Of a stretch of DNA of 64,000 nt, positions 1 to 64,000 are shown in pieces. Under the pieces are notes generated by a model. The model was given only the letters and a program-made list of their open reading frames with translations. It had not been told where the DNA came from and searched no databases. Numbering within the stretch: position 1 is the first letter of the stretch; each line of letters begins with the position of its first letter. The stretch covers positions 62,001 through 126,000 of the forward strand of contig NHZP01000077.1 of the NCBI GenBank assembly GCA_003313425.1. The letters are read 5' to 3'. The position numbers and the translations under genes are program-made. This DNA comes from Pseudopyrenochaeta lycopersici. Taxonomy: Eukaryota; Ascomycota; Dothideomycetes; Pleosporales; Pseudopyrenochaetaceae.

Positions 1-3000
1 GGCCGCTAGTCCTCTGTCAACTCTAGCAGCACGTAGCACTCGTCTATCACGATACGATCTAGCTAATGTAGCATGCGCTTCTCGTTAATAAACCTGCTAA
101 ATCCCTTTGTAACCGCGCTCTCTAGAGTAACCAGCACAATTTAAGCCCAGTAAGGCGGTCTTCTTCCGTCCCACTTGGCGCAGGGAATGCTAAGCAGGTT
201 GCAGTAGTCCTGCAGATCGTCTCGCAAGGCGTTTAACAGAGCAACAACAACGGTGACGCCGCCCGGCGAGATGGACGCGGGCAGCATAAACAGCATGCTC
301 TTGCCTATGCTGGTAGCTATCACGACCAGCACGCGCAGCCGTCACTGCATCACAGCCCTGAGGCCTTCTTCCTGCTTACTACGATACTCGGCGTCCGGCC
401 GCCCAGCGAGTCGCCTAAACTCTACCTTAAGGTCTACTATCGCGAGCGACGACTAGCGCTAGAGCGCCTGCTTCTCTTACTGCGCTATCATCTCCGCGCG
501 GACACCAGGGTGCATGAGGCCGTCCTCCCAGGCAGAGGCAAACTCCAGCACGCGATGCTAGTCCATGCTTACGCGCCGGAACTCTTCCCGCTCAACTATA
601 GTCTGAAAGGGAGACTCTATCATAGAGCAGCCGTAGTTACCTTTCTTAGTTTAAAGGCTGTAACCTAACTACAACGCTCGCGCATAGCTCGTCGTAGGCG
701 CTTTATTCTAGTAGAGCACTTCCAGCCAGTCGCGTGCCTGTCCATCTTTAGCCAGCTCTCAGTGGATGGCCGGGTAGGCATGCCGCCAGGCGCGGGTGCT
801 AAGGGCGGCGCTCATATACTAGAAAGTCTGCTCGCGCAGGACGCAGCGTATGCGATTAGTACCCCAGTACCTGTCTAGGTTAGCTAATTATACCTTCTCA
901 CGGTCAGCATCGCCGTACTTGTCTCTGTCGTCGCTCTCTTCGCTGTCGCTCTCGTCCTCCTACTGCTCCTCTAGTTCTAGCTCCCAGAGAAAAGCAGTAG
1001 GGCGGGCAACGCTGTTGTGCAGTATCTAGAGATTGTCTATAAACAGTTAGCCGAGCCCAAGGAAGTATACTACTAGCTCACTTACCTCCCAGGGAACGTA
1101 GTAGTAGATAGTCTTAACACGCTTACTAAAGCTGTACCCCTTATAGTACGTAGTAGTAAAGGATACTAGACTACCTTCTACAAACACCCCTCAGCACCCA
1201 GCCCTATCTGCGCTGTTCTCGCACTATATTAAGGTAATCTCTGTCCCGCGCGCAGGTGCACTAGCAGAGAGGTGTACAAGGGTAAAGAGGCTCTCTTTAA
1301 ATTAACGCACACCCTTTATGTATCTAGCTACAGCGTCGTCGCGCCATAGCGTCCGCTCTAGCTACTACATACTGTCTATCCCACAGATAAATCTCTCCCT
1401 TAGCGGGGCCTCCTCCAATACCCAGTCTAGAAGCCAGTCTTACTACCTGTCTAGTTAGTTACTAGGGTGCTTCAGAAAGCTCTAGCCCGTAGCCAGCTCA
1501 GCTAGCTAGTCAATAAGTTTATCCACAGACACCTCTAGAAGCGTAGTACTCCTAGGCCGCACGCAGTCCGTATCGTCTAGATCTAAGAGTAGGACGTCCC
1601 TAAGTAACTATATTCGCGCCGTCTTGCACAGCCCCTTAACCATAGACTAGAGGTCGGCTAGCGAAAAACTCTGCTTATTAATAAGAAGATAGTCTCTATC
1701 CTACAACACGATGCCAGGAGCGTTACGTCGCCCTGCCTGTATTCTAGCTAGCGTACGCAAGCGCAGCATTCAATTCATAGGACTAGGCGTGCCTTTAAAG
1801 TCAGACAGCGTTATAAACCGTTCAGCTATGTCCCTAACTAGCTTATAGGTAGTAGGCGCTGTATCAGAGTCTTTCTAAAGCGCTTTATCTCGCTAGCAGC
1901 AGGCATAATACACCATAAGCGCTTTTAAGGTAGTAATTAGAGTAGACAGTATTAGCGAGAACTCGTGCGCCGGAACCTACCCACCGCCGTAGTAATTAGG
2001 CTTAAGGCCAAGGACAGCTACCCCGCTCAGCAGTGCGCTCTCGTGCTTATTATCCAGCAGCGTGTAGTTAAGCAGGGCGATCCAAAGACGCAGACATCGC
2101 TCTTCTAGCCGCCCCTTCTTTACAGCATCAGCAGAGCGCGCAATTTACTAGAGTAACTACAGAAGCGCGTCTTGCGTGCTAGTAAGCTTGTATAGCGGCC
2201 GGTCAGCTTAACCGTTTATGCGCCACAGGTAGCAGAAGATGCTCACCAGCTTCTAGCTGTACTTCTTAATCGTGCGGACTTAATGCCTTACGTAGAAGGG
2301 CTGCTCGTTCAACTCTACGCCCGCCTTGCGTCGCTCTATAATCTCTAGCGTAAGTCTACCTATAACTTCTGCCTAGCTACTATTAAAGGCTTTCTGTATT
2401 AGCCGCTCTATAGCTTTATAAACATCGCGTAAGCCTATATTATCTAATGCGTCTTCTTCTTTACTATGCGCATCTACCTCCCCACCCGCTAGCCGTTTAG
2501 CGCGCAGAAGCACTGCCCTAGAGCTGCGCTTCAAGTAAGGAACCTATTCAGTTAACGCTAGCTACAGATCAGCTTGCGAACAGACGCTCTCTTAAATCTT
2601 TTCTTACGCTGCTGCTGCCGCTTACTTCTCCCGCTAGTACTAGCGATCTGCCTTAACTCTCTAGGAGATATCTTCTCAGTTCGTACCCCCAACGCTTATC
2701 TTAACCATAATATACGCCAGCCAGCTAACAGCTCTAAACAGGCGCTAGCAGGATTAGCTGTCTTACCATATTCAGTTGCTTAAATACTTACTCTTCTGCC
2801 TTATATCCCCCCCTCGCTTTTATTTATTCACCTAGCCATGCTTATCCTTACAGTGTTTCTGCATGCCTTACACTAAGATGCAGGTATACTAATATCTCTT
2901 TAACAAGCATACCAGCCCGTCCTCTTAGATTTTAAGGCCAGCAATAGGCTCCTTAGCTAGCTTTAGCACACGAACGTCTCCCGGAACCCGCGCAAGCTTA

Positions 3001-3230
3001 GGCAGCGCATGCACGATTACTGCCAGGTACTTCTGCGTGGCGACTGCTACCTTAGGGTGGCGCTCTTTAAGGTGCGTAACAACCTGCGCTAGTAGTATAG
3101 CGCTAGCACATAGCTTACAGACGACCACTTAAAGCTTAGGCAGGTGTTTAAACAGCTGCGCGAATGTCTCTATAGTGTAAGGAGCAGGAGGTACACAGGC
3201 GGGCTGTATATAACACGTCCGTCAGTCTGT
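1..3230 (-). pseudogene. Telomere-linked RecQ-like helicase relic, copy 1 (3' end beyond window)
   Basis: Read on the minus strand, this is a protein with an OrsD/DUF3505-type zinc-finger N-terminus and a RecQ-type helicase C-terminus. The N-terminal part (about 2840-3200) has CKLCASAILLAQVVTHLKER followed by a second CxxC/HxxxxH-like unit after EDGLVC. The helicase starts near 470: Walker A reads IATSIGKSMLFMLPA (about 297-335) and the DExH box reads VIDECY (33-44), then the window ends. RIP-type TAG/TAA stops punctuate it throughout, so it is dead. Proteins with this order are known in ascomycetes as telomere-linked or telomere-associated helicases and lie next to chromosome ends; their presence suggests a subtelomeric or heterochromatic location (inference). 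A divergent relic gene begins about 110 bp upstream. Confidence 0.8.
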
Positions 3231-3339
3231 TTACTTTTCCTCTCTATATTAATTAACGCATTCTTTTAATTGCGTTTCTAGCTCCGCTAACGCTAGTTAG
3301 TAAGGGTATTGTATTATATCTGTGCACGGCCTAACTTTT

Positions 3340-5160
3340 AGTGCCGTAGCGCGAACGCGTTAGGAGCCTAGTAACACTACACCCTCTTCCCCATAGCCTG
3401 CGTTAAGAACCTAGCTCTTAACCTTATTACTAGTACAAAAACCAGAAATACACTAGGCAGCTCTATTAAATAAAGCTGCAGAGTAGTTTGACAGCGGCCG
3501 TCAGAGCTTTCCTCTAGCTATTAAGGCTAATTTTGCCTACAACTACAGGTACAAGCCACTAAATAAAGACTACCAGAAGCTGTTTTTTTGCTAGGCTACG
3601 GTTTCGGGCTCGCAGCACAGCACGTTATTCTGCCCGCACAGCGCTAGGTGGCTAATCCCTAACAATACCAGCGTCTGCAAGCCTATCTTTATCGCCTACT
3701 CTGTGCTGTTAGCTATCTAGTTACTGCGAGAGACGCTCGCCGATAACACTCTATCCAACGATGCCTGGAATCGCCTTATCTGCGCGGCTGAGTCGCTTGC
3801 GCAAGACAGGATGGAAGAGCTGCCATCTGCGCAGCAGCCCTCTACTTCCCCTTTGCAACAGCCCTCTGCTCTACCCTCGCAACATAGAAAGCGGCTACCC
3901 CTATCTGTGCTAGCCTATTCGCCAAAGCGCGCTCAAACAGACACCAAAGAGACGCATCCACCTAGCCCTTATCGCTCAGAGCCCAGCAAATCAGACGAAT
4001 AGCTAGAAGACCCCCCTCTGCGCACCACTACTGTTACAAACAACAACCGCCGTGCTAAGCGGGAACGCAGCAAGAAACTCGTAATTTTAAAGACGAAGAA
4101 GCGGCTTACTCTTAGCCTAGTAGCACCTAACAACAAGGCTTCTGTTTAAGAGCAGGCTGCCTATACCTCTATTACGCAACAGGACGAGGCGGTCGTCGCC
4201 TAGATTATTAAGCAGTCTGTTTCTAACAGCACGGACTTCTACAGCTCTACCCAAACACCCTACCTTACAGCTTGTAGCCTTCTAGAGAAAGCGCGCGTGC
4301 TTAGAAACCACGCCTCTTAGTACCACGCTAGTCAGTTCCTGCAAGCTTAGCGAGAGCGCGGCTTACCCTTTAGGAGCGGCGGCAAGCTCGCTAGCAGCCA
4401 GAGCAAGAGTCATGTAGGTGCAAAGCGCTTACAACTGCTAGATGTGCGCGACGATGCTAATAGAGACTTCTGCTTCGCCTAGAACATGTGCACACAGTAC
4501 AAGGAAGAGCTAGCAGCCGTCCATATCAAGTCTTAATAGGCATCTGCTCTCCTAGGCTAAGCATATACTAACAAAATAGCGCAGATCCGGCACAACGACT
4601 TCATCTCCAGTAATAACAGGACGCGAAATTGGTACAGAAAAAGTCCTGTCCGCACTAAGGCAATTGCAGCGCTGTTAGAACTAGTTAACCCTAATACTAC
4701 TAAGAAAGCTAAGCTAGTGTTTAGACAACGTTTAGGGCAAGCAATGCGCTAGTACTTAATTATTCAGGAGTTAGGCTAGGGCATTCTAACCCTAATACCA
4801 CACAACAAGATTACTAATTAGTAGATTGAACGGACCCTTTATGTAGGCTAGTTGCATGTCTAGATTAAGTTAGTAAAAAAGGTGCACCCAGACATCTGCG
4901 CTGCTAGCAAGGCGCTTAAGAGCTAGTTAGGGCCAGAGGGAATTGCTGACGGGCCCATTAGTAAGAAGAAGACGCTAAGCATTAAGGCAGAGGCGCCAGC
5001 AACAATCTACGAGGTAGAAGAAATTCAAGACAGTAAAGACGACGACAGCGTTAACGGCGGCGTCAAGGAATCGCAAGCTCATGCTTCGCTGAAGAGTCCT
5101 ACTCTAGCTCCTCAGTTGCGCCAGCTAACTTTGCTTAAATTATTCTATCCTCTAGAGTAA
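3340..5160 (+). pseudogene. Unrecognised relic gene divergent from helicase copy 1
   Basis: A single plus-strand frame can be read for about 1.8 kb if RIP stops (TAG, TAA) are read through. It opens near 3340, contains a Pro/Ser/Gln-rich stretch free of stops (3811-4002), a basic stretch (RRAKRERSKKLVILKTKKR, about 4050-4110), then a more ordered half with NKIAQIRHNDFISSNN and LYVG*LHV*IKLVKKVHPD, and an acidic tail (YEVEEIQDSKDDD, about 5010-5045). The reading ends at a TAA near 5160. I do not recognise the family. Its head-to-head position with the helicase relic suggests that the two may belong to one mobile or subtelomeric unit, but the sequence does not prove this. Confidence 0.5.
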
Positions 5161-6372
5161 ATGTTAGACTTAGACCTACGCTTAACTTCCTTCGTCGTGC
5201 TACAGATCTTATCAATAGTATCTCCTAACATCGCGAACTTTAGTACCCAAACTTCATCTATATTCTACTCACCTAATCTGTCTCTGTTTACTTTAGAAAT
5301 CTAACATATAATTTAGATATACTTCGTGCACGTTCTATAAGCGTTGCATTAATTATTAACCCTAGGAATAGCGAACAAATTAACTCTAAAAAAGCGAATA
5401 AATACACTCCAGTATCTGTGCCCACGCTAAATTTTACATAGGCAAAGCGAACAAATACACTGTCTTTGTTCGTAGAATAATGGCAGCGGTTAGCAAATCC
5501 CTACTATCTTTCTCCCTCTATACTATATCCTATCGCTTCGCTCTTATTTTTCTTTTTCTTATAAAAGCGGTTAGCGAATCCCTACTATCTTTTGCCCTCT
5601 ATACTATATCCTATCGCTTCGCTCTCCTCTTTCTTACCTCTATAAAAGCGGTTAGCGAATCCCTACTATCTTTCTCTCTCTATAAAACTAGTTAGTAAAA
5701 CCTAACTATCTTTCTCTCTCTATAAAACTAGTTAGTAAAACCTAACTATCTTTCTCTCTCTATACTATATTATATTACTTTACTCTCCTAACTCTTACCC
5801 CTATAAAACTATTAGCGAATCCCTACTATTTATCTCTCTTAATACTTTATATAATTACTTTACTCTTCTTTTTCTTTTCTCTATAATACTACTTACGAGA
5901 ACCTTACTATTTATCTACTTCTATACTATTACTTCTATACTATTACTTCTATACTATTACTTCTATACTATTACTTCTATACTATTACTTTGTTTTCTTA
6001 ACTCTTAACTCTATAAAACTACCTACTAAAACTCTGCTATCTATCTCCTTCTATACTATATTAAATTACTAATCTCTTTTTTAACTAACTAAAACTATAA
6101 ACTATATACCTACTATCTTTCTACTCTTATACTATATTCTATTACTTTCCTTTTTTTAACCTTAATAACATAAAACTACTTTCTACGTACTACTATATAC
6201 TTATACTAACTTTAAATAATATTTCTTAATAAATTTGAAACTATTTCTACTATCTTATTTTCTTTAAATTTTAAATCTTAATTTTACTACTTCTACTATA
6301 CTACCTACTCTATTACTTATAACTTATAATTCTTCTCTACTATATTATATTACTTTACTTTTATTTTTTTTA
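5161..6372. repeat. AT-rich degenerate satellite
   Basis: A low-complexity C/T-rich block on the plus strand. It contains an ~82-bp unit starting GCGGTTAGC at about 5485, 5567 and 5648, a shorter ~47-bp derivative around AACTAGTTAGTAAAACC, and a run of five 14-bp units (ACTTCTATACTATT) at about 5925-5990. Units decay towards 6370. The small ORF in it (5480-5695) is a by-product of the repeat. No gene is seen here. Confidence 0.75.
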
Positions 6373-6374
6373 TA

Positions 6375-6432
6375 ACGTATATAGTAAGTAAGCGGGCTAT
6401 GTAAGCGAGCGGGCTACCCTACTAACTTTGCG
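6375..6432 (+). repeat. Left terminal inverted repeat of pogo element A
   Basis: Starts ACGTATATAGTAAGTAAGCG directly after a TA dinucleotide (6373-6374). It is matched by the complement of 8281-8338. Confidence 0.9.
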
Positions 6433-6473
6433 CACCTCTATAAGCGTCCTACTTAACTATAAAATTAATTACT

Positions 6474-8257
6474 ATTTAGATATCTAGATACTAGCTTCAG
6501 CAGCACCTATAGTATCTTTTTTACATGTGCGCGAGTTATGTCCAGTCTCTCTGCATCTTTTACAGCGTGCTAGAGTCTTGCGGCTAGGCCCTAGTTACTC
6601 TCTACTTTAGCGTAGTTTACGCTCTATTTGCTGCTTAACCTCTTACTAAGTAAGTAAATCTTCTCTAGCTCCCTTTATTAAGACTCCTCCTTTCTAAATC
6701 TGCCTTCTCTTGCGCTTCTTCTGCTAAGTTACTACCTTATTAGCTTGCTTAAGGCTAGTAATTCTATCCTCTATTAGCTTAGCTTTGTGTATCCCTACTA
6801 TAGCCCTCTTCTTAAACTAACTAAACGCCTCAATAATCGAGGTTAGTAATAAGGTGTTATGCCATTGAAGGCGATCGCTAATTAGAGTAGATTGAGCCTT
6901 AAGCTCACGTACGTTCCTTGGTGTTTAAGGCTCCTAGAGAGCTCCTAGCTGAGCTCCTAACTGAGCTCCTAACTAAGCTCCTAGCTGAGCTCCTAGCTGA
7001 GCTCCTAGCTGAGCTCCTTGCTGAGCTGCGAGTTGAGCTGCTGGTGATGGCGTACGCAGCTGAGCTGCTGGTGATAGCGTACGCAGTTGAACATCTAGCT
7101 TTGACAAGACAACGTCTGGCTGGAGGGGGACAAGGCCTGCCCCTCAAAATGCTGAGAGTATATTTGCTGAAGTAAAAGCTTGATTAAAGGCTGCTTTAAA
7201 GGCAGGCAGAAATTCAAGCTTAGTAATGTGGTTGATGTGGGCCTTGATTAAGCTCTCTATGCTGGCGGCTGTACGCCTTCTTAAGAGGAGAGAAGCAGCC
7301 AACGTTAAGAGGCTGCAGCAGATAAGATGAGCGCAGTAGCATGCAGAGAGTATAGATGTTGCTCTCTCTGCAGATCTCTTGAAATTTAAGAGAGTGATAG
7401 CTCTTATGGCTATCAAGGATAAGCAGCTAACGCGCGCCTACTACCCTTGTCTTTGTGTAAGTATTAAAGTGCTTTAGCCACGCTACTCTAAGCTGATTAG
7501 TTGTCTAGCTATTATTACTAACTGAAATAGCCTAGTCGCGTAGAATAGCATCCTCCTGGTACTAGGCAGACAGGTGATACTAGCCGGCAAAGATTAGGAA
7601 GGGTGGGACCGTCCAGCCAGCTACATTAATACCTTAAATTAACGTTACCTACTCGCGGTTACCTAGCTGGATAGCCTTTGGCCGACCCCTCCTCTCTAAC
7701 CTAGTCACGACTAGCTGAGTCGTGATCTTACCTATCCTAAAGCCAGCTTCGTCAAAATTATATGTATCCTCATCTGTAATACCGTATTTTACCTTTGTCT
7801 CCTCTACTAGCTTAAACTAGCAGCTTATTAGCTAAGAGTCTTTACATAGAGCTCTCTGCCTATTGTACGCTCGGGTAAAACATGTCGTAAGACTGTCTGT
7901 ACGCTTAACAAAGTTATATAGCTACTTCTGCCCAACCCTACCTTAACTGCGCGCTGCTAGCAGCTTATTAGCTATATCACCTATAGCTGCGTACGTAGGC
8001 GGAAATCCACGCTAATCTAGATTAAGGATATAATTAACTATTACCTCCTCTTCTAGCTAAGTAAGCTTCTTTAAGTTAGGCTAGTAATCGCGTTAGGCAA
8101 GCACGCCAGCGCGGCAGCGCTGAAGCGTGGTTTAAGGGACTTCAAACGTCTATGCAGCAACTTACTCAGTCTGAATTTAATCTAGATTAAGAGCTAAGAT
8201 TACGAGATTAACGTTAGCCTCGCAAGGAGCTAGTTAAGGTTGAATTAGTAGAGACAT
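6474..8257 (-). pseudogene. Pogo-family transposase relic (element A)
   Basis: The minus-strand frame begins at ATG 8257 (MSLLIQP). The first catalytic block is recognisable as YNFDEAGFRIG and the second as [13 protein letters not shown], followed by LLQPLNVGCFSPLKKAY, all typical of fungal DDE transposases of the Fot1/pogo group. A frameshift near 7250 moves the reading into the frame that reads SIESLIKAHINHITKLEFLP. The C-terminus carries a CxxCxxxGHxxxxC knuckle (CKRCRETGHNSRTC, about 6505-6550) before a TAG near 6474. Length is about 590 codons, normal for the family. RIP stops and the frameshift make it non-functional; the TIRs could still be mobilised in trans (inference). Confidence 0.85.
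6940..7035. repeat. 12-bp tandem repeat inside transposase A
   Basis: About seven imperfect copies of GAGCTCCTAGCT in the 3' third of the transposase gene. Because the period is 12 bp the repeat keeps frame. It lies between the DDE core and the C-terminal zinc knuckle. Confidence 0.7.
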
Positions 8258-8280
8258 AATTAATTAAAGTTAATGCGTTA

Positions 8281-8338
8281 CGCAAAGTTAGTAGGGTGGC
8301 CCGCTCGCTTACATAGCCCGCTTACTTACTATATACGT
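8281..8338 (-). repeat. Right terminal inverted repeat of pogo element A
   Basis: Mirror image of 6375-6432 with a single visible C/T difference, followed by the TA target copy at 8339-8340. Confidence 0.9.
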
Positions 8339-8879
8339 TACTCTCTTCTTCTTTTATCTTATTTAAACTAGTTAACTATTCTTTTATAAATACTATATAA
8401 ATTATATCTATTTCTTTCTTTCCTCTTCTAAGATACTATATATAATACTAGCTACTCCTTTACTAGTAATATGCTTAAAAATCCGCCTATCTTAATATAC
8501 CTCTCCTATCCATCTACCTAGCTCCTCCTTACTATCTACCTGCCCTCAATATCCTACCTCCCAAAGCCTACTATCTTAAATTCCTCTACCTACCTCTAGC
8601 TTTGCTTTTGCCTCTGCTGCTACTTGTAGCCCATATAGTACTGCTATCGCTACGTTCGGCCATGCGCAATCTGCCTGCCTACTACTCTGCTTACTGCTCT
8701 GCTTGCTGCTCTGCTTACTACCCTGCGTTCTGCCGCAGAGATACTCCATTATCCCACACTTCCAGCACGTTTGAACCTCCTTTTTATACCTTACCCTGCT
8801 CCGCAGCTCCTCTATATCCTGCAACCCCTCCTGCCCAAGCCGCGGACACTGCTACAGACTATGTACTGCCGCCTCGCGC

Positions 8880-9190
8880 TCTCTCTGCTCGAGCTCCTGC
8901 TCGGCCTGCTGCTCAGCCTGCTGCTTGGCCTGCTGCTCGGCCTGCTGCTTAGCCTGCTGCTTGGCCTGCTGCTCGGCCTGCTGCTCAGTTTGCTGCTCGG
9001 CCTGCTGCTTGGCCTGCTGCTTGGCCTGCTGCTTGGCCTGCTGCTCGGCCTGCTGCTCAGCTTGCTGCTCGGCCTGCTGCTTGGCCTGCTGCTTGGCCTG
9101 CTGCTCGGCCTGCTGCTCAGCTTGCTGCTCGGCCTGCTCGGCCTGCTGCTCAGTCTGCAGCTTAGTCTGTTGCTCCGCCTCTTCCTCCTC
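8880..9190. repeat. 12-bp coding minisatellite (EQQA)n
   Basis: About 20 or more copies of a 12-bp unit (GGCCTGCTGCTC and variants on the plus strand) within helicase-like copy 2. On the coding strand it encodes Glu/Lys-Gln-Gln-Ala repeats. The Leu-rich and Cys-rich plus-strand ORFs over it are mirror readings. Confidence 0.85.
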
Positions 9191-9600
9191 TTGCTGCCCT
9201 GCCTCATACTCCTCCTCCTCTTCCTCCTGCTGTACTGCCACCTTGCCCTCCTCCCTCCTGAATACTTCATGCAACATACCCCAGCAGTATGGACACGTCG
9301 TCTGCGATAGCTCATCGAGCTTCGCCCGTACTACCTGCTCCTGCCTCGCCTGTACCTGCTCCTCGTCCTGCCACTGTTTCTGCCCTCCATACTCCTGCTC
9401 CTCACAGTTATCGCAGAACGCTATCTCTGCGCCTTCTGCTGCCCTGTCTGCTGCGCCGCCTACTCCTGTATCTGCTCTTGCCTGTAGCTGTCTGCAAGAT
9501 AATCGCCTGCCGTCCATATACTAACTTATCACTGCTCTTCGACAGCCTACTGTGCTGATAAACGCGTCCATCACGTCGCTATCGTTCATCGGTTGCTGCT

Positions 9601-9690
9601 CCTCAGCCTCAGCCTCTGCCTCAGCCTCTGCCTCTGCCTCTGCCTCTGCCTCTGCCTCTGCCTCTGCCTCTTCCTGCTGCTGCTGCTGCT
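9601..9690. repeat. Hexanucleotide microsatellite (EA)n with adjoining CTG run
   Basis: About twelve copies of GCCTCT/GCCTCA followed by a (CTG)n run. On the minus coding strand it reads (Glu-Ala)n and polyQ. It sits where the RecQ helicase core would be expected in copy 2. Further CTG-rich polyQ coding sequence extends to about 9975. Confidence 0.85.
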
Positions 9691-12058
9691 GCCTCTATTA
9701 CTATTTTCTCTGCTACCTAATCTGCTACTGCTCTTGCTACTACTACTGCTGCCCCTGCTACGATAGGTTATAAAGCTGACTTTGCAGCGTCTGCTGTATC
9801 CGCTGCCATTGCTGCCACTGCTCCCACTGATGCCTCTGCTGCACCTGCTGCATCTGTTGCATCTGTTGCATCTGCTCCCACTGCTGCCTTTGCTGCATCT
9901 GCTGCATCTGCTGCCACTGCTCCCACTGCTGTCTTTGCTGTGCCTCCTGCGCCTGCTGCCTCTGCTGCCTCTCTCGCAGCTCAACACTATCAGTTGGGCC
10001 ACTCTGATCCCGCTTCCTCTTCCTACTCGCCTCTCCCTGCGGAGGGAAGCTAAGGAAGGCCTGCCAGGCACGGCTTAACGTACAGAACACGTCAATTGAG
10101 CGTACGCTTAGCCCCTGTACTATATCAGCCTGCACGGCATAGGCTACTATACCTGCTCTCGTCCTACGCCCGCTCTGCAGCTCAAGCGGATCCTCCTTGT
10201 CCTCCTCGCTATCACTGCTACTATCTGCCTGGCGCGAACCTTGATAGCTACCGCGCTGCTTCCGCTTCTTCTCCTCCTGGCAGTAGCCTACAGCGAACCG
10301 CTCTCCTACTACCTTACGTCTAATACCTACAGCTGCGTGCCGGTACTCCTGAACTGTCAGCCGCGCGCCTAGTAGCTCAGTCGACTCTAGCGCTAGAGTA
10401 CGCGTAAGCCTGTCCGTGTCCCAGAGCTTGCTTTTGTCTATCTAGAGATAATCACACTTAGAGGCAGACGTAGCTTTGCCCTGACTAGCGAGTAGTATAG
10501 CCTGTAGTGGCCGAACGTAGAGTAGATACGCAGCAATTAACTGCCCTACCGCCTCTGGCAGGAACCGCGGTACTACCTTAGGTCGATCCTACTGCGCCTG
10601 TGTCTTATAGTAGCGGGTTACTAGCGTTACCTGCCTATTAATTATGTAGAGGTTACGATCCTGGAGTACCCTATTACGCTACTGAACGGACAGTAGCTCG
10701 GGCCCGCGCGCTAGCTGCCCGCCTGTAATATACACTGCGAGGTAAAGCAGCTCTAGGAAGCGACCTACGCACTGTAGATACTGCTGTACCCTTTTCTTAT
10801 GCTACTGCAGAGACGCCTTAGCCTGATCGCCTTCCTGTTCTTCTCCTTGCTTATATAGCTGCTGTGCAGCTCGCACGCTAGCTAGCCGTGCGAGACTCCA
10901 GTTGCTGCCCTCGTCAAGCTGAGCTGGCGATAGGAAGCAGGCGCCTCGTTCTGCTATAGACACGTCGTCCTGGATTGCTGCTAGGTTAACAAAGCGTCGC
11001 TGGCTCTCCTCCTCTATCCAGAGTAGCTGCTCCTATAGAACCTTCTCTGCCTTAGCTACAATCCCCTGCGCCATAGCGCAAAAGCGCTCTAGCTTAATAG
11101 GCTGGCCTTTAAGGAAGAACGTCTGGCGGTCAGGCGACCACCACATGCTACCTGCGATACTGCCTAGCGTACGTAGAGAGATATGCTTAGCGTAGGCAAG
11201 TAGGCTGATTATAACGTTCATTGGGCTATGCGAGCTATTAATAAGATAGCGCGCTCGCTGCTGTAGTAGAGCAGCCGTCGCGGCAGCACCCTGCTCTGTG
11301 CGCTGGGCAGAGGGGAGGAAGGCCTTAGTAGCAAGCACGCGTACGCAGTAGATAAGGGAGCTAAGAAGAGTAGCAAACTGTAAGGCGTCGCGTAGCCGGT
11401 TTGTATCTGGGTTAATACCTAGCGCAGCTAGGAAGTGGATTAGGCCGCTGTTAAAAGGCTGGTGGTATATCTCCTGGCAGAACAGCGCCTTAGACAGACT
11501 TAGGACAGCTCTCTGCTGTTCGCCTGTATTACTGCTGCGGTCGCTGCCTGTCAGTAACCTCCAGAGCTTTACAGCTTCCTGCTTCTGCCCGCCGTGCTAG
11601 GGGAATAGGCGGGCGATATGCTGCAGTCCCCTGCCTGCCTCCTCCTCCCCCTCCTCCCCCTCCTCCTCAGAAGCAATCAGCCGCAGGCAGTAGCAGATTA
11701 GTCGTGCCCAGAGCCTTGCCGCGCGACGTTGGCTTGCTGTCTTCTGCATACGACCTAGCGGGCGTATATTAGACCGCCGTAGACTTGCACTGCGTAGCCA
11801 GCGTAGCGTCTCAAGGGATAGCGAGCTGAGTCCCTCAACCGCCTGCTCCACCACCTCCTCAACGCGGCGGACCGCGCCCTGTAGTGCTGGCTCGTCGTCG
11901 CCTGGCAGCCGTACAGCGTAGGCGAGCCGCTTCCAGTCTGGGTAGGCCTTAAGGTGCTGCTCCTATTGCGTCCGCTTAAACCAGCCAGTGCGGTCGTAGA
12001 GAGAAACCTCCTCAGCGATTTGGCTAATAGCTTCTTAGTCCTGACGCTTAATAGCTGT

Positions 12059-12250
12059 CTATTCAGCTACTAAGCTAGTAAGCGTCTCCTGGTAATCTGG
12101 CTGCTTTCTCTGCTGTTGCTGCGGCTGATCCTGCGGCTGATCCTGCGTCTGATCCTGCGTCTGATCCTGCGTCTGCTCCTGCTCCTGCTCCTGTGTCTGC
12201 TCCTGCTCCTGCGTCTGCTCCTGCTCCTGCGTCTGCTGCTCGGCCTGTAC
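12059..12250. repeat. Gln/Glu/Asp-coding minisatellite in copy 2
   Basis: Imperfect 9/12-bp units (CTGATCCTGCGT, CTGCTCCTGCTC) encode a minus-strand run of TQEQEQ and TQDQTQD between the zinc-finger region and the first conserved block of helicase-like copy 2. It keeps frame. Confidence 0.7.
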
Positions 12251-12733
12251 TACAAAGTACCGGACGTAGCGCCGTTCGCGGAAAAAAGTCTGCACCTTAA
12301 CTGGCCTCCATAGCTGCGTGGCGTGCTCCTGGTGCGAGGTCGCAGAGGCAGAGGACTAGCGTGTAAGCTTTATACCGTGCTGCTGGTTTATATGTTTCTG
12401 TATACACTTACGGCTTGTGCTTAGAAAGCCGCAGCGCTTGCTAGTAGTAGTGCTACTACTACTGCTGCTGCTGCTACTGCTAGCGACGTGATTATAGCAG
12501 AGAAATGCGTCCTGAGGGGAACCTAGCTCCGCGATAGGAGGGCTGTTTGGTTGAGGGAGAGGGACCTCCGCTGGCGGGTTTAAGTTAAGGCCTTGGTAGG
12601 CTGTAAGCAGCTCTCTCCGCTGCGTTGCAGGCATACTATGCTGGCGCTCTAGGTGCTGATCGAGGCTGTAGACAGCGCAGGTATGCTGGCGGCAGACAAG
12701 GACGCTGTAGGATGGGAGAAAGGTAAACATCAT

Positions 12734-13321
12734 AGATAGTCTTTCTTTTTCTCTCTTTTGTTCCCTCTCGCTTTTACTCTTATTTATTCTATTATATAGA
12801 ACGCGTAGTTACGCGTCTAGGAACGCGATTTATGCTCTAACGCGTTACGCGTAGGTACTAGCTAATCTAGGTTAGAGCACTAGCTAAGAAAGGTTTAGTC
12901 GCAGAATAAAGGGGGCGGACGCATTCTTCTAGGTGTTCTCCTTCTGTTTTGTAAGATTAGCGAACGCACGGGGCAAGAGAAAAAAGGGGGAGACCGCATA
13001 GTTCTGGGGATCCATATGCCTGGATATAAGGAGGCAGGCAGGCGGAGAACATTGAAAAAAAAAAGGATTAAGGAATCTAAGCATCTACTATTAAAGGAAC
13101 CATCTAGAAAACTAAGTAGAAAAATATTTAAGGGAACTAAGTAGACAAAATCTAAGAAAAACATCCAGAGAAGGATTGAGAGGATCCGATATTAAGGAAC
13201 ATCTAGAAGTAATTAAGACAGTACAGACAGACAGACAGATACGGCTACTACAGGTTACTACCCCCCCCCTATTATTGTTTATCCTTGTTTACCTACCTCC
13301 TACCTCTTATCTCATCCTTGA
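12734..13321. other. Upstream region of helicase-like copy 2
   Basis: No gene is seen. It contains a T/C-rich stretch next to the ATG, the ACGCGT cluster described separately, a purine-rich minisatellite-like stretch (13050-13190, AACTAAGTAGA-type units), a short GACA run (13221-13239) and a nine-base C run near 13262. The minus ORF at 12895-13164 lies wholly in this low-complexity sequence and has no family features. Confidence 0.5.
12801..12852. promoter_or_regulatory. Cluster of four ACGCGT (MCB-type) hexamers
   Basis: ACGCGT occurs at 12801, 12811, 12840 and 12847, about 70-120 bp upstream of the copy 2 start codon. In yeasts this hexamer (MluI cell-cycle box) binds MBF and gives G1/S expression. 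Whether it acts here is inference. One ACGCGT-like site (GAACGCGTTAGG, about 3353) also lies near the divergent start of the 3340 gene. Confidence 0.4.
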
Positions 13322-13417
13322 TGGGATGACTACCTAGCTGTGTTCAGTGAGCTCAAGGCTACCATCGACAGGGAGAAGTTAGCTAAGGCCTCTGTTCCTG
13401 CACACTATCTCTTCTAA
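13322..13417 (+). pseudogene. Possible 3' exon remnant of an unknown gene
   Basis: A 32-codon stretch reads WDDYLAVFSELKATIDREK and ends in SVP-AHYLF before TAA at 13415. Base composition is normal and un-RIPed, unlike the flanks. It is preceded by a pyrimidine-rich tract such as a 3' splice site would have. No family recognised; chance cannot be excluded. Confidence 0.25.
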
Positions 13418-14931
13418 ACCCTTTAACTAATCTTTTTATTTATATTATACTACGCTTTTTTCCTAACCTAAGCCCTTAGAGTAGAACCCTAATCCTTAAT
13501 CTTAACATGTTAACTAACTTCTTCTATTTCTTAACCTTACTACTATAAAATAACTTTCCTCTATTTCTTAAATTACCTATATATACCTTTATAATATTCC
13601 CCTAATTTTTATTTACTTTACCTTTTTTTACTTTTATAATTTTTAACCTAAACTAAGCCCTTCTAGTAACCTATTTACCTTATATATTACTATTCTATAT
13701 TATTACTATTTCTAATCTACTTTTTATCCTCTAAAAATATCTACCTCTTAAAACTAAACTTTATTCTTACTTTCTATATTTTTTTTCTAACCTAAGTAGT
13801 TCGGGCGGGTTATATACTCTTTTACTAACTTCCTATCTCTATTTAACTTATAAAATGCTCTACTATATACTATATAAGTCTTATACTAACTCTATTTATA
13901 GTTTTGTTAGATTTAAGAGTCTTCACGCGATAGGTAATAAATAAGAGATAATCTTGATAGGGTCTAATAACTGTTAATTAATTAATTAATGCTTACTATC
14001 TAATTTTCTTCCTTAGGTATTATGTTATTATACCCAAGACTAGTGTTATATAACTATCCCTCTTGTGTCTGCACATAACGTAGGTCGGCTGGATGCTCTA
14101 GGTACCTATTATCTAATAATCTTGTTTTATTATACGTCTCTAAACTTATTATTTACTTCTATTAAACTACTCTTTTTTTCTTCTAATATATTATTTATTT
14201 AAAATATACAAACTTATTCTTTTAAAAAATAAATTATTTTATATATTAAAATATTATATATAATGTTACTAAAACTATATATAAAACTTAGGATAATAAT
14301 ATTATTATATTTATTATTTAAAAAAAAAGTAGTGTATATATAATAACTTATAGAATTTTATTATATATAATTATATGTAATTATATACTTAGCTTTTTCT
14401 ATACTATCTTATAAAAATTAGAAGTGTTAGTTGGCTGTATACTCCTCTAGAGGGCTACGCATCTAGTAGTATAGGTAGTAGTTATTACTGCTGTACGTCA
14501 TAGCGTACGGCATAAAAGGTAAGCTAAAAGATATGTATCTATTCCCTTAACTGTGTACTCCTCTAGAGGTATTAGGCTGAAGAGCCCCTTTCTTATAGGG
14601 AGAGAGGGCCCTTATGTACCCTTTACGTACTAGGATAAATAGTTACATAAAGTAAGTAACTTATACGTACGAACAAGAAGTCTAATATTTATACTATATT
14701 ATAAAATTCTATAAAATATAGATATAATATTTTATACTTATTTAAAGCTTAGAGACTAACTTTATAAAATACTAAAATATAGTAATATACTTATCTTATC
14801 TATACTTTATAGACTATCTTTTATTAGTCACCTATTATAGTACATTTCTTACTCCCTTAAATAATAAACTTACTGATGCATAATCTATATTTTATAACTA
14901 TACTTACTTATAGAAACTACTAACATTATTC
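13418..14931. other. AT-rich gene-free stretch
   Basis: Very AT-rich RIPed sequence. TTTTT-CCTAACCTAAGCCC-like segments recur near 13455, 13635 and 13790, suggesting a degenerate ~170-bp tandem unit. The phrase GTACTCCTCTAGAGG or a one-base variant occurs near 14432 and 14555. Apart from an LTR-like patch, nothing else is recognisable. Confidence 0.5.
13905..14150 (+). repeat. Possible solo LTR remnant
   Basis: A patch of more complex sequence starting TGTTAGATTTAAGAG within the AT-rich block. It includes a TTAATTAATTAATTAA run, and its layout (TGTTA start, promoter-like middle) resembles an LTR. The 3' end is unclear and there is no second copy in the window, so this is a weak call. Confidence 0.25.
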
Positions 14932-15850
14932 TTAGAAATCTGCACTACTAAAGTCTAAATCTGCACCTAAGTCCAAATCTGGACTAGCTGAGTCGCCATT
15001 ACACAGTGACTTAACGCCTACCTAGTAAATCCCCGCTCGCCTAAGTCTACTACAGGCCTAGCCTCGCTGTGCTTCCTTCTTCGCAACCAGCTAAGCCTCC
15101 TTAGAGCTTTAGTCTTAGATCGTCTGCCTAATAAAGATTCTATCTACTCTAATACTAATTCCCTCACCTACACCCTTAATAATACTGCTAACACAGCTAC
15201 CTCGCCTGCGTCTACTACGTCCCTGGCCTTGCTGTGGTTCCCTCTTCGCAACTGGCTGCGATTCCTTAGAGGTCTGGTCTTGGATTGTCTGCCTAATAAA
15301 GATTCTATCTGCTCTAACACTAATTCCCTTACCTACACCCTTAATAATACTGCTAACACGGCTGCCTCGCCTGCGTCTACTACGTCCCCGGCCCTGCTGT
15401 AGTTCCCTCTTTGTAACTAGCTGCGATTCCTTAGAGGTCTGGTCTTGGATTATCTGTCTGATAAAGATTCTATCTACTCTAGCACTAACTACCTTACCTA
15501 CACCCTTAATAATACTGCTAACACAGCTGCCTCGCCCGCGTCTACTACGTCCCTGGCCTTGTTATAGCTCTCTCTTTACTACTAGCTGCGATTCCTTAGA
15601 GGTCTAGTCTTAGATAGTCTGTCTAATAAAGATTCTATCCGCTACCTTGCTAATACCCTTACTTACGCCCTTAATAACACTACTAACACAGCTGCCTTAC
15701 TCGCGTCTACTACGTCCCTAGCCTCGCTGTAGCTCTCTCTTTACTACTAACTAGGATGCCTTAGAGGTCTAGTCTTAGATTATCTCGCTCCTAATACTGT
15801 TAGTAACCTAGTATATTACTTACTATATAGGACCTACAGATTATTAACTC
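14932..15850 (-). pseudogene. Relic protein of 55-residue tandem repeats with acidic C-terminus
   Basis: The DNA repeats with a period of exactly 165 bp (55 codons). In the minus frame that reaches the C-terminal tail each unit reads through IFIRQTIQDQTSKESQP, then a QGQGRSRRRRGS basic patch and CVSSIIKGVG. The last, diverged unit runs into SASPDLDLGADLDFSSADF and a TAA at 14932-14934. That exact multiple of three, the frame conservation over four and a half copies and the unique acidic tail argue for a real repeat protein, not a non-coding satellite. The N-terminus is not found. I do not recognise the family. Two other frames are also fairly open because RIP produces few stop types, so frame choice carries some risk. 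Confidence 0.45.
15020..15795. repeat. 165-bp tandem repeat, about 4.5 copies
   Basis: The marker ATAAAGATTC occurs at 15131, 15296, 15461 and 15626, exactly 165 bp apart, with a fifth partial unit near 15785. The central units are the best preserved and the outer ones carry more C/T and G/A changes. Confidence 0.9.
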
Positions 15851-18827
15851 CTGCAGGTACTTTAAGGCTAGCAGTTATTAGAAGCCTAGACAGGAGCCTA
15901 TTAGGGAGACCCTCTAAGAGGATAACAGGTGCGGTATTAGTAGTTATGCTAGCAGTAAACGCTAAAATAGCCGCGACTATTAATACGCGCATAGTAAAGG
16001 GGGCTTTGTTAAGGATTAGTAGTCTTAAAGTTAGGGAAAAGAGCGCTTAGTAGTAGAATTATTTACAGAAGGTGCGTGTCTAGAAATAAGGTAGAGAGGT
16101 GCTAATAATATAAGTCCTGATTAGAGTAAAAGATGCCTATTTTATATCCTTTTAAGATACCTCCTATAAGGACGAAAATTATGCCCCTATATACTAAGCT
16201 ACTTGCATTGTTTTAATATGTTAGCTACTAAGCTAGACGCATAAATACTAACGCTTCTAACTATCCTTTTGTCAGCGAAAACGATTATATTATAAGGGAG
16301 GCTCTTAAAGAAATTCGTAGGGTTTAGCCTTAGCAGGGACGTCGCAATATAGACAACAATAATAACTAGACCTACATTACCTTAGCATAAACAGTACTTC
16401 CCTAGCACCCCTAGTGCACGGCCTATTTAGCATAACACGGCCGAACTTAATATAATCGCGCTAATTAATTACTACACTAAATAGAAGGGGGCATAAATAA
16501 AGTAGCTGTATTAGGTAACAGGATTAGTAACTAAGAAATACTTATCTAGTCTGTGTAGTGTTTTAAAGCCTTCTAGAAGCTGCTGTAAGTGTCTTAGCGC
16601 AGCTTATGTATTTACTCTAACCTCTAACAGTCTGTGCGTCTCTACTGCACCTCCCTTAGCGAACTGTTTTAACTGCTGGTTCTAACTTACCCTACATAAG
16701 CCTAACAGTTAGAATGTACTAATATACTCGTTACTTAGACGTTAAGCTATTCTTACTATACTGTTTTGTTAATAACTAAGGTCTTTGCATAATACAGCAG
16801 GGACGTAGAGAAACGCTAGTGTTAGGTATACTGTCTTTACCTTATGCTGCGCTTTACACTAAGTCCGTATATAATATATAGTAGCAAGGTAACAGCTATA
16901 AAAAACTAATACTCTTTTAGTATCTGTCTCTGCTGTATTTCCTTTATCTTTAGATTTGCTGTGCCCCTTTCTCTTTTCTTTTATCTATTCTTACCTACTT
17001 AGCCTAAACGTCCTGTCCTCCTATTTATCTATCTATCTCCTCTTACGCCTACCTACTAAAAATACACTTTACTTATTGTACAGTTCTAATAGCTAGCCTT
17101 TTACAGTCTGTAAGAGGCATAACTATAGATAATCTTACTATAGAATTTAACACAGCGGTTACTAGTAGCGGTGTTAGCATCCCTGTAGAGCGTAAGTTGC
17201 TATCTACGCTGTGTACAGTAATATAACCCTAACACGTAGGCCTTACAGCTACTATAGATCCTGCTGTGGCTGTAAGGATAGGCACAGAGCAGAGGCTTCC
17301 TAGCTCCTACACGCTTCTTCTGGTTAATAAGGCTAGATGTAATACATCATCTCTGTCTCTTTGCTCTATGCAGTTGGGTCTAGTATCCTCTTATTAGCTT
17401 ACGTTTCTTACAGGCAAGATAGTGTATAAGCTTGTTAACCTAAAAAAGCCCTCCTCGCAGGCACCTTATGCTATAGAATTGCTAACTAGTAACCTACCTC
17501 TACTAGATAGCTCTATACAGCTTCTTCTAAACATAACAGATAGCTAACCTAAGGACCTGGCAGCGTTGTTTGTAGAGCTGTAGGCTAGCCTATACACTGT
17601 CGCAGGGAACGTGTATAATACACTAAGTAAACAGGAGGTAAAAAGAAGCCTAGAACGATTAAAAAGTAAGAGACCTACTAGGACTAGGTCTAAGAAAGCG
17701 CGTAAAACTTAGGAGGCTAGGCCTAAGTTAACGAGGCTAGCTATAAATATTACTGTAAACTTTAACAGTAAGAATAAGAATAAGAATAAGAACTACAGCA
17801 AGTTACTATATAGTACACCTCTTATCTAGCTTTTTATAGCTCTTACTGTATTAGTAGCTATTTAAATTATATAGCGTAGTCTTATAAGTATATTATAGAT
17901 AATCTTCCTTATGTAGTCTTTGCTTAAGACTAGACCTAAAGACTATATTAGTTTGCGGATGCTTCTACTTAAATATCCTGCCTATAGACCTTAATAGTTA
18001 GCAGCGGAATAATAATAGTATCTTGCATTTAGGCAAGGTTTTTTAGTTAGACGTAGTCCTAGCTACTTAAGAGCCTATCCTAAAAACTTAGCTCTTAATA
18101 ATAGCTACCTATAAGCTTTTTTTTTTTGCGTCTACTGTTAGGGTTAGCTTGTCTTAGCTGCTGCGGCTTAAGGGATAGAACCTTTATTATAGATGTTACT
18201 AATCTACTACCGCCCTCTATGCGCAGACTAAGAACTATGTAAATATTCCTTTAAGGCCTCTACTTAATAGTTACACGCTATAGGTTCTGCCCTCTGTCTA
18301 ATAACGCTACTCTAGTCTTTAAATAATAGCTAATCCGCATTATCTTCTTCCTTAGTTCGCTAGCTACTATGATCGCTTAGAACTCTGCTTTCTCTCAGCC
18401 TAAGATAGTTAAGCATCTAGTACACTTGCGCTTTTGTGCAAGCAACCCGCAGTTAGCAGCTTTTATTTCTGTAAAGGATGCCTACTTCTCTAAATGTCTG
18501 GCAGAGGCGGCGCTTGTAGTGTTTATTAATAGACTAGTTAGTGCCAGTTATCTACTCTAAAGTAAGCACATTAATTAGAAACTTAGCAGTAGCTAGTTAA
18601 TATAGCTCAGCCTGCTCGTGAACAGAGTCTACATCTTTTACCTCTACTTATTACTTCTTCCTTCCCTTAATAGCTGTTTTATCGCCTTTACGTTTTATAA
18701 GAGTAGTTTTTATATAATAGAGCCTAAGAAAATAGCTTCTTATAGAATAGGCACGCTATAGAGTAGTAGGTAGGAAGGCTATATAAAGTTTTAAAGTTCG
18801 CGAAGCTATATTATTTGTACAGGCATC
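15851..18827. other. Heavily RIPed unrecognised sequence
   Basis: Long frames can be read through RIP stops on the plus strand, for example PFVSENDYIIREALKEIRRV near 16265-16325, LTGKIVYKLVNLKKPSSQ near 17410-17460, and FCASNPQLAAFISVKDAYF near 18430-18490. I could match none to a family. RIP creates mainly TAG/TAA, so several frames stay open and these should be treated as candidates only. Probably one or more old repeats. Confidence 0.35.
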
Positions 18828-18940
18828 TTACCCCTAGGGGCAGGCATTACTTCCTACGCTTGTTAACCCCCCTAGGGTCTTACCCCTAGAGGCTAACTTA
18901 ATTCTTGCCCCTAAGGGTAACCTAATATAACCCTAAAGGT
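18828..18940. repeat. Cluster of CCCCTAGGGG-type palindromes
   Basis: Five related near-palindromes lie within about 110 bp: CCCCTAGGGG (18831), CCCCCTAGGG (18867), CCCCTAGAGG (18883), CCCCTAAGGG (18908) and CCCTAAAGG (18931). They stand out by GC content from the AT-rich surroundings. Confidence 0.55.
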
Positions 18941-21900
18941 ATAGTTTAGGTATATAGTATAATACTGTAGGAGATACGTGTTAAGATTAACGACTGCAGT
19001 ACTATACTGCTTGCAGACTAAGACGCTAAAGTCTTTAAGAAAGTATTATTAAGTAGTTCTAAGCCTTTATCTACCTATCTAAAGGTTAAGGATACGTATT
19101 CTATATAAGTAGTAATAGAATTATAATAATATCGCGTAATATAAGCAACTGTATATTTTAATTAATGTCTTCGCTCTTTCTTATAACAGTACATTTTTAA
19201 GGGTACTTATTAGAAGAACTAGGGCTAATATGCTGCAGTATTATTATACTCTAGCTACTTAGTAGAGATCTAGCGTTATTATAACAACCCTAAAAGTACT
19301 CTAAAATCTTAGTACTCTAAGCGTGCCTTTTATAGTATTTGCGTCTATACCTAAAGCTGTCGCAGCATCTTAGTACCTTTAACGTTAGCAACAACCAACT
19401 TCCTACATAGCTATATAGTTACGTTAACATTGTCTAGGTTATAGTACTCCTCCTCACCCTCCTCTTCTATTATTATTAACAAGTTAAAGGCGTACCTTAT
19501 ATTAGTATATTAGTATAGCCTAATAACTATATTATATACTAAGCGCCTGTATTAATAACGTTCTAGAGGTTACTCTCTCTAGACTCTGTCGCTTAATTTT
19601 ACCTACCTGTTATAAATTTCTTAAGGTATAGCGCACCTTATACAACTACCTTTCGCTTTAAAACCTTTAAGAAAGATAGCTTTACCTATACGGATTAACT
19701 ACTGTGTTAATCCCCCGCGCCTATAGTTACTTAAACTATAATTAATCTTAGTATCTTTAAGCCCGCGTCTAGCACAGAATCTATATTTTCCTATCTACTA
19801 CTTTAACGTGTTATACTAGCCCTGTACTTTATTATTATTATCCTAGCTGTAACTATATAGTAGTAGGGAGATTACGCTTAAATTAGGGCTCTTTATTACT
19901 AATAGCTAGGATTATCTAAAGTTAAAAGCACTTATAAGTATTTTAAACACGAAAAGAAGCCTTAAGACTGCACTACTACCTAGAGAGACGTGTTGCTAGA
20001 ACCAGAACTCTACCTAATTCTTCGCTATGATATCTACTCTGTTCTCCTTACTAAGTCTTTCTATTAAAAAGGCTCTAAGGATATATTTATTATAAGCACA
20101 AAGTGTAGTAATAGTCCTCTTTACTACTAGCTTTATTTAGTATTTCCTATCCCTGTCAAGCGACTTCTCCGCCTGCTCTCTCTAATAACTTCTTTTAGCC
20201 TCGTGCTTAGCGTCACCTAGCCAGATGCCTGTAATAATATCTGCACACACAAATTCAGTTATAGAGCATAAATTACACTAGCTAGCACCCCTTAAGCGCC
20301 GTAGAAGCTTAAGCGCTTAAAGCTAATTAAAAATTTATTAAGCTCTTACAGAGCTACGGTAACAGTTGCAGTGCTTAAGTAGGTAATCAGGCTCTATCTT
20401 CCTACTGTCTGCGTAATAAAGCTAGCAGCTAACGTTTCTCTAGCGTATAAACTCTTTATCTATACTATGCAGCTAGTAGTAGGAATTAAAGCGTCTGTTA
20501 AGTTCTGCTTCTTCGCTTATAATATAGGCTAAAATCTTTTTCCTCTCCTTAATTACTCTGTCGCGCTTAAAGTAACTTAGGCGACTAAAGATAGGTATAT
20601 AACCTAGCTATACTTATTTTAGTGTGCTTTTATAAAAGGCAACTTTAACTTCCTTCGCCTACGGGCCTTAGCTAATCTTATGTGGTATAGGCTTAAGGAG
20701 GGCTTGCTTATTTAGTGGGAATAAATCTATACCTATTTGCTAAGTAGTACAACGCCGTTTTAGAGAACTATCGCTAGAAGAAGACAGCACCTTACGCTTT
20801 TAACCTTTAATTGTCTTAATATAGGCGTTGTAAGCTGCTAGTTCTAGCTGCAGAAACTTGTGCTACTTATTTAATGCCTATTCGTAAATATTAAGCAGCG
20901 TAGGTTAAAGCGTATCTAGGAATACACTGTTAATTCTATATAACATGCCTCTTTATAGTAGTCTATGCCTACTCTGCTATACATATGCTATATTCAGATC
21001 TACCTTTATGCTTCAGTTGTTATGCCTGTTAAAAGGTTCTAATATATATTAAATATGTTTATTAGTTACTGTAATTACTAGCTGTTAATATATCATAACG
21101 CTTAATTAGAAACCTACAGTACTCGTAGTTTAACGCTTAAGTGCCTTTATAAGTACTAACGTCTTTAATAGCTCTTTTAGAACAGTTAGTAATAAAAAGA
21201 GAAGCGTGCTATTAATATCCCCTGCATAGAACTCTTAATAGAGTATGTATATAAATAGCTGAATAAACATAAGATAATAGTAGAGAAGCTAACTAACTTT
21301 ATCTAGCATAAATCTTACCACGTAGAACTTATAATTAGTTAAGCGCCGGGACTTAGCGTGCCTAAAGATTAGCGCTATCTTACATAAATATATACACACA
21401 CTATAAGATATTAAAGATCTGTTACAGTGCTTAAGCGCTAACAGTTCTATTCCCCTTAGAGCCTGTCCTCCCAGCAAATACAGCGACAACATTATTAGCT
21501 TAGTTATTTGACGGTATAGCTCTAGGTACTAGCGGACCGCTTAGTCGTCCTAGTTATTATTAGCTAGCAGTCTATTAACCGTCGCTAAGGAAGCCCTGCG
21601 AGATAGCTCTAGGTACGATTCTAAGAGGCTATTCGCACTGTTAGTTACAAAGGAATAGCTAGCAGAAGTATTAGTAAGATAGTTACAAATGCTACCTAGA
21701 TTAATTAGCAGACTCTAACTATATATAAGTTTACTGTATACTACTAAAGTGTCCTAAATAGAGTTATAGCTAATCTAACAGAACTTCGCTATAGAAAGGC
21801 TATATTTTTCCTAAGAGACAACCTAGCTGTCTTAGCTCTAAGTTACGCAGAATAAGGGCCCTTCTAAGTAACTGCTTACCCTCCCGTAATCGCGTAGGCT

Positions 21901-23900
21901 AAAAAGCTTATTTATTAGTATTAGCAATCCTAGGCACAAATCTTTTCTACAGGCCTAATTAAGGAGCTCTACTTATCTATAGCGTAGTCTAACGCTCTAA
22001 CCTAGGCTAATATAAGTAAACTAAGGAAGAGTAGCTTTAAGGATAATTATTTAAACGTAATAGATTATAGTAGATAATTTTAATATATAATTCCCCGCGC
22101 GTTTAAATATAGAGCTACCTTAAGTTAAGCTAAGAATACTACTAGAGTATATTAGAAGGGTAGAGGACAGTGTACTATCTTTATATTCCTCTATTAATAG
22201 AAAATATATAAAGCAGAAGAGTATATCTTCTAGTAGGCTACTCTATGTCGCCTCCTTTTTTTTAAAGGGTTAAGGAGTTTTATAATCTCTTCTTAAATCT
22301 AGAGTACTTACAGCATAGGCTATACTAGTAGACTAGCAGCGCTTTATACGCTTAGCCTAGGAAAGAGCTTCTCTACTATTCCTTTTTAAGAAACTATAAC
22401 TTTTAGAAGGCTCCTTAAATTCTAATACAGTTATTAGTAGGCTTTCTGCTAATTTAAACTCTTCCTTACTATCGTCTGTAATAACAGAGGCAGACTCGTT
22501 ACTCTTATCTTCTGAAATCAATTCCTAGGTTTCTAAGTTTAGAGGGCCTAATTTTAATTAGTATACGCGCGGCTCTGCCTCCTTCGTCTTTATCTTAGGT
22601 ATAAGGGACTATGCCTAGTTAAACTACAGTTAGTGCAGCGACTTATCTTGCTCTTTAGTAAGAGACCTGCGTAGAAGGTTTTGTCGTGTGCACTTATCTA
22701 GCCTCTAGAAGCGCATATAGAAACAGAAAACTATCTTAAAGATCCTTCTGTATCTTTAGGTAGTTACCTTGCGACTAACTAACTTAAAAGGCGCCTTATA
22801 CGTGCGATTAGGGTATAAACTACGAAGCAGACACTAGATTAAAATATTAGTATAGCAGACTATGTCTTTACATTAATTAAAGACTTAGTCTAGCGCTACA
22901 ACTAGAAGGCTTAGTCTATACTTATCTTCCTTATAGCTGTACAGATCTACGCCTCTATAGAGTCTAAGGTGCAGATTCTGCACTGTAACAACGGGGATCT
23001 GCGCGAGCTACATAAGGAGCCTGCGCTCTGCACTAGCGAGGGTTTCCGCCTATCTAGTGCGTCGCATCTAGTTTATGTTCAAAGCTATGTCGTAACTGCT
23101 AAGGTTATTAGTTACATTTGTTTAACAATAATTTATACGTTTAAGTTCTTTAAGATGTAGCTGTTCAAGGCGCTGCAGGCGCGGTGTAGAGGTCTGTTGC
23201 AGGCTGCTGTCGACGACAGAACTGCGAGTAGCAGATATACGATCCTATTTTATAATCTAATAACTGTACGCTCTATTATAGTCTTAGCTTTAGAGTATTA
23301 GGCCTCAGCTGACATGATTATAGAGCTATATTAAGGACTTGCGCTTTACGCTGTGCTTAGCAGATAAATAGCGACCTATAAGGTTAATACTCGTCGTCTT
23401 ATAGCTATAATACTTACACGTATTTCTAAGGTAATTAGTAAGATAGGGATAGGGCAGAAAGTAGTCTAGTCGCAGGCGGAGCTCTCTTAGGCCTAGGATA
23501 TTATATAGTTTAAGAAGTTCGCGTAGCTGCTTCGTTATATACCTAGAATAGCTGTATTTTTTAACTACATAATTAGCGATAGACTTACTAGTGCTATGCA
23601 GAGCAAATTTGCACAGGCGACAGATAATAACTGGCTTAGGCTCGTTAACGTGGAGATTAAGCTGCTCGAGGAGCTCTCTTAATCCAAGTTAAGCTGTTAT
23701 AGCAGCTCTACAGCTAGTAAGAAGTACGAGGAGTACGCAGTAAGATAGAGCTAATTAGTAAGCTGTAGTAGTCGGGGAGAAGAATGTTCGTGATAAGTTA
23801 GCAAGCAAAAGCGCGTTGACGCGTAACATGTGTGCGCGTAGAGAGGTCGCATAAGATGCTAGGGGGTTTAGCTGGAAGAGGCAATGACTTCCCGAAAGGG
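18941..23900. other. Heavily RIPed unrecognised sequence with long degenerate frames
   Basis: No known domain seen. Extended plus-strand frames persist through RIP stops around 20220-20950 and 22240-23160. Near 23530-23700 a frame reads YIPRIAVFFNYIISDRL and FAQATDNNWLRLVNVEIKL. Base composition becomes less biased towards 23000-23900, so damage is lighter there. The short ORFs 21289-21492 (minus) and 22969-23160 (plus) have no recognisable features. Likely remnants of one or more large elements. Confidence 0.3.
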
Positions 23901-23961
23901 TTTAGTTTAGGAGAGGGGGGCATTCCCTAGCGGCATACCTGAGTAGGAAGTGTCCTTCTTA

Positions 23962-25440
23962 TAGCTTGATAGCGTAATAGTAATCGCAGTAATCGTATGT
24001 GCAGCAGAGATATAATAGTAGCCTGTGTTTTGGGTTTCTCCAGTCGTAGTTATACTGAAGGAGTTTCCGTCCCTTCTCCGCCTAGGCTAAAGCTTTTTAT
24101 TTAATTTGTTACTTAGCTTGCTTAGTAGAGAATCCAAAACACTCAATATCCTCTATTACGCATTCCTAACACATATCATTCTAATTTAAGGGTTTGCATT
24201 TTATCTTCCGGTCCTAGCATCGTACGCACACGTATTTTCTGCTGTGTATTTTCTATAGTGCTAGTATACCCTATGTTCTCCGTGTTTTATTGTCCAGTGC
24301 CTGTGCTTCCTTAATGCTTTCTGTAGGTAGTAGTTGGTCCTAGTTAACTAGGGTCCCTAGATGTAGTTCTGCTAGAGCCTTATTATTCCAGTTAATCTCC
24401 TAAGTATTTGAGGGAACCTATCTATAGGTTCCTATGATCTGGTCGTCATCCCACTGTAGTAGTAATAAGGGTCTAGTGCTATAGTCAGGTGTAGTAACTA
24501 CCTCCTAGTCTCCAAATTAGGTGTTATTAAAGTTTTTAATTATGTTAACTTTAAGTCAGGTAACTTTATTCTTTTGCCTACAAGTTTTTACGAAGTGTCC
24601 CTTCTTTCCGTAATTATAGTAATTACCTTTTGTCTTCTCTGCATCTGTCTTCTAGTTTCCTACCTTCCCATTCCCTTACTTCTTATTAACGTTATCTAGA
24701 TGTATTAGTTCTAGTTTATTAGAAGTGTAGTAGCTAGCAGTGCGAGTGTTCCTTAGGTGGCGAACATAGCTTTTCTGTTTACCTGTGTAGTTTATTCTTC
24801 CTTTTCTGTAGCTCTGTAGTTCCTAGTTTAGTTTATATAGGTTATTATTAATCCTTATGTAGTTATTAATTAGGTCGTTTAGGTCTTTAATAACAAATCC
24901 TGTTCTTATAAGTTCCTCCCTAACCCGTAGTTTCAGGCCCTGCCAGAATATTCTCTTAAAAGCTTTGTTATCCCACCTAATAATTGTAGAGTATTATTTA
25001 AACCTATTAGCGTAGTCAGCGACAGAGGTATGTTGTTTTAGTTCCTGTATGTGTTGTTCTACTACGACCTTCTTAGTCTGCATCCTAAAGATCTGCTGGA
25101 TATGTTTTTTAAACTTATCCTAATCTTCAAACATTTCTGTGTTCTCCGCATCTACAATACCTTAGTCTATGTATTGTTCCAGTTGTAGTGTGACTTACTC
25201 CAGGGCCTCACCTGTAAGGTAAGTTATCGCGATAGGTGCTTTGTTACTTTCGTTAATATCCTTGTAGAGGTGAAAGTAAAGGTCAAGTTGGAGCAACTAT
25301 CCTTTAAGGTGTCGTCAGTTACTACTAAACATAGTAGGTTTGCTAATTAGACGTCCTTTAGTAGACACGGTTAAAGAATTAGGGGTAGCTACGTATTCGC
25401 TGGGGCTGCTTATCTTAAGGGTAATTAAAATATTAAAGAT
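23962..25440 (-). pseudogene. gag: Gypsy Gag relic with CCHC knuckle and Zn2Cys6-like cluster
   Basis: The capsid-like part reads LLQLDLYFHLYKDINESNKA (about 25285-25230) and ends near LRVREELIRTG (about 24910). A CCHC knuckle follows (YNYGKKGHFVKTC, about 24580-24620) with its first two cysteines turned to tyrosine. In the same frame, some 105 codons on, comes CVRC*DRKIKC, eight residues, then C*EC and a final C (24140-24225). The spacing C-x2-C-x6-C-x8-C-x2-C-x6-C is exactly that of fungal Zn(II)2Cys6 DNA-binding clusters, including the RKIKC core. This is a structural Gag of an LTR retrotransposon; the extra cluster is unusual. Several RIP stops show it is dead. The exact start is unclear because no convincing ATG precedes the capsid part. 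Confidence 0.75.
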
Positions 25441-25502
25441 CTAATTAAGTGGTTATAATATAAAGCGACTAGTGTTAATTAGTTAATATCTTTAGAGTAT
25501 TC

Positions 25503-25825
25503 TGTAGATGTGCAGGCCAGGTCGAAGGTAGAAGTATTAGATAGTAGTATACTCGTGGATTATCTTAAGTTGATTACAATGTGCCGTAGGGCCACATTAT
25601 GCGAGTCTATATACGTAATTGTCTTATGGGATTCCTATAAGGCCCCCTCTGGGATTTCTAGGTTTGTCTCCGTCCTATGGGACATAGTCCGTCTTGGCGT
25701 GGGTTTCCTGGGATCACGTGATCCTGGCGTTATTGGTTGGTTCAGAGGCTCGGTCTCCTCGCTGGCCGTCCGTGCCTCTTCTCTTATCCTCATAACCGCC
25801 GTCTTCCCACTTCCTGTTCGTAACA
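25503..25825 (-). repeat. Probable 5' LTR of the gag element
   Basis: Read on the minus strand it starts TGTTACGAACAGGAAG and ends CACATCTACA, with TGT...ACA termini, 323 bp. Composition is largely un-RIPed. The second LTR is not in the window, so the right boundary is supported only by the abrupt switch to reverse-transcriptase sequence. Confidence 0.5.
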
Positions 25826-25849
25826 GATACTGCGTTTATTTTAATTAAC

Positions 25850-28800
25850 CTAAGTATTATCTAATAACTCTTATCCTTCTTTTTAACTAGAAACTATAAG
25901 TTTCTATACTAACTAGCGTATCTTTCTAGTACCCCTCTATTAAGTCTATTATTAAATATTATAACTACTTCTTCCTTAATAGCTTACGCTATTAGGAATG
26001 ATTTTTCTTGCTAAGCTTTATATTTAATAGTCTGTATCTTATATAGAGGACATACATCCTTAATAATTCGTCCTGTCTTAGAGAAAGTAAAAGCGATCGC
26101 GCCTTCTCTATTTATTAATATTTTAATAAATAACTAAACTTCTAATTTTATTAACTTAGATCTAAACTTTTATAAGGCTAGCCTTTCTAGTGTTAATCTT
26201 ATACCTTATAAGAATACTACATGTCTATACTTAAAAAGGTAATTAAAAGGTCTAATATTAGGAGGTCTTAGACTTTTTCTTAAGAGTTACAGTTTAACAG
26301 CATGTCGCTTCTAATCCTTACGCCTAAACTCCTTAATATCTAATGCCGCAGGAATATCTATAGGTCGTACCTTATTAGCTACCCTCTTATACAGGGTATT
26401 AACCTAACTATCTGTACACTTCCTTCTCTTTTCCTATTACGCCTGATAGTTAAGTTTACATATAACTAAAAAAGACTCTAATTCTTGCACCGCTAAAGGA
26501 TCCTTAGAGGCTCTAACTCTATAGCTTATTACTTGCTTTACTTATTCTTTAAATTACTGCTTATTATTAGTTATAAAAATAGGTGAAAATTTACTAAATC
26601 TAACAGAAGCTTTTACAAACTTAGCCTCCTAAATATACTTAACCTAAGTATAAGATAAATAAGATTCTAAACTAAAACATTATCCTAGGTATCTTCTACT
26701 TAAATCTAGACACTCCTCCCTAGAAAGGGTGTCTGCTACGTGTTTTCCTTATCTTTAGGAGTTAGTATATAGTTTCTTAGATATAGCGGAGCAGGATTAG
26801 AGGCTATAAAGACAGCGTTTCTATCTCTATTTTTAGAAATAATCCTGCACGTAATCCTTCTATATATATTATACTAAATTAATAACTTTACTAAAGCGCA
26901 CTAAGGTCTACCTAAAATCGCTAATCTTATTAGGTTTTAAACGATCCTAAAGTAACTAATAACAGTCACCTCCCCTACTTTAACTAGGACACTCTACGCA
27001 GTTCCTATAAAAGGATTAGTGCTTCTATTCACAGTAACTACTCTATCTTAATGCGACCTACCTTACTTATAGTCTTTATATGTAAGCTTTAATACCTTAG
27101 CTGCACTGTATCTTAAAAGATTTATCTGTGCGCTAGTATTAATAAGACACTTTACTGCATACCTATTAAACGAGGCCTAGTAGGTTAGAAGGTCACACTA
27201 CACGTAAGCTATGCCTATCTTCTTTTGAATTATTATAGCTTCTTATTTAGTAGGATTAACTAAAGCTTTATACTAAGTATTATATGTTCCTAGGGCCTTA
27301 TGCCTAGTTTAGGCATTAAAAGTCCTAAATTATATTAAGTTAAGCCCTAAATTCAGTCCTTTTTTAAGACTAACAGTCTCTTCTTAATTTAATTTAACCT
27401 TTTCTTTATTAGAAAAATGCCTCTAAATATCCCTAATAACTTAGGCGGACGCGGGGTTGTGCGGGGTAAGGCACTGCGGTGTTAGCTAATTAAGTTTCAG
27501 CAGGTCTCGCTTAGCTGACCTGGCGATTGCTGATTAGCTGGCCGGCCTAATACTTAATTCTACAGCGTTTACGCTAGCTGACGACGCGGCAGGCTTATTA
27601 ATTACTTTTAATATATTTCTAACTTATTTTTAAAGCTAATATTAGCTTATAAGGTCCCTAAAAGTTACACTACGTACCTCCTAACGCAGTATAGTAGTGG
27701 CGATACAGTTTAGATGCAGGCCTAGTAAATAACAGAGCTCTGTGTTAGTAAGGCCGTTATTCTAGTTCTTCTTTTTCTTATTCTAACTAATAAATTTAGG
27801 CTTAGCTTTTAAATCTTAAAAGCTTTTATTATTGTCTAGAGGCTGTATAAGAGAGAATGGCTTATTATAGGCTTAGCTAGCGAATAGAATTAGCTCTACT
27901 CGCTTAAATTCCTTAATATCTATTAGTTTAAATACAGTGTTGCCCCTTATAGTAGGCATATAATAGTCCTTAACTGTAACTCGCTTTAGTTGCTTAGAAT
28001 AAGGAGGTTTAGTAGGAGCTTACTTCTGCACTTTACTCTGCCTAACTTTCTTAAGAACTAGATCTTTCCTAATATTCTAACGCGTTTAAGAGCGTGTTGC
28101 TGTATAAGTTAAGCTAGCATTTACTGCTCCTTCCTTAAAAGCACTAAGAATAATATCCTAAGATGTGACCTTATTAAGGGCAAAACACGCCTTAGTTAAG
28201 CCTCTTAGTAATATCCTAACGTTCTAAAAGTTTAGAAGATTCTTAGCTGGGCTTATAGCTGCCCTGCTATATCTATCTTCTGCAATTGTATTTATATTAG
28301 GACTAACTACCTTCTGTTACTACGCAGCTAGTAGTCTAAGCTTTTAATATTAAGCAGGCCTTAAGTCTACTCTATTAAACTTCTCTAGATATACTACTAA
28401 CGCTAGCTAATCTAGAATATTATTAGTAACTCTGTAATACTCCTAAATTTTCTGTTTTAACTAATAGAGCTGCAGTATTTAGGGTGCTGTTCCTTAGATT
28501 TGCCCTAACCTCTTATGCGAAGGACTAAAATAGTAAGTCTTATATCTAACTTCCTTATTCTACTTAAAGCTAATCTAGCTAAGATGTAAAAGCAGCTAAT
28601 ATAGCTTACATTCTCTAGCAATATAACTAGGAAGGTTGCACATATTATAAGTGTTTTAATATTCACAGCCTTAGATAGTAATCGCGCCTTACTAAGGATT
28701 TAAGCTGCGAGGAGCCGTCGTCACGTAAGAGCTATTATTCCTTTCTAATAGTGGCTGCTTAGCATCATCTCTTAAGACGACTCGGCCGATGAAGTACGCG

Positions 28801-29800
28801 TACGTAGCTGGGTTCCTTAGAATCTGACCCAGTTTAGGATGAACTATTATCTTGTTAACCTTAGCTAGGCTAATCTTCTAGTTACTAAGGGCTAAAATAA
28901 GGTCTTAAACCTCTAGATCTATACTAGGTAGAAGAGTAGGCCTAGCTTCCTCTTAAACCTTACTTTTCTTATACTTATTAACTGCATCTTTCAGCTACTT
29001 AGCTATTAATATTTTCTTTTCTTAATCTAGGATCTAGTAGGCAAGCTTAGCCTCTCTTTCTGCATGGCCAAGGGATATCTGTTTTATCCCCTCTCTCTAG
29101 CAGTACACGCGCTTAAGATACGTGTAAATTTTCTTAATATTAAAACTCTCTAGCTTATCTAGAATCAGCCCTTTATATATGTAGATAAAGATTATGTCTT
29201 AGTCTTCTCTTAGAAGGCCTCTGGCGAAAAAGAAGCCAGCCTCTGTCTTATGCAGCTAGCCTGTCTTAATACAAGCGTTACTATACACCGCGAAGTTAGT
29301 TAAATACTCAGATAGCCCTAAGAATTTTCTTAACGTCTTAGAAACATAGGTCTCTAGGAACGCTCGCGTTCCTATGCGTTAAGCTACATCTTAATCGTGC
29401 TAATACTCTTTTATTACTTCTTAAAGCTTCTTCTAGTCTAGTACCCTATATAGCCTTATTTTCTTAATAAAGCTTCTATATATAGTGTTACAGAAGTCTA
29501 GAAGGATTCTTATCTTTTAATAGTTATTATAGCTACTATTGTCTGCCTGGCGATTAAAGTTATCTAGGAACTTAGTAACGTCTTTTCCTGTAAATAGAAA
29601 GTCTTTCCTCGCTAGCCTTATAGGCACGAGTACTTTGCTAGTATCCATAGTGTGTTTCTCAATAACCTCAATAGCAGGCGTAAGATCTGATCTGAATAAC
29701 AGCGAATCTGGTGTCGAGTCAGCCATGAGGATAGCTAAAGGCTGAATCCTGAATAGGCTACTGCAGCCCTTTAGTATAACTGAATAAGGAGACTGCAACT
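25850..29800 (-). pseudogene. gag-pol: Gypsy gag-pol relic, 5' two thirds (Gypsy-3)
   Basis: Minus-strand reading. Gag begins at ATG 29798 or 29726 (MADSTPDSLL); MDTSKVLVPIRLARKDF follows, and a nucleic-acid-binding knuckle with its first cysteine lost lies near 28615-28660 (NMCNLPSYIAREC). After a long connecting region the reverse transcriptase starts near 26100: REGAIAFTFSKTGRIIKDVC, then RGVLERYAS*YRNL*FLVKK. It breaks off at about 25850 where the neighbouring element starts. RNase H and integrase are missing. RIP damage is heavy in pol and light in the first 300 bp of gag. Assignment rests on the RT blocks and the knuckle; the region between them is read only through stops. Confidence 0.65.
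27440..27600. other. GC-rich patch inside Gypsy-3 relic
   Basis: About 160 bp with many CpG and intact CTG/CCA-type sites in otherwise AT-rich RIPed sequence. It may be a small later insertion or a stretch spared by RIP. No inverted repeats at its edges that I can see. Confidence 0.3.
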
Positions 29801-29829
29801 ACTAGGCAGTTCCTTACTAACGCTGATAA

Positions 29830-30715
29830 TTAACTAAAATCTGATACTGTACTACTTCTAAATTATTTCTTAATCGTTTATAGCTGTTCTCGTTTCTATT
29901 TTCTGTTATCTTATTCTTATTCTTGTTATTGTCCTGCTACTACTAAGTTAGCTTCTGCTTATTATATAGGAAGTCTTAATTTGTTATAGTAAGATAACAA
30001 GGATACAGCCTCAACAGAGCTGGTCCCTGTCAACTCTTGGCTCTAAAAATGTAGAGGGGGTGGCCGCAACAGCGCCATCCCTCTCTAAGGTTCCGAAGGC
30101 TGGCCGCAACAGCGCCATCCCTCTCAAAGGTTTGTCAGGGTCAAACAGACACCCAGCTCTTTCTAGGTAATCCTATGATCTCTGTATCGCAATGTAGCGC
30201 TCTTATATTTGTGTTTTCGACGTTGACAGTTCAATGCCATGTAGGCTTTTTCTGCTCTCATTAGCTGTAGCCTAACCAGAACAGACCGTTGTGCCCCTTA
30301 GGCTTCGCTATTATTTGTGGAGTTAACAAGGTGGTTCGGCACAATCCCGCAGTTCTGGTGATGTGAATGAGAGGTAACGATGGAATCTAAACGTGCGTGA
30401 ATAACAGGAGCAGCTCTGCCTGTGCAGTCTGCCAGAAACGAAGGTAAGTATGGAGCCTGATTAAAAGTAATAAACAAAATGGTCTGAAATCTCATGAATT
30501 AACGTAGCTAATGCACTAGCTACTTTGCAAAATCTCAGTTTTTGAAGTGAATTCTCGTGGAGTGTGGTGCATGAGGTTTTGGTGCATAATGTTGAGATCT
30601 CTCGCATCTCCAAGTTTTATCACTAAATTTCGCTGACAAAGGAAACCCATCATCACCTGATTGCCCAGGTACCCTGTGCAACGGCACACTAACAGTGCTC
30701 TTTAGACTAGCTACC
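29830..30715. other. Un-RIPed island without a recognisable gene
   Basis: From about 30000 base composition is balanced and CAG, CTG, TGG and CCA are common again. It contains a two-copy tandem repeat (GGCCGCAACAGCGCCATCCC at about 30064 and 30101). A short minus ORF (30298-30495) has no features I recognise. RIP-type sequence resumes at about 30700. Best explained as single-copy host DNA or a recent insertion. Confidence 0.5.
30064..30140. repeat. Two-copy direct repeat
   Basis: Two copies about 37 bp apart of a ~28-bp unit with core GCAACAGCGCCATCCCTCTC in the un-RIPed island. Confidence 0.7.
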
Positions 30716-33275
30716 TATTCTTAGATTAAGAGCTTTAGTCTGCAGCATATCTTCTTTAGGTAGACAGAGACTGTTGCTTAGATATAGACTGACAGCTTAT
30801 CTAACCTTACATCTTTATCTTTATAGTTTATTACTGCAACTTTATATAAGTTAAGTCGCGTCTTATAGTAATTAATATTAGTTTTAAAAGCAGTTTATCC
30901 GCTATTTATTAAATTAGATAGGTTCGCTAGAGGTTAGTCTCTAATCGCCGCTCGTTTCTTATATATTTTAATGTTTAGCTCAGTTAGAGGGGTCGGCTCT
31001 GTCTTTAGTGCAGCATCGCTCAAAGAGTTAACAAGGTGTTAGACCTTAAGAGATAGGTATCTAGTCTCCAGCTGCTCGTACTAAGGCTTCTAAGTCATAT
31101 AATCTGTTAGGATAATATCAAAATCGCAGTTTATTGCTTACGCCATTACTCTAGCGCAAGGTTAAGGCAGTAAAACTCTTAATTATCAGATTTAAGGACT
31201 ATTTAGCTTTATCTTTAATAAATTTTAATAATAAACGTAGTTAATCTATTCTATGTTCTCTATTTTCTCCTTTTATAAAGAGTGTGTGCCAAGTGGTTAC
31301 ACCCGAGCTTTGTACTACAATACAGTATCGCGTACCCTCGCTTGTATCTGACAAGTTAATTACTAGATTATAGTATCTTAACTATAGTAGTCTTAGTATA
31401 ATATTATAGGCGGCCGTCCTAAAGACGTCTAGTCTTACCTAGTGTGTTTTAGAGGCTAGGCTAAGGCTAGTAGTAACCTTATAGGTTACTATTCCTCCTA
31501 ATTTTCTGTTTACTACTATTATCTAGTAGAGTGTTTTCTTTAAGATAGGTTATAGCCCTGCTTTTAATATAGCTGCCTTAGAGATATAGTTTACTTATAA
31601 TCTAGAATTTATTAGTACTCTTAGCTCCTTTCCTTAGAGTTTTATTCTAAGTTAGAAGAGACTCTCTTCTTTTTATTAGATAGCCTAGTATTATTTTCTA
31701 GTACCATTTAGTTATAGATAAATCCCTTATCTAGTTCTAGCCTTCTTACTATAGGAAGGTTTAGTTTTTAGTTTCTATCTAAAAAAGAATTTTCTTTAAA
31801 ACTATTTACTTCCTTTTCTAGCTTATAGCGCTTATATCCTAGATTTATATAGGTCTACTATAATTTATTAGTATATTACTTATTTATAATAATGTTTTAG
31901 TTTACTATTCTAGGAAGTAATTCGTTGTTTATTTATCCTATAAGTAGTTAATATAATTATCCTATTAATAGTTATACTATTACTATTTACACACTCCCTT
32001 TGGTATTAGGAAGTGTCCTTCTTATAACTTAATAACGTAATAGTAATTATAGTAATTATATATACAGTAGAGGTATAATAGTAGCCTATATTTTAGGTTC
32101 CTCTAGTTATAGTTATATTAGAAGAGTTTTCGTCTTTTCTCTACTTAGGCTAAGGCTTTTTATTTAATTTACTGTTTAGTTTACTCTGTAGAGAATCTAA
32201 TATACTTAATATTCTCTATTACGTATTTCTAATATATATTATTCTAGTTTAAGGGTTTATACTTTATTTTTTAGTCCTAGTATTATATGTATAGGTATTT
32301 CTTACTATATATTTTCTATAGTGCTAGTATACCCTATGTTCTCTATATTGTGTTATCTAGTGCCTATACTTCCTTAATACTCTCTATAGGTAGTAGCTAG
32401 TCCTAGTTAACTAGGGTTCCTAGATATGCTTCTACTAGAGCCTTATTATTCTAGTTAATCTCCTAAGTATTTAGAGGAACTTATCTGTAGGTTTCTATAA
32501 TCTAGTTATTATCCTACTGTAGTAGTAATAAGGGTCTAGTGCTATAGTTAGGTGTAGTAACTACCTCCTAGTCTCTAAATTAGGTGTTATTAAAGTTTTT
32601 AATTATATTAACTTTAAGTTAGGTAACTTTATTCTTTTACCTATAATTCTTTACGAAGTGTCCTTTCTTCTTATAATTATAGTAATTTCCTTTTAACTTC
32701 TCTACGTCTATCTTCTAGTTTCCTATCTTTCTGTTCCTTTACTTCTTATTAATATTATCTAGATATATTAGTTTTAGTTTATTAGAAGTGTAGTAACTAG
32801 TAGTGTAAGTGGTTTTTGGGGTAGTAAATATAGCCTTTTTATTTACTTATGTAGTTTATTCTTTCTTTTTTATAGCTCTATAGTTCTTAGTTTAATTTAT
32901 ATAAGTTATTATTAATTCTTATATAGTTATTAATTAGGTTACTAAGGTCTTTTATAACGCATCTTATTCTTATAAGTTCTTCTCTAACTTATAGTTTTAG
33001 GCCTTATTAGAATATTTATTTAAGAGCCTTATTATCCTATCTAATAATTATAGAATACTACTTAAACCTATTAGTATAGTTAGTAATAGAGGTATACTAT
33101 TTAAGTTTCTGTATGTGTTATTCTGCTGCGACTTTCTTAGTCTATATTCTAAAGATTTACTAGATATACTTTTTAAACTTATCTTAATCTTTAAATATTT
33201 CTATATTATCTACGTTAATAACTTCCTAGTCTATATATTATTCTAGTTATAGTGTAACCTAGTCTAGTGCCTTAC
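30716..33275 (-). pseudogene. gag-pro: Gypsy gag-protease relic, copy 2 of the Zn2Cys6 Gag element
   Basis: The part 31995-33275 is a RIP-mutated relative of 23945-25235, aligning base for base apart from C/T and G/A differences. All six cysteines of the Zn2Cys6-like cluster have become tyrosine (TGC/TGT to TAC/TAT, about 32190-32280). This copy runs on into a retropepsin: LINSRL*VNYISKAAILKAG (31560-31620 region; the catalytic Asp is now Asn) and a later NIILRLL*LRYYN block, and then TSEGTRYCIVVQSSGVTTWH. The 5' end is cut by the Gypsy-1 LTR at 33276, and the 3' end fades at the un-RIPed island. It supplies the pol start missing from copy 1. Confidence 0.7.
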
Positions 33276-33525
33276 TGTTATAGGCGAAGAGGCCTAACTA
33301 ACGAGTGTGCATTTGTCCTATACTACAGAAGGAGAAAGATAGAGAAGAGGTTACAGGTATCCTTAGAGGATATATATATATATTCGTACAAGCAAAGAGG
33401 AATATGCTCCTCTAGCTGCTAACTTATATAAGCTAATAAGAAAAAAGGGTAGAGGAGATTAAGGAGTTCTTTCCCTGTGCGATAGTAGCGAAGCCTCTCC
33501 TACTTAAAGGGCGCAGCCTATTATA
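33276..33525 (-). repeat. Gypsy-1 LTR (3' LTR), 250 bp
   Basis: On the plus strand it runs from TGTTATAGGC to GCCTATTATA. It aligns without length change to 49376-49625; differences are almost all C/T or G/A. Contains a TATATATATATA box. Confidence 0.85.
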
Positions 33526-33719
33526 ATACCCTCCTCCTCCTTAAATAACTATATTACTTCTTTGTACGTAGTTTAACCTTAACCTTATACTTATATAGGT
33601 AGCGTTATATTATTATGCTACAAAAGTAGAGATATTACGTGTACTTTTTCTTGTTCGTTTATAAGTAATTTTCCTCCTTTACCTGTTATTATTACCTAAT
33701 AACGTAAAGTAGAGGAGAG
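33526..33719. other. Gypsy-1 sequence between 3' LTR and the TIR element
   Basis: AT-rich RIPed sequence continuous in type with that at 41492-41614. Together they form the upstream region of the opposite-strand ORF, split by the TIR element. No gene seen. Confidence 0.4.
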
Positions 33720-33721
33720 TA

Positions 33722-33865
33722 CGGTGGACTATTACGCCACGAAGGTCGGAAACCAAAATCCGAAAACCAAAACCTCGAACCTGAACAATAATAACTATTT
33801 ACTCGCCCTTGCGCTCTACAACAGGGTATAAATAATAAAGTAATAGACTGTAATAGTTTTTATTT
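33722..33865 (+). repeat. Left TIR of the 7.8-kb element
   Basis: About 144 bp, matching the complement of 41346-41489 with only a few transitions. Contains ACCAAAA sub-repeats (AAACCAAAATCC, AAACCAAAACC). Confidence 0.9.
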
Positions 33866-34029
33866 ATAAATTAAATTTATTAATAAATAGTATTATTATA
33901 TAAACCTTTGTCACGTGTCGCACACTTAGGGATAAATTTACCCCACCCTCAGTTCTCTACTCTGTTCTATTACAGACTATTACCAGCGTCTACAAGCTAC
34001 ATGCAAGACTATTATTAATTATTACTAGC

Positions 34030-35777
34030 ATGCCTTAGCATAGTAAAGTAACTAAGTAAAGACTTTATATATAACACTAATTAAGCCTAGGGAAAGGAGG
34101 CAGGCCTCGTACAAACCTTGCCCTCTACGAGAAAGAATTAAAGGCGCTTTTTAAAGAAGGTCTTACATTCCGTTAGCTATTAGATTAGCTGTATAAGGAG
34201 TATTATATTAAGTATAGTATAACTACACTTAAGGATCGCTTTAAGAGATAGGAGGTTCAACGTCGCATTACGCCTAACGTAGAGTAACTCCTTAAGAACC
34301 GGATTATCGTGCTGTTTTATTAGCTTAATCTAGACGACTCTAAGATACTTTAGATACTCTATACTAAGGGCTATACTAGTCTTACAAAGGTAACTATTAT
34401 AAGACTTCGGCTATTACTAGGACTAAAACGTCGTATCCGTAATAAGGATGACTAAGAGGTTGCTAATATACTAGCCTATAGGCTTATTAAAGAGGAGCTA
34501 AAGAAGGGTATTATTAATAGCTATAGGAAGCAGATGCTATAAGTCTACTTTAAGTAATAGTATATGTTCTTTTCTCGCGATTGTCTTTTTAGAGCATACC
34601 GCTCTTTAAATCCAGAGGTAGTAGAGCGACGCCGTAATAATCAGCAACGAAGAAGAGGTGAATATATTGTGCCTGGCCTAAACTGGTGCTGGTCTATTGA
34701 TGGCTATGATAAACTAAAACCCTTTGGAATCTAAATCTATGGCTGTATTAACGCGTACTCTCGGTATATTATATAGGCATATATTAGAGTATCTACAGCA
34801 ACTGCGCTTAGCGTGCTCTATTAATACTTATATACTATAGGAGATATAAAGGTGTTTCCGCAGTATCTTCGCTCTAATTGTGGTAGTGAGACTGGGCAGA
34901 TCTTATACGCACATTATATGCTCTCAAAGTCAGGCTGACTAGATGTTACATAGGATAGGTGTTATATGTACGGTACAAGCACAGCAAACTAACGTATTAA
35001 ATCTTAGTGGCAACAGCTATTAAAGGGTCTGCTCTTTTAGTAGAGGGTAAGTAAAGCTCTAGGCTCTCTATTTAACGTAGCTTTGGACTATTACACTAAC
35101 TATTACAGGTGTACTTCTGAGACCTATAGACTACTAATTATTTCTCAAAGGACTGCCTCTCTAATATAGTAGTAATAGTTGCTATATATCTCCTAGTCCT
35201 ACGCCGTAAAATAAAGTCCTTCATCTTCTTATAGAATTGCCATTGTATACAGAAGCAGAAAAACTATCCTAATGTTATTACTAGAAAACCTAATATACTC
35301 TACATATGTCTACTAGTAGGGACAGTAGACTATAAGCAGACTCTACCCTAAGATAAGTACTAAAGAATCTGTTAAGAGGCACCAGCATAGGATATAGACG
35401 CTATCCTTCCCTTACCTACTTAGAGATAGTGTAACGTCCAGTTACAAGATATAGGCTTTAATCCTTATACTGAAGACCTAGGCGGCATATATAAACAGAA
35501 ACAGCCATTTAAGCGCTATTATTTAGAGCTGCGTCGTCACGCTGCTCTCTATATTAAAACAAGGCAAGTACCTATACTTTAACTTCTTAAGTCACCAACT
35601 GGTGGCTAGGATTTCCAGGTTAGTTTAAGTGCTATTATTTATAACAAGGTACTAACGCGATTACCTAGTTACTAGATATAGAAGGATGCGACTTTACAAC
35701 TAATAATGTAGAAGGTTAATACAAGGAGAATTAGGAAGGGGTTTGTGTGTCGGGTAATAGTCGGTAATAGTCGGTAA
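34030..35777 (+). pseudogene. Integrase-like (rve/DDE fold) transposase relic
   Basis: Starts at ATG 34030. The N-terminal third is basic and helical (KGGRPRTNLALYEKELKALF). The core reads GLNWCWSIDGYDKLKPFGI*I (first Asp, about 34675-34740), YLRSNCGSETGQI (second acidic position now Asn, about 34865-34905) and MYGTSTAN*RIKS*WQQLLK (expected Glu now Lys, about 34970-35030). The C-terminal domain is still visible as RYYLELRRHAALYIKT (about 35515-35570) and LLKSPTGG*DF. The order D-D-E with GTSTANQRIESWW-type motif is that of the fungal integrase-core-domain proteins (rve superfamily) often found in DNA elements. RIP removed two of three catalytic residues in this copy. Likely the element's transposase, inferred from position next to the left TIR. 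Stop at 35775-35777. Confidence 0.75.
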
Positions 35778-35891
35778 TAGTACTATTTCTAGCTTAGTCC
35801 CAGCCACAGTGTTAGCTCGCACACAACTATTTAAAGTCTATTTATCTATTAATTAGTCTATCTATAATATACTCTTATTACTCTTCTAAAT

Positions 35892-37122
35892 ATGGCGGCT
35901 ATATAGGGTCTATTCTGTATGGATAATAGTAGACCACACAACGACATGGACATCCTAGTTGGTCGTTATTGTACCTACTGCGGAATTTGAAACCCTGGGC
36001 TAAATAGCAGAGACAGTATGCTAGTAGAGATAAACGTTGATACCTTACTAGAGCAGGACTAACTATCTCGGCGGTTAATGACTGTTGCAGTCTCCTAAAT
36101 ACAACTATCTTGAAAAGTTGATCAGCTCGCCCCGCTTGCCTCTACTGCACAGCGTGCCTATCTTAAGAATAAGGCAGCTCTTCAGCGACTTAAATTAATT
36201 AATAGGCGGATAGGCGCCTAAGCCTAGCAAGCAAGTACTAGTAGTATAACAACAAAGTCTACATTAGGTCAGGCTTTAATTGTTAAAGTTGCCTTTGACG
36301 TTACTTTCGTCTATCTAATTTAGAATGGCGGCACTATTATTAAGGCTATTAATCTATATAGTACGTAAATACTATTCCTTATAATAGCCTGTAATAGTAC
36401 TAACAGACCTAGGTGGTAATATTGGTGTTCAGATCGCAAGCACTGTTGAATTCTCTTCCCTCCATAACTTCGTGCAGGACTTTCTTCTTTCTAAAGTTAG
36501 CTAAGTACGCCTACGAGATATACTTAACCTACCTCGCACATATGCTATTAAACTAACTGGAATAACGCCTTAATATTTCCCAGAATCCGCGTATAAATGT
36601 ACGTCTCTGCAATCGCTGCTTAAAAAGATACTATAGAAAGAAAGCAAGGATACTAGACGATTTATAGTTTACTTTAAGGATTATACACAAGAGGAGGACT
36701 ATAAGCTAAGGCTTACAACTCTAACACCTAAAAAGCCTAGACAAATTAGTTAGAGGCCTAAGATAAAATTAGAGTTATAAATTAAGGCAGAGAAGAGTAG
36801 TCTAGTTAAGGGCAAGGGCAAGGCTATTAGAGCTCTTAATACTGTTAGCAGCTTTAAAGACTTTACTAATATTAACGCACTAGACCTTACAGGCGATAGG
36901 GCTATTACGCCTACAGTAGAGACTATTACACGCAAGAGGGGTGTTTCACAGGTAGAGTAACCACAAGCAAGTCGAACTACACCGACACACACTGTCCTAG
37001 AAGATACAAGCGAAGCTAAACTAAGTCTAATAAGCTCTACGTTTACAGACTAAACTCCTGTTAAGGATACGCCGCTAATAACTACTTGTTATGCTACTAG
37101 ACGGAACCTAAAGGCTAAGTAA
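35892..37122 (+). pseudogene. Unknown gene 2 of the TIR element
   Basis: Begins at ATG 35892 (MAAI*GLFCMDNSRPHND), with a CTYCG motif at about 35970-35985. Middle frames break near 36390, perhaps at an intron. The C-terminal part reads ILNLPRTYAIKLTGITP*YF, then KKIL*KESKDTRRFIVYF and KDYTQEEDYKLRLTTLTPKK (36520-36740), followed by a Lys/Thr/Ser-rich tail, and ends at TAA 37120-37122. About 400 codons. Family not recognised. Same strand as and 115 bp downstream of the integrase-like gene. Its tail-to-tail neighbour (gene 3) ends only a few bases away. Confidence 0.5.
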
Positions 37123-37129
37123 ATATTTA

Positions 37130-37773
37130 ATTAAATGTATATTCTTTACTTAAATAATAACGTTACTTTCTTTTTAGCTACTCTTGCCTTTTAACAGCTT
37201 CTGGCGTGTATCTTGTCGTGTACGTAGCTAGTTATACGTCCAGTACTCTGAAAGCTTAATGTTAAACGCTGGTAATCTACTAAACCTTGCTTTTAGTTGG
37301 AAGTTTATACGTTAGCTATAGGAAATACCCTCGTCTATAAGGATTTGATCGATAGATAGCTAAGCCTTAGAGCTATCAATCTCCTTAGCCTTCTGAACCC
37401 AATGAATACCAGCGTGGATCTTGTAGCCATTAACAGCTGTTACATAAGCTATTACTCTGCGTCTATATATTAATAATATAGACTGTTGTCTAGAAAGCTT
37501 CTCTAGTTCTGCCTGCGCAAGCCTACGTTCCTCTTTGTCTAGTAAGCATAGCTGATCTTCCTTTAGCTGAAAAAGGGCAGCCTTTACTTTACTAATATAT
37601 ATATTATTTACAGATTGTGCCTAAGTAATAAGGAGTTTAGAGCTCTTAGCCTTACGTAACTAGTCGCAATATCTATTATTCTTCTGCGTAAATTTATTCC
37701 TAGACTTGCGGTATTATATAAACGGGTCTGACGGAGAGGGTAGAGCGTAGAGTAATATTGCGTTAGCAGCCAT
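37130..37773 (-). pseudogene. Unknown gene 3 of the TIR element, coiled-coil-like
   Basis: Minus-strand ATG at 37773 (MAANAILLYALPSPSDPFI). The frame stays readable for about 210 codons with few RIP stops. It contains a long charged helix with heptad-like spacing (SKVKAALFQLKEDQLCLLDK and EERRLAQAELEKLSRQQS, about 37595-37490) and then VIAYVTAVNGYKIHAGIHWV (about 37460-37400) and AKEIDSSKA*LSIDQILIDE. Composition is closer to normal coding DNA than in the flanking genes. No family recognised. Small coiled-coil protein genes beside the transposase are common in large DNA elements, but a role cannot be assigned. Confidence 0.55.
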
Positions 37774-38579
37774 TAACGCTATAATAAGATTAGAACTTAT
37801 TAAATAAGTACTTTAAGCAGGTAATAATACCTATATAGATGCGTCCTTATAGGATATTTACTATAGCAGTAATAGTCTTATAATAGTAGGTGTAGAGGCA
37901 GACGTATAGATAAGTAGACGGGGCCCTGCGTGGAAAATTAACTGAAGCTGATCTAGTAGGCTGTGCGTAAGAGTAGAACATTACGTAAGTATATTTAAGT
38001 GTAGCGTTATTATTAGTAGAAACAGAGACAGAGGTAATAGTGTGTATTAACTAGAAAACTATCTAGTTATATAGTCCAGAGGCATCCTAATATACTAAAG
38101 TACTACAGCATTATCTACGTAAAAGCGCCTTAAAGCGCCTAGGTATTATGCAAACTTAAGGCTATTACAGAGAATACCTAGACTATTACGATCTAGAATT
38201 GTAGTAGGCTTATATTCTTTATCTATCTAAAGGATTAAAGAATATGTTAATATGTTTCTCTAAGGGTATATCGCTAGTTTTGCAGGTAACTATATTAATA
38301 AAGTATTTAGCCTTTTCTCTATTAAAGTGCTTAAGGGGGAACCTGTTAAAGGAGCTTATATATATTAGTAATAGTCTAGTAATAGTCTATGTCTCTGCTT
38401 ACTAAGCGTTAATAAGAGTGCGGTGATAGTATAGCCTAGGGAGAGATATTGGCAGCCTATCTCTTGCTAACTAGATCTTAGACGTTGCGAATATTCCCTT
38501 AAGCTAGCAAGTATAGAATATAGCCAGAATAGTGCGTTCTAGTTTTGTAAATAGCTGCTAGAAAGGAAGCATTAGAAGC

Positions 38580-39560
38580 CTAGAATGACCGTTACACTTA
38601 AGACTACCTTTATTTTGCGCAGTTAAGTGCTAATACACCTAGCGAAGGATACTACACTATATTATAGTTAATATTTATATCTAGTCTCTAAAAAATAAGG
38701 TCTTACCTTATCTCCTGGGCGTATGTATAGCTAGGCTCTATTAAATATTTGTGTAGACCCTAGTAGAAGAAGGCGGAGGATTATCTATCTATGTATTAGC
38801 CTATGTAATAGTTAATGTATTAGTTGACTCTTACTTTGTACTGCCTATTGTTTATGCGGCGCACGTAGGCTTCGAAGGGGTATTTCTCTAAATACTCTAA
38901 TTTCTCTGAAGCTAATAGGATAGCTTTAGACTAATATCCCTGTACATATTCCTAGGAATAAGATATATAGAGTTTCAGCATATTAAACTTAGTCTCTCTA
39001 ATAATTTTATTATTAAGATCTAGGAGCTAGGGATTAATCTCGTCGTCTTTAGGACTAGAATCTACAATCTTTATTGCAGTATCTTTATCCCACACCTTAA
39101 GATTTAGGAGGCTAGATATAATAGTACCTGTAATAGTTAAGGAAGAAGTAAAGGCGTAAGTAAGTAGTGTAAAGTCTGGTCCTAGTTAAAAGATGCGACC
39201 CTGCGCTGTAATAAAGTAACTTATTAGCAGAGTTAGCTCTGTAGGAAACTTATGTAGTAGTGTTTACGACTAATACTTATTTGTAGTGAACCTAAATTCC
39301 TGTTAGAGCTATTATAAGGACTATTATAAAATCTTACTACTTATATACTAGAATATTTTTAGCCTAAATGCGTAGTTCTGCTATAAGACTTGGTTTATCT
39401 CCCTAGGCAGTATTCTGTAGGAGGTAATGCGCAGCTAGAATAAATTTAAGGTTAAAGAATCGTGAAAGAGCAGTATTAAAAGCAGCTTTGCCTTTTACCC
39501 TGCTAAAATTGCTTCCCTGCTGCTTCTCTCGACGAGCGTTGTTTTTAATAGTGTTTAGAT
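38580..39560 (-). pseudogene. Unknown gene 4 of the TIR element
   Basis: The minus frame is readable from about 39560 (TTLVERSSREAILAG*KAKL) to about 38580. Distinct blocks: TAQGRIF*LGPDFTLLTYAF (about 39210-39150), SSLLNLKVWDKDTAIKIVDS (about 39110-39050), SEKLEYLEKYPFEAYVRRIN near 38890 and YLIEPSYTYAQEIR near 38720. Almost all stops are TAG from CAG or TGG. No start codon is obvious. The stop-poor central part (39150-38850) supports a true gene. Family not recognised. Divergent from the histone-like gene, with the 192-bp repeat array between the two. Confidence 0.45.
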
Positions 39561-39769
39561 TTATTAAATATTACCTATTAAGCTTTCTCTTCTTCTAATT
39601 AGGCTGCTCTATATTAATATAATAGGCTATAATAGACTGTAGTAGTAGAGTTATAGTGTAGAGTTATAGGTTAAGAAGTAGCAAAGTTTTCTATATATAC
39701 TACACAGGACAGCTGCTATTAGGGATTACGTAGCCACAGGTAAAGGCAGGTAAAGTAGGTAAGTGTAGA

Positions 39770-40260
39770 TAGGATATACTACATTTACGTAGAAAACCGT
39801 CGCATTCTAAAGAAGACCTATTTCGTAATTGCATTAAGCAGCTAGTTTAGAAATAGGCTATTACAGTAACTATTACTCTACTGTTAAATTTTTCTAATTC
39901 TAAGGGTACCTAGAGCTTAGAGTAAATTTAACTTCTAGTAGGTAAAAGAAATAAGTGTAGATAAAGTATGCTAATTTTACGTAGAAAACTATTACATTCT
40001 AAAGAAGACCTATTTCGTAATTACATTAAGCAGCTAGTTTAGAAATAGGCTATTATAGTAACTATTACTCTACTGTTAAATTTTTCTAATTCTAAGGGTA
40101 CCTAGAGCCTAGAGTAAATTTAACTTCTAGTAGGTAAAAGAAATAAGTATAGATAGAGTATGCTAATTTTACGTAGAAAACTGTCGCATTCTAAAGAAGA
40201 CCTATTTCGTGATTATATTAAGCAGCTAGTTTAGAGATAGGTTATAAACTATTACTATAA
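39770..40260. repeat. 192-bp tandem repeat, about 2.5 copies
   Basis: The marker TTACGTAGAAAAC recurs at 39785, 39977 and 40169, exactly 192 bp apart, and AAGAAGACCTATTTCGT recurs with it. It lies between gene 4 and the histone-like gene, so could hold promoter or transposase-binding sequences (inference). Confidence 0.85.
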
Positions 40261-40514
40261 CTAATACATCTGTTAATATGCGTATAGGCTTACTTTTGTA
40301 GGCTTCTCTTACCTACTTTACCTAACTTTACTTTACCTTTATATCTGTTGTCTACTAAATATATATATTACTCTCTCTAGCCTTATTCTACGACCTTACG
40401 CCCTCGCTCTCTTACCCCCTATACTAGAGCTACTTTAAAACTATTATAAACTATTATAACTATCTTAATTTAACTATAATAGCTTACATAAAGACTTCGC
40501 ATAGGAAATAAGGA
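40261..40514. other. Presumed promoter region of the histone-like gene
   Basis: About 250 bp without coding features upstream of ATG 40515. Holds a TATATATATTA stretch near 40362 and a pyrimidine-rich segment (40370-40430), a common arrangement before fungal start sites. Confidence 0.3.
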
Positions 40515-41177
40515 ATGTATAGAGGCAAAGGGTCTAGGAAGACTACTATAAAGTCTGCTAGAAAGGCTCCTCAGAAATCTAATAAGGCTTCTTATAATAA
40601 TACTAATAAAGGTAGTAGTTATAATAGTCTGCCTAGTACTCCCTTACTAATTACCTACAGTTATTTAACTACAGAAGGTAATCTCCTATAACTTTAATAC
40701 TCCTAGAGCTGCTATCTACAGAGGGGTATCTAGTAGCAGCGTTAAAAAGAAGAAAACGCGCGGCAGTAAGCTTAAAGTACTGTAAATAAAAGACTATTAC
40801 TAATTTATAATAGTAGAAGCACTTTGTAAAATTTGGTACTACTAGAAATTAACTAGCACGCTTATACTGCCTACCTTATTCTGCTGCCTCGTTCGAGAGA
40901 TCGCTAGAGAAGTGTTAGGAAGAACTACACAGTAAGGAGGGTGTCGCTGGCAGCTAGCAGCGCTTAACGCCCTACAGGAATCAGCTAAATACTTTCTAAC
41001 TACTGTCCTCTTAGGTAAGAACTAATCGTAATAGTCTGTGTAATAGATTAATAACTATCTGCAGCCTTAAACTTAGCTGCTATTTATGCAAAGCGTATTA
41101 TAATCTAGTAGAAGGATATAAGGTTAGCATTAAAGCTGTTAAGTATGCTGAGTTCGTGGGCTCCTATTATAGACTAA
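40515..41177 (+). pseudogene. Histone H3-fold gene, CenH3/CENP-A-like, inside the TIR element
   Basis: ATG 40515 opens a basic tail (RGKGSRKTTIKSARKAPQKS) reminiscent of H3 tails. After a frame change near 40678-40708 the histone fold reads VEALCKIWYY*KLTSTLILP, LVREIAREVL, GGCRWQLAALNALQESAKY and FLTTVLL. A 50-bp GT-AG intron (41015-41064), with ATTAATAAC as likely branch site, restores the frame exactly into LNLAAIYAKRIII**KDIRL, matching the H3 segment NLCAIHAKRVTI-x2-KDIQLA. Stop TAA at 41175-41177. CenH3-like traits: Trp in RWQ where H3 has Phe, and a loop 1 about six residues longer than in H3. Six RIP-type stops make this copy dead. The first frame change is either a very short intron or an indel. 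It lies 170 bp from the right TIR and is clearly inside the element. Confidence 0.8.
41015..41064 (+). other. Intron in the histone-like gene
   Basis: 50 bp from GTAAGAACT to ATCTGCAG. Joining its edges keeps the H3 frame (phase 1 on both sides) through the junction of helix 2 and the AKR block. This size and these splice sites are typical of ascomycetes. Confidence 0.7.
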
Positions 41178-41345
41178 GTATGCAAGACAATAGGCTACTA
41201 GGACAGTAATAGTCGTAATAGTCTGATAAAGGCTATACTAGTTATAGGGTAGGCGGATAGGTTTACTCTGCGAAAGCGATTCATATGAGAGGGAATTTCT
41301 CTATGACTCATATGCGAGGTTTGGGGTTCAAATTCTAGATAGATT
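41178..41345. other. Spacer between histone-like gene and right TIR
   Basis: Holds two adjacent AGTAATAGTC/CGTAATAGTC motifs (41209-41227) and a hairpin with an 8-bp stem, CATATGAG (41282) and CTCATATG (41307), with an inner AGAG/CTCT pair. No gene. Confidence 0.5.
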
Positions 41346-41489
41346 GAATAAAAACTATTACAGTCTATTACTTTATTATTTATACCCTGTTGTAGAGCGC
41401 AAGGGCGGGTAAATGGTTATTATTGTTCAGGTTCGAGGTTTTGGTTTTCGGATTTTGGTTTCCGACCTTCGTGGCGTAATAGTCCACCG
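41346..41489 (-). repeat. Right TIR of the 7.8-kb element
   Basis: Mirror of 33722-33865, ending GGCGTAATAGTCCACCG next to TA. The last common base pairs are the run TTTTTATT on the inner side. Confidence 0.9.
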
Positions 41490-41614
41490 TAGGAGAGGTT
41501 AGTCGTTTGCTCGCTCGTGCGCATATAAAGAGCTTTTCCTCTAACTCTTTCTTCCTCTTTTACTGCTTAACTTTAACTTACTTGCGTACGACTTGTCTTC
41601 CTATTATTACTAAT

Positions 41615-42505
41615 ATGCCTCCTAAAGCAGCTCTATTAGCTAGTTAGCCTAATTACGGTGTATAGGGTCCTAGTAGTTATAGCAGTAGTGTAAACTATCT
41701 TGCTTATATAACTGCTAGTAATATTATGTCTACGCACGCGGCTGCTAGAGCTAACATTACTTAGGTTACTTACGCTTAGCTTACTTAAACCGCTCCTAAC
41801 TAAACTTAACCTACTAGTATTATTATTCCTGCTGCTTAAGGTAATACGTCTTTTCTCCCTACTAACTACGTAATCTAGTATATCCTAGATACTCTAGTTA
41901 CAGACGAGTTTTGCTGTCTCTTTGCGACTACTTCTATACATCTTATTCCTCTTTTCTTTTCTATATCTAATGTTATTTAGCCTAAGCTAGTTTACATTAC
42001 TAAATTCTTCCTTTATCCTATTAATTAATCCTTATATAATGCTTAGTAGGGCTATAGTCTTAATAATTTCTCTCCTATTATTACTTGTTATACGATTAAC
42101 ACTTAGTAACTCCTCTCTAGTTATTAATCCTACTTTAAAGCCTACCTTATCTATAGCCGCGGTTCTCTTAACGCTAACTTCTGTTCTAATAACTATACTA
42201 AGGCTATACAAGAGCGTCGTACATTTATAGCCTTTACTAGGTATGTCTCTATTACTAGTAAGTAGAGTAGGGCTTACTCTAATTACGTGTGGCAGGATTA
42301 TAGTGCGTCTTGTACAGCTAGGCGTGCTCTACCTCTCCTACCTTCTAACAGAGTCTCTGTTCCTCAGCGTGGTCGAGGTTAAGGTCGAGTCCTTACTAAG
42401 CCTAAGGAGGATAAACGTTTCTCAGACGTCTCAGGTTAGAGAGCCTCGTACAGGGTTAGTTAGCTTATGCTAGCTTATTTCTCTAACCTTTTAGTAGTTT
42501 CCTAG
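41615..42505 (+). pseudogene. Opposite-strand ORF of Gypsy-1 (between pol and 3' LTR)
   Basis: ATG 41615 starts MPPKAALLAS; the same frame continues to TAG 42503-42505 (297 codons) interrupted only by RIP-type stops. Blocks: NTSFLPTNYVI*YILDTLVT, HLIPLFFSIS, KAIQERRTFIAFTRYVSITS, QRGRG*GRVLTKPKEDKR. Some 90 bp upstream is CATATAAAG, followed by a pyrimidine-rich leader, as in a normal fungal promoter. The gene runs convergent to pol and their tails overlap by about 20 bp. The function is unknown; the order resembles a small Gag-like protein (capsid-like helices then a basic tail), but this is a guess. Confidence 0.55.
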
Positions 42506-43008
42506 ATAGTAGCCGTACGAGCTGTGTATAAGTCCTCTATTTCTTATAGGCTTCTGTAGTAATAAGATTCTCTTCTAGCTCCTAAGTTAGGTTATAGTAC
42601 CCCTCCTATTTTATATAGAACTTGTTATGTTAATTTTGTAAGCGCTTATCTTAGATGTTCTTAATTACCTATTTAAGGTGGTCTTCCTGTAGGTTGTTAT
42701 CTTGTACGACAACAGCAGCGGGGTTTAAGTTGTTAGTTTATTATAATAGGAAGGGGTCTTTAGCAGCTAGTCTTAGCTTCTCTATATAGTATAATTTAGT
42801 TCTCTATAGTATATAAAGCTTAACCTAATAGGGGTCTCGTACGCGGGCGACTTAGTACTTCTTACTTTTCTAGTTAAGTTTCTTGCTTCTGCGTGTAGTT
42901 CGTACGTGCCTGAGGTCTAACTATACCTAGTCTCTAACCTTATACTTAGGAGCTAGGCGACGTGTCTTATTCGCCTGTGCTTCCTGTTGTTATTAAGCGT
43001 GTGTCATA

Positions 43009-43059
43009 ACGTGTTCCACCACTCAGTGGGCAACACCAGTCAGTGGGCCACCTCATCAA
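43009..43059 (+). repeat. Left TIR of pogo element B
   Basis: 51 bp identical to the complement of 44801-44851. Confidence 0.92.
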
Positions 43060-43124
43060 AACAGGCGGATCTCAACGCACGATAATGCGACAACCACGCC
43101 GTAAGATTACTAGTAAATATAGTA

Positions 43125-44769
43125 GTATTGCTCTCTATCTTTATTTACACGAAGTCTAATTGTAACCTTAAGTTCCGCATTTAGTGCAGGTTAGTGGTGC
43201 TCGTTGCTGAGGCCGAGAAGCCTCCTCCTCCACCCTTAAGTTTAACGCTATTTTAGTAGCTACAGCTAACGCGCGACCTGCCTTAACTCGTAAGGCACCT
43301 CTAGCTGCAATATATTGTTACTGTTTATCCTTCTAACGTTGTAAACGCGTGTTTAAGGTATAAAGTTTGCTGTTTTCCTCTGTTAAGATTATAGCTAAGT
43401 TTATAGCTAGCTGACAGCCTTTAACAAGCTGAGCGAGGGCCCGGCTTAAGGGGCTTTGTGATTGACATTAAAGGAGCTCACGTATAAGGCGGGCCTGTTG
43501 ATTAAGTTAATTAGTAGTGTGAGGCGTTTCTGTTGTCCAAACAGCCTCAGCTGTGGCTGCTGTCTGTGGAGGAGACGGTGTGCGGATAACTGTTAATGTT
43601 GATAGGACACGTTCAGGATAAAACGGGACTAAGCCTGTCGCCTGAAAGCCTCTAAGGATGTTTAAAGCTAAGAAAACAGTTGTACGTATACGTGGATATA
43701 TATAGAGAAATTCGTCCTTATTAATAAACTGCACCTGTTAGCGCGTAAGCCTGTCTATTGCTTATCCGTACGCTGTCTTAAGAGGCGAGAAGTAACTAAT
43801 ATTAAGAGGCTGTAGCTTATAAGACGTATAAGGAGGCATGCAGAGGGTAATAATATTCCTCTCTGCGCAGTAAGTATCGAACGCAGGCGTTGCGTGGCTG
43901 CTGTAGCTATCTAGTATAAGAAGGCGATAGCTTCTAATTGTACGTGAGGCTGTAAGGACGTTGAAATGCTTTAACTAGGCAAGGCTAAGGTCGTCAGTTG
44001 TCTATCTGTTATTGCTTACACTAATACTCTAGTCGCTAGGCAGCTTAAGCTTAGGACTATACTATAACGCCTGGTAGACCTTGCCCTTAAGGATAATAAA
44101 GGGAGGCAGTATAAAGCCTACAGCGCTCACATACTTGATTGTCGTCGTCCAGTCACAGTTGCTAGGCTGTACAACAGTTGCTCGTCCGATAGTATCAGAG
44201 CTAGTAATAACCTTTAAAGTTGAGGCGATACCTATTATAAACCCAGTCTTATTAAAGTTATACGTGTCCTCGTCTAATACCCTGTACGTCTGAATCGTGT
44301 CCCTTATAAGGCTATACTAGCTGTTTATCTTTATAGGATCCTCACATTTTGCGCGCTGTGAGTGGAATTTACGGTTCTATTTTGTTTGAAGCTCTGACTA
44401 AGCCCTAACAAAACGAGAGACCCAGTTTTTACTAAGAGGAGGTGGAGGAGGCTGCTGGCCTCGTGCAGCGAGAAGAGCGTCTCCTATCTGACGTACGTTA
44501 ATAATATGAGGCGGAAAGCCTCGTCGATTAAGCTCTAGTATCCATTGAACAAGGCTCTGTTCCTCAGTAGGCGTTAGCTTACGTTTCCGTGCGTTGGTGG
44601 TAGGTTGAGGCTGATAGCCTTTGAGGCGCCGTTGCAGCGTTGTTCGAGGGACACTAAACAGGTGCGCAGCCCTGCGCACACTTTTAATTTGTTGCAAATT
44701 AATTGCCTGAGACGCAAGAAGGACTTGGCCCTCCTTTTGAGCTACTAGAGGCTGTCGTTGCGTGGCCAT
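43125..44769 (-). pseudogene. Pogo-family transposase, lightly damaged (element B)
   Basis: I favour ATG 44769 (MATQRQPLVAQKEG) because the earlier ATG 44817 lies in the TIR. The first 130 codons are open: a psq-type helix-turn-helix (SVRRAAHLFSVPRTTLQRRL) and a CENP-B-type DNA-binding region (LTPTEEQSLVQWILELNRRG). The catalytic blocks are YNFNKTGFIIG (first Asp-Glu pair altered), LLILDSYSSHA, and FDTYCAERNIITLCMPP followed by LQPLN. The C-terminus continues past the open segment ending at 43507 through EENSKLYTLNTRLQR to a zinc knuckle CTKCGT*GYN*TSC (about 43195-43155). Fewer than fifteen RIP stops. Pogo transposases share ancestry with CENP-B. Confidence 0.85.
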
Positions 44770-44800
44770 TTGAGTTGTTGTGTGGGCAAGCGCGTTGGTG

Positions 44801-44851
44801 TTGATGAGGTGGCCCACTGACTGGTGTTGCCCACTGAGTGGTGGAACACGT
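44801..44851 (-). repeat. Right TIR of pogo element B
   Basis: 51 bp identical to the complement of 43009-43059. The longest upstream ATG of the transposase (44817) falls inside it. Confidence 0.92.
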
Positions 44852-47800
44852 TAGCTAAGATAGCCTAGTCAGCAGCTTATTTTAGCGTTCGTACGATGCT
44901 TTCTGCTCGTTCGCTAGGGAGTGTTACTCTATTAAGTAGGTTGCTGCTAGCTAATTTCCTAGGTAGCTCTAGGAAGGGCGAGTTTAGATAGCCGTATAGA
45001 AGGAAGAAAGGAGCGACGCCTGTAGAGGAGTTCCTACAAGTGTTCAGCATTAGCGTAAGGATTAGGCATAGCGTTGCCTAGTTATTCTAGTCGTAGTTAT
45101 AAAAGATTTAACTAACTGCTTTAATATTACTATTCGCGCGTTCTGTAGTACTGTCTGTTTATAGGTAGTAGGCTGTTAACAGGTTTCTCTATACTCCTAA
45201 GAGTTTACAGATTTTTCCCTATAGTTTACTTATAAATTACGTGCCCCTATCTAATATAATAGACCTAGGGAGCCTATAGTAGTAGAAGACTTCTTATATA
45301 AATACCTAGGCTATATTATCTACTTTAATTATCTTAAGTAGGATTAGTATTACGCCTTTACCTAGGCAGTCTTTAACTACTATTAAGTTAGTGCAGCTAG
45401 ACAACAGTAGTAGACTAGTAATAAAGTTAACTATTAAGTCTTACTACGTACGACTAGGTACTAGTAACGGGCGTAGGTATCTGTGCTTACCGTCTCTCTA
45501 CAAGGTGCTTTATCTACATAAGCTGCAATTCTGTACAAATCAGCAGACGTTTTCGCTCATACCTAGCTAGTACTAGGTACTAGCTAGCGTGCAGTACGTT
45601 TCTTCTCTTCCTAGGTAACCTGTTTGCACAGCTAGATATGCTTACTAGATAATTCCTATACGAAGGGGTTTATTTTCAGGCACCTAGATCCTAGATCTCT
45701 ATTAGAGCTTTCTCTCTAAGTTAATCGTGCAATCTCTTAGTAATATAGTAAGTTTCTTTGTTATGCTAGGTAGTAACCTAGCACCTAGCTTTATAGCGTC
45801 GTAGACTTCCTAATAAGTTAAGTCGTCTCGTATAGCTTAGTCCTAGTGTTTAGCAATTAAGTCCTTAAGGATTAGAGCTTTTAGTAGGGACTTAGCTATA
45901 ATTAAGCTGTTAAGGGTTAACATAGGGGTTTATACAACCCCTATAACTATTAGATCTTACTGTTAGGCTTGTACTAACATAATAAACTCTCTGCTTACTA
46001 GGCGGCTGTTGTCTGTTCCTTGTAGTAGGTCCTAGTCTCTTCTAGATAGTGCGTCCGCTTAGGTGTTCTCCTTACCTAGATAGTACTGCAGCTTCATATT
46101 ATTAAACCGTAATAGGTAGACTAACTATCGTACGTGTTATTCTGTTATCTTTTACTTCTTTATAAAGTACTCTAGGTTCTTATAGTTAGTAATTACTTTA
46201 AATTCTTATACGCTATAGAGTTCTGCGTCCTATTTATTTAGGCATGTAATAACTACTAGTAACTTCTTATTATAAATTAGGTAGTTACTCTTATATACTA
46301 GAAATTTCCTTAAGAGGTAAGCTACTGTGCGAAAGGTTCCTTACTTATCTTCTTATAATAGTACCCTGCCTATAGTAAAGCCTAAAGAGTTATATTCTAC
46401 TATTATCTATTATTTAGGTAAGAAAGTAGTAAGGACTTTATCTACTAAGAATACATCCTTAAGAGCTTAGAAACTCTACTCTTATTCTATATCCTATAAG
46501 AATTTCTCTTCTTTTCTTATTAGCTATATAAGAGGCTCTACTAGTTAGGAGAAGTTTAAGATAAAGCGTCTATAGAAGTTAGTAAACCCTAGAAATCTTT
46601 ATACGCTTTTAACTATTATTAGGGCCTCCTATTCTTAAATAGCTTAGACTTTCTTAGAGTTTATAGATATACTCTTCTATACTTCTAGGATAAAGCTAAG
46701 GTACTTTATACGCTAAATATTAAACTTACATTTACTTAGTTCTAGGTGTAGTCTTACTTCTTATAGGCGATCTAATACTTTTTATACATAGGCGTAGTGC
46801 TAAGAGAGGGATCCTTTAGTAAAGATAAGGATATTATCTAAGTATGCAGAGGCGAAGTTGTCTAAGAAGTCTTATAAGGCCTAGTTAATATACCTCTAGA
46901 AGGTACGTAGTGCATTTACTAAGCTAAAGGGCGTTACTAGCTACTTATACGATCTAAATTGTATTTAAAACGCAGTTATCTATTCTAATCCTTTGCTTAT
47001 CTTTATCTTATAGAATACTGTAGCAACGTCTAGCTTAGTGTACTATATAGCTTATCTAATTTAGTTTAACGTCTTACGTATAAGAGGTAGTAGGTAACAG
47101 TCCTTCTTAGTTAGGGCGTTAAGAGCTCTGTAGTCTACACAGAATCGTAGTCCTCCTTCTAGCTTGCGTACAAATAGTACAGGTAAGGCTGCTAGTAAGC
47201 TGCTTGCACAGATAAACCCTTTATCTAGGAGGTCTAATAGCGTCTTCCTTAGTACTAAGAGTTTATCTCTTAATATTACGTAGAGAGGTCCGTACAGTAT
47301 CTCTAGCTTCTATCTATTCTTCTCTTCTAACTCTATTACGTAGTCTTATTATAGGCCTTACTATAAGAGTAGCTTATTTCTTTTCTTAGGTAGGAATATC
47401 TTTAGATAAGGTCGTACGTAAGCTAGCAGGGCGTTGTATATTTCCTGCAGTGTTTTCTAGACCTTTAAGCGTAGTACTTTCTTAATGTCCCTTAGGCTTA
47501 TAGTAAAGATTTAAGTCTTACTATAGCTTTATCTGTAGTATTATATATAGTGTTAGAAAGCTATAGCTAATACTAAGGTATAGCTAAAGTCTAGGGTAGC
47601 GTATTCTATACTGCGTATAGTAACCTTATATACTTTTAAGTATAGAAGTTTCTTCTCTGCGTTAATAATACCTTTAATACTCTCTAACTAAATCTTCCTA
47701 AGGATTATATTATATTAGTAAGTAGTTAGGGTAACGTACGCAGCTGCGTGCTGCTGTATTCCTCTTACGTCTAATAAAAATTTAGTGATGTACGATACTA

Positions 47801-49375
47801 TACTCTTTTATTTATTTACCCCTTTAATCTTAATAGAGAGGATCTTAATACGTAGTAAGTTTAAGTCCCTTACAAGTTTCTTACTTAATAAATAGTAGGT
47901 GCAGTAACTGTTATTAATTATAGCAGTAGCTAGTTATATAGAATTAATAATAATATTTACAGACATAGGTTTTATAGTTACTAGCTATAGTAAAAGTAAC
48001 CTTATTATTTATATAGGGTTTTAGACTTATGCGGGCTCTAGCACACGACTTCGTGCTAGAGCTACTCTTTTCTCTCGTCTAAGGAGAATAGAGATTCCGT
48101 TGCTTATTTAGTAGTTACAGATGTAATCTTTATAGGTTTTACAGGTTTATTAACCTGTCTTATATAATAGCCTTCTTAGCTGTTTAATAACTTTGTTATA
48201 TACTAGGCTACTTTGTAGTCGTGCAGACTGCACCTTAAACAGGCGCCGTTCTCTTTTCTTTCTTAGACTTGTTTACGTGTTCCCTAGAATTCTTTTCTAG
48301 GTTTTGTACAGAGCTAGTAAGCTCCTACAGAAGTTATCTAGTCTATCTTATTATTATCTCTTTAGGTTATTAGTTAGCTCTGCGTGTTATACGCTTTACT
48401 TATATAGCTTTTACTTATAGTAATTCTCTCTATAGCTCTTAAATTTTCTTAGGTTACCCTAGTCTATTGTATAAACTCTTTATATATTTCTATAAATAGT
48501 AGTTAATAACCTACTTAGGTCCTTAGCAGCTTACTATTTAAGCTGCTCTTAAGATAGTTAATCTTCTAAATATAGCTTACGTTGTCTAACCTAGCTTTAA
48601 GGAGCTTAAGGTTAAACGCTTAGATATAAGGGTTAAATTCTGTTCTTCCTTACTTAGTCGTACAGAGGTATTTAAGGGCTTTCTCTCTTACTGTAGGGTC
48701 CTTAAAGAAGTTATTAAGGTAGGACTATAGCTTAAGGAGGGATAGCGTTACTAGCCTATTTATAGGGTTTATTACATATAGGCTAAGGGCGTTAAACGCT
48801 TAGCCTGTTGTACGAGTAATAACGTAATTTACTCTACTATAATTATCTAGGTAGGCTGTACAGTCTCTGTATAGCTTTACTTAGACCTTTATTTTCTATT
48901 AAAGATATTACTTATGCGAGCCTTTCTTAAAGACTTCTATATTTAGCAGTCTTAGTTTCCTAATCTCTTATACAGAAGAGTCTTACTATTCTATTAAAAA
49001 GGGGGTAGAGACCGTGCGTGCTGTCTGTGCACTGCTTAATTCAGCGACTAAGTTCTTTAGCTCCTAAACTTAGTTCTGTAATAACTTATATAGCTGGCTC
49101 TGCTGTTAACTAGCTAACTTATTAAGGCTGTCTTGTAAGGAGTTGACTGTTACTAATAGATCTTCTGCTAAGGGTTGGTTATTGCGTGGTTGTCGGGGGT
49201 TGTGCTGATGCAACTGGTGTTACTAAGGTACGTGCTGGTGCAGCTAGTGTTGCTGCTATCCTAAGGCTCCTGTCATCTGCATCTAGTGCTCTTATTATTG
49301 TAGCTCGTACGCTTGTTAGTTTAAGGGCCCTTAGTGTCCGTCCATTATTTTTTAGGTTGTTAATCTTTCTTCTTA

Positions 49376-49625
49376 TGTTATGGGCGAAGAGGCCTAACTA
49401 ACGAGTGTGCATTTATCCTATACTCCAGAAGGAGAAAGATAGAGAAGAGGTTACAGGTATCCTTAGAGGATATATATATATGTTCGCATAAGTAAAGAGG
49501 AACGTGCTCCTCTAGCTACTAACTTATACGAGCTAATAAGAAAAGGGGGCAGAGGAGATTAAGGAGTTCTTTCCCCGTGCGATAGTAGCGAAGCCTCTCC
49601 TGCTTAAAGGGCGCAGCCCATTACA
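49376..49625 (-). repeat. Gypsy-1 LTR (5' LTR), 250 bp
   Basis: Plus-strand ends TGTTATGGGC and GCCCATTACA, imperfect mirror images as in LTRs. Same length as 33276-33525. Less RIPed than the other copy. Internal TATATATATATG box. Confidence 0.85.
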
Positions 49626-49689
49626 CTGCGACTGCAACTGCAACTGCAACTGCGACTGCGACTGCTAGGAGCTTAGCGCTTTCGCCTGT
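49626..49689. repeat. ACTGC-type microsatellite at LTR junction
   Basis: Six or more units of ACTGCA/ACTGCG directly after the LTR. No relation to the sequence that flanks the other LTR. Confidence 0.6.
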
Positions 49690-50571
49690 GTTATTAGTAT
49701 TAGGGCAGGCTTAACTGCGCTTCTAGGTAACTTACTTTTTATTCCTTACGTTACTGTGTTTCTGCCTTGTGCTCACTACGTCGTGTATTAGCATCCTGTT
49801 AATCTTCTACGACAGTTCTAGCTACAACGCGTAATGTTAGTAATTAAAGAACGCAATAACAGGCTCTTACTTACTATTATAAGAGAGAGGGTTACTTATA
49901 AAGCTACTAATTACTAGTAAACGTCTAAGAAGGTAATCTATAGTCTCCTGTCTAATAAAGAGATTAAACTTATCTAATTTAATTACGAAAGCACGCATAA
50001 AATTATAGCGCAGCTGACAGCTAGCCTACTAGCGAATTTCAACCTCACCTACACTAATATATTACCTACTATAGAGATTCTTTCTAATAGGTTACTTCTT
50101 AGCGTAGTTAAGACTGAGTCTAAAGACCTCTATTAGGACATACGTTAAAATTAAATTAACACTGCTACTGTAACTAGTGTTAAACGTAGTAACTAGTAGT
50201 TAGCTCCTAGTAAGTTCTTTACTATTATAGTAAATTACTATATATAAGTTCCTTCTCTATTTCCTAGAATAAAGCTTAATTATTAGCTAGTATATTAGAG
50301 AACTTTAATAAAGTTTAAAATTAAATATTATAAAGTATGCAGTATTAGATAGGTAAGAGAGCTAGAGATAGGTAGGTTATTGCAATAAAAGAGGGTTAGC
50401 AGGTTTATTAGCTTTAACTACTAGCTTAGTAGTACTTATAGCTTCTAGATATTAGTTTAAAGAATTAAGGTGTTTATATAATAACTACTAAATTTAGCGT
50501 GCACTTATAGGTAGTAGTGTATGCCTTGCTGCCTTACTCCCTAGACATATTTCTACTAATAACAGACTTAG
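49690..50571 (-). repeat. Long inverted repeat, left arm, distal part
   Basis: Matches the complement of about 62467-63347 almost base for base, differing chiefly by C/T and G/A. A readable frame runs through it on the plus strand (NFNLTYTNILPTIEILSNRL) and another on the complement; neither is recognised. The arm is split here by Gypsy-2 and resumes at 60084. Confidence 0.85.
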
Positions 50572-50776
50572 TGTCACGAACACACCAGACCTAGCGGGAG
50601 ACGACCCAGCGGAGGGCCCTCGGACCCATACCAGATAGAGCCCGGAAAGGCTTGGGACTACACTAGAGACGGGCTAGTATATAAACGAGAGCTACCCCCT
50701 CTAAGCAGAGGTTAAGGATTAGTCTTAATACTATCCTATATTACTTAACCTTAACCTCTACTAACAGTCCCTAACA
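50572..50776 (+). repeat. Gypsy-2 5' LTR, 205 bp
   Basis: Begins TGTCACGAACACACCAGACC, ends CAGTCCCTAACA, with a TATAAA-type box (GTATATAAACGAGAG). Less RIPed than the 3' LTR. Confidence 0.92.
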
Positions 50777-53700
50777 ATTCTAATCCTTCTTACCCTAGGG
50801 GTAGCAGTCGAGAAACTCTTCTCTGAAGTACCGTCGAGAGCCTAGGGACAGCACGCCCACAACCTGACAGTAAAAGAAGAAGAAAAAAAAAAAGAGGAAG
50901 TATTATGGCAGGCACTCGCAGAAGACCCAGGAGCGACGCTGACCTAGAGCCTCCCTAAGGAAGTACCAAAGACGCCTAGAGAGACCTAGGGACATCAGAA
51001 GACCCCTAACAATTAAACACGTTAAACGCCCTAAACTAAAACCCCTAGGACTCTAATACAATAGGTACCCTACAGTAAGGGTTAGGACTACCCCTAGACT
51101 AACGCACTTACAGTAGTAGACTTAACTAGGTTAGCAAAACCCTAACGGAGGTGTCTAGTGCCGCTAACGTCCTAGCGGAAACCTAACCCCTTTCTGCTAA
51201 GAAAAAGCTAACAACAGGAATCTCGAACGAAACGTTTATCTAAGGTCTATTAGCTAACCTCTTTAAGGTAGAAGAGACTAGAGCCTTAGAGGAAGCAATT
51301 AAAAAGCTAAAAGACTAAATTAATTACGCGTTATAAGTACTAGGGGTAGGACAGGCTAAGAAGCTACTAGAACCCCCCCAACCCGCCTTTAACGAGGCAG
51401 GGAAGCTTATTAGGGCTCTAAACAGTATGCAACCTAAACTAAAAGTAGGATTAGAAACCTAAGCCCTATTAGCACAGCAGGTAGACTAATAGGTAAAGGA
51501 CGTTGAAACTGCCTTCGCGTACGCCCAGGTGCTAGAGGACACAGTAACTCGCACCTATTAGGCTCTAGGGACTATCTAGTATCACGTCCACTAAGAACTC
51601 CTCTAACAACACATTAACAAAGGGAGCATTACCTTATAGGCTCACCTTAAATAGGAGGAACATAAGCTAGTTTAAGATCCTATCCTCACCCGCTATAATA
51701 ACTACCTCTAGTTCTTTAACTTTAAGTAGCAGAGGGATAATAACATTAACACCTTCCTCCTCTAGCTAGAGAAAAAGGAATCCCTTCTAACCTATAACTT
51801 CTTTAAGCTAGAGGACAGAGAAAACAACTACGAGCTAAAGATTGCCTTTATATAGTTAAGACTTCTAGAGAAATACCGCAGGGAGATTATACGTACTAGG
51901 GTCCTTAAGACTATTAACTTATAGCCTAAGTTTAAAAGGGCCCTACGTAACGCAGAAACTATAACTTGCACTAATTACTTCCTAGGAGACACCTAAAAAG
52001 CTAACGCTAAAGGCCCTTCTTAGGGTAAACGCCTAGCGTTAAACTCCTTCTCTAACCCGTAAAGGACTAGTAAGAAGTAAGATAACAGACCCTTAGAGAT
52101 AAACTACTCCTAAAGATCGCCCTGTCTAAAGCCTACATAGAACCCGCCGCGGTACTAGGGGACGCCTAAAAACTCCTAGGACCTAGCTAAGTAGGGTATA
52201 ACCTAACCCTACTAGAAGAATTGTAATTAGGGAAACGCGAGAGGCAGAGCTAATAAACAAACTTAACCTAGGCCTTAATTAGGAAACGTAACGCCCTAGT
52301 TACTAATCTGTCCTAACTACTACTAGGGCCTAACACCTAAGGGAAAGCACTCTAGATAGTAATCGAAGTCTAGCTACAGGTAGCTAATAGACTCTCGCTC
52401 CCCCTCTAAGCCCTATATAACTTAGGCGCGGAGATTAATATTATATTAAGCAAGATTACCTAGCTTTACTTCCTGCCTAGAGTAAACTACTACTAGAAGC
52501 CTATAGTAAGCCTAGTTAATAATTAACTACTCCTACTAGGAGCCGCATACGATCTATCTATCTAGTACTAGGACTTAAAAGGTATAGTAAAACAGGTAGG
52601 CCTATAACTATTTTAGTCTGCTAATATTAAAGGCTATAACTTTATCCTAGGATACCTATAGCTAAGAGAAGCTAATCCTAAGATTTAATTCTTTATAGGA
52701 GAATTTAAATAGTAGGCTGCGCGAGATACTAACCAGGTCTAAGTCGTCACCGCTGCGGACCTGTTAGGCGATGTTAGCCCTAGAGATACAGCCTACATCC
52801 TCTACCTAGGAGCCCTAACCTGCAACACCCTAACTAGCGAGGCTGAAAGAGCAGTCTAAGAGGAGATGCGTTAGGCAACCGCCGCGAATCTGTTAGAACC
52901 TACTAAGCCTAGTAGAGATGTAGAATATAACGCAGAATAGTTCTATCGCTAGGGCTTACTCTAGCTACGAAACCTAGTCCTTAGTATCGTAGACTACCTA
53001 AAGGAGTGTGTCCAAAGGGAACCCTAGCTAGCCTAGCTACCCGCAGAGACAGCACGGCGCGTAGTGTCTAGTATACGCAACAGGAACTCTAATTAGCGCG
53101 CTACCCTCCTAGTAGCACCCTGTATCCTCTCTAGCCTAGCTAAGGAGGATGCCCTGCAGGTTAACCCTGCCAGGGACCGCCTAGACGAAGAGGAATTAAG
53201 GCACGTTCCCTAGAAGCTGCACCATAAGTAGCTCGCCTTTAGTAAGTATTAGATAGAGGTACTGCGCCCCTACAGGTAGTATAACTACGCGATTATGTTA
53301 GAGGAGGGATAAAAAGTCCTAAACTTCCCTATTTATAACCTCTTGCGCTAAGAGCTAGACATCCTCTAGGAATACCTTAACACGGCGCAGGAGAAGGGAT
53401 AGATCTAGCCCAGCATATCGCTAGTAGGGGCCCTAATCTTTTTCGTACTAAAATTAGATAGAACGCTCTAGCTATGCGTAGACTACTAAGGCCTAAATAA
53501 AGTAACTATAAAGAACTAGTACCTAATCCCCCTTATAAGCAAGATACTAGACTGCCTCTTAAAGGCGTAAATCTTTATAAAGTTAGATATCTAAGACGCG
53601 TATTACAGACTTTAGATTAAGGAGGGCGATAAGTAGAAAACAGCGTTTAAGACGCGGTACAGCTACTTTAAGTACCTCGTTCTACCCTTTAGATTGTCTA

Positions 53701-55040
53701 ACGCACTAGCAACCTTCTAGTCCTATATTTATAGAGCCCTTAGGAGGCTTATAGACCGCACTTACGTAGTGTATCTAGATAATATACTAATCTACTTAGA
53801 GAATAAGAAAGATTATAACAGCTACGTAGAGGAGGTCTTAGACTAACTTATAGAATAGAGCCTGTACTATAAGGCAAGTAAGTGTACCTTCTCTACTAGA
53901 GCTATAGAATTCCTAGGGTTTATAGTAACCCTAGGAGGCGTAGTAATAGACTTTATAAGAGTACAGACTATTAGAGAGTAGCTAGAACCCTAGGGCTATA
54001 AGGACATCTAAGTGTTCCTTAGGTTCGCTAACTTCTATTAAAGATTTATCTTTAACTACTCCGCTATAGTACGTCTGTTAGTAGACTATATAATAACCGC
54101 CTAGAACCTAGTAATAGACCTAAGTACGCCCCTTATAGGTAAGGCTATAAATAAGGCTGTAAAGAGTCGTAAGAGACCTACGAGATAGTACTAGCTGTAG
54201 GCGTAGCCTAACTACGTAAGGAATGCGTTCCTTACGCTGCGTTAGAAGTTCTTAGAAGCTCCTGTGCTTTAGCACTTTAACCTAGTAGAACTAGTAATAG
54301 TTCTTACTAACGCTTTAGACTTTGTAATAGCTGCTATCCTCTTATAACTAGCCTTAACTAGGTAGGTAATAGAGCGTTACTAGAAGCCTATTACGTTCTA
54401 GAGCAAGAAGTTCTCTAGACTATCCCTAAATTAGCACACCTATAATAAGGAGCTCTGCGCTATTATAGAAGTATTTAGGATGTAGAGGTACTACCTCTAA
54501 CACACCCTAACAATAATCTAGGTACTCTCTAACTATAATAACCTCTAATACTTTATAATAATAAAAGAGCTCTCTCCTAAGTAGGCCTAATAGGCTAAGG
54601 AGCTAACAGAATTTAACTTTAAAGTAGAGTATAAACTAGGACCTAAGAACCCCGCTGACGGGCCCTCTTAAAGGCCTAACTTTGCGCAAGGACTCCTAGC
54701 AGGAGAACCTTAAGCGTTAAGAAGTGTGATACTCTCTACGCTCTAATAAAAGCTTTAATAGTAGACACCTTAAGAGTCTATAGCTCTAACCGCCCTGCAG
54801 GTAGTATAGGAACTACACCTCCCTAAGGATAGAACCTAGCTAGGTCCGCGTTAACCCCTAAAAGAGAATCTACCTGCCTAGGAATTCCCTAATAAGTAGT
54901 TAGTTATTAGTAATACGTCGCCTGTCTCTGCCTGTAGCTAAACTACAGGCGATAAAGCTAGCACAGAAGGAAACCTATAAGCTAGGCTATTATACTTACT
55001 AGCTACTAAAGGGCTTTTACGCAGCCTAAGGTTCTAAGTA

Positions 55041-56390
55041 CAGTGCCCTTCCAAAAGTTCTCGCCGCGCTAGTGCGACGCGCCCCATCACAACAACACCA
55101 CCTCAACTTTGCAGTATTATAATTATGCCACCACAACGCCAAATTCTTTAAGAAATAGACCAAAATACGCGCAGACGTCCTAATTTAACAGTCCAGCAGC
55201 GGAATCAAATTATTGGCATGCTGCATGGTGGTGCTACAGTCGCTGAAGTTGCTGACGCGTTTGGCCGCAGTGAACGCGGTATACGCGACATTAGGAAAAG
55301 ATATTAACAAACTGGCAAAACAACAGATAAACCTCGCAGCGGTAGACCACCTATACTATCGCTTTATTAGAAGAAGATTATCTATCGCAAAGCACGCGCA
55401 CAGCTAAAAATTACGTACAAAGAGCTAGCTGAAGAGGCAGTAGTCATGAATCCAGATAGCACCACTTTGAAGCCACCTAGCTATTCCACATTGCGGCGGT
55501 ATCTTAAAGGACAAGGCCTCACTAAATCTCCTTGTAAAAAGCGTCTAAAGCTTAACAAATCGCGTGCGTTGCGGCGGCTTAAGTTCTGTAGAGAGTACTC
55601 TTCTTTCCCGTGGCATTAACGCACTATGCGCTTCTCAGATAAGTGCTCCTTTCAGAAGGGCTTAGGGTAAACATAAGAGTGGGTATTTCGCAATTTACAA
55701 GAGAAATAGAAGATAATAATGCTTTAAACCTATAGCTGTGGTAAGAAGGTAGCACAGATGGTGTGGGGTTTAATATGGCTGGATGAACGTGGGTGTGCGC
55801 AGAGGAGCCCTCTGGTCATAATGGAGCGCGATTCTGATGCTCCAAACTATGGATACTCCGCCAAAAGTTACATTAAGGCTTTGAAGAAAGGCCTCTTACG
55901 ATTATGGCGTCGTTCACAGCTTTTCATGCAGGATAACGCGCGCGTACATACAGCTGCAGCTACAAGGAGATTTCTAGCTAAGCACCACATCAGTACTGTT
56001 GACTGGCCACCCTACTCACCTGATCTCAACCTAATTAAGCACCTCTGGTGGTATCTTAAAAAGCTTATGTATAGATCCTATCCTCAGTACAACAATTATA
56101 GTTAAGCTATAGAGGAGTGGGATGGCTTTTGCGCTGCATTGAAAAGTTGCTGGCGTCGCATACTAGCCAGCCTGATTCGGCGCCTTATCATGAGCATGCC
56201 ACGACGAATTAATGCATGCAAGAAAGCGCGAGGGTGGCAAACGAAATATTAAACCCGTGCGCAACTACTGCTTTAAAAAAAATTAAATTATATTATATAT
56301 TGGCTGAGATTCATGGTGTTGAAGTTTTGTGCCCATGTGCTGGTGAGGGTGGCTCGTGCGTGCGCGGCGAGAACTTTTGGAAGGGCACTG
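55041..56390 (+). mobile_element. Tc1/mariner-type DNA transposon, complete ends
   Basis: 1350 bp with perfect ~29-bp TIRs (CAGTGCCCTTCCAAAAGTTC inward) flanked by TA (55039-55040, 56391-56392). It sits in Gypsy-2 between RNase H and integrase and is clearly less RIPed than the surrounding retrotransposon, so it is the younger insertion. Confidence 0.93.
55125..56252 (+). pseudogene. Tc1-like transposase, catalytic residue lost
   Basis: ATG 55125, stop TAA 56250-56252, about 375 codons, the usual Tc1 length. The paired helix-turn-helix region reads RNQIIGMLHGGATVAEVADA and RSERGIRDIRKRY. The DDE core: MRFSDKCSF (first Asp, about 55630), LFMQDNARVHTA (second Asp, 55920-55955) and WPPYSPDLNLIKHLWW (56005-56050). 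In Tc1 proteins the last motif has Glu before His; here it is Lys, a G-to-A change that alone would kill catalysis. Roughly ten TAA/TAG stops of RIP type break the N-terminal two thirds, while 55758-56105 is open. One component of the nested Gypsy-2 stack. Confidence 0.9.
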
Positions 56391-58062
56391 TAATAGCACC
56401 TAACTACCTTATAGTAGTAGCTACGTAGGAAGAGTCTGCCTACGCCCTAGAAGTTCTAGGACGCCTCCTTAAACACGTCTAGCTAGTGTAAGCACAGGAT
56501 TAGGCCTATCTTAGCTTTACAGCGCTAGCGGGTTAGGACGTAGGTAAAGTAAGGAAGGAGGCTAGTACTTAGGAAGTTAACCCTAAGGGCCTCCTGCGCA
56601 GGAGCGGGAAAGTGTAGATCCCTAAAGACGCCTTACTCCGCGCGAATATACTCTAGAGGAACTATAATAACCCTATAGGAGGGTACTATAAGGTAGATAA
56701 AACTACTAAAGTCTTCTAAAGAAAATACTTCTAGCTCTACCTTAGGAAAGATACCTAGAAGTATATTAGCTAGTGCCTGCAGTGCTAGCTGAACAAGATC
56801 TAGAGATATAAGCCCTAGGGCCTATTATTACTACTACCCCTTCCTAAGATAGTATAAAAGTACTACTCCCTAGACTTCGTTACAGACCTACTAAAGTTAA
56901 TAGATAATAAGAGGAATAAGTATAACGCTATACTAGTACTAGTAGATCGCTTTACAAAATATGTCTAGTACCTACCCGTAATAAAGATAATTACGTTCTA
57001 GCAGGTAGCAGAGTTACTACTAAAATAATGCTTTCTTAAGCAGGAGCTACCAGACACCCTTCTATTAGATTAAGAGTTAGTATTTATAAGCTAGTTCTAG
57101 TTAGATATTTGTTACTACCTTAAAATTAAACATAGGCTTAGCACTACTTTCTACCCCTAAATAGATAGGTAAACCGAACGCTAGAACTAGGAACTAGAGA
57201 CCTACCTCCGCATCTATATAAACTACTAGCAGGATAACTAGGTAGAGCTACTACCCTACGCGGAGTACGCCTACAACTTAAAAAACTACTTAGCATACAG
57301 CGTAAGCCCTATTAAGGCGGCGTTTAGAACAGACCTAAAGGGATTTAATAGAATCCCTAACAGCTACTAGCTCTGTAAACTGCCTCTAACCTAGGATAGT
57401 CCCGCAGGAGCACTAGAACTTAGGCGGTAAGTTAGTAATAGACTAAATAAATAGTACTAACGATAGGAGGAGGCAAGGGCACGCCTAGAAAAGGCGTAGT
57501 AAAGTAATACAAAGTAGTATAATGCGAAACAGTCTAACTAATACTTCTCTGTTAGAGACCTAGTACTGTTGCAGGTGAAGAACATAGTAACCTTAAGACC
57601 CTTAAAGAAGTTTATAGTAAGACACCTAGGGCTGTTCTATATTAAAGAGCGTATTAGTAAGCTAGTATATAGGCTCGCCCTCCCGCTATTAATAGCGCGA
57701 ATTTACCCTGTCTTCTATGTATCCTTATTAGAGCCCTAAGTAGAACCCCTAATATAGAGAGGGTTCTAACTAGGCCTTGTCTAGAACCTAGTAGACGCCC
57801 CTGTAGGAGATTAATATAAAGTAGAAGGAATCTTAGATTATAGGGAAACTCTTATAAGAGGGCGCGAGCTTAAGGTAAAGTAGCTAGGTTAGAGTATTAA
57901 AGATGCGACCTAGGAGCTAGAAGAGAATCTTAACTACTATAATAAACTCTTATAAGACTACTTAGCATCCCTAGAGCGTAACCCCTAAGTACCCCTTAGA
58001 AGATAACTAGAATAATAACAGGGCTAGCCCTAGAAGAAGCTTAGAAGAGAATAGGAAAATAT

Positions 58063-59143
58063 TTATAATATTACTATATACCTATAAACTAAACTAATAC
58101 ACTCTATATAAGGCCTACTAGAAACACGCCCTAGACCTGTTTAGTCCCCTATCTCTACGTTACTACCTCTACGCTAACTAGTATCTGCCTAACGCAGGCG
58201 ATTAGAATAACGCAACGCATAACTACTAGTAGGAGGACTAGTAAAGAGCGAAAGACTACTATAAAAGACTTTATTAAAAGTATTTATAGGAATAGGACTT
58301 AAGAGTAACTCTGTAGAATAAAGGGTAGCTTAAGGGCGGGTAGACTAAGCGCTAGAGGAAATAGAAGGCTAAAAGGAAGGCGATATAGAGGTATTATAAT
58401 CCCGCTTAGGACCTAACGTAGCTATAATCCTAAGCGCTAAAGCCTAGCTACTAACAGAACTACTAAAGGTAAGAGGTAAACCTAAATAAATAGACTTCTT
58501 AACAGGCAAAGGAGTAAAGGGCAAACTAACGTTAGACTTAGCGGGAATGTTAGTTCTATAATAGTACTAGCGACGCTTATAGTTACTATAATACCTAGTA
58601 GACTAAAAGTTGCGCTTAATACCTTTATCTATAACTATATTTTCTAGGCGCTTTAAACCAGACGTACTAATTCCTAACTGCACATATTAGCTATGTATTA
58701 CTAAAGAAAGTAGTAAGAAAGTTACTTTATATTACTTAACGTTTAACTCTTAAGACACCTAGTAGGCCTTCTTAAACTTAATCTCCCCCCTAGGATAGGA
58801 ATAAATAAGGCGATTATAGGCCTGTAATACAGTAGAGAAGGCCTAACGTAACTCTACAGCATAATTATAAGTACGCGTCTAGGTAAGCGTAATATAATTG
58901 TTAATAATAAAGATCTTAGACGGCGAATCCCTAGGTTAAAGACAGGATAAGGCCGCATTAGTTTTGTGATTCGCAACTGTAATTAGCTAGTTAAGTAAAT
59001 TAATAGCACGCTAAAACGAAGGTTTAATCTGGGAGACCTGTCAGCTAAACCTAGAAGTAAGGGTAAGTTACTTACCTTAATATAACTCTCTTTTTTCTAA
59101 GAAGAATAATAGCTGTATACACTAAAGTTATTCTTACGGACAT
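58063..59143 (-). pseudogene. Apparent opposite-strand ORF of Gypsy-2
   Basis: Between the chromodomain end of pol and the 3' LTR the minus strand can be read from about ATG 59143 (MSVRITLVYTAIILL) to TAA near 58063. The best part runs from about 58900: TRTYNYAVELR*AFSTVLQA, YNRLIYSYPRGEIKFKKAY, SNVSLPFTPLPVKKSIYLGL, LRIIATLGPKRDYNTSIS, and SLFTSPPTSSYALRYSNRLR. Stops are almost only TAG. The first 150 bp may include an intron. Position and orientation equal those of the Gypsy-1 opposite-strand ORF, but I see no clear sequence similarity between the two. Function unknown. Confidence 0.4.
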
Positions 59144-59855
59144 AATAGCTTTCGCCTAAGCGAAACGTGCAAAACATACCCTAAACTATGCTGTTAGGGT
59201 CCCCGCAGGACACTGTAGAGAGAGTAGAGATACAGGCCTTATACTAAAACTAAGTAAGCGACAGCTGCAGCTGCATATTACTAGGCAAACTGTAGATGTA
59301 ACTAAGAAGAGGCGCGTTACTCACGCTAGTTAGTATTTAGGAACCTATTAAGTAAGTTAAAGAGTAGTATAATTGCCTAGAAGAAGGAAGTAGATGTAGG
59401 TAGTAGGGAGAAAGAGAGTAGTATACTTATACACCTCTGCGCCTACAGACCCTCTAAAACCCGGCCTCTTACTAGAGCAGTTGTAGGCAGCAACTCGCCA
59501 GCAACTTACCTATAAAGGGTAAACTATATAAAGAGGTAATAAGTAGCTAGTAGGGACAGGCTATAATAACCTACCTACGTAATAGCGTTATATACGCAAA
59601 CTTTATAAGCTAAACACGTAAGGCCCTAGCTAACAGCAGTCGTAAGAAAAGAATACGCTAAAGTAGCTAGGAAACGGCGACTGTATAACAGTTATAAAGG
59701 TAGCTACCTTACGTAAAAAGATTTACAGGTAAAGCTGTAAAAGCCGCCTATAGGAAATATATTACGTTATCTAGTAAATGACCAGAGACGCGTTGGGACT
59801 AGGGCGGCGCGAACAGCGGGCGCGTAACGTCTATACAGGTTAGGGATAACCCTTA
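59144..59855. other. Gypsy-2 3' non-coding region
   Basis: RIPed sequence between the opposite-strand ORF and the polypurine tract, presumably carrying that ORF's promoter. No further gene seen; the stretch 59760-59850 is GC-rich and little RIPed. Confidence 0.4.
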
Positions 59856-59873
59856 AAAAAAGGGGAGGGCAAT

Positions 59874-60078
59874 TATCACGAACATACTAGACCTAGCGGG
59901 AGACAACCTAGCAGAGGGCCCTCAGACCTATACTAGATAGAGCCCAGAAAGGCTTAGGACTGCACTAGAGACGGGCTAGTATATAAATAAGAGCTACCCC
60001 CTCTAAGCAGAGGTTAAGGATTAGTCTTAATACTATCCCATATCACTTAACCTCGACCTCTACTAACAGTCCCTAATA
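59874..60078 (+). repeat. Gypsy-2 3' LTR, 205 bp
   Basis: Same length as 50572-50776; starts TATCACGAACATAC and ends CAGTCCCTAATA. The G-to-A and C-to-T changes at both ends are RIP-type, so the TG...CA termini are lost. Confidence 0.92.
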
Positions 60079-60083
60079 CTTAG

Positions 60084-60186
60084 ATTATGTTATGTAAAGT
60101 ATAGTGCAGCACTTTTAGGTATTGTAATATTTATAGCTTACTACACATAGTAACTAACTATTGACAAGCGGTGTAGTAACGCAACA
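60084..60186 (-). repeat. Long inverted repeat, left arm, proximal part
   Basis: Continuation of 49690-50571 beyond the Gypsy-2 insertion. It matches the complement of 62368-62470 and ends in CGCAACA, the mirror of TGTTGCG at 62368. Confidence 0.85.
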
Positions 60187-60519
60187 GGGGAGATGAAGAT
60201 GCCTAAACTAGAGGGGGATGTGAGAGAGGTTGAGTGTAACGCGGAGGAGGGGTAGTAGGAATAGTTGGCCGTTATAGACAGAGCGGTTGCCAGAGTCCAA
60301 ACCGAACCCCCCTTCTGGGTTACAAACAGCCCTCTCTACATCCCGATGAGAGCCGCTCGGACCGTGTGGCTACACTCTTGATTGGCTTGGCAAGGCGAGT
60401 AACACGAGCATGCGGGACCCTGATCCCAGCACCCACGTGTTTGCACGTGGCTAGTTCCAGGATCAAAATGCAGCTAGTCCAGGGTCGCGTCATAGGCCGC
60501 GAAAAGACGCTATTCTTCA

Positions 60520-60717
60520 GGCATGATAGCAGGTTATACAATGTCTGACATATGGAGCCTAGGTATTGTGTTCATGGAAATGATTGTGGTTCTCAAGGGT
60601 AGGACTGTTCAGTACATGGATGTGTTCTTTAGCTAGCATAGGTCGCGGCAGAAGTTTCTTCGCACAAGCCATAGTGTTTTGGCGGAGTTCTCAAAGAGTT
60701 TAGTGAGTGCTCTCTGA
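60520..60717 (+). pseudogene. Protein kinase catalytic-domain fragment
   Basis: A short stretch reads MSDIWSLGIVFMEMIVVLKG and, after GRTVQYMDVFFS, a single TAG, then QKFLRTSHSVLAEF. SDIWSLGxVFxEM is the subdomain IX signature (DxWSxG) of Ser/Thr kinases. Subdomains I-VIII are not found upstream in any frame, so this is an isolated 3' fragment of a host-type kinase gene. Ordinary base composition shows it was not decayed by RIP. Confidence 0.55.
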
Positions 60718-60816
60718 TGACACTGTAGGGAAAATATGTAGGCAATTTATGATGCCCAATGACTCGGGGCTTGCAATGCCATCCAATCAAACGACGTATT
60801 CTCATGTTCCAGCGTG

Positions 60817-61500
60817 GTTTCAAGAATAATGCTTCAACTGCAAACACCTCTGGACGATCCAGGTAAAGGTTGTAAGAGCAAGCATGATTGCTGCGAGGGC
60901 CAACGCCCCGATAGTAAAGTTTTGCACGCTTCCCTGCTTTACGTCAAACGGAAGCTCTGAGCACTTTGTTAGCAGAACCCTCATGTATATGCCCGGGATG
61001 AGAAGCGCTACAACGCAGACGAAACTGGAGAAAACTCGGAGAACTTCGACTGTTGGAATGGCAATACAGAAAACGTGGCAGGTTAGCGAGAACGCCTCGT
61101 GCCAAAGCGAGCAAAGGAAGATTAGCCCTGAGATGACCGCCAGGATTGTCGTGACTACGCTCCAAATGAAGTATTTACTGAAATCTTGCGAAGCAATAAA
61201 ATAGCGCGATCAAGGCCATCAAAATCCTGGCCCAAAAGCTGCAACTGCTCCACCAGGAGACTTGATAGTGATGCAACAATCATACCAGCGTCTTTCAGCG
61301 GGAAGGGCCAGCAATCGATTCTGTTGGTGAATCTGAGGCAGAAATTACTCGTTCCAAGAGTGCAATTCTGGGGGATCAGCGCAGCGATAGCCGTCTTAGC
61401 GTCATCGGTGACGCTAGATACTGCACTCGGGACAGCAGTCGCAGCAAAGTTTGCAGCACTTTGTAGTCTGCTTTGCGCTAAGCCTAGAATGTCTCTACGG
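60817..61500 (-). pseudogene. Broken fungal membrane-protein gene, SUR7-like layout
   Basis: Minus strand. The first part (about 61500-61205) reads an extracellular-type segment: SRLQSAANFAATAVPSAVSS, ALIPQNCTLGTSNFCLRFTN and CWPFPLKDAGMIVAS. A frame change at about 61200 leads into three hydrophobic helices (YFIWSVVTTILAVISGLIFL, IPTVEVLRVFSSFVCVVALL and FTIGALALAAIMLALTTFTW) and ends near 60817. An NCxLGTxxFC loop followed by three transmembrane helices resembles fungal SUR7/PalI-type cortical membrane proteins, which have four helices; the first helix is not found, so the 5' end is missing. The frame change may be a single-base indel. Not RIP-damaged. Assignment to the family is tentative. 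Confidence 0.5.
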
Positions 61501-62367
61501 CTTTTTCATCAGTCGCTCCAGGCACCCTTGCCTACGGTACGGCGCAAGGTTAATTCAACGGTGTAGCGCAAACCCACGCCCTTTCGCTGCGTCCAACGTG
61601 GAACCGTGGTCGCAGATCCGGCTTGCTCGTGCGTGCAGTGCGTTTCGCCGTCATCACCTGCACTAGCCGATGGCGGGCGACCAAGCGTGCTCTCCGCTAG
61701 CCCTCCGTCCACTCGCAGCCGCTTCCTGCCTTTCCGATACGGACGTCTTAAATTTGAGTAACATTTTACTCATCAGGCGGTGTAGTCAAGCCACTTGGAA
61801 CAGTATCTCCTGTTGTCAACGTCTTAATACCATAAGTATATTCAAAGCTAGGTACGTCCGTCGAAATTCTTAAAGTATAAGCAACACTTGTCTTCTGTCA
61901 ATCAGAAAAAAACCTAACATTCAACCCTACGCTCTGATTTTTCATGGTGTTCTTGCAAGGGGCCTGTGCAGAGCAACAAGACGCAGGTCCCGCTGTCTTG
62001 GCAGCGTGTTTTCCTGCTCTCGTCACCCCCCGTTCATTTCTCTAGCACAGGACGCTGCCGTGCTCTTCTTTTTCCTGGTCAATACCACATAAGAGTATAC
62101 TTCAACCTCCTCGTGAGTGTCGTCGGGTTGGGCACTTTGCAACCCGCTGACTCCATCGCTACCCTCCTCACCAACGGAACTGTTTGGGCGAAGGAAGCGC
62201 TAGCGGCCATTGCCCACCACCTTCATCTTCGCAACGCGATACGCACAATTTCACCCTCACAAAATCGAACGGTACGTAGCGAAAACGCCAGCCAGGATTC
62301 ACTCGATTTTGGACTCGTACAACGCAACGTACAATAATACGCTCGTTCTCCCGACCTTCTCAGGCCT

Positions 62368-63347
62368 GTTGCGTCACTACACCGCTTGTCAACAGTCAGT
62401 CACTGTGTGTAGCAAGCTACGAACATTACGATACCTAAAGGTGCCGCACCGTACTTTATATAACATAATCTAAGTCTGTTATTAGCAGAAATATATCTAG
62501 GGAGTAAGGTAGCAAGGCATATACTGCTACCTGTAAGTGCATACTAAATTTAGTAGTTATTACATAAACGCCTTAATTCTTTAAACTAATATCTAGAAGC
62601 TATAAGTACTACTAAGCTAGTAGTTAAAGCTAATAAACCTTCTAACCCTCTTTTATTGTAATAACCTACCTGTCTCTAGCTCTCCTACCTATCTAATACT
62701 GCACACTTTATAATATTTAATTTTAAACCTTATTAAAGTTCTCTAATATACTAGCTAATAATTAAGCTTTATTCTAGGAAATAGAGAAGGAACTTATATA
62801 TAGTAATTCGCTATAATAGTAAAGAACTTACTAGGAGCTAACTACTAGTTACTACGTTTAATACTAGTTGCAGTAGCAGTATTAATTTAATTTTAACGTA
62901 TGTCCTAATAGAGGTCTTTAGACTTAGTCTTAACTACGCTAAAGAGTAACTTATTAGAAAGAATCTCTACAGTAGGCAATATATTAGTGTAGGCGAGGTT
63001 AAAATTCGCTAGTAGGCTGGCTGTCAGCCGCGCTATAATTTCATACGTGCTTTTATAATTAAATTAGATAAGTTTAATCTCTTTATTAGATAGGAGACTA
63101 TAGATTACCTTCTTAGACGTTTGCTAGTAATTAGTAGCTTTATAAGTAACCCTCCCTCTTATAATAGTAAGTAAGAGCCTGTTATCGCGTTCTTTAATCA
63201 CTAATATTACGCGTTGTAGCTAGAACTGTCGTAGAAGATTAATAGGATGCTGATACACGACGTAGTAAGCATAACACAGAAACACAGCGACGCAAGGAAT
63301 AAAAAGTAAGTTACCTAGAAGCGCAGCTAAGCCTACCCTAATACTAA
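62368..63347 (+). repeat. Long inverted repeat, right arm
   Basis: Starts TGTTGCGTCACTACACCGCT in un-RIPed form and passes a TTTATATAACATAA box near 62455. It is cut at 63347 by the Copia LTR. It equals the complement of 60084-60186 plus 49690-50571. A plus-strand frame near its end reads INRMLIHDVVSITQKHSDAR (about 63235-63295). Family not recognised. The TGTTG start and promoter-like box would suit an LTR or element 5' end. Confidence 0.85.
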
Positions 63348-63470
63348 TGTTAGCCAACACGGTTAGCTCCTCACGTGCTCTGTTATATAAGCATCCACAG
63401 GGTATATAGTTCCCTTGTGTCTTATTTGATAGGAATTAACCTAGTTCCTCCTGCCTGCTGCCCGCCAACA
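63348..63470 (+). repeat. Copia 5' LTR, 123 bp
   Basis: TGTTAGCC at the start and CGCCAACA at the end, mirror-related apart from one transition. Contains GTTATATAAGC as TATA box. Little RIPed. Confidence 0.75.
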
Positions 63471-63486
63471 GTTATAAGCCCGGTTT
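63471..63486 (+). promoter_or_regulatory. Copia primer-binding site (initiator Met tRNA half)
   Basis: GTTATAAGCCCGG directly after the LTR. Apart from one G-to-A change it is complementary to the anticodon arm of initiator Met tRNA (GGGCTCATAAC), the known priming mode of Copia elements. Confidence 0.6.
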
Positions 63487-63686
63487 GCACCTCCTAAGCT
63501 ACGCAACTCTGCACGAATATAGCTTTAGACGTGCAACTAATAATAACTATGTTCACCTTTACCCGTTATGTCTATTAACAGCTAGGTCAGCGTTAAAGAC
63601 CTATATAGTTAATAAGTGTCGCTATTTAACTAGAACTGTTGCTCTCTGCATAGAGATCAGTTTAGTAATTAATTACTAAGATTACG

Positions 63687-64000
63687 ATGTCGTACAATAA
63701 CGCAGGAGTCACACGAGTGACTGTTTTACTAGATAAACTAGCCGACTAAGAGTCGTAGTTCTAGCTACGACAAGAGAAAGCTGTCGTAGATAGCATTTAG
63801 AAGTACTACGACATCTTAAAACTAAAGGATAAGCTACTAAAGCTTAGAGAACTAACTAGACTGTTACCTAGTAATATACGGCCAGGAGCGATAGAGATTA
63901 GCTAGCTAGACGCAGCTAAAAAGGTATTATACAGTAATCTCTTTTAAGACTAGAGATATAAAAGAGTAGAGTATATAAAACTTAAGTAGAAGGATAGTAA
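63687..64000 (+). pseudogene. gag: Copia Gag relic, N-terminus
   Basis: ATG 63687 (MSYNNAGVTRVTVLLDKLAD). Then F*LRQEKAVVDSI*KYYDIL and KLRELTRLLPSNIRPGAIEI, and LDAAKKVLYSNLF*D*RYK. This layout, with a short N-terminus, a WxxWxxxLR-type block (tryptophans turned to stops), a VDSIW block and an LDAAxxxxYxxLxxDW block, is that of Copia-type Gag proteins of ascomycetes. Seven or more RIP stops. Continues past the window end. Confidence 0.75.

Follow-up and report, generated by a model that had tools for sequence, protein, structure and literature searches.

Histone H3-like genes are already known, from the accessible parts of two reports, on hAT transposons of a few related fungi. In Pyrenophora tritici-repentis, such a gene (H3L) lies between the TIRs of a hAT element that also contains a transposase gene and an ORF without assigned function, and that is present in many copies. 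The element is described there in 5.6 and 2.3 kb forms with little RIP, and its H3L, with a changed N-terminal tail, as matching neither H3 nor CenH3 completely (PMC3538342, accessible sections). In Pseudocercospora, Cercospora and Sphaerulina, an H3-like sequence was multiplied by a TIR transposon and inactivated by RIP; as far as the available text goes (PMC6710886), these elements are of the hAT type, with an 8-bp duplication, a 20-bp TIR, a length of ~9.5 kb in P. fijiensis and an H3 without introns. An earlier note on the DNA analysed here, written without database searches, knew of no described transposon family with a histone cargo, which these published hAT cases contradict. Another fungal element, Styx of Zymoseptoria, measures 7,927 bp and has TIRs, a 6-bp target duplication, exposure to RIP and an integrase with three other genes; its reported accessory genes are GATA, CCHC and DUF3577 and not a histone (PMC10853768). 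Among the top entries of our literature search, made mostly without subscription papers, no non-hAT transposon was described as having an H3-like gene, and the word histone is absent from the text of PMC9594970 (term search). What is new in the locus described below is a carrier of the integrase type, unrelated to hAT, together with a protein that leans towards CenH3 and a histone gene with introns; two of the latter lie at places shared with a hAT-borne H3 and not with host H3 or CENP-A.

The window, that is, the whole stretch of 64,000 nucleotides that was analysed, corresponds to C77:62001-126000 in a 62.7-Mb host genome of 188 contigs, and its composite RIP index is positive in 30 of 32 two-kb bins. 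It contains a 7,772-bp copy of a DNA transposon with a histone gene (33720-41491), delimited by TIRs and a target duplication. The left TIR of 145 bp, which starts TACGGTGGACTATTACGCC (33720..33864, plus strand), and the right TIR of the same length (41347..41491, minus strand) are identical at 143 of 145 positions in the alignment match line, and GGAGAG stands on either side of them (33714..33719 and 41492..41497, unstranded). The TIRs that the earlier note had placed around the histone gene are therefore real. With its TIRs, 6-bp duplication, length of about 8 kb and integrase gene, the element is Styx-like (~7.9 kb in the latter), a likeness by description and not by integrase sequence; no Pfam match to GATA, CCHC or DUF3577 was found in seven element pieces (two of the transposase, and ORF3, 4, 5, 8 and 9). 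With the Pyrenophora hAT it shares an H3-like gene between TIRs in many copies (nine), but it differs in its integrase core (PF24764) in place of a hAT transposase, its 6-bp rather than 8-bp duplication, its size of 7.77 kb, its larger number of ORFs and its CenH3-leaning fold, H3L being compared by published description only, from the accessible text. The Pseudocercospora-group elements, as available in print, are set apart by the three introns of the window gene, the 145-bp TIR, the duplication length and another transposase. Polintons (Mavericks) are 15-20 kb long and encode DNA polymerase B and packaging genes; this assignment was ruled out by the size of 7.8 kb and by the lack of any polymerase or capsid match in the same seven pieces.

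The 1,041-bp right end (histone side), used as a query, was matched over its full length at nine places, namely in the window itself and, with 92-94% identity, at eight others, and the TIR part alone gave 10 further matches in the genome, the window's own left end included. The transposase adjoins all 10 of the latter, and the histone gene is present on 9/9 histone-side ends; no histone-side end without it was seen among the full TIR matches of this genome. The claim of a histone gene inside a DNA transposon thus holds on a larger scale than first proposed, as the gene is a regular component of the element, and a fragment captured by a single copy is ruled out by the nine ends. Altogether, 11 copies were seen, nine with and two without the histone gene: one of the latter (C77:187 kb) stops inside the repeat array ahead of the gene and the other (C5) ends after the first 2,052 bp. 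Another copy (C68) has kept the histone gene, and its first 554 bp, including the left TIR, are missing. The 6-bp duplications are identical in four of the seven copies with both ends (window, C122, C2 and C4), match at 5/6 positions in C33 and do not match in C14 and C15. The least mutated copy, C122, in which the histone gene is coding-intact and the other element genes also have open frames, is interrupted by a Copia retrotransposon that lies between ORF5 and ORF8. A tblastn search with its pieces gave the order TIR, transposase, ORF3, ORF4, ORF5 (minus), ORF8 (minus), ORF9 (minus), histone, TIR, and the transposase, five ORFs and histone gene are all present in 8/9 histone-bearing copies, some with nested insertions between them; in the ninth (C4) the component search covered part of the copy, without ~20 kb between its ends. 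Places with 82% identity to the element TIR over 79 bp (in C42:357991-367311 and at C34:430655) are possibly a diverged or non-autonomous relative; no element gene was matched by tblastn at E 1e-5 in the stretches examined there.

The transposase gene (34081..35672, plus strand) consists of two frame pieces that overlap and are probably joined across an intron. It is RIP-broken in the window, and both pieces are open in C122. Its integrase core matches rva_4 (PF24764) at E=1.5e-17, and the matches to an N-terminal Clr5 and to rve are weak and below cut-offs. Clathrospora elynae has a 498-aa relative, with 77% identity to the first piece and 71% to the second. Related transposases also occur in Plenodomus and Lindgomyces, that of Plenodomus lindquistii being, with the Clathrospora one, the nearest from a named species, and this distribution suggests a pleosporalean host; no relative was found in viral contigs with the six peptide patterns searched. 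The PF24764 profile matches only three places in this genome, presumably because most element copies are RIP-broken; at C11:184300-186400 there is a diverged relative with four stops inside the match. The remaining frames, with lengths as in C122, are ORF3 (166 aa, 35868..36365, plus), ORF4 (248 aa, 36388..37131, plus), which may form one gene with ORF3 as a further exon, ORF5 (212 aa, 37177..37812, minus), ORF8 (160 aa, 38826..39302, minus) and ORF9 (118 aa, 39340..39639, minus), the last two possibly exons of one gene. All five are without assigned function: they gave no Pfam match above cut-off, and the predicted structures of ORF5 and ORF8 were too poor for use (mean pLDDT 42 and 37). NCBIfam profiles added nothing useful to the analysis. 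Elsewhere in the window, 3 kb to the right of the element, an open frame (44398-44850, minus) has HTH_psq and Tc5-type DNA-binding domains as in pogo-type transposases, and a DDE_3 endonuclease match as in Tc1/mariner-type transposons lies at 55728-56105 (plus).

The H3-like histone gene, delineated by comparison with the C122 copy, comprises four exons on the plus strand (40479-41201). Exons 1 (40479..40611) and 2 (40661..40765) encode the tail, which in C122 begins MARTKTSHRK and ends GGVKKKKTRG. Exon 3 (40814..41014) encodes the ALREI helix, alpha 1, a long loop 1, RWQ and alpha 2, and exon 4 (41065..41201), which opens with SNLAAIHAKRITIQQKDMRLALKL in C122, includes the stop. The introns of 49 nt (GTAGTA...CTACAG, 40612..40660), 48 nt (GTAAGC...TAATAG, 40766..40813) and 50 nt (GTAAGA...CTGCAG, 41015..41064) are all GT-AG and in phase 1. 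The last of them is the frame-restoring 50-bp intron recognised earlier, and the motifs named with it, from LVREIAREVL to KDIRLAL, are present in that order; the gene span first given (40515..41177) does contain a histone gene, but is slightly too short. In C122 the frame is intact over 191 aa, and its product matches PF00125 (Histone) at E=1.7e-26 over residues 47-171, with listed relatives that are largely H3 and CenH3 proteins, as the profile check suggested in the earlier note would have it. This E-value, together with the recurrence of the 1,041-bp end at eight other places, puts the histone match beyond chance. The window gene is a RIP-broken pseudogene: its start codon is lost, seven internal stops are present (counted in this copy only) and, counting the stop codon, 46 of its 192 codon positions are changed relative to C122. 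Over the 1,041 bp, 75 of its 76 differences from C122 are C>T or G>A; the eight other copies have 75 to 151 such changes against C122, 0 to 3 in the reverse direction and 0 to 5 others, and CpA is the context in 146 of 217 C/T or A/G columns. Differing almost only by RIP, the copies appear to stem from one recent source. Derivation of the gene as a pseudogene of host CenH3 or H3 is ruled out by its position between TIRs with a target site duplication and by its intron positions.

The fold of the encoded protein has RWQ, QQKD and a loop 1 six residues longer than in host H3 (C1:593.5k) and three longer than in host CENP-A (C9:445.4k), the latter named so from its RWQ and loop 1; the Trp in RWQ and the longer loop 1, previously cited as CenH3 hallmarks, are thus both present. 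Loop 1 aligns without gaps to that of cnp1, which we take to be the CENP-A of S. pombe, and cnp1 is the top PDB sequence match (91.2 bits, with 85.2 for the best chain named Histone H3 and 84.6 for a Cse4). At the 23 fold sites that differ between host H3 and host CENP-A, the element histone agrees with CENP-A at 6, with H3 at 2 and with neither at 15. Over the fold, 53/87 residues are shared with host CENP-A and 48/84 with host H3, at scores of 239 and 212; tblastn gives 46% identity to CENP-A (128 aa) and 51% to H3 (96 aa), a divergence that keeps percent identity alone from deciding between the two. A C-terminal Trp corresponds to that of host CENP-A in one alignment and is unaligned in another. 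The tail is H3-like, with MARTK, KAPRK and GGVKK kept, all of them absent from host CENP-A, so that the divergent tail of CenH3/CENP-A is lacking. The RW motif and longer loop 1 are therefore shared with both host CENP-A and cnp1, and QQKD with the host copy, whereas the tail, the location on a transposon and the intron places, which differ from those of the host gene, are not.

The tree was built from 31 rows picked from the best 120 of 1,169 relatives (four labelled CENP-A by RW motif) and four proteins of this genome. The element histone stands there on a very long branch (1.67) in a weak group (62/80) with host CENP-A and three other ascomycete rows: a Talaromyces protein, labelled CENP-A from its RW motif and named histone H3 in one source, and the divergent H3-like proteins P0044 (Tricladium varicosporioides) and P0011 (Watsoniomyces obsoletus). 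The latter two contain TEFExTNxAAIHAKRVTIQQKDM and could be transposon-borne H3L or odd CENP-A paralogs. The AU test gave p values of 0.394 for a grouping with host CENP-A, 0.482 with the hAT-borne H3L of this genome and 0.371 with seven CENP-A rows, and 0.05 when the element histone was forced together with 12 canonical H3 rows. The tree against host H3 and CenH3 called for earlier thus yielded the weak grouping with host CENP-A and did not settle the place. Among the best 120 of 1,169 matches, no relative is more than 58% identical, and a broader search for histones, with a profile made from three sequences, was dominated by ordinary H3-like proteins and returned nothing useful. Judged from its sequence, the element protein is a CenH3-leaning H3-like histone and not a CenH3. 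The assignment in the earlier note to centromeric rather than canonical H3 is accordingly supported for the fold, as a leaning, by the diagnostic sites and the cnp1 match, but not for the tail, and the tree group is weak.

Another observation is that the genome contains a second transposon with an H3 gene. A PF00125 profile search gave at least 12 further H3-like frames with stops, all in another repeat, a hAT-like element of 5,878 bp (5.88-kb; C89:53578-59455) with the TIR TAGGGTGGCAAATGGG, the 8-bp duplication GTGCAGGC and at least 12 additional copies no shorter than 5.1 kb. Its minus strand encodes a hAT-like C-terminal motif, identified by visual inspection and not by profile. More generally, at least 150 hAT dimerisation domains were scored in 680 candidates, and most of those listed are without stops, despite the heavy RIP in the window. 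The hAT-borne H3 is RIP-broken, lies near one element end, reads xARTRPPPKR (start codon lost) and has an RF-type fold and an H3-type loop 1; at the same diagnostic sites it agrees with H3 at 8, with CENP-A at 2 and with neither at 11. The two carriers have in common an H3-like gene near one end of a TIR transposon, but differ in duplication length, TIR, hAT-like motif and the H3-type RF and loop 1. Similarity of the window element's transposase and other ORFs to the hAT element is only at chance level (E 2.4 or worse).

Two intervening stretches were aligned through four copies of the hAT-borne H3; the first stretch is without the GTAAGT donor in C60. In copy C6, one intron (GTAAGT...TTTACAG, 48 nt) lies in the Thr codon of GTVALREI and the second (GTAACT...TTTAG, 46 or 49 nt) just after the codon matching the Glu of LFED, both in phase 1; the splice sites were chosen to restore the H3 frame, which fixes the places to about one codon. 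Introns 2 and 3 of the window element histone have the same places and phases. By eye, the introns of host H3 interrupt the Arg codon of TARK and the VTIQ Gln codon, and host CENP-A has one in the tail and one just before VREIA, so that the two positions common to both transposon histones are absent from either host gene. This suggests, on intron places read from the DNA, that both descend from one transposon-H3 ancestor, or else from an older host gene in which those introns were present.

The locus is best explained as a multigene DNA transposon of the integrase type, inactivated here by RIP, to whose regular genes a divergent CenH3-leaning H3 belongs, and we tentatively propose that H3L may shield the element from silencing. 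From an active element, H3L would be made, would pair with host H4 and would replace host H3 in nucleosomes at or close to the element. H3K9 methylation and HP1 binding would be poor on such nucleosomes, and the element would be shielded from the repeat silencing that heterochromatin and DNA methylation bring about in such fungi; instead or in addition, the CenH3-like loop 1 might alter deposition timing or chaperone choice. The K9 motif serves in H3K9 methylation and HP1 binding, and pairing with H4 is general biochemistry of H3. Around lysine 9 the element histone reads HRKQG where H3 has ARKSTG, and the hAT-borne H3L reads PPPKR, a changed context from which poor methylation and HP1 binding would be expected; the residues of the H3-H3 contact are retained in IHAKR and QQKD. 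That H3L is incorporated with H4, and that it escapes K9 methylation and HP1, is what we infer. The repeated association of H3-like genes with transposons, two unrelated ones in this genome, in both near an end, and the published hATs, argues for a use to the transposon. Any protection would be incomplete, given the RIP-type changes in the eight other copies. No diverged relative of the element with a histone gene was found, and the absence of a histone above 58% identity among the best 120 of 1,169 matches, set against the 77% identical Clathrospora transposase, means that conservation of the cargo across species is not established.

Shielding by H3L competes with passive transduplication, a serious if somewhat doubtful alternative in which an ancestor captured a host H3 or CENP-A gene by accident and the gene hitch-hikes and drifts with no role in transposition. 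The hAT cases were read in this way in the accessible text of both reports (PMC6710886, PMC3538342), and the great divergence of the protein, seen in its end branch, and the lack of a close relative in another species among the best 120 of 1,169 matches are consistent with drift. However, the three-intron frame and complete histone fold are intact in the least RIPed copy despite that divergence, the gene stands on every histone-side end, and a second, unrelated transposon of the same genome also has an H3 gene. Moreover, the intron positions match neither host H3 nor host CENP-A, which makes a recent capture from either unlikely.

The consequences drawn in the earlier note, namely that a CenH3-like protein might mark insertions as centromere-like, bias segregation or target integration to centromeric chromatin, appear improbable. 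They would fit RWQ, the gap-free loop 1, QQKD, the six against two diagnostic sites and the C-terminal Trp of one alignment, and also a private array beside the gene of three tandem nucleosome-sized repeats of 192 bp, the third 63% alike (39748..40323, plus strand, between ORF9 on the minus and the histone gene on the plus strand). All 25 genomic matches to these repeats fall within copies of the element, and they may serve as a divergent promoter, as sites for the transposase or as a nucleosome-sized array. Against a centromeric role stand the small number of units (two to three per copy), the H3-like tail and the weak tree support for placement with CENP-A. Moreover, the composite RIP index of one-kb insertion flanks is negative in 13/19 and positive in 6/19, the sign being taken per flank and not against a genome-wide baseline, and the flanks, except those of the window, including ~10 bases of TIR. 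Both window flanks are RIP-rich and belong to the six. Targeting to RIP-rich or centromere-like DNA is thus unsupported, and the suggested integration into centromeric chromatin is not borne out.

Some integrases act on nucleosomal DNA, and the histone gene adjoins the right TIR in 9/9 copies, but a role of H3L as a cofactor of transposition, either wrapping the element ends for the integrase or tethering that enzyme to nucleosomes, appears improbable, as we know of no sequence link between H3L and the transposase, and Clathrospora, Plenodomus and Lindgomyces have related transposases with no histone among the best 120 of 1,169 matches.

Beyond shielding by H3L at this locus, a wider and speculative reading, which we consider rather unlikely, is that fungal DNA transposons recurrently contain H3-like histones as a module that can be exchanged between them. 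An H3L gene lineage would have moved between hAT and integrase-type elements, and the present branch, with its CenH3-type fold and own nucleosome-sized array, would allow the element to set up private chromatin and so to evade silencing or make use of centromere machinery. Transposons normally suffer the chromatin of their host, and elements that bring their own histone would reverse this relation. One published carrier class alone was possibly an accident of gene capture. With a second, unrelated carrier class, a hAT-like carrier in the same genome, shared intron positions and a CenH3-leaning fold, the use of H3 variants by transposons becomes a testable question, and a further one is whether transposon histones have ever been sources of, or rivals to, host CenH3.
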